From a virus: DNA of 23,175 bases. Position numbers and translations under genes: made by a program. Positions within the stretch are counted from its first letter, which is position 1. Each line of letters opens with the position of its first letter. The stretch spans positions 1 to 23,175 of the IMG/VR virus record IMGVR_UViG_3300037247_001998; one strand, 5' to 3'. Below the pieces are notes generated by a model. The model did not search any database, had not been told where the DNA came from, and worked only from the letters and a program-made list of their open reading frames with translations. This document shows positions 1 through 23,175 of the stretch, one piece after another.

Positions 1-414
1 GCGGCGACGGCCGAAGCGGTGGGCGGAACGGGCGATGTTGTGATCCGCGCCGACGCCGCAGCCGCAGGCGTGGCGACAGCCGCCGCCGGCAGCGCGGCGA
101 TCGCGAAGAGCGACGGCGCCGCCACCGGGGCGGCGACCGCCAACGCGGACGGCATTGCCGTCATCCGCGTCGATGCGGCCACCGCGGGCCTCGCCGCGGC
201 GGCCGGCGCCGGGCGCGTCGAGGCGCGCGCTGCCGCCGCCGCCGCCGGGACGGCCGCCGATGCGGTGGTGGGCGGCACCTACGTGCCGTTCGATCCTGAC
301 GTGACCGATATCTTCGCGCTCGCCGCGCGGCCGGCCGAATGGGATATGCCCGCGCGTCCGACCGAGTGGGGGCTGCCGGCACGCCCGACCGAGTGGGAGC
401 TCGGCGATGCCTGA
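1..414 (+). CDS. Ala-rich phage structural protein, 3' part (5' end outside window)
   Basis: The frame is open from the first base, so the true start lies upstream; a GTG at position 19 is only an internal candidate. About 137 residues are visible. The first ~90 are almost entirely Ala, Gly, Thr and Val with recurring GxAxxxA patterns, as in low-complexity stalk or linker regions of phage fibers. The C-terminus carries three 9-residue repeats of the form (A/P)ARPxEWxx. The stop overlaps the next start by 8 bases, suggesting translational coupling with the fiber-tail-adaptor-like gene. I infer a virion appendage protein from composition and position. I do not recognise a catalytic domain, and the family is not assigned. 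Confidence 0.55.
   Translation, partial: AATAEAVGGTGDVVIRADAAAAGVATAAAGSAAIAKSDGAATGAATANADGIAVIRVDAATAGLAAAAGAGRVEARAAAAAAGTAADAVVGGTYVPFDPDVTDIFALAARPAEWDMPARPTEWGLPARPTEWELGDA
322..402 (+). repeat. Three 27-bp tandem repeats encoding ARPxEW units
   Basis: Three consecutive in-frame 27-bp units (322-348, 349-375, 376-402) each encode nine residues with an invariant R-P-x-E-W core. They sit at the extreme C-terminus of the Ala-rich protein. The codons differ slightly between copies, so the peptide motif appears to be what is conserved. Confidence 0.8.
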
Positions 415-685
415 CATCCTGGTCAAGCAGCCCGCCGAGAGCCGGCGCTATACGATCGACTTCGCCGGCCTCGTCGCGACCGGCGACAGCATCAGCGCGA
501 TCTCCAGCCTGACCGCGGCGCCGAGCGGGCTGACCATCACCGAGCAGGCTATCGCCAGCCCGAAAATCCAGTTCCGCGTCGCCAGCGGGACCGACGGCAT
601 CCGCTACAAGCTGACCGCGCTCGTCGCCACCACGGACGGCGACACGCTCGAGGGCGAGGGCGACCTCGACGTGGTGGACCTGTGA
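407..685 (+). CDS. Small phage fiber-tail adaptor-like protein (gp77-like)
   Basis: A 92-residue protein starting at the ATG overlapping the upstream stop. It begins with a short K-x-P-x-E-x-R-x-Y-T-I-D-F segment. The rest alternates short hydrophobic strands with Thr/Ser/Gly turns, consistent with a single Ig-like beta-sandwich. The overall pattern (strand, TIDF, DSIS, a T-A-P-S-G-L-T turn, then a Y-K-L-T strand before a D-G-D-T-L-E-G-E ending) resembles small proteins annotated as phage fiber-tail adaptors. There is no signal peptide or membrane segment. It lies between a low-complexity appendage protein and terL, and its stop overlaps the terL GTG by 4 bases. The family call rests on pattern recall. 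Confidence 0.55.
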   Translation: MPDILVKQPAESRRYTIDFAGLVATGDSISAISSLTAAPSGLTITEQAIASPKIQFRVASGTDGIRYKLTALVATTDGDTLEGEGDLDVVDL

Positions 686-2043
686 CCGCCGCCCCCTACT
701 TCCTCCCCTACCAGCAGGCGTGGCTCGACGACCGCTCGCGCTTCAAGGTATGGCCGAAGGCGCGGCGGATCGGCGCCACCTACGTCCAGGCTTACGAGGA
801 CGTGCGCGACGCGGCGCGCGCCGACGGCCCTCCCGACGTGTGGTTCTCCTCGGCCGACCAGTCGGCGGCGCGCGAGTACATCGATTACTGCGGCATGTGG
901 GCGCGGCTGTTGGACATCGCCGCGCGCGATCTTGGCGAGGTCGTCATCGAGCGCGACGCCGACGTCAAGGCCTACGTCGTCGAGCTCGCCAATGGGCACA
1001 GGCTGATCGGGCTGTCGTCGCGCCCCGGCGCGTTCCGCTCGAAGGGCGGCAAGCTCGTCCTCGACGAGTTCGCCCACCACGCCGACGCCGACGCGATGTG
1101 GCGGGCGGCGCGGCCGATCGTCCAGTGGGGGTTCGATGTCCGCGTGATCTCGACCCATAACGGCCGCGGCACCCGCTTCTGGCGTATGTGCGACGACGCG
1201 GCCAAAGGCACCCCTCCGTTCGCGCTCCACCGAGTGACGATCGAGGACGCGGTCGCGCAAGGTCTCGCCGACCGCATCGCCGGGCGCGCGCTCACCGAGG
1301 TCGAGCGCCGCGCCTGGCTCGCCGACGAGCGCGCGGCGTGCGGCGACGAGGAGACCTGGCGCCAGGAGTACATGTGCGAGGCGCTCGACGAGACAACGGC
1401 CTGGTTGACCTGGGAGCTGATCGTCTCGGCCGAGCACTCTTTAGCCGGCGACCCTGCCCGCTACGCCGGCGGGCCGTGCTACGTCGGCATGGACATCGCG
1501 CGGCGCCGCGACCTCACCGTGATCTGGGTGCTCGAGGCGGTCGGCGACGTGCTCTGGACCCGCGAGGTTCTGCGCATGAAATGCGCCACCTTCGCCGCCC
1601 AGGATGCCGCTCTCTATGGCATCTTCGCGCGTTATCAGGTGACCCGCGCCTGTATCGACCAGACCGGGATCGGTGAGAAGCCGGTGGAGGATGCGAAAAA
1701 GCGCCACGGCGCATACCGCGTCGAGGGTGTCATCTTCGGTGCCGCGATCAAGCACCATCTCGCCACCATCATCAGGCAGGTCTACGAGGACCGCCGCGTG
1801 CGCACCCCCGAGGACCGCGGTATCCGCGACGCCCACCACGCGGTGCGCAAGGTCACCACCGCGGCCGGCAACCCGCGCTTCGACGCCGAGCGCACCGAAG
1901 CCGGCCACGCCGACGAGTTCTGGGCGCACGCGCTCGCGCTGCATGCGGCGGAAGGCACGGGGGCGCCGCGCTGGCGCCCCGCGCATCCTCCGCTTGTCCC
2001 CGGGCTTGACCCGGGGATCGAGGAAGGGTGGATACCCGCATGA
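682..2043 (+). CDS. terL: Phage terminase large subunit (Mu gp28-like)
   Basis: A 453-residue DNA-packaging motor: an ATPase that drives DNA into the prohead, and a nuclease that cuts the concatemer. Walker A-like K26-A-R-R-I-G-A-T33 and Walker B K-L-V-L-D128-E129 are visible, followed by the S-T-H-N coupling motif near residues 157-160. The C-terminal RNase H-like nuclease shows acidic residues in G-M-D-I-A (about 270), C-I-D-Q-T-G and H-A-D-E-F-W-A-H-A. The early Walker A, short length and K-x-R-R-I-G motif resemble the Mu gp28 group rather than lambda gpA. The start is a GTG overlapping the previous stop (GTGA). No small terminase gene is visible next to it. The last ~20 residues are encoded by a dispersed palindromic repeat and are probably not functional. 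Confidence 0.93.
   Translation: MTAAPYFLPYQQAWLDDRSRFKVWPKARRIGATYVQAYEDVRDAARADGPPDVWFSSADQSAAREYIDYCGMWARLLDIAARDLGEVVIERDADVKAYVVELANGHRLIGLSSRPGAFRSKGGKLVLDEFAHHADADAMWRAARPIVQWGFDVRVISTHNGRGTRFWRMCDDAAKGTPPFALHRVTIEDAVAQGLADRIAGRALTEVERRAWLADERAACGDEETWRQEYMCEALDETTAWLTWELIVSAEHSLAGDPARYAGGPCYVGMDIARRRDLTVIWVLEAVGDVLWTREVLRMKCATFAAQDAALYGIFARYQVTRACIDQTGIGEKPVEDAKKRHGAYRVEGVIFGAAIKHHLATIIRQVYEDRRVRTPEDRGIRDAHHAVRKVTTAAGNPRFDAERTEAGHADEFWAHALALHAAEGTGAPRWRPAHPPLVPGLDPGIEEGWIPA
1997..2017. repeat. Palindromic dispersed repeat in terL 3' end
   Basis: A perfect 8-bp inverted repeat (TCCCCGGG / CCCGGGGA) with a 5-nt CTTGA loop. In the terL frame the region reads P-G-L-D-P-G-I, a peptide signature I know from palindromic repeats scattered through alphaproteobacterial genomes. 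It ends just before the ribosome-binding site of the portal gene (AGGAAGG at 2021-2027). Confidence 0.7.
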
Positions 2044-4115
2044 TTGGCAGGCTCATCAAGGCGCTCACCGCGATGCGCCACGCAGGACGCGCACCGTTCC
2101 TCCTCGGTCTCCTCGCGCGCACGAGGTTCGACTATGCCAAGGAGGTCGGCGACGGCATCGATTCTTCCGTCGTTACCGCGCCGCTGCAATGGGTGCAGCG
2201 CGCGTTCCCCGAGGCGCGGCTTACCGTCGTCCGCCGCTCGGCCGACGCCAGCGACGAGGTCGAGGGCCACCCGCTCCCCGCGCTCGTCGCCGCGCCGAAT
2301 CCGTTCTACGGCGGCGGCCATCTGTGGTCGGCGACGCTGTTCTCCTATCTCGTCGCCGGCAACGCCTACTGGCTCAAGGTCAGGAACGGCGCCGGCGCGG
2401 TGGTCGAGCTGTGGTGGGCGCCGCACTGGACGATCGCCCCGAAATGGCCGCAGGACGGCTCCGAGTTCATCAGCCATTACGAGTACACGCCGGGCGCCGG
2501 CAAGCGCATCCGCCTCGAGCCCGCCGACGTCGTCCACTTTCGTGCTGGTATCGACCCGCGCAACCCGCGCCTCGGCCTGTCGCCGCTCCACGGCGCGATC
2601 CGCGAGATATTCATGGACCTCGAGGCGTCGAACTTCGTCGCCTCGCTGCTTCGCAACATGGGCGTGCCCGGGGTGGTGCTCTCGCCCGAGGGCGGCGCCC
2701 AGGCCGCGCCCGAGGACCTCGAAGCGACCAAGGCATGGTTCCGCGAGGCGTTCGGCGGCGATCGTCGCGGCAGCCCGCTGGTGATGGGGGCGGCGACCAA
2801 GGTCCAGCAGTACGGCTTCAACCCCCAGCAGCTCAATCTCTCGGCCGCGCGCAACGTCGCCGAGGAGCGCGTCTGCGCATGCCTCGGCATCCCCGCCGCG
2901 GTGGTCGGCTTCGGCGCCGGCCTGCAGACCGCCAAGGTCGGCGCGACCATGAGCGAGCTCCGCCGCCTCGCCTGGACCAACGGCGTGCTGCCGGTGACGC
3001 GCGCGTTCGCCGACGAGCTCGACCGCTCGCTTCTCCCCGACTTCTCCCCCCGCGATGATGAGCGCGCCGAGTTCGACACCTCAGCGGTGCCCGCGTTGTT
3101 CGAGGAGGCCGAGAAGCGCGCGACGGTGTGGGACACGATGATCCGCGGCGGCTGGGCCGAGGTCGCCGAGGCGCGCGAGGCGATGGGCTTGGCCGTCGAC
3201 GACAGCCACCGCATCTTCCTCCGCCCCTTCGCCGTCATCGAGGTGCCCGCCGGCGCCCCGCCGCGGCCGCTGCCCGCCCCCGCGGAAGCGGGGATCTCCG
3301 CGCACGGGACCAAGCAGCAGCGCGCGCGGCCGAGCCGGGCGCGCGAGGCCTACGTGCGCGCGCTCGAGCGCATGCTCGGCCCCCTCGCCAACGCCCTTTC
3401 CCCCCGCCTCGAAACCGTCTTCGCCGAGCTCGGCGCCGCCGCGGGCGACGCCGCGCTCCCACTGCTCGAGGACGAACCCCCGGCCCCCGGATTTAATCCG
3501 GGGGTGACCCGGGGGAAGCAGTCGGGCGAGGACGAGGTGCTCGCCGGGCGGATCATCGAGCAGCTCGAGCTGCCGCTCCACCAGGCCGCGTTCCGCCGCG
3601 TCTACGAGGCCCACTACCTCACCGTCGCCGAGGAGGTTTCGAAGGCCGGCTCCCTCATCGGCCTCGCCACCGACCTGCCCGACCCGGTCGCGCGCGCGGT
3701 GGTCGCCGCCGGCGGGCGCCGCTCGGGCCTCGTCGACCTCGCCGGCCAGTCGCGCCGCGCGCTGTTCGACGCGCTCGCCGAGGGCCGCGCCGCCGGCGAG
3801 GGCGCCGAACAGCTCGCCGCGCGCATCCGCGACCAGGTCAGCGCCGGGCCGTGGGGCTCGGCCGAGACCCGCGCCCGCGTCATCGCCCGCACCGAGACCA
3901 AGTTCGCCCAGAACACCTCCACCGTCGCGCGCGCGGGCCACGAGGGCATCGATCGCTTCGTCGTCTTCGACGGCAGGCTCGGGCCTGAGCGCAGCGATCC
4001 TGAGCATATCGCCCGCGACGGCACCATCGTCACCGGCGACGAGGCCGCGGCGATGACCGCCGCCGAGCACCCCAACGGCACCCTTTCGTTCAGCCCCTAT
4101 TTCGGGGAGGAGTGA
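2040..4115 (+). CDS. Portal protein fused to Mu gpF-like minor head domain
   Basis: A 691-residue fusion. Residues 1 to about 400 are an HK97-family portal: a W-V-Q-R-A-F start, the N-P-F-Y-G-G-x-H-L-W motif, G-N-A-Y-W-L, the D-V-V-H-F-R-A-G segment and a C-L-G-I-P-A-A-V-V-G-F stretch. It forms the dodecameric ring for DNA passage. Residues from about 435 onward form a Mu gpF-like minor head domain with the family signature A-R-V-I-A-R-T-E-T and a C-terminal D-G-T-I-V-T-G. The linker (residues ~410-490) contains two chromosomal palindromic repeats. I chose the ATG at 2040 because it overlaps the terL stop (ATGA) and is 12 nt from AGGAAGG; a GTG at 2028 abuts that site. The downstream protease follows closely. 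Confidence 0.9.
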   Translation: MIGRLIKALTAMRHAGRAPFLLGLLARTRFDYAKEVGDGIDSSVVTAPLQWVQRAFPEARLTVVRRSADASDEVEGHPLPALVAAPNPFYGGGHLWSATLFSYLVAGNAYWLKVRNGAGAVVELWWAPHWTIAPKWPQDGSEFISHYEYTPGAGKRIRLEPADVVHFRAGIDPRNPRLGLSPLHGAIREIFMDLEASNFVASLLRNMGVPGVVLSPEGGAQAAPEDLEATKAWFREAFGGDRRGSPLVMGAATKVQQYGFNPQQLNLSAARNVAEERVCACLGIPAAVVGFGAGLQTAKVGATMSELRRLAWTNGVLPVTRAFADELDRSLLPDFSPRDDERAEFDTSAVPALFEEAEKRATVWDTMIRGGWAEVAEAREAMGLAVDDSHRIFLRPFAVIEVPAGAPPRPLPAPAEAGISAHGTKQQRARPSRAREAYVRALERMLGPLANALSPRLETVFAELGAAAGDAALPLLEDEPPAPGFNPGVTRGKQSGEDEVLAGRIIEQLELPLHQAAFRRVYEAHYLTVAEEVSKAGSLIGLATDLPDPVARAVVAAGGRRSGLVDLAGQSRRALFDALAEGRAAGEGAEQLAARIRDQVSAGPWGSAETRARVIARTETKFAQNTSTVARAGHEGIDRFVVFDGRLGPERSDPEHIARDGTIVTGDEAAAMTAAEHPNGTLSFSPYFGEE
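3278..3293. repeat. Palindromic dispersed repeat in portal linker (copy 1)
   Basis: An inverted repeat CCCCGC / GCGGGG with a GGAA loop followed by ATC. This matches the style of the GCGGGGATC / CCCCGC palindromes common in alphaproteobacterial chromosomes; read on the minus strand it gives the familiar G-D-P-R-F-R-G-G peptide. It is in frame and adds an A-P-A-E-A-G-I segment to the linker. Confidence 0.6.
3484..3504. repeat. Palindromic dispersed repeat in portal linker (copy 2)
   Basis: A perfect 9-bp inverted repeat (CCCCCGGAT / ATCCGGGGG) around a 3-nt TTA, followed by GTGACCCGGGGG. It is the same repeat family as the terL 3' copy (P-G-x-x-P-G peptide). It is inserted in frame between the portal and minor head domains. 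Confidence 0.7.
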
Positions 4116-4117
4116 CC

Positions 4118-4897
4118 ATGACCGACCAGCCCACGCTCGCGCGCGAGATCAAGACCGGGATCAAGCTCAAGGAACTCGACGATACCGGCACCGGCCTCGC
4201 CCGCATCGCCACCCTGTCGGCGATCGACAGCGACGGCGATACCTACGCCGCCGGCGCGTTCGGCGACCGGCAAGTGCAGATCATGCCGGCGCACGACTGG
4301 CGAGCGGTGCCCTTGGGGCGCGCGCGCATCTTCGAGCAGGGCGACGAGGCGCTCGCCGAGTTCCGCCTCAACCTCGACACCGCGGCGGCGCGCGAGTGGC
4401 ATGCCGCGCTCAAGTTCGACCTCGCGCAGGAACGCCCGCTCCAGGAATGGTCATACGGTTACGATATCCTCGAGGCCGAGACCGAGATCCGCGACGGCGA
4501 GCGCGTGCGCGTGCTCAAGCGGCTCGAGGTGTTCGAGGTCAGCCCGGTCCTGCGCGGCGCCGGCGTCGCCACCACGACGCTGGCAGTGAAAAGCGGGCTC
4601 CCGTTCCGAGACCAGATCGCCGCCGCCTACGCCGAGGCGCGCGCGGTGATTGAGCGCGCCGAGCAGATCGCCGCCCTGCGCGGATTGGAAGGCCGCTCGC
4701 TTTCCCCCGAGCGTCTAAGCGAGCTCGCCGGCCTCAAGAGCGCGCTGGAGGAGGCCGCGAAGGTCGCCGCCGACCTCGACACGGTGCTGCGCGCCGCCGA
4801 CTTGAGTCGGCCGGAAGCCTTGGCGAAGGCCGGTCGCGCCTTCGCCCGCTTCGAGACGACCCGCTTTCGCCTCGCCGGGCGCGCCATCGAGCCGTAA
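4118..4897 (+). CDS. HK97-family prohead protease
   Basis: A 259-residue serine protease that trims the capsid protein N-terminal scaffold domain during head maturation. The N-terminal ~155 residues carry the fold: S-D-G-D-T-Y-A-A-G-A-F-G, the catalytic-type His in M-P-A-H59-D-W, the Ser in E-W-S112-Y-G-Y, and a conserved E-V-S-P-V-L-R-G-A-G-V-x-T-T end. The last ~100 residues are a charged helical tail that may act as a scaffold. I prefer the ATG at 4118, 7 nt after GGGGAGG (4104-4110). A GTG at 4112 overlaps the portal stop but is too close to that site. It lies between the portal and major capsid genes, the usual order. The start is the main uncertainty. Confidence 0.92.
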   Translation: MTDQPTLAREIKTGIKLKELDDTGTGLARIATLSAIDSDGDTYAAGAFGDRQVQIMPAHDWRAVPLGRARIFEQGDEALAEFRLNLDTAAAREWHAALKFDLAQERPLQEWSYGYDILEAETEIRDGERVRVLKRLEVFEVSPVLRGAGVATTTLAVKSGLPFRDQIAAAYAEARAVIERAEQIAALRGLEGRSLSPERLSELAGLKSALEEAAKVAADLDTVLRAADLSRPEALAKAGRAFARFETTRFRLAGRAIEP

Positions 4898-5206
4898 TCG
4901 ACAGGCCCGTAAAGCCCCAAAATTGCCCGCTGGCGCGCGCTCGCCCAAACCTACCCGAAGCTACCCAGGTTTTTTTAATAAGCCAATCGATACGACTCCG
5001 GCGTTCCTGGCCGCCTTCCGCGCCCCCGATGGCACGCGGAGCCGCGGCGTCATTGCGAGAAGGCGGAGCCGACGAAGCAATCCAGTCTGACGCCTCGCCC
5101 CCCCGTGTACTGACACTGGCAGGCTCCAATGGCGTGCGGGGCGTGCTACGCGGTCGCTCCAATCCGGCGCGGGCTGCCGGCGCAATGCCATCCGAAGGAG
5201 CCACCG
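4898..5206. other. Non-coding gap between protease and capsid genes
   Basis: About 310 bases without a credible gene. The left part has a weak terminator-like element at 4948-4976 (AACCT / AGGTT arms around a 14-nt loop, then seven T). The middle holds a dispersed chromosomal repeat (5031-5088). The right end carries the strong ribosome-binding site GAAGGAG at 5194-5200 serving the capsid gene. A dedicated capsid promoter would fit here, but I see no convincing -35/-10 pair. Confidence 0.5.
5031..5088. repeat. Dispersed mosaic repeat (CACGCGGAG arm plus CGTCATTGCGAG...GCAATCCAG core)
   Basis: Positions 5031-5047 are identical over 17 bases to 18045-18061. They are followed by CGTCATTGCGAG (5048-5059) and GCAATCCAG (5077-5085). 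The same core occurs at 10314-10351. This core is a well-known chromosomal dispersed repeat in alphaproteobacteria. Here it lies in the non-coding gap, with only one of the two palindromic arms present. Confidence 0.75.
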
Positions 5207-6505
5207 ATGACGCTCAAGGAGCTGCGCGAGAAGCTCGCCGCCAAGCAGACCGCCCTGCACGAGGTCTTCGCCGAGGCCAAGACCGACGACGGCGAGCTCG
5301 ATTTCACCCGGGTCAAGTGCCTCGGCGACGAGGTCAAGGGCTCGGTCGCGATCGCCGAGAAGGTCCGCGGCATGAACGACGAGCTCAACGACCTCGCCGC
5401 GGAGGCCGAGACGCTCGAGGCCGCGGAAGCTGCGGCGAATGACCTCGCCGCGCGCGAGAAGGCGCAGGCGCGCCCGCCGCATTGGAACAGCCGCCCAAGC
5501 GGCCTCTTACAAGCCGCGCCGACCAAGTCGCTCGGCGAGCTCGTCATCGAGGAGAAGAGCTATCAGGCGTGGGTGGATGCCGGCGCCGGCGGCGGCATCA
5601 GCCTTCACTATCCCGACCTCTGGCCATCCGACGTGCTCGCCAAGGGCGCCCTGCCGATGACCCTCGGCACCAAGACGCTCTTCGAGACCGGCGCCGGATG
5701 GGCGCCCGAGTCGATCCGCATCCCCGGCATGGTCGAGGCGGTCACCCGCCCGATCCAGCTCATCGACATCATCCCCCTCGGCCGCACCGGCTTTGAGCAA
5801 ATCGTCTACATGGAGGAGACGACCCGCACCCACGCCGCGGCCGAGAAAGTCGAGGGCGCCGCCTTCGCCGAGTCGACCTTCGAGTTGACCGAGCAGACCT
5901 CGAGCGTGCGCAAGATCACCGACTCGATCCCGGTCACCGACGAGCAGCTCGAGGACGTCGCCCAGGCCGAAAGCTACCTCACCGGCCGGCTCACCTTCGG
6001 CCTCCGCCAGCGCCTCGACGGCCAGCTCCTGGTCGGCACCGGCTCTTCGCCGAACCTGCGCGGCATCAAGAACGTCGTCGGCATCCAGACCCAGGCCAAG
6101 GGCTCCGACCCGATCCCCGACGCCTTCTTCAAGGCGATGACCCTTATCCAGGTCACCGGCCGCGCGACCCCTACCCACCACATCATGCACCCGACCGACT
6201 GGCAGAAGGTTCGCCTGCTCAGGACCGCCGATGGCATCTACATTTGGGGGAACCCGTCAGACGCCGGCCCCGAACGCATGTGGGGCCTGCCGGTGATCAA
6301 GGCGGACGTTGACTCCGCGGGCAGCGGGTACAGCGGGTCGTTCCAGCCGGCGTGGATCACCGCCTTCGAGCGCCGCGGCATCGATGTCCAGATCGGCTAC
6401 ACCGGCACCCAATTCGTCGAAGGCAAGCGCACCATCCGCGCCGACACCCGCTGGGCGTTCGTCGTTTTCCGCCCGACGGCGTTCTGCAAGGTGACGGGGC
6501 TCTAA
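5207..6505 (+). CDS. HK97-fold major capsid protein
   Basis: A 432-residue capsid protein. Residues 1 to about 90 are a highly charged Ala/Glu/Lys coiled coil typical of the cleavable delta (scaffold) domain. The mature domain follows, with the P-I-Q-L-I-D-I-I-P segment, an E-tract E-T-T-R-T-H-A-A-A-E, the K-I-T-D-S-I-P-V-T-D-E-Q-L-E-D helix and G-T-G-S-S-P-N-L-R-G-I motifs characteristic of the HK97 family. The C-terminus ends with T-R-W-A-F-V-V-F-R-P-x-A-F-C-K-V-T-G-L. The ATG at 5207 is chosen because GAAGGAG lies 6 nt upstream; an upstream in-frame start at 5129 would add residues read from the repeat-bearing gap. The protease directly upstream supports the assignment. Confidence 0.95.
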   Translation: MTLKELREKLAAKQTALHEVFAEAKTDDGELDFTRVKCLGDEVKGSVAIAEKVRGMNDELNDLAAEAETLEAAEAAANDLAAREKAQARPPHWNSRPSGLLQAAPTKSLGELVIEEKSYQAWVDAGAGGGISLHYPDLWPSDVLAKGALPMTLGTKTLFETGAGWAPESIRIPGMVEAVTRPIQLIDIIPLGRTGFEQIVYMEETTRTHAAAEKVEGAAFAESTFELTEQTSSVRKITDSIPVTDEQLEDVAQAESYLTGRLTFGLRQRLDGQLLVGTGSSPNLRGIKNVVGIQTQAKGSDPIPDAFFKAMTLIQVTGRATPTHHIMHPTDWQKVRLLRTADGIYIWGNPSDAGPERMWGLPVIKADVDSAGSGYSGSFQPAWITAFERRGIDVQIGYTGTQFVEGKRTIRADTRWAFVVFRPTAFCKVTGL

Positions 6506-6506
6506 G

Positions 6507-8264
6507 ATGGGAACGATCGAAGGCACGAGCATCGAAGGCGCGCGCACGCGCACCTGGCGCTTCGCCGGCGCCCCCGTCGACGGCACGTCCGGCACTCTCG
6601 CGGACGTGGCCGAGAAGGGCGACCTGCTGGTCGATACGACCAACGCCGACCTCTACCAGAACACCAACACCCAGGCCTCGCCGACCTGGACCCAGATTTC
6701 CGGCGCCGGCCTCGCCCAAGGCGTCGTCGGCGAGATGGCGGCCGCCGGCACCGCCGCCGCCAACGTCATCGGCACGACCGCCAAGTACACGCCCGTCGAC
6801 CACGTCCACGCCCTCGGCGACCACGACCACACCGCCGGCGGCGCCGGCGCCCAGATCGGCCCGGGCGCGTTTGCCTCGGACGCTTTCGGCGCCGACGCCG
6901 CCGGCCGTGCGCCGTTCACCGACGGCATCTGGCAAACCGCCAAGCTCGCCGCCGGCATCCTCTCGGCCGACACCGCGGGACGCGCGCTGATGGTGAGCTC
7001 GTTCTTCAACGCGGCCAAGGCGGCGGATGCGTTCGCCGACTCCTCGATCCCCGGCGCCAAGGTCAACTTCTCGTTCGGGGTCGCCCCGACCACCATCCTC
7101 CCCGACGCCTCGGCCGCCGAAGGGAGCTCAGGCTCGGTCGCCCGCGCCGACCACGCCCACGCGATCGCGGCGGGCGCCCCGTCGGCGACCAACTCGCTCG
7201 GCGCCGCCGCGGCCGAGGGATCGAGCAACAATTTCCTCCGCGCCGACGCCGTCCTCCTCGCGCGGGTCGCCAACGACGTTTTTTTCCTCGGCCGCAACGC
7301 CGCCAATGGCGCCGACATCAATGCCTGGAAGATCAACGCCTCCGACCAGATCGAGTTCGGCGCCAACGTCGCCGCCTTCACCATGGCCGCCACGCTCACC
7401 GTGGCCGCCCAGCAGATCAGCTTCTCCACCGGCAACGTCACTTTCTCGGGCGCGGGCTACGTCTCGATCGGCGCGAGCCCCGCCGACGCCGGCTCGATCC
7501 GCCTCCCCAACGACACCTTCGCCTTGAGCGCGCGCAACCAGGCCGGTGGCGGCAACGTCGACATCGTCAAGATCAACGCCTCCGATCAGCTCGAGTTCGG
7601 CGCCAATCTCGCCGCCTTCACCATGGGTGGCACGCTCACCATGGCCGCCCAACAGATCAGCTTCTCGACCGGCAACGTCACCTTCTCGGGCGCCGGCTAT
7701 ATCTCGATCGGTGCCAGCCCCGCCGACGCCGGCTCGATCCGCCTGCCCAACGACACCGCGGCGTGGACCGCCCGCGACCAGGCCGGCGGCGGCAACGTCT
7801 CGGGGTGGAAGATCAACGCCACCGACGACTACGAGGCCGCGGCCGACGTCAACCTCGCAGGCAACACGCTGTACGGCGCGACCGCCGCCAACGGCAACCT
7901 CGTCCTCAGCGCGACGGCGCACGCGACCGTCACCACCGCCTACGTCGTGCCATCGAACCTCTTCGACGCGAGCACCGAGGGCCTCGCCACCCGCGTGAAA
8001 GCGGGCGCGGTGGGCGACGGCGAGGTCAGCCAGACCGACGTCAACGGCATGATTGCGATCGACTCGACCAACGGGCGCCTCTATTTCCGCTACGGCGCCG
8101 CCTGGCACTACGCCGCCCAGACCGCCGGCATCCAGATTCCCGCCGACGAGATCGTCGATCCCGACGGCTACCAGATGCGGCCCGGCGACGAGATCGTCGC
8201 GGTGGTCGACCGGATCATGGACGACGGCGCGCTCCACGCCGTCTGGAAGCTCCGCAATGGATAA
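6507..8264 (+). CDS. Repeat-containing head fiber, decoration or tail fiber protein
   Basis: A 585-residue structural protein immediately after the capsid gene. The first ~60 residues end with a D-L-L-V-D-T-T-N-A-D-L-Y-Q-N segment common in phage fibers. Two His-rich turns follow (H-V-H-A-L-G-D-H-D-H near residue 95 and A-D-H-A-H-A near 215), of the kind that bind metal in trimeric fibers. Residues ~256-435 contain ~80-residue tandem repeats with the core S-I-G-A-S-P-A-D-A-G-S-I-R-L-P. The C-terminus (R-P-G-D-E-I-V-A-V-V-D-R) may form a beta cap. The position after the capsid gene favours a head fiber or decoration role, but a tail fiber cannot be excluded. A T7 run at 7279-7285 is unusual for this DNA. 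Confidence 0.65.
   Translation: MGTIEGTSIEGARTRTWRFAGAPVDGTSGTLADVAEKGDLLVDTTNADLYQNTNTQASPTWTQISGAGLAQGVVGEMAAAGTAAANVIGTTAKYTPVDHVHALGDHDHTAGGAGAQIGPGAFASDAFGADAAGRAPFTDGIWQTAKLAAGILSADTAGRALMVSSFFNAAKAADAFADSSIPGAKVNFSFGVAPTTILPDASAAEGSSGSVARADHAHAIAAGAPSATNSLGAAAAEGSSNNFLRADAVLLARVANDVFFLGRNAANGADINAWKINASDQIEFGANVAAFTMAATLTVAAQQISFSTGNVTFSGAGYVSIGASPADAGSIRLPNDTFALSARNQAGGGNVDIVKINASDQLEFGANLAAFTMGGTLTMAAQQISFSTGNVTFSGAGYISIGASPADAGSIRLPNDTAAWTARDQAGGGNVSGWKINATDDYEAAADVNLAGNTLYGATAANGNLVLSATAHATVTTAYVVPSNLFDASTEGLATRVKAGAVGDGEVSQTDVNGMIAIDSTNGRLYFRYGAAWHYAAQTAGIQIPADEIVDPDGYQMRPGDEIVAVVDRIMDDGALHAVWKLRNG
7272..7808 (+). repeat. Tandem ~240-bp repeats within the fiber gene
   Basis: Unit 1 is 7272-7508 (237 bp), unit 2 is 7509-7748 (240 bp), and a partial third unit begins at 7749 and fades after about 7808. 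Units start at N-D-(V/T) and share K-I-N-A-S-D-Q and G-N-V-T-F-S-G-A-G-Y cores. DNA identity is high between units 1 and 2, suggesting fairly recent duplication or gene conversion. Confidence 0.85.
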
Positions 8265-8487
8265 CGATCTCGCCGAGCAGCTCGCCCGGGCGCGGCACAA
8301 TGCCGCGGCCCTCAGCGCCCGCCTCACCGCGCTCCAGGCCGAATGCCAGAACGCGCATCTCGCTTACGTCAAGTGGCTCGGCGTCGTCGAGTACCTCGAA
8401 TCGCTTGCCTCCCCGGCCGAGGCGCCCGCCGTGGTGAACGGCGAAGACGCTTTGCGGCCTGAGCAACCCGGCGAGCCGGAGCCGTGA
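8257..8487 (+). CDS. Small coiled-coil protein, function unknown
   Basis: A 76-residue protein whose ATG overlaps the fiber gene stop by 8 bases. Residues 1 to about 50 form a charged amphipathic helix (L-A-E-Q-L-A-R-A-R-H-N-A-A-A-L-S-A-R-L) with heptad-like spacing. The tail is Pro/Glu-rich (G-E-P-E-P end). There is no signal peptide or membrane segment, so a spanin or holin is unlikely. The overlaps with both neighbours suggest co-translation with the fiber gene. A role as an accessory or chaperone of the fiber is possible but is inference from position only. Confidence 0.6.
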   Translation: MDNDLAEQLARARHNAAALSARLTALQAECQNAHLAYVKWLGVVEYLESLASPAEAPAVVNGEDALRPEQPGEPEP

Positions 8488-8651
8488 CCGTCACCCGCAT
8501 CGCCACGCCGCACGAATACGTCGGAGTCTCGGGCGACGCCAAGCCGACTTCCGCCGTGCCCGAGGGCTCGCGCTTCATCGAGCGCGATACCGGCCACGAG
8601 TTCATCTGGGACGGCACCGCCTGGGGCCAGATCCTCTATCCGACGACCTAA
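8484..8651 (+). CDS. 55-residue phage protein, function unknown
   Basis: A very short gene starting with GTG overlapping the previous stop (GTGA) and ending at TAA 8649-8651. It encodes T-P-H-E-Y-V-G-V-S-G-D followed by I-E-R-D-T-G-H-E-F-I-W-D-G-T-A-W. The D-T-G-x-x-F-I-W-D-G-T-A-W pattern recurs in small phage structural proteins and in fiber segments that display an Asp-Gly-x-x-Trp turn. The overlap and motif make it a credible gene. Its function is not known; a small structural part of the head or fiber is the simplest guess. Confidence 0.6.
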   Translation: MTVTRIATPHEYVGVSGDAKPTSAVPEGSRFIERDTGHEFIWDGTAWGQILYPTT

Positions 8652-8660
8652 AGAGCCGCC

Positions 8661-8906
8661 ATGCAAGCGAAAGAGCACCTCTATTTCACCGCCGAGCGCG
8701 ACCGCCTGGTCGGCGAGGGCGACCCCGCCGCCGCCTTTCTCTACGCGGCGCAAGGCGACGAGATACCCGACTCGGCCGCCGAGCGCTTCGGCCTCGACGA
8801 CGGCCGGCTCAAGCGCCGCAAGGGCGGCGAGGACAAGAAGCGCAAGCCCGAGGGCGACAAGGCGGAGCCAAAGCCGGGCCTGACCATCACCAAGCGCGCG
8901 AGGTAA
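8661..8906 (+). CDS. Small basic-tailed phage protein, function unknown
   Basis: An 81-residue protein. The N-terminal half (Y-F-T-A-E-R-D-R-L-V, then A-A-A-F-L-Y-A-A-Q-G-D-E-I-P) is a compact helical segment. The C-terminal half is strongly basic (K-R-R-K, D-K-K-R-K, I-T-K-R-A-R). The basic tail could contact DNA or the capsid interior, but this is inference. It sits between other small structural genes, 9 bp after the previous stop. I do not recognise the family. Confidence 0.6.
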   Translation: MQAKEHLYFTAERDRLVGEGDPAAAFLYAAQGDEIPDSAAERFGLDDGRLKRRKGGEDKKRKPEGDKAEPKPGLTITKRAR

Positions 8907-8909
8907 CCG

Positions 8910-9251
8910 ATGTCCGACGTAACGATCGTCCCGCAGCGCGCGAGCGCGGTCGGCATCACCCCGACCCGCAGCGGCTCGCTCAGCGTGTCGGACACATATA
9001 TCGTCCGAAACAACGGCCGCCTGCTGTTGCTGTTCGAGAAGAGCGGCGCGAGCGACTGCGTCGTCACCGTGCAGACGCCGGCGAAGCGCGGCGGCCTCGA
9101 CGTCGCCGAGCGCACCTTCACCGTCGTCGCCACCACCGGCGACGTGATCGCCGGGCCGTTCCCGCCCCCGCTCTACAATGACGCCGCCGGCGACCTCCGC
9201 TTCACTCTCGACGAGATCACCGGGCTCGACGTCGCCGCGGTCATGCTCTGA
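8910..9251 (+). CDS. Small beta-sandwich phage structural protein, function unknown
   Basis: A 113-residue protein of alternating strands with no membrane segment. The order is a leading polar strand (I-V-P-Q-R-A-S), a Y-I-V-R-N-N-G-R-L-L-L-L-F strand pair, V-V-T-V-Q-T-P-A, an A-E-R-T-F-T-V segment, then G-P-F-P-P-P-L-Y-N and a final V-A-A-V-M-L strand. This layout (R-N-N-G strand, V-A-x-R-x-x-T-V, G-P-F-x-x-x-x-Y) is shared by many small phage proteins encoded between capsid and connector genes. A decoration or head-surface role is plausible by position; the specific function is not known. Confidence 0.65.
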   Translation: MSDVTIVPQRASAVGITPTRSGSLSVSDTYIVRNNGRLLLLFEKSGASDCVVTVQTPAKRGGLDVAERTFTVVATTGDVIAGPFPPPLYNDAAGDLRFTLDEITGLDVAAVML

Positions 9252-9258
9252 GGCGGCG

Positions 9259-9798
9259 ATGGCGATCCTCGACCGGGTCAAGGAGCGGATCGAGACCGAC
9301 CTCTCGGACTCCGAGCTCGACGCGATGATCACCGCGGTGCAGGCCGAGATCGATCGCCGCTTCGGCGCGGTCGGCGCGATCACCGTCCACCTCGACGGCG
9401 ACCGCGATCTGTATGGCGACCACCGCTTCCTCACCCTCTGGCGCGCGCTCGACGGGAGCCAGACGGTCACCGTCGTCGAGATCGACGGCACCGACGAGAC
9501 CACCCTCGCCGCCGACGACTACCGCGTCCTCCACGGCGGCAGGACGCTTGAGCGCCTGGTCGACGGCACCAACGGCCGCAAGCGCTGGCAGCGCCTCGTC
9601 CGCGTCGCCTACACCCCGGTCTCCGACCAGCCGCAGCGCGACGAGGTCACGATCAAGCTCGTCCAGCTCGACGTCGAGTACCGCGGCCTCTCCGGCGAGC
9701 GCGCCGGCGACTGGCAGGCGAGCTACCCCGATGCCGCCGCCGAGCGCGAGAAGCTGCTCGCCAGCCTCGCCCCGCGCCCCCGTCTGGCGATGGCATGA
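9259..9798 (+). CDS. Head-tail connector protein (gp6-like)
   Basis: A 179-residue protein. It begins with L-D-R-V-K-E-R-I-E-T-D-L-S-D-S-E-L-D-A, the first helices of the HK97 gp6-like connector fold, followed by A-E-I-D-R-R-F-G. A beta-rich middle (V-T-V-V-E-I-D-G, D-D-Y-R-V-L-H-G-G-R-T-L-E-R-L) and a helical tail (E-R-E-K-L-L-A-S-L) follow. Connectors of this family form a ring beneath the portal. The ATG at 9259 is used because upstream in-frame residues are low-complexity shadow of the previous gene. Its stop overlaps the next start (ATGA). Confidence 0.8.
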   Translation: MAILDRVKERIETDLSDSELDAMITAVQAEIDRRFGAVGAITVHLDGDRDLYGDHRFLTLWRALDGSQTVTVVEIDGTDETTLAADDYRVLHGGRTLERLVDGTNGRKRWQRLVRVAYTPVSDQPQRDEVTIKLVQLDVEYRGLSGERAGDWQASYPDAAAEREKLLASLAPRPRLAMA

Positions 9799-10136
9799 GT
9801 AGGGGAAAAATGACCATGCGCGCCGTCGTCGAGCGCAACACCGCGTCCGGCACCGACGCCCACGGCCACCCCGTCGCGCCGGTGTTCACCGCCCATGCGA
9901 CGCTTCCATGCTTCGTCTGGTCGCGCCAGCGCCGCGAGGCCGTCGACGGCGCCAAGACCGCGCTCGTCGAGGACATGCGCGGCATCTTCCCGCTCGCCGC
10001 CGACATCGCCGAGGCCGACGAGATCGCCTCGGTCACCGACCGCCGCGGCGTCGAGCTCCTCTCCGGTCGGGTGCGCATCGACGCGATCCAGCGCAAGCAC
10101 CGCCACCTCGAGGCCGCATTGAAGAGGGTTCAATAG
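9795..10136 (+). CDS. Phage head-tail adaptor / head closure protein
   Basis: A 113-residue beta-barrel-like protein. The N-terminus (M-R-A-V-V-E-R-N-T), a D-A-H-G-H-P segment, L-P-C-F-V-W-S and the E-D-M-R-G-I-F-P-L-A-A-D-I segment fit the SPP1 gp16 / head-tail adaptor family that seals the connector after packaging. I report the ATG at 9795 because it overlaps the previous stop. An ATG at 9816, about 10 nt after AGGGGA (9801-9806), is a reasonable alternative that removes seven residues. It is followed by a small gene whose GTG shares the last base of this stop. Confidence 0.75.
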   Translation: MSRGKMTMRAVVERNTASGTDAHGHPVAPVFTAHATLPCFVWSRQRREAVDGAKTALVEDMRGIFPLAADIAEADEIASVTDRRGVELLSGRVRIDAIQRKHRHLEAALKRVQ

Positions 10137-10396
10137 TGGATGATCGGACGGTCGATAGCGTGACAATCAGGCACGGCACCGATGTCTATCCCGTCGGCAG
10201 CCCGATGCGCTGGCGCTTCTGGCTGCGGGTCTGGCGGGCTTGGAAGATGATGCGTGCCGCGATCCAATACCGCGAGGATCTGCGGCGTACAATCGCACGC
10301 GGAGACGCACTCCCGTCATTGCGAGCGACCGAAGGGAGCGCGGCAATCCAGCCTGGATCGCCACGCCACTCCGCGCCTCCGCGTGAGGCCCTCTGA
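10136..10396 (+). CDS. 86-residue protein with aromatic-basic core and repeat-derived tail, function unknown
   Basis: The GTG at 10136 shares its first base with the preceding stop (TAGTG) and follows GAAGAGGG (10121-10128) by about 8 nt. Residues ~15-50 include W-R-F-W-L-R-V-W-R-A-W-K-M-M-R, an amphipathic aromatic/basic helix, then Y-R-E-D-L-R-R. It is not a clean transmembrane segment. From about residue 54 the sequence is encoded by a dispersed chromosomal repeat, so the original C-terminus has probably been replaced. The stop overlaps the next ATG by one base (TGATG). By position it belongs to the head-tail joining group, but I do not recognise it. The gene is easy to miss because it is short and nested in a longer open frame. 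Confidence 0.6.
   Translation: MDDRTVDSVTIRHGTDVYPVGSPMRWRFWLRVWRAWKMMRAAIQYREDLRRTIARGDALPSLRATEGSAAIQPGSPRHSAPPREAL
10296..10389. repeat. Composite dispersed repeat with palindromic arms
   Basis: Arms CACGCGGAG (10296-10304) and CTCCGCGTG (10377-10385) are perfect inverted repeats. Between them lies CGTCATTGCGAG (10314-10325) through GCAATCCAG (10343-10351), the core also found at 5048-5085. The element ends only a few bases before the next start codon and encodes the C-terminal third of the 86-residue protein. Confidence 0.8.
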
Positions 10397-10809
10397 TGGC
10401 TCTCGACTGGCAGGGGCCGGCGGTCACCGCGAAGCTGCGCCGGGCGCAGATCGAGGGAATCAACGCGACCATGGCGGCGGCCGCGATCCACGCCAAGCGC
10501 AACCACCCGTGGCGCAACCGGACCGGCACCCTCGAGGGCTCGATCGACATCGCCGAGTACGCGCGCGAGCACGGCCGCGGCGTCCGCGGCGTGTGGGGCT
10601 CGCGCGACGTGCGCTACGCGCTGATCCACGAGCTCGGCGGCGTGATCACTGCGAAGACCGCGAAGGCACTCCACTTCGAGATCGCCGGCGAGCATATCGT
10701 CGTCAAGCAGGTCACCATCCCCGCGCGCCCCTATCTCCGCCCCGCCGCCGACGCCGAGTACCCGAAACTCGCCGCGCGCATCCGCCGCGCCTTCGGAGCC
10801 GCGCGATGA
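10396..10809 (+). CDS. HK97 gp10-like head-tail joining / tail completion protein
   Basis: A 137-residue protein matching the HK97 gp10 family pattern: a helical N-terminus with A-A-A-A-I-H-A-K-R-N-H, the P-W-R-N-R-T-G-T-L-E-G-S-I motif, Y-A-L-I-H-E-L-G-G in the middle, and P-A-R-P-Y-L-R-P-A near the C-terminus. Such proteins act at the head-tail interface or in tail completion. The start overlaps the preceding stop by one base, and the stop overlaps the next start by 4 bases. The neighbours on each side (adaptor, terminator) support the call. Confidence 0.85.
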   Translation: MALDWQGPAVTAKLRRAQIEGINATMAAAAIHAKRNHPWRNRTGTLEGSIDIAEYAREHGRGVRGVWGSRDVRYALIHELGGVITAKTAKALHFEIAGEHIVVKQVTIPARPYLRPAADAEYPKLAARIRRAFGAAR

Positions 10810-11225
10810 GCGCCGACCCGGTCGCCGCGCTGGTCGCGTATCTCAAGGCCGACGCCGGCGTCGCCGCGCTCGTCGGCACCCGCATCTTCGGCCTCGAGCT
10901 GCCCGCGGCCGAGGCCTCGGCCATGCCGCGCAAGGCGGTCGTGCTCCAGGCCTCGGGAGGCGCCCCGCTCGTCGGCGGCTACCTCGAGCACACCGCCCAG
11001 CGCATCGACGCCTTCGCCTACGGCGAGACCCCATACGAGGCCGAGCGCGTGCGGCGCGCGGTGTTCGACTCGCTCAAGCAGCTGCGGCGCGCGGTCGCCG
11101 CGAGCACGTTGATCCACTGGGTCGAGGACGCCGGCGGCTTCTCCACCCAACGCGACCCCGACGGCGGCTGGCCGGTGAGCTTTCAGTCGTTCCAGACGTT
11201 CTTCGCCACCGCCGCGGCCGCGTAA
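10806..11225 (+). CDS. Tail terminator protein (DUF3168 family)
   Basis: A 139-residue protein with the DUF3168 layout. An N-terminal helix (V-A-A-L-V-A-Y-L-K-A-D-A-G-V-A-A-L-V-G) is followed by R-I-F, a strand with K-A-V-V-L-Q-A-S-G-G, and R-I-D-A-F-A-Y-G-x-T-P-Y-E-A. The C-terminal strand is W-P-V-S-F-Q-S-F-Q-T-F-F. Proteins of this family cap the tail tube and join it to the head. The ATG overlaps the gp10-like stop. It lies directly before the tail tube gene, the usual position. Confidence 0.82.
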   Translation: MSADPVAALVAYLKADAGVAALVGTRIFGLELPAAEASAMPRKAVVLQASGGAPLVGGYLEHTAQRIDAFAYGETPYEAERVRRAVFDSLKQLRRAVAASTLIHWVEDAGGFSTQRDPDGGWPVSFQSFQTFFATAAAA

Positions 11226-11237
11226 GGAGACACCGAC

Positions 11238-11843
11238 ATGCCAAATGCCCCGTTCGAGATCGTCGCCGCGCCGTTCACCGTCTGGTGGGCGCCGACCGGC
11301 GAGACCTTCCCCGACGTCGACGAGACGCCCGCCGGCAACTGGACCAAGATCGGCACCTCGGGCGACCGCAACTATTCCGAGGACGGGGTCACCGTCTCGC
11401 ACCAGCAGACGGTCGAGCTGATCCGCGTCCTCGGCTCGACCGGCCCGGTCAAGGCCGCGCGCACCGAAGAGCTGCTCGTCGTCAGCTTCACCCTGTTCGA
11501 CATGCTGCTCGAGCAGTACCGCTTAGGCCTGGACAACAACGCCGTCACCACCACCGCCGCCGGCTCCGGCACCCCGGGCTACAAGGAGGTCGACCTCTAC
11601 CGCGGCCTCGATGTCACCATGCTGGCGCTGCTCGTGCGCGGCACGGTCAGCCCCGAGGGCGACGGCTGGAACACTCAGTACGAGGTGCCCCAGTGCTTCG
11701 AGTCGGGCTCGCCCGAGCCGGTGTTCGTCAAGGGCGCCCCGGCCGCCCTCGCGCTCGAGTTCACCGCGATCGAGGACCCCAACGCCTCCTCGGCCGCGGC
11801 CCGCTTCGGCCGCCTCGTCGTCCAGCACCAGACGGCGATCTGA
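11238..11843 (+). CDS. Major tail tube protein
   Basis: A 201-residue tube subunit. It starts after AAGGAG (11225-11230), one of the stronger ribosome-binding sites here, as expected for an abundant protein. The N-terminus (V-W-W-A-P-T-G-E-T-F-P-D-V-D) followed by W-T-K-I-G-T-S-G and a long polar loop, then beta-rich segments with E-E-L-L-V-V-S-F-T-L and a C-terminal F-G-R-L-V-V-Q-H-Q, match siphophage tail tube proteins with a single beta-barrel. It lies between the terminator and chaperone genes, as expected. The stop overlaps the next ATG (TGATG). Confidence 0.85.
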   Translation: MPNAPFEIVAAPFTVWWAPTGETFPDVDETPAGNWTKIGTSGDRNYSEDGVTVSHQQTVELIRVLGSTGPVKAARTEELLVVSFTLFDMLLEQYRLGLDNNAVTTTAAGSGTPGYKEVDLYRGLDVTMLALLVRGTVSPEGDGWNTQYEVPQCFESGSPEPVFVKGAPAALALEFTAIEDPNASSAAARFGRLVVQHQTAI

Positions 11844-12067
11844 TGCACCCGCTGCTCGCCGAGGCGCAACAGCTCGACGCGCAAGCACGCGCGCACAAGC
11901 GTGCCGCCCAGCGCCACCGCGACTCCGCCAAGGCGTGCCGCATCAAAGAGGCCGAGCTCAGGGAGCAGTGCGCGCGCCTCGGCATCGAAGTCACCGATCC
12001 CCCCTCAACCACCAGCGCAGGAGATCTCCATGGCCGACCAGGTCCTCAACCTCGATACCCTCGTTGA
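11843..12067 (+). CDS. Small Arg/Ala-rich helical protein, function unknown
   Basis: A 74-residue protein starting at the ATG that shares one base with the tail tube stop. Residues 1 to about 50 are a basic, Ala-rich helix (A-H-K-R-A-A-Q-R-H-R-D) with two Cys (A-C-R-I-K and E-Q-C-A-R). The C-terminal ~20 residues overlap the start of the chaperone gene and are probably dispensable. No membrane segment is visible. The position between tube and chaperone genes suggests a tail assembly accessory. The overlap makes it plausible as a real gene but the function is unknown. Confidence 0.5.
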   Translation: MHPLLAEAQQLDAQARAHKRAAQRHRDSAKACRIKEAELREQCARLGIEVTDPPSTTSAGDLHGRPGPQPRYPR

Positions 12068-12485
12068 GCGCCCGCAGATCAGGATCGACGGCACGCTCTA
12101 CGACATCCTCTCGCCCGACGAGCTGAGCATCCTCGACCATCACCGCCTCGCCCGCACCAGCAAGCGGATGGACGCGCTGATGTCGAAAGAGCCGCTCGCC
12201 GGTGCCGATGCCGACGAGCTCCCGGTCATCTTGCGCGAGGTCTCCGATCGGATCATGGTCGGCGTGCCGGGCGAAGTCCGCTCCAAGCTCACCGACAGCC
12301 ACCGCCTCGAGGTGGTCGAGGTTTTTACCGTGCTGCAGCGTCGCCGCAGGATGGCGATGCTGCAGATGCTCGTCCGCCCGATTGGGGACAGCTCGCCCCG
12401 CGGCTTCAACGGTTCTACGGCGGCGATCCCGCCTGGTGGATCGAAACCGCCCCCCTCGGCCTCGTCCGCGCCTATCTCGACATGA
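12030..12485 (+). CDS. Tail assembly chaperone, short product (gpG-like)
   Basis: A 151-residue 0-frame product starting at the ATG 7 nt after GCAGGAG (12016-12022). The conserved part is residues 1 to about 99: L-N-L-D-T-L-V, R-I-D-G-T-L-Y-D, S-P-D-E-L-S-I-L-D-H-H-R-L and K-L-T-D-S-H-R-L-E-V-V-E-V-F. After that the 0-frame peptide becomes Ser/Pro/Gly-rich and looks like readthrough of the other frame. In siphophages a -1 shift joins such a protein to a second domain, as in lambda gpG/gpGT, to load the tape measure. A slippery site and hairpin sit at 12320-12365, exactly where the conserved region ends. Confidence 0.8.
   Translation: MADQVLNLDTLVERPQIRIDGTLYDILSPDELSILDHHRLARTSKRMDALMSKEPLAGADADELPVILREVSDRIMVGVPGEVRSKLTDSHRLEVVEVFTVLQRRRRMAMLQMLVRPIGDSSPRGFNGSTAAIPPGGSKPPPSASSAPIST
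12320..12365 (+). promoter_or_regulatory. -1 programmed ribosomal frameshift signal
   Basis: The slippery stretch G-GTT-TTT (12320-12326, 0-frame codons GTT TTT) is followed by a 6-nt spacer (ACCGTG) and a 13-bp hairpin: arms 12333-12345 and 12353-12365, one G-U pair, 7-nt loop. The A-site Phe codon re-pairs perfectly after a -1 slip; the P-site pairing is imperfect. A slip here joins the 0-frame chaperone to the frame of the downstream domain, which has no start codon of its own nearby. Confidence 0.75.
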
Positions 12486-12673
12486 TGCCGAGGCTCCAGG
12501 CCGAAGAGGCGCTCGACGCGGCGACTGCCGCCGCGCTCGGCGCCGGCACTCTCAAGCATGCCGACGCGCACAGGCTGTGGGCCTCGCTGCGCCGCCGCGC
12601 CGCGCCGGCGCCCGCGCCCAAGGCCGATCGGCGCATTCTCGCCCTGATGGGGATCGAGGTCGTCGATGCCTGA
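12326..12673 (+). CDS. Tail assembly chaperone, frameshifted extension (gpT-like domain)
   Basis: This is the -1 frame continuation. With the 99 residues before the slip it would make a 214-residue fusion (12030-12673). The segment reads D-W-G-Q-L, R-L-Q-R-F-Y-G-G-D-P-A-W-W-I-E, P-L-G-L-V-R-A-Y-L-D-M-M-P-R-L-Q-A-E-E-A-L and H-A-D-A-H-R-L-W, a clearly coding, helix-rich pattern of tail chaperone second domains. From at least 12230 to 12482 this frame has no ATG, GTG or TTG, so translation must enter by frameshift. An ATG at 12482 is internal to the conserved domain and would give only 63 residues. The stop overlaps the tape measure start by 8 bases. Confidence 0.78.
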   Translation, partial: YRAAASPQDGDAADARPPDWGQLAPRLQRFYGGDPAWWIETAPLGLVRAYLDMMPRLQAEEALDAATAAALGAGTLKHADAHRLWASLRRRAAPAPAPKADRRILALMGIEVVDA

Positions 12674-14714
12674 GAAACTCGGCTCGGCCGTCCTCGAGCT
12701 CAGGACCGACGACTCGAAATACCTTGCCGGCGTCCGCAAGGCACGCGGCGGCGCCGCCAAGCTCGGCCGTGAGCTCAAGAAGACCGGCCGCGGCGCCCAC
12801 CAGTTCGAGCGCGACCTCGGGCGCGCCGCTCGCGGCGCCGACCGCCTGAGCGGCTCCCTCGGCTCGGTCCGCGGCGTCCTCACCGGCATCGGCGTCGTCT
12901 TCGGCGCGCGCGAGATCGTCCGCGGGATCGGCGCCGTGGTCAGCGCCGGCGCCGACTTGCAGGCGCAATACCTCCAGATCAACCAGTTGCTGCGGACCAC
13001 CGGCAGCATCTCCGGCCAGACCGCCGCCTCGATCGAGCGCCTGTCGCGCGAGATCGGCTTCGCCACCCTCGCCTCGATCCGCGAGGTCCGCGCCGCCGCT
13101 GCCCAGCTGCTGACCTTCCGCGCGATCTCGGGCGACGTCTTCGAGCGCACGCTCCGCGCCGCCCAGGACCTCGCGAGCCTCGGCTTCGGCTCGCTCGGAT
13201 CGAGCGCGGTCCAGCTCGCCAAGGCGCTCGAGGATCCCGCCCAGGGGCTCACCATGCTCCGTCGCGTCGGCGTCAGCTTCACCCAGACGCAGCAGGACCT
13301 CATCAGGACGCTTCACGAGACCGGCCGCGTCGCCGAGGCCCAGCGCGTCATCCTCGCCAACGTCGAGGCCCAGGTCGGCGGCGCCGGCGCCGCCGCCGGC
13401 GGCGGCCTCTCCGGCGCCGTCGACGCGCTCACCGAAGAGTGGAATCTGCTCACCGAAGCATGGGGCGAGAACATCGCCAAAGGCTCGCTGCTCCAAGGCG
13501 TGCTCGAGGGTCTCGCCGGCGCAGTGAGCGCCATCAGGCCGCGCAATCTGGAAGAGCAGATCGAGCTGGAGCGTCGGCGCATCGAATGGCTCAAGCAAAA
13601 CCTGCTGCCTCCTCCGGGCGCTTTGGCGCTCGCCCGCGACCGCCTCGCCGCTCTTGAGCAGGAGCAGGCGTTGCTCCAGGAGCAGGAGCGTTTCGCTGCC
13701 CGCCTGCGCGGTGGCGGCACCGCCGCCGGGGGTCTCTCGACCGACGAGATCGAGCGCCGCCGCGCGGTTTTCGACGCCCAAGCCATCGCCCTCGACGCCG
13801 TGCGCAAGGCCGAGATTGAGCACGCTCGTGTGCTTGAGATCGTGCGCCAGGCGGCCGAGGCCGGCATCGGCACAGCGCAGCAGCGCGCCCGCGTCATCGA
13901 GCGATCGGAGGCGCGCGTGCGCGCGGCGATCATGGCGACCCGTGCCGAGGTCGAGAAATCGCTCCTCGCCGCGGCGCGCGCTAGGCCGCCCGGCGCGCTC
14001 GGCCTCCCCTCGATCGCCCGTCCCGATCTCGGCGGCCGTCTGCCGACCCAGCCGTTCCCCGGCGCCGCCGAGGAGTTCGAGCGCCGGCTGTTCGCCGCCG
14101 ACCCGGTCGCCCGCCTCAACGCCGAGCTCACCGACCTCCAAACCCTCCAGCTCGCGCTCGGCAAGACTACTGCCGAGATGGCACCGCTCTACGACGACCT
14201 GTGGTCGCGCGCGTCGACGGGCGCGCGCGATACGACCGATCGGGTCGGTGATCTGTCGGACGCGTTTGCCTATGTCGGCTATGTCAGTGTCGACGCTTTC
14301 GCGCGCATGGCCGAGGAGGGCGGAAAATTGATCGACGTGCTCAAGGCCCTCGCGATCGAGATATCGCGGATCGGGCTGAGGACCTTTGTGACCGGCCCCC
14401 TGTCGCGTGGGATCGAGGCTGGCCTCGGCGGGCTGTTCGGCGGCGACGGCGCGCGTGAGGTGCAGGGATTGTCGTGGCTCGGCCGCCAGCACGGCGGCGC
14501 GGTGTGGCCGGGGCAGGCGTTCATGGTCGGCGAGCGCGGCCCCGAGCTTTTCGTTCCCGAGCAGCGCGGCGCGGTGCTCGCCGGCGCGGGCGGGATTACC
14601 ATCAACATCGGCCCCGTCGTCAGCCCCGACGCGGATTCGTTCAACCGCTCGCTGCCCAACCTGATGGCCAGCGCTTTCCGCGCCGCCGCGCGCGAGGCAC
14701 GGAGGCGCAACTGA
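12666..14714 (+). CDS. Tail length tape measure protein
   Basis: A 682-residue tape measure, the ruler and DNA-channel precursor of the tail. The N-terminus is basic and helical (K-L-G-R-E-L-K-K-T-G-R-G). A hydrophobic Gly-rich segment (V-R-G-V-L-T-G-I-G-V-V-F-G) follows near residues 70-85. The R-E-I-G-F-A-T-L-A-S, A-Q-D-L-A-S-L-G-F-G-S-L and A-L-E-D-P-A-Q-G-L-T-M-L-R-R-V-G region matches the prophage tail length tape measure family. The C-terminus has H-G-G-A-V-W-P-G-Q-A-F-M-V-G-E-R-G-P-E-L-F-V-P, typical of lambda-like tape measures. At about 0.15 nm per residue this predicts a tail near 100 nm. Its ATG overlaps the chaperone extension stop, and the stop overlaps the next ATG (TGATG). Confidence 0.9.
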   Translation: MPEKLGSAVLELRTDDSKYLAGVRKARGGAAKLGRELKKTGRGAHQFERDLGRAARGADRLSGSLGSVRGVLTGIGVVFGAREIVRGIGAVVSAGADLQAQYLQINQLLRTTGSISGQTAASIERLSREIGFATLASIREVRAAAAQLLTFRAISGDVFERTLRAAQDLASLGFGSLGSSAVQLAKALEDPAQGLTMLRRVGVSFTQTQQDLIRTLHETGRVAEAQRVILANVEAQVGGAGAAAGGGLSGAVDALTEEWNLLTEAWGENIAKGSLLQGVLEGLAGAVSAIRPRNLEEQIELERRRIEWLKQNLLPPPGALALARDRLAALEQEQALLQEQERFAARLRGGGTAAGGLSTDEIERRRAVFDAQAIALDAVRKAEIEHARVLEIVRQAAEAGIGTAQQRARVIERSEARVRAAIMATRAEVEKSLLAAARARPPGALGLPSIARPDLGGRLPTQPFPGAAEEFERRLFAADPVARLNAELTDLQTLQLALGKTTAEMAPLYDDLWSRASTGARDTTDRVGDLSDAFAYVGYVSVDAFARMAEEGGKLIDVLKALAIEISRIGLRTFVTGPLSRGIEAGLGGLFGGDGAREVQGLSWLGRQHGGAVWPGQAFMVGERGPELFVPEQRGAVLAGAGGITINIGPVVSPDADSFNRSLPNLMASAFRAAAREARRRN

Positions 14715-15744
14715 TGACCCTGCTCTTTGCCGATAGCTTCGACAACTACGGCAGCAATGGAGCAAGCATTGACGCTGCGCTCGCTGCTGCGGGGTGGTTG
14801 TCTTCGGGCTCGGTAAGTCAGCAAACGGCCGCGGCCGATGTACGAACTGGTCGCGGCTCCGCACACTTCACTACGCTATCTGACTTGCGCTACCGCACCC
14901 CCGCAGACCAAGATACGCTGATCTTCGGTGTGGGCTGGATGAGCAAGCGCGGGCCACCCGTCGCTGAGACCTTCTTTACTCTTCAATACAACAGTGGTGC
15001 CGAGGCGTTCGACCAAATAACGATTGGCGTCGATACCAATAATGCGATTGTCGTGAAGAACGGTGATGGCGAGGTGCTTGGCACGAGCGCGATTCAAGTG
15101 TTCACCCTCATGAATTTCAACTTTGTCGAGGTCAGAGGGACGGCACATGATACGGCCGGTGTCGTCATCGTAAGGGTCAATGGCGATGAGGTGCTCAACC
15201 TAACGGGCAAGGACACGACCAAGGATAGTCCCGAGGTCGCCACGATTAACCAAATCAAGCTCCAAGGCAATTCCGGTACGACGTATCGAGTGGACGGTTT
15301 CTATTGCTGCGACACGAACGGTGCGGTCAACAACGACTTCCTCGGGGATGTCCGGAACTGGTCCTTGCTTCCGGACGGCGCCGGCGACGCCACCGAATGG
15401 ACGGTGAGCGGCGCGGCGTCGACGAGGAGGTCCCGGACGAAGATGCGACCCACAACGCCGCCTCGGTCGCCGCCAAAAAGGACCTCTTCACCCTCAAGGA
15501 CCCGGCGGCCGGCATCACTACGATCCATGGCGTGCGCGTCGTCGTGCGCGCGCGGCGCGAGGAGGGCGGCGCGGGCGATCTCAGAATCGTCATCAAGCTT
15601 TCCGGCACCGAGCTCGAGTCCGATGTTCTCACCCTCAGCACGACGTACAAAAACTACAGCTGGATTTTCGAGACCAAGCCGGGCGGCGGCAACTGGACTC
15701 CCGCCGACGTCGCCGGGTTGCAGATCGGCTATAAGTACGTCTGA
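14714..15744 (+). pseudogene. Frameshifted tail protein gene (beta-sandwich, LamG-like N-terminal part)
   Basis: The 5' part (from the ATG at 14714, overlapping the tape measure stop) encodes L-L-F-A-D-S-F-D-N-Y, F-T-L-Q-Y-N-S-G and V-E-V-R-G-T-A-H-D-T, a concanavalin/LamG-like beta-sandwich, then D-F-L-G-D-V-R and T-E-W-T-V-S-G. At about 15413-15420 good coding moves to another frame, which reads V-D-E-E-V-P-D-E-D-A-T-H-N and continues to the TGA at 15744 with T-T-I-H-G-V-R-V-V-V-R-A-R. In related phage proteins a few residues normally lie between these segments, so a deletion of about 10-13 bases is likely. The 5' part has visibly lower GC than its neighbours. A sequencing error cannot be excluded. 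The stop overlaps the next start (TGATG). Confidence 0.7.
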
Positions 15745-16568
15745 TGGCAGGGTCCCGCGTCACACAAATCTACGCGGAAGCAATCGGCGAAGGAGCGCTT
15801 GCGCGTGTCACACAGGTCTACGCGGAAGCGATCGGCGAAGGAACGGCGAACTTCGTCACCCAGCTGAGCGCCGAGGTGATAGGCGCCGGCGGGCCGGATT
15901 TCACATGGAGCGAATGCATGGGCTTTCTCGAGGAGAGGTTCCCGACCGACGTCGCCGCCGCGGGCACCGCCGGTGGGCCGGGGTTCAGCACGCTCCAGAC
16001 CCGCGTCCGCTCGGGCTGGTCGCAGCGGATCGGCGAGTGGGAGGAGGAGCTCGGCCGCTGGGACGTGAGCGCCGGCATCAACACCATCGGCAAGCTGATC
16101 GAGGTCCGCAGCCTCTACGCCGTCGCCCACGGCCCGCGCGACGGCTTCAGGTTCAAGGACCCGCTCGATTACGCCACCTGGCAGTGGGTCGAGCAGGTCC
16201 CCGGCGTCATCGGCGCAACCGACATGCAGATCGGCACCGGCGACGGCGCCACCACCAAGTACCAGCTCACCGTCACCCGCACCTATGGCGGCTCGACCAC
16301 CACCAAGACCATCTACAAGCCCGTCGCCGCGACGGTGAAGGTCGCGGTCAACGACGTCGAGATATTCACCTGGACGCTCGACGATACCACCGGCGTGATC
16401 ACCTTCGACGCCGCGCCGGGGGCCGGCGAGTCGGTCAAGTGGGGCGGCGAATACGACAAGCCCGTCCATTTTTCCGAGGACACCCTGCTGATGAGCCACG
16501 ACCGCGAGGCCAACCTGGTCAGCTCGCTCGTCGTCCTCGAGGAGCTAAGAAGGCTCGACACGCTATGA
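15744..16568 (+). CDS. DUF2460 distal tail protein (GTA gp12-like)
   Basis: A 274-residue tail-tip protein. The first ~50 residues are three 16-residue repeats of the form V-T-Q-x-x-A-E-x-I-G, which are not part of the usual DUF2460 domain. The core follows: G-G-P-G-F-S-T, R-S-G-W-S-Q-R-I-G-E-W-E, W-D-V-S-A-G-I, a G-P-R-D-G-F-R-F-K-D-P-L-D-Y signature, and a final F-S-E-D-T-L-L-M-S-H-D-R. In the GTA of Rhodobacter the equivalent protein is the distal tail ring between tube and hub. It starts at a TGATG overlap with the broken gene and overlaps the hub start by 4 bases. Confidence 0.87.
   Translation: MAGSRVTQIYAEAIGEGALARVTQVYAEAIGEGTANFVTQLSAEVIGAGGPDFTWSECMGFLEERFPTDVAAAGTAGGPGFSTLQTRVRSGWSQRIGEWEEELGRWDVSAGINTIGKLIEVRSLYAVAHGPRDGFRFKDPLDYATWQWVEQVPGVIGATDMQIGTGDGATTKYQLTVTRTYGGSTTTKTIYKPVAATVKVAVNDVEIFTWTLDDTTGVITFDAAPGAGESVKWGGEYDKPVHFSEDTLLMSHDREANLVSSLVVLEELRRLDTL
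15759..15893 (+). repeat. Three 48-bp tandem repeats encoding VTQxxAExIG units
   Basis: Units begin at 15759, 15807 and 15855. The first two are nearly identical in DNA (GTCACACA start, then a 26-base stretch with one difference); the third is diverged. Each adds a 16-residue V-T-Q...A-E...I-G-x-G segment to the N-terminus of the DUF2460 protein. Confidence 0.8.
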
Positions 16569-17617
16569 AGCCGACCACCGCCGCCCAGCAGGCGCTGCTC
16601 AACTGCGAGACGGTCAGGATGGCGCTCTGCCTCAAGCTCGAGCGTCCCGACGGCGGCCTCGATCTCGGCTTCACCTCCCACGACCGCGAGCTGACGATCG
16701 CCGGCCTCGCCTACAAGCCCGAGCAGTCGCTGAGCCCGTCCGCGATCGAGGGCAAGGCCGACTTCTCGGCCGACTCGGGCGAGCTCGTCCTGCTCAGTTC
16801 CGACCAGATCACCGAGCGCGAGCTCAAGGGCGGCGTCTGGGACAACGCGATCGCCACCCTGTTCGCGGTCGTCGATTGGAGCGATCTCGCCGCCGGCACG
16901 GTGCCCTTGAAGCGCGCGCGGCTCGGCCGCTTCGAGGTCGAGCGCGGGCGCTTCCGCGTCGACCTCGTCGGCCTCGGCGAGCTCGTCCAGCAGCCGGTGG
17001 TCGACATCACCAGCCTGTTGTGCCGCAACCGCTTGGGCGACGCGAGCTGCCGTGTGCCGCTCAAGCCGGCCGTCTGGCTGCCCTCCACCGACTACACCGA
17101 GATCGAGGCCGGCGACCGCTCGGTCGGCTCTTACGTCAGCCCCACCACTTATAGCGGCCTCGACGCCGAATGCATCGTCGCCGGCACTTCGGGCGGCTCC
17201 GAACCCTCTTGGCCCGCCGCCGGCGGCACCGTGGTCGATGGCACCGTCACCTGGCGCACCTACGTCGCCTGGACCCAGCAGGGCACCGTGACGATCGCCC
17301 ACGAGCGAGTCCACTTCATCGCTTCCGCCCTCACCCAGGCGGCGGAGTGGTTCAAGTATGGCAAGCTCACCTGGCTCACCGGCGCCAACGCCAGCCTGTC
17401 ACAAGACGTCCGCCGCCACGGCGCCGGCGGCGCCTTCACCCTGTGGGACGAGATGGCCGAGCCGATTGGCGTCGGCGACACCTTCGAGGTCCACGCCGGC
17501 TGCGCGCTCCGCCACGACCTCGACTGCCGCGACAAGTTCGACAACATCAAGAACTTCAACGGCGAGCCGTTCCTGCCGGGCTCGGACGAGGCGAGCCAAT
17601 TCCCGGACGCGCGATGA
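16565..17617 (+). CDS. DUF2163 / BR0599-type tail hub protein (GTA gp13-like)
   Basis: A 350-residue baseplate hub. The N-terminal part (L-N-C-E-T-V-R-M-A-L-C-L-K-L, G-F-T-S-H-D-R-E-L, Y-K-P-E-Q-S-L-S-P-S-A-I-E-G) is the DUF2163 domain. The C-terminal BR0599 region ends with D-K-F-D-N-I-K-N-F-N-G-E-P-F-L-P-G-S-D. Four cysteines lie at C153, C162, C313 and C321 in the positions where this family typically has C-x(8)-C and C-x(7)-C pairs; the Rhodobacter GTA hub is reported to bind an iron-sulfur cluster, so the same is possible here. The ATG at 16565 overlaps the upstream stop. The frame upstream of it is also open, so the start needs this overlap for support. Confidence 0.87.
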   Translation: MKPTTAAQQALLNCETVRMALCLKLERPDGGLDLGFTSHDRELTIAGLAYKPEQSLSPSAIEGKADFSADSGELVLLSSDQITERELKGGVWDNAIATLFAVVDWSDLAAGTVPLKRARLGRFEVERGRFRVDLVGLGELVQQPVVDITSLLCRNRLGDASCRVPLKPAVWLPSTDYTEIEAGDRSVGSYVSPTTYSGLDAECIVAGTSGGSEPSWPAAGGTVVDGTVTWRTYVAWTQQGTVTIAHERVHFIASALTQAAEWFKYGKLTWLTGANASLSQDVRRHGAGGAFTLWDEMAEPIGVGDTFEVHAGCALRHDLDCRDKFDNIKNFNGEPFLPGSDEASQFPDAR

Positions 17618-18111
17618 CGACGCGCGCCGACATCGTCGCCCGCGCCCGCGAGTGGATCGGGACGCCTTACCGGCATCAAGGTCGGCGGCGCGACGGCTGC
17701 GATTGCCTCGGATTGATCGTCGGCGTCGCCGCCGAGCTCGGCCTCGCGCGCTGGGTTGTGCCCGGCTACTCGGGCCACCCCGACGGGCACAGCCTCGCAG
17801 AGGCCTGCGACAGGCACCTCGTCTCGCAGCTCGGGCTCGACCCCGGCGAGATCGAGGCCGGCATGGTCGCGCTATTCTGGTACGCGCGCCGCGGCTTCGC
17901 CCAACACCTCGCCATCCTTACCCGGCTCGACGACCGGCGCCTCGCCATGGTTCACAGCTTGCAGCGCAATGACCGCGTGGTCGAGCACGGCCTGAGCGCC
18001 TTCTGGAACGTCCGCCTCCTCAGCGCCTGGGATTACCCAGGCGTGGCACGCGGAGCCGCGGAGGTCGCGGGGAGTTCATTCTTCTCCGCGTCTCCGCGTG
18101 AGGTGACCTGA
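17614..18111 (+). CDS. NlpC/P60-family tail peptidase (GTA gp14-like)
   Basis: A 165-residue papain-like peptidase that likely cuts peptidoglycan stem peptides during DNA entry. The N-terminal helix ends in W-I-G-T-P-Y-R-H-Q-G; the catalytic Cys is in D-G-C-D-C31-L-G-L, the His in A-Q-H98-L-A-I-L, and a second His in M-V-H114-S-L. The C-terminal ~20 residues (about 144-165) come from a dispersed chromosomal repeat and are not part of the fold. The ATG overlaps the hub stop by 4 bases, and the stop overlaps the next ATG (TGATG). The order DUF2460, DUF2163, NlpC, megatron is the GTA tail-tip order. Confidence 0.88.
   Translation: MTTRADIVARAREWIGTPYRHQGRRRDGCDCLGLIVGVAAELGLARWVVPGYSGHPDGHSLAEACDRHLVSQLGLDPGEIEAGMVALFWYARRGFAQHLAILTRLDDRRLAMVHSLQRNDRVVEHGLSAFWNVRLLSAWDYPGVARGAAEVAGSSFFSASPREVT
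18045..18100. repeat. Dispersed palindromic repeat with CACGCGGAG / CTCCGCGTG arms
   Basis: Arms CACGCGGAG (18048-18056) and CTCCGCGTG (18092-18100) are inverted. The left 17 bases (18045-18061) are identical to 5031-5047. The element lies inside the NlpC gene 3' end and finishes about 10 bases before the next start codon, the same placement as the copy at 10296-10389. Confidence 0.8.
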
Positions 18112-20375
18112 TGGCGACGTTTGCGCTCGGTGCGGCGGGGCAGGCGAGGTTCGGGCCTATCGGCGGCTTCATCGGCGGCGTCGCCGGATCGTTGATCGAC
18201 CGCATGCTGTTCGCTCCCGACCCGATCGTCCAGGAAGGCCCGCGATTGTCAGATCTCGCCCGCCAGGCGGATTCGCCCGGGGCGCCGATCGCGCGGCTCT
18301 GGGGCGCGCAGAACCGCACTGCCGGAACCGTGATCTGGACCTCGGGGCTCAAGGAGACGCGCCACGAGGAGGAGATGCAGGGGGGGAAGGGAACGCCCGA
18401 GCCGGCGGCGGTCATCGTCACCTACACCTATTCGGTCGACCTCGCGGTGCTCGTGTGCCGCGGGCCGGTGGTCGCCGTGCCGAGGATCTGGGGCGGGCCG
18501 AAGCTGGTCCGCGACTCCGGCGGCGACCGCGGCGTGTCCGACATCAGGATCGCTCTCGGCACCGCATCGCAGCAGCCCGATGCGCTCCTCGAGGCGGCCG
18601 AGGGCGCGGGTAACGTTCCCGCGTTCAGGCCGTACTGCGTCGTCTATTTCCAGGACCTCCAGCTCGCCGATTTCGGCAATGCGGTGCCGCCGCTGAGCTT
18701 CGAGGTCGATGCCGGCCCGGCGACGGTGCAGAGCGTGGCGGCCGGGCTGTTCGCCCTCGCCGGTCTCACCGCGAGCGAGTACGCGGTGACCAACGTCAGC
18801 CTCGAGCCGGTGCCCGGTTTCGCGCTCCGCCGCCTGGCGAGCCCGCGCGAAGGGCTCGAGCGGCTCGGCGCCGCGTTCGGCTTCGATGTCTCCGACACCG
18901 GCTACATGCTCAAGCTGCGCCGCCGCGAGCGCTCGCCCGACCTGGTGCTCGACGAGGACGATTTCGGCGCCGCGCCTCCCGGTGGCATCGAGGCGCGCCA
19001 GCCCGAGAGCCACGTCCGCGATTCCGAGCGCCAATTGCCGCGCCAGATCGTGCTGACCCACGGCGACCCGGACCGTGACCTTCAGATCTCCGCCCAGCGC
19101 TCCGAGCGTCTGATCAGCGAATCCGAGCGTGACATGATCATCGAGTTTCCCGGCACCCTCACCGCGAGCCGCGCCCGCGATGCGCTCGACGATCTGATCG
19201 GCGATCTCTGGTCGAATCGCTACTCCTTCTCGGTCGAGCTCCCACCGAAATATCTCCAGCTCGACGCCGGCGATATCGTCACCATCCGCCGCTCAGACGA
19301 GACATTCTGGCCGAGCTTCCTGGTCACCCGCGCTTCCATCGGCGCCGATTGGCGCATCGCCATCGAGGCGCGCCCCATCGCGCGGCGCTGGGCCATGCCG
19401 AGCGCGCCGGCGACCTCGGGGTCGATCGTCACGCAGGTCGTCCCGCTGCCGAACGACTCGCTCCTCGAGCTGATGGACCTGCCGCTCCTGACCAACGCCG
19501 AGGCGGATTCGAACGGCCTCTACGCCGCTGTCGGCGACTCCGGCGCCGGCGGCAACGAGTGGACCGGGGCGGTCCTCTATCGCTCGCCCGATGACGCCGA
19601 ATACACCGCAGTCGCCCGCTTCGACATCGGCGCGGCGATCGGCACCGCCGACGAGGCGCTCGGCACCGGGCCGTTCTACTGGCCCGACCGCGCCAACACG
19701 GTGCGGGTGACGCTGAGCTCGGGCGCGCTCGCGAGCATCACCGAGGAGCAGTGGCTGCACACCTCGCGCAACGCGGCGCTGCTCGGCGACGAGCTGATCA
19801 CCTATCGCGACGCGACGCTGATCGCCGGTACCACGTGGGAGCTATCGGGGCTCAAGCGGGGCCGCCGCGGCACCGAGTGGGCGCGGGGCAGCCACGCGAT
19901 CGGCGAGCGGTTCGTGCTTCTGACCCGCTCGACCGTCAAGCGCGTGTTCCTGGACCTCGGGCTGCTCAACAATTCGCTCTACTACAAGGCGGTGACGTTC
20001 GACCAGGCGCTCGCCGACGTCGCCGCCGAGCAGTTCGCGATCGGCGGCGAATGGGCCGCGCCGTATGCCGGGCTCGACGCCGAGGGCGCGCGCGACGGTT
20101 CGGACAACCTCACCATCGCCTGGCGCCGGCGCGGCCGCCAGGGCGGCGGAACGTGGGTCGGCGAGGTGCCGCTCGGCGAGGAGACCGAGGCCTACGAGAT
20201 CGACATCATGGACGGCGTGGTCAAGCGCACGCTCACCGCCACGAGCGAGAGTGTGCTCTACACCGCGGCCGACCAGACCACCGATTTCGGCAGCCCGCAA
20301 TCCGCGGTCGAGGTCAACATCTATCAAATCTCAGGCCTGGTCGCTCGCGGCCACGCCCTCAACGCGACGGTATAG
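18111..20375 (+). CDS. Phage tail-tip megatron protein (GTA gp15-like, without TIM-barrel region)
   Basis: A 754-residue tail tip protein. The start A-T-F-A-L-G-A-A-G-Q, a Gly-rich segment ending in A-G-S-L-I-D-R-M-L-F, G-P-R-L-S-D-L, G-A-P-I-A-R-L-W-G and A-G-T-V-I-W-T-S-G-L match the N-terminal part of the megatron family. Later segments G-P-V-V-A-V-P-R-I-W and the I-E-F-P-G-T-L-T-A region fit the phage-tail-3-like domain. Full-length GTA megatrons are about 1300 residues and carry a glycoside-hydrolase-like TIM barrel; this one is much shorter, and I see no such domain. The C-terminal ~250 residues are beta-rich, with R-N-A-A-L-L-G-D-E-L and L-S-G-L-K-R-G-R-R-G-T-E-W. It overlaps the NlpC stop and is followed 3 bp later by the fiber gene. 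Confidence 0.85.
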   Translation: MATFALGAAGQARFGPIGGFIGGVAGSLIDRMLFAPDPIVQEGPRLSDLARQADSPGAPIARLWGAQNRTAGTVIWTSGLKETRHEEEMQGGKGTPEPAAVIVTYTYSVDLAVLVCRGPVVAVPRIWGGPKLVRDSGGDRGVSDIRIALGTASQQPDALLEAAEGAGNVPAFRPYCVVYFQDLQLADFGNAVPPLSFEVDAGPATVQSVAAGLFALAGLTASEYAVTNVSLEPVPGFALRRLASPREGLERLGAAFGFDVSDTGYMLKLRRRERSPDLVLDEDDFGAAPPGGIEARQPESHVRDSERQLPRQIVLTHGDPDRDLQISAQRSERLISESERDMIIEFPGTLTASRARDALDDLIGDLWSNRYSFSVELPPKYLQLDAGDIVTIRRSDETFWPSFLVTRASIGADWRIAIEARPIARRWAMPSAPATSGSIVTQVVPLPNDSLLELMDLPLLTNAEADSNGLYAAVGDSGAGGNEWTGAVLYRSPDDAEYTAVARFDIGAAIGTADEALGTGPFYWPDRANTVRVTLSSGALASITEEQWLHTSRNAALLGDELITYRDATLIAGTTWELSGLKRGRRGTEWARGSHAIGERFVLLTRSTVKRVFLDLGLLNNSLYYKAVTFDQALADVAAEQFAIGGEWAAPYAGLDAEGARDGSDNLTIAWRRRGRQGGGTWVGEVPLGEETEAYEIDIMDGVVKRTLTATSESVLYTAADQTTDFGSPQSAVEVNIYQISGLVARGHALNATV

Positions 20376-20378
20376 GCA

Positions 20379-21665
20379 ATGACGACTACTCCGCGCCTCG
20401 AGTTCCAGCAAATGGGGTCGCTGACGACAGATCATGACAGCATCTTCACCGATTTGGTGAACCGTCAAGACGGGCTGGTGATGCCCGCGGTCAAGGATCG
20501 CGACCTCACCGCGCCACCCGGTTCACCCGCTGATGGCGATGTCTATCTGGTCGCCGCCGGCGCCACCGGCGACTGGGCCGGCCACGACGACGAGATCGCG
20601 CACTATTGGAGCGGATGGCTATTCACCTCTCCCCGGGAAGGCTTCAGGTTGTGGGTCGAGGACGAGGATTTGGAAATCTACTACGATGGCAGCGCATGGC
20701 AACTCGCGCCGGTGTTCGAGAACCTCTACGTCGGCGGCTTCAAGAACAAGATCATCAACGGTAGCTTCGACATCTGGCAGCGGGGGACGAGCTTCCTCGG
20801 AGTGTCAACAAATGCGTATACCGCGAGCCGCTGGCAGATGAACCCCAGCGGCGGAATTATGGATATTACCCAGCAAAGTTTCGCACTTGGTCAGACGGAT
20901 GTGCCAGGAGAGCCTGAATTTTTCTTTAGGTTTGAGTGTACCGCTGCGGACGATAGCGTTGGGGTAATTCATAAAGTTGAAGGTGTGCGTACTTTAGCAG
21001 GGGAGACATGCACACTAAGTCTCTACGCAAAAGCCGATACAACGCGAACTTTCAAACGTATGTTGCGACAGTACTTCGGGACGGGAGGGGCACCAAGCGG
21101 AGACGTAGATCTTGATAACGTCTCAGATATCACGTTGAGCACAGGTTGGCAAAAGTTCACTGCTAATTTCGATCTTGCGTCGATTTCGGGCAAGACCATG
21201 GGGACGGACGAGAATGATTACCTTAGCCTCTTCCTGGTTAATCCTAATAATGAAACATTCACAATTGACATCGCCCAGGTCCAACTCGAACTCGGCCCAG
21301 CAGCGACCGCCTTCGAGCACCGCAGCATCGGCCAGGAGCTGGCGCTGTGCAAATGGTATTATCAGAAGTCGTATAATCTTGATACTGATCCAGGAACAGT
21401 CACTGATGTCGGTGCGGTAAGATTTAGGGCGCATGGAACAACACATCTCCAGCCAATCGAATACGAGCCTATGCGCGCAAATCCAACGACAACAAGATAT
21501 AATCCTGCGACAGGAGCCACTGGAACCTGGCGGGACCAATCAGCTTCGAACAACCTAACTGCTAGCGCCAGCAATGTGGGAGAAAACCGATGTAATGTTG
21601 CGATTACGTCATCTGTAGACCTCAACGCTATGAACGGTCATTGGACAGCTGATTCGGAGTTGTAG
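20379..21665 (+). CDS. Tail fiber protein, DUF2793 N-terminus and variable C-terminal domain
   Basis: A 428-residue receptor-binding candidate. Residues ~35-110 are DUF2793-like: P-P-G-S-P-A-D-G-D-V-Y-L-V-A, A-T-G-D-W-A-G-H and Y-Y-D-G-S-A-W. A K-N-K-I-I-N-G-S-F-D-I-W-Q-R-G-T-S-F junction begins a C-terminal jellyroll-like region ending with V-Q-L-E-L-G-P-A-A-T-A-F-E-H-R and E-L-A-L-C-K-W-Y-Y-Q. From about 20800 to the end the DNA is clearly less GC-rich with different codon use, suggesting replacement of the host-recognition part. It follows the megatron by 3 bp and is followed by a small partner gene. Confidence 0.82.
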   Translation: MTTTPRLEFQQMGSLTTDHDSIFTDLVNRQDGLVMPAVKDRDLTAPPGSPADGDVYLVAAGATGDWAGHDDEIAHYWSGWLFTSPREGFRLWVEDEDLEIYYDGSAWQLAPVFENLYVGGFKNKIINGSFDIWQRGTSFLGVSTNAYTASRWQMNPSGGIMDITQQSFALGQTDVPGEPEFFFRFECTAADDSVGVIHKVEGVRTLAGETCTLSLYAKADTTRTFKRMLRQYFGTGGAPSGDVDLDNVSDITLSTGWQKFTANFDLASISGKTMGTDENDYLSLFLVNPNNETFTIDIAQVQLELGPAATAFEHRSIGQELALCKWYYQKSYNLDTDPGTVTDVGAVRFRAHGTTHLQPIEYEPMRANPTTTRYNPATGATGTWRDQSASNNLTASASNVGENRCNVAITSSVDLNAMNGHWTADSEL

Positions 21666-21667
21666 AA

Positions 21668-21940
21668 ATGGATTTCAAAATCCAAACCGGCGGTGTGCTT
21701 CGTCTCGATGATGGCGCCTACATTCCCAACGATCCACGCAACCGCGATTGGCGGGAATATCAAGACTGGATCGCCGAGGGCAACACGCCGCTGCCCATCG
21801 ATCCACCGCCGCCGCCGCCGACCGCTGCCGAAAAAATCGACAGCGCGGGCGAGATACTCAACGCCTTCCTGAAGGTCTACGCCCAGCGCGAGAGTCTCAC
21901 GCTGGCGCAAGTCAGGGACGTGATCAAGGCACAGTTGTAA
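21668..21940 (+). CDS. Small tail fiber-associated protein
   Basis: A 90-residue protein two bases after the fiber stop. It has a W-R-E-Y-Q-D-W-I-A-E-G-N-T-P-L-P segment, a motif shared with many small proteins encoded next to phage fibers, then a Pro run (D-P-P-P-P-P-P-P) and a helical C-terminus (I-L-N-A-F-L-K-V-Y-A-Q-R). I infer a fiber accessory or chaperone role from position and motif. It is not a lysis protein: no signal peptide or membrane segment is visible. Confidence 0.7.
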   Translation: MDFKIQTGGVLRLDDGAYIPNDPRNRDWREYQDWIAEGNTPLPIDPPPPPPTAAEKIDSAGEILNAFLKVYAQRESLTLAQVRDVIKAQL

Positions 21941-21961
21941 TGGAGACCCTGCCGTGATCGG

Positions 21962-21998
21962 CCCGGCCGTCTCGTGATGTAGCGAGGCGGGGGCCGGG
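21962..21998 (+). other. Strong hairpin before the methyltransferase gene
   Basis: An 8-bp stem (21967-21974 with 21983-21990, one G-U pair, 8-nt loop) continues outward as a 5-bp CCCGG/CCGGG stem after a 3-nt bulge. There is no T run after it. It could end the late operon, affect translation of the next gene, or be chance in GC-rich DNA. A second palindrome (CCGGTG CA CACCGG, 22072-22085) follows within the possible leader. Confidence 0.35.
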
Positions 21999-22925
21999 GT
22001 GCAGCAACACCCCGAGCCGCGGGATGATGCCCCGCATGACCACAACCGGCCGGGCTGCGGCCATCCCGCCACCGGTGCACACCGGCGGGACTATTGTGAG
22101 ACACAAACCATCTTGGAGTCCATCCGCGAAACACAGCCGCTCCGGACGCTCGCACCCTACATCGGCGGCAAACGGAACCTCGCGCGCCGCCTCATCACCC
22201 TGATCGAGACGGTCCCCCATAGGTGCTACGCCGAGCCGTTCCTCGGCATAGGTGGCGTCTTCTTTAAGCGCCGCCTCGTGCCCGAAACCGAGATCATCAA
22301 CGATTTCAACCGCGACATCGCCACCCTGTTCCGCATCCTGCAGCGCCACTACGTCCCGTTCATGGACATGCTTCGTTTCCAGCTCACGACGCGCGCCGGG
22401 TTCGAGCGCCTGACCGCGACCGCCCCGGAGACGCTCACCGATCTCGAGCGGGCAGCCCGGTTCCTCTACCTCCAGCGGACAGCTTTCGGCGGCAACGTCC
22501 GCAGCCAGCACTTCGGCACCGCCACCATCAATCCGAAGCGCTTCGACGTGTCCAGGCTCGCGCCTCTGCTCGAGGACGTGCACGTGCGGCTGTCGCGCGT
22601 CGTTATCGAGTGCCTTCCGTGGCAGTCGTTCATCGACCGCTACGACCGCCCGCACACCCTGTTCTACCTCGACCCACCCTATTGGGGCTCGGAGAAGGTC
22701 TATGGCGAGAGTGTGTTCGAGCGCCCCGATTTCGACCTTTTGGCGACCCGTTTAAGACGTCTTGAAGGCCGCTTCATCCTGTCGATCAACGACCGCCCCG
22801 AAATCCGTGCCGCCTTCGTCGGCTTCACCCTCGAACCGGTCGAGACGACTTACACCCTACCCGCCCGAGGTCCCGCCAAGCGCGCCCGCGAACTCATCAT
22901 CACCCCCGCCACCGATTCCCCCTGA
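21999..22925 (+). CDS. D12-class N6-adenine DNA methyltransferase (Dam-like), orphan
   Basis: Transfers a methyl group from S-adenosylmethionine to adenine N6 in DNA. Family motifs: P53-Y-I-G-G-K58-R-N-L, the AdoMet loop A-E-P-F-L-G-I-G-G (78-86), F-L-Y-L-Q-R-T-A-F-G-G-N, the catalytic D225-P-P-Y228, and R-F-I-L-S-I-N-D-R-P-E. The core is complete. The first ~38 residues are unlike the family, and the GTG at 21999 directly follows a strong hairpin. A TTG at 22113 just before the conserved region is an alternative start, so the 5' end is uncertain. No matching restriction endonuclease is visible, so a role in protecting or marking phage DNA is the likeliest reading. The target sequence cannot be deduced. 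Confidence 0.85.
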   Translation: MQQHPEPRDDAPHDHNRPGCGHPATGAHRRDYCETQTILESIRETQPLRTLAPYIGGKRNLARRLITLIETVPHRCYAEPFLGIGGVFFKRRLVPETEIINDFNRDIATLFRILQRHYVPFMDMLRFQLTTRAGFERLTATAPETLTDLERAARFLYLQRTAFGGNVRSQHFGTATINPKRFDVSRLAPLLEDVHVRLSRVVIECLPWQSFIDRYDRPHTLFYLDPPYWGSEKVYGESVFERPDFDLLATRLRRLEGRFILSINDRPEIRAAFVGFTLEPVETTYTLPARGPAKRARELIITPATDSP

Positions 22926-23119
22926 CCGGAATCACCAAGAACCTGCCGCGCCCCAACCCGTTGATATTCCACCATTCCCAGATTCCCCCCGCGCCACCGG
23001 ACTCCGCTTTTGCGTGGCGCGCCCGGAATCGCCCCCTTCCCCCAACCCCTTGATTCCCAACACCTCCCGCCTGCTCCCGCCGATTCCCGGACTCCCATCT
23101 TCCCTGTCACTGCACAGAG
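22926..23119. other. C-rich non-coding spacer with repeated motifs
   Basis: About 194 bases with strong C bias on this strand. A direct repeat CCCCAACCC-N-TTGAT occurs at 22951-22964 and 23040-23053. GATTCC or its complement recurs (22914, 22928, 22981, 23025, 23052, 23082), and an 8-bp inverted repeat (22990-22997 with 23014-23021) lies between the direct copies. The GATTCC / GGAATC pair at 22914-22933 straddles the methyltransferase stop and could form a hairpin. It may be an operator or a module boundary; I see no clear promoter. Confidence 0.4.
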
Positions 23120-23175
23120 ATGGAGCTCGCGGTCAAGGGGCGCGACCTCGAGGCGGCGCTCGGGCTCGGGCTGGT
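23120..23175 (+). CDS. Start of a gene cut by the window edge, function unknown
   Basis: An ATG at 23120 opens a frame to the window end: M-E-L-A-V-K-G-R-D-L-E-A-A-L-G-L-G-L. Eighteen codons are too few to identify it, and the ribosome-binding site is weak. It could be a real gene or a chance frame. Confidence 0.3.
   Translation, partial: MELAVKGRDLEAALGLGL

Follow-up and report, generated by a model that had tools for sequence, protein, structure and literature searches.

Lambda-type frameshifting in tail assembly chaperone genes is known and widespread. In lambda itself (Levin 1993; Xu 2004; PMC5009743), the G and T frames lie between the genes for the major tail protein and the tape measure protein, and a -1 shift yields a short and a long chaperone, gpG and gpGT, at about 30:1 (PMC5009743). 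A second class of shift sites, the Z_ZZN tetramers, involves cognate re-pairing of the A-site tRNA only. Its U_UU.Y members are known from reporters and insertion sequences, being used by some IS1/IS3 elements (Sharma 2014; PMC4066793). In E. coli, U_UU.C and U_UU.U come second and third after A_AA.G, a stimulator is required, and active tetramers shift at 0.26–5.6% with a pseudoknot stimulator (PMC4066793). In phage T7 gene 10 and in cardioviruses, G_GU serves as X_XX (PMC5009743), and the cardiovirus site is G_GUU_UUU (PMC4524249). Finally, the PRFect motifs compiled for SEA-PHAGES tail chaperones include classes named 'twofive' and 'twofour', which, judged by their names, would cover GGTTTTT and GGTTTT; the PRFect classes may include U_UUY, and they are presented as pattern classes rather than as a conservation-tested single-tRNA site (PMC10885494).

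The locus described here lies in a 23,175-base virus record, analyzed whole and hereafter called the window, which carries genes for terminase, portal, protease, capsid, connectors, major tail protein, G/T, tape measure and tail tip in head-to-tail order; the G/T features and their two neighboring genes are on the + strand. As in lambda, the G/T pair sits between the gene for the major tail protein (11238–11843; phrog_117, E 4e-7) and that for the tape measure protein (12666–14714; phrog_27166, E 8e-24; PF06791, E 1e-8). G, the predicted zero-frame tail assembly chaperone of 151 aa (12030–12485), has its conserved fold in residues 1 to about 115, and a Shine-Dalgarno sequence, AGGAG (12019–12023), can be read directly 6 nt ahead of its ATG at 12030. 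T, the -1-frame extension (12326–12673), would contribute 115 aa past the shift, beginning Y-R-A-A-A, and contains the conserved motifs DWG...PRLQRFYGG...MMPRLQAE; the start of the tape measure gene overlaps its end by 8 nt. The -1 frame is open over 12068–12673, and its first ATG, GTG or TTG is found at 12482, inside T. The start-less stretch therefore measures 414 nt, longer than the "over 250 nt" of the first-pass annotation of this DNA, and the second domain, as in lambda-type genes, occupies an overlapping -1 frame without a start of its own. The predicted fusion comprises 99 + 115 = 214 aa with the junction ...LEVVEVF-YRAAAS..., and on recomputation this size agreed with the one first given.

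Like the lambda proteins, whose sequences are poorly conserved between phages, G and T are hard to place by sequence. Neither of the window proteins matched Pfam or PHROGs, PDB sequence searches with them gave nothing usable, and one relative matched the tail assembly chaperone family phrog_1442 weakly (E 0.0085). The AlphaFold2 model of G (mean pLDDT 80, confident over residues 10–115) has as its best viral fold match a BFVD entry named 'Tail assembly chaperone' (E 5e-6). On a second look at PDB candidates, the HK97 tail assembly chaperone (2ob9) ranked third, with a weak score (Z 4.8 over 87 residues); this likeness of the predicted fold is weak alone and appears consistent with the gene order. 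The model of T is helical, and fold searches with it matched nothing useful.

Across the putative shift site, the zero-frame codons of the window read GAG GTT TTT ACC. The tetramer U_UUU (12323–12326) lies inside GGTTTTT (12320–12326) and is followed by a 6-nt spacer, ACCGTG (12327–12332, read directly), and by a predicted hairpin whose 5' arm, CTGCAGCGTCGCC (12333–12345), and 3' arm, GGCGATGCTGCAG (12353–12365), enclose a 7-nt loop (12346–12352) and form 13 pairs, one of them G-U. The first-pass annotation had located the run, spacer and arms exactly, and the folding of 12310–12380 that it proposed as a check returned -41 kcal/mol versus -25.6 ± 2.9 kcal/mol for shuffled sequences (z -5.4, reached by 0 of 200 shuffles). 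The strength of the stem at that spacing outranks all other tested positions around the gene (p 0.006); an Rfam search of the window gave no match. TTTT at 12323–12326 is the only shift-prone in-frame Z_ZZN in the overlap, the remaining ones being CCCG and GGGC, and among the roughly 5,990 codons of the main ORFs just 3 have an in-frame U_UUU.

Homologs were collected for comparison. G and T gave separate matches in each of three phage records, with the boundary between the two matches at the T-run. The records are those of Sinorhizobium phages StopSmel and Aussie and Microcystis phage Mwe-Yong1, whose G proteins are ~40% identical to that of the window and in which GTCGAGGTTTTTACC is unchanged. 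All three records annotate two ORFs without a fusion. Viral contigs searched with the single G protein gave no match, and alignments were needed: scans with a T alignment yielded 37 viral contigs and a wider alignment 138, of which 80 were kept, and five bacterial contigs (Hyphomicrobiales, Phyllobacterium, Sphingobium, Devosia and an acidimicrobial MAG) were added. The homologous G/T pairs, mostly fetched by T-domain peptides alone, were grouped at 85% nucleotide identity into 71 clusters. Because all bait peptides lie within T, the search itself cannot have produced the conservation seen at the shift site. A G profile found G in the frame relative to which T is -1 at all 70 additional loci, as in the first set. 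In nearly all relatives, the zero frame extends ~35–70 codons past the shift site (12327–12485 in the window); this tail is Ser/Pro/Gly/Arg-rich, poorly conserved, and shadows the conserved T frame.

U_UUY is found at the same codon of the G-T junction in 69 of the 71 clusters, as UUU in 66 and as UUC in 3 (the shift site of L101 was placed by hand). By comparison, TTT accounts for 15% of the Phe codons in the same genes versus 66 of 69 at the site, and T occupies the wobble position before the Phe codon of the site in all 69 clusters versus a third-position T background of 11%. The only fully invariant columns are -1, 0 and +1, with T or C at +2. The preceding codon is GUU in 44 clusters, GCU in 12 (a count that takes in one of the two exceptional clusters discussed below), CUU in 8, AGU and CGU in 2 each, and CAU and UCU in 1 each; a few distant relatives (L045, L054) have U_UUU_UUC. 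Given that the first three bases vary and that P-site re-pairing is not kept, the selected unit is U_UUY and not G_GUU_UUU. The alignment of homologs recommended in the first-pass annotation thus bore out the conservation of the T-run, as U_UUY, and of covarying arms, but not that of the heptamer. Its remark that the site is not of the classic type holds: both P- and A-site tRNAs re-pair at -1 on X_XXY_YYZ, whereas GUU on GGU mismatches in the window, and the preceding base and codon vary among the relatives. The locus has instead what characterizes a Z_ZZN site, namely U_UUY, on which one tRNA re-pairs fully, and a 3' structure. An upstream Shine-Dalgarno stimulator was also considered and rejected, as SD-like 4-mers precede the site in 7 of 69 clusters versus 14.7 expected.

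These patterns make it unlikely that the shift is a tandem slip on G_GUU_UUU, in which the Val tRNA, re-pairing imperfectly on GGU, would contribute as in T7 gene 10 and the cardioviruses. GTT is indeed preceded most often by G (25 of 43 clusters), and G_GU is a recognized intermediate X_XX (PMC5009743). However, that G is replaced by T (16), A (1) or C (1) in the other 18 clusters and largely reflects whether Glu (GAG) or Asp (GAT/GAC) is encoded there, and the codons GCU, CUU, AGU, CGU, CAU and UCU substitute for GUU without sharing any common re-pairing.

The hairpin is conserved along with the site. In an alignment of 51 sequences, which left out the most distant relatives and with which an earlier set of 32 agrees, a 13-pair stem at +6..+18/+29..+41 after UUU is paired in 86.5% of cells, with changes on both sides at 10 of the 13 pairs. 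Its pairing and covariation scores were reached by 0 of 500 shuffles, and sliding the arms by 1–3 columns lowered pairing to 37–60%. The spacer in the relatives is mostly 4–6 nt, and in 49 of the 71 clusters a hairpin so placed is within the top 5% of positions in the cluster's own gene; in about 18 clusters, mainly distant ones, no hairpin at that spacing enters the own-gene top 10%. The window stem is one base off the family register (+7..+19/+27..+39), has a different sequence and does not pair in the common family register, yet the distance is kept; L070, L121 and L123 likewise form stems that differ in sequence or register and lie at equal distance. Judged by the usual spacing, a spacer of 5–6 nt would bring the ribosome up to the stem while UUU occupies the A site.

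The sequence of the stem codes in both frames, with zero-frame LLLR and -1-frame RAPAA each conserved, and the stem could for that reason be imagined as a roleless by-product of the overlapping frames, with U_UUY alone mattering. We regard this as very unlikely, considering that covariation exceeds that of column shuffles and slid controls and that different stems form at equal distance in the window, L070, L121 and L123. Separate production of T by internal initiation, as the short second ORF in the StopSmel, Aussie and Mwe-Yong1 records implies, appears slightly less probable still. It would fit the two ORFs of the public annotation and the start codon present ~160–180 nt past the shift site in most relatives, but those starts are inside T, beyond DWG...RLQRFYGG, and in 31 of 42 loci, window included, no -1-frame start precedes the conserved T motif; U_UUY and the covarying hairpin would also be left unexplained. 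The annotated second ORFs (L001, StopSmel, 2456–2689; L002, Aussie, 2456–2683; L003, Mwe-Yong1, 2465–2683) correspond to the truncated end of T and omit its conserved DWG...RLQ part. RNA polymerase slippage producing mixed mRNAs, for which the existence of a homopolymer run speaks, was rejected as highly improbable on run length, since the run has 5 T in the window and as few as 3–4 T in several relatives (L046, L121: GCTTTC), and it would not account for a hairpin at ribosomal spacing.

The sequence comparisons establish how the frames are arranged, that U_UUY is conserved and that the hairpin covaries, and from the frame relation, the site and the hairpin in the relatives we infer G/GT expression of the lambda type at another kind of shift site. 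The run of U and the conserved hairpin almost certainly make some ribosomes slip back by one base, in the window and in dozens of relatives, so the programmed -1 frameshift that the first-pass annotation proposed as joining the two chaperone domains is strongly supported by the conserved frame relation, the site and the covarying hairpin. Slippage of a single tRNA(Phe) is the likely mechanism. In our model, the majority of ribosomes would translate G through to the stop at 12485, yielding the 151-aa protein. A minority would be stalled by the hairpin 6 nt past UUU, with tRNA-Phe on UUU (12324–12326). This single tRNA would detach and pair fully again on the overlapping UUU at 12323–12325, one base upstream, with no re-pairing required of its neighbor, a tRNA for Val in the window and for Ala, Leu, Ser, Arg or His in relatives, and translation would continue in the -1 frame into the 214-aa G-T fusion. 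By analogy with lambda, two products of 151 and 214 aa would be expressed in a similar proportion, of which G would coat the tape measure protein and G-T, the less abundant one, would recruit the major tail protein. We consider it very probable that this scheme as a whole, from the single tRNA-Phe slip at U_UUU before the hairpin to a minority G-T beside G with lambda-like roles, applies to the window. The predicted peptides that tell the products apart are, in the window, LEVVEVFYR at the shifted junction versus LEVVEVFTVLQR in the unshifted protein and, in StopSmel, VVEVFYHAPAASQDR versus VVEVFTMLLLR.

Two clusters are exceptions, L107/L110 and L120 (G+C 42–44%): Tyr replaces Phe, and both the T-run and the hairpin arms are missing. 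In L107, L110 and L120, A_AAA_AAG or A_AAA_AAC is found instead in the G/T overlap, shortly before the G stop (L107, 2923–2977; L120, 2929–2974; also in L110). The first-pass annotation had named homologs without the T-run and arms, encoding the fusion by another site, as evidence against its proposal. Such homologs exist, but the presence of a canonical heptamer exactly where U_UUY is lost supports the idea of frameshifting. On this pattern, these AT-richer relatives have naturally exchanged their shift site. More broadly, it is probable, though less firmly so than the scheme for the window itself, that throughout a clade of alphaproteobacterial and related phages the chaperone fusion is made by a single-tRNA(Phe) slip at a bare U_UUY followed by a hairpin at near-fixed spacing, with classic heptamers (U_UUU_UUC, A_AAA_AAG) at its edges. 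If so, the evolutionary exchange of shift sites could be traced at the edges of the clade.

With respect to the known systems, the locus shares with lambda-type G/GT genes a conserved slippery site followed by a downstream stimulator. It differs from lambda in that the lambda heptamer is near the end of G, whereas U_UUY precedes the G stop by about 53 codons, in its conserved 3' hairpin and in the lack of a sequence family match. With the Z_ZZN U_UU.Y class it shares U_UUY, a downstream structure and cognate re-pairing by the A-site tRNA only, but the described cases are insertion sequences and reporters (PMC4066793), whereas here the site is found in phage tail genes with the hairpin at nearly fixed spacing. 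With T7 gene 10 and the cardioviruses the window shares (nearly) the same seven bases, but those sites are in other genes, cardiovirus shifting is infection-dependent and relies on an unusual 3' stimulator, and in the relatives of the window the first three bases vary freely. Thus, of the precedents first cited, lambda G/GT stands, and the arteriviruses are less close than E. coli Z_ZZN tetramers, T7 gene 10 and the cardioviruses. Our literature search, which did not take in Xu 2004, the main survey, found neither GGTTTTT/GGUUUUU nor U_UUY at a tail chaperone, and a survey of alphaproteobacterial phages and studies of phiLM21-like prophages and the LM21 prophage do not mention frameshifts. The X_XXY_YYZ rule usual in chaperone searches misses these phages, as seen from the three public records, in which T is annotated in truncated form and the fusion is absent; annotators thus gain a simple rule for a large phage group. 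The occurrence of U_UUY in 69 of 71 clusters together with a covarying hairpin also provides a data set on the minimal sequence with which bacterial ribosomes can be made to shift at a low but useful rate.

Two further features of the window were observed. A small ORF (11843–12067, +) has a start codon that overlaps the stop of the major tail protein gene (TGATG), and it ends within the start of G; it has no family match, and a similar sequence (EARRHKREERRHRMAARDAREKLA) is present at the same position in L014–L016. The tail-tip genes (15744–20375) look like those of the Rhodobacter gene transfer agent, with DUF2460, phiJL001 Gp84 N/BR0599, NlpC/P60-like and Rcc01698_C members, although the first of this set carries the PHROGs label 'glycoside hydrolase'.
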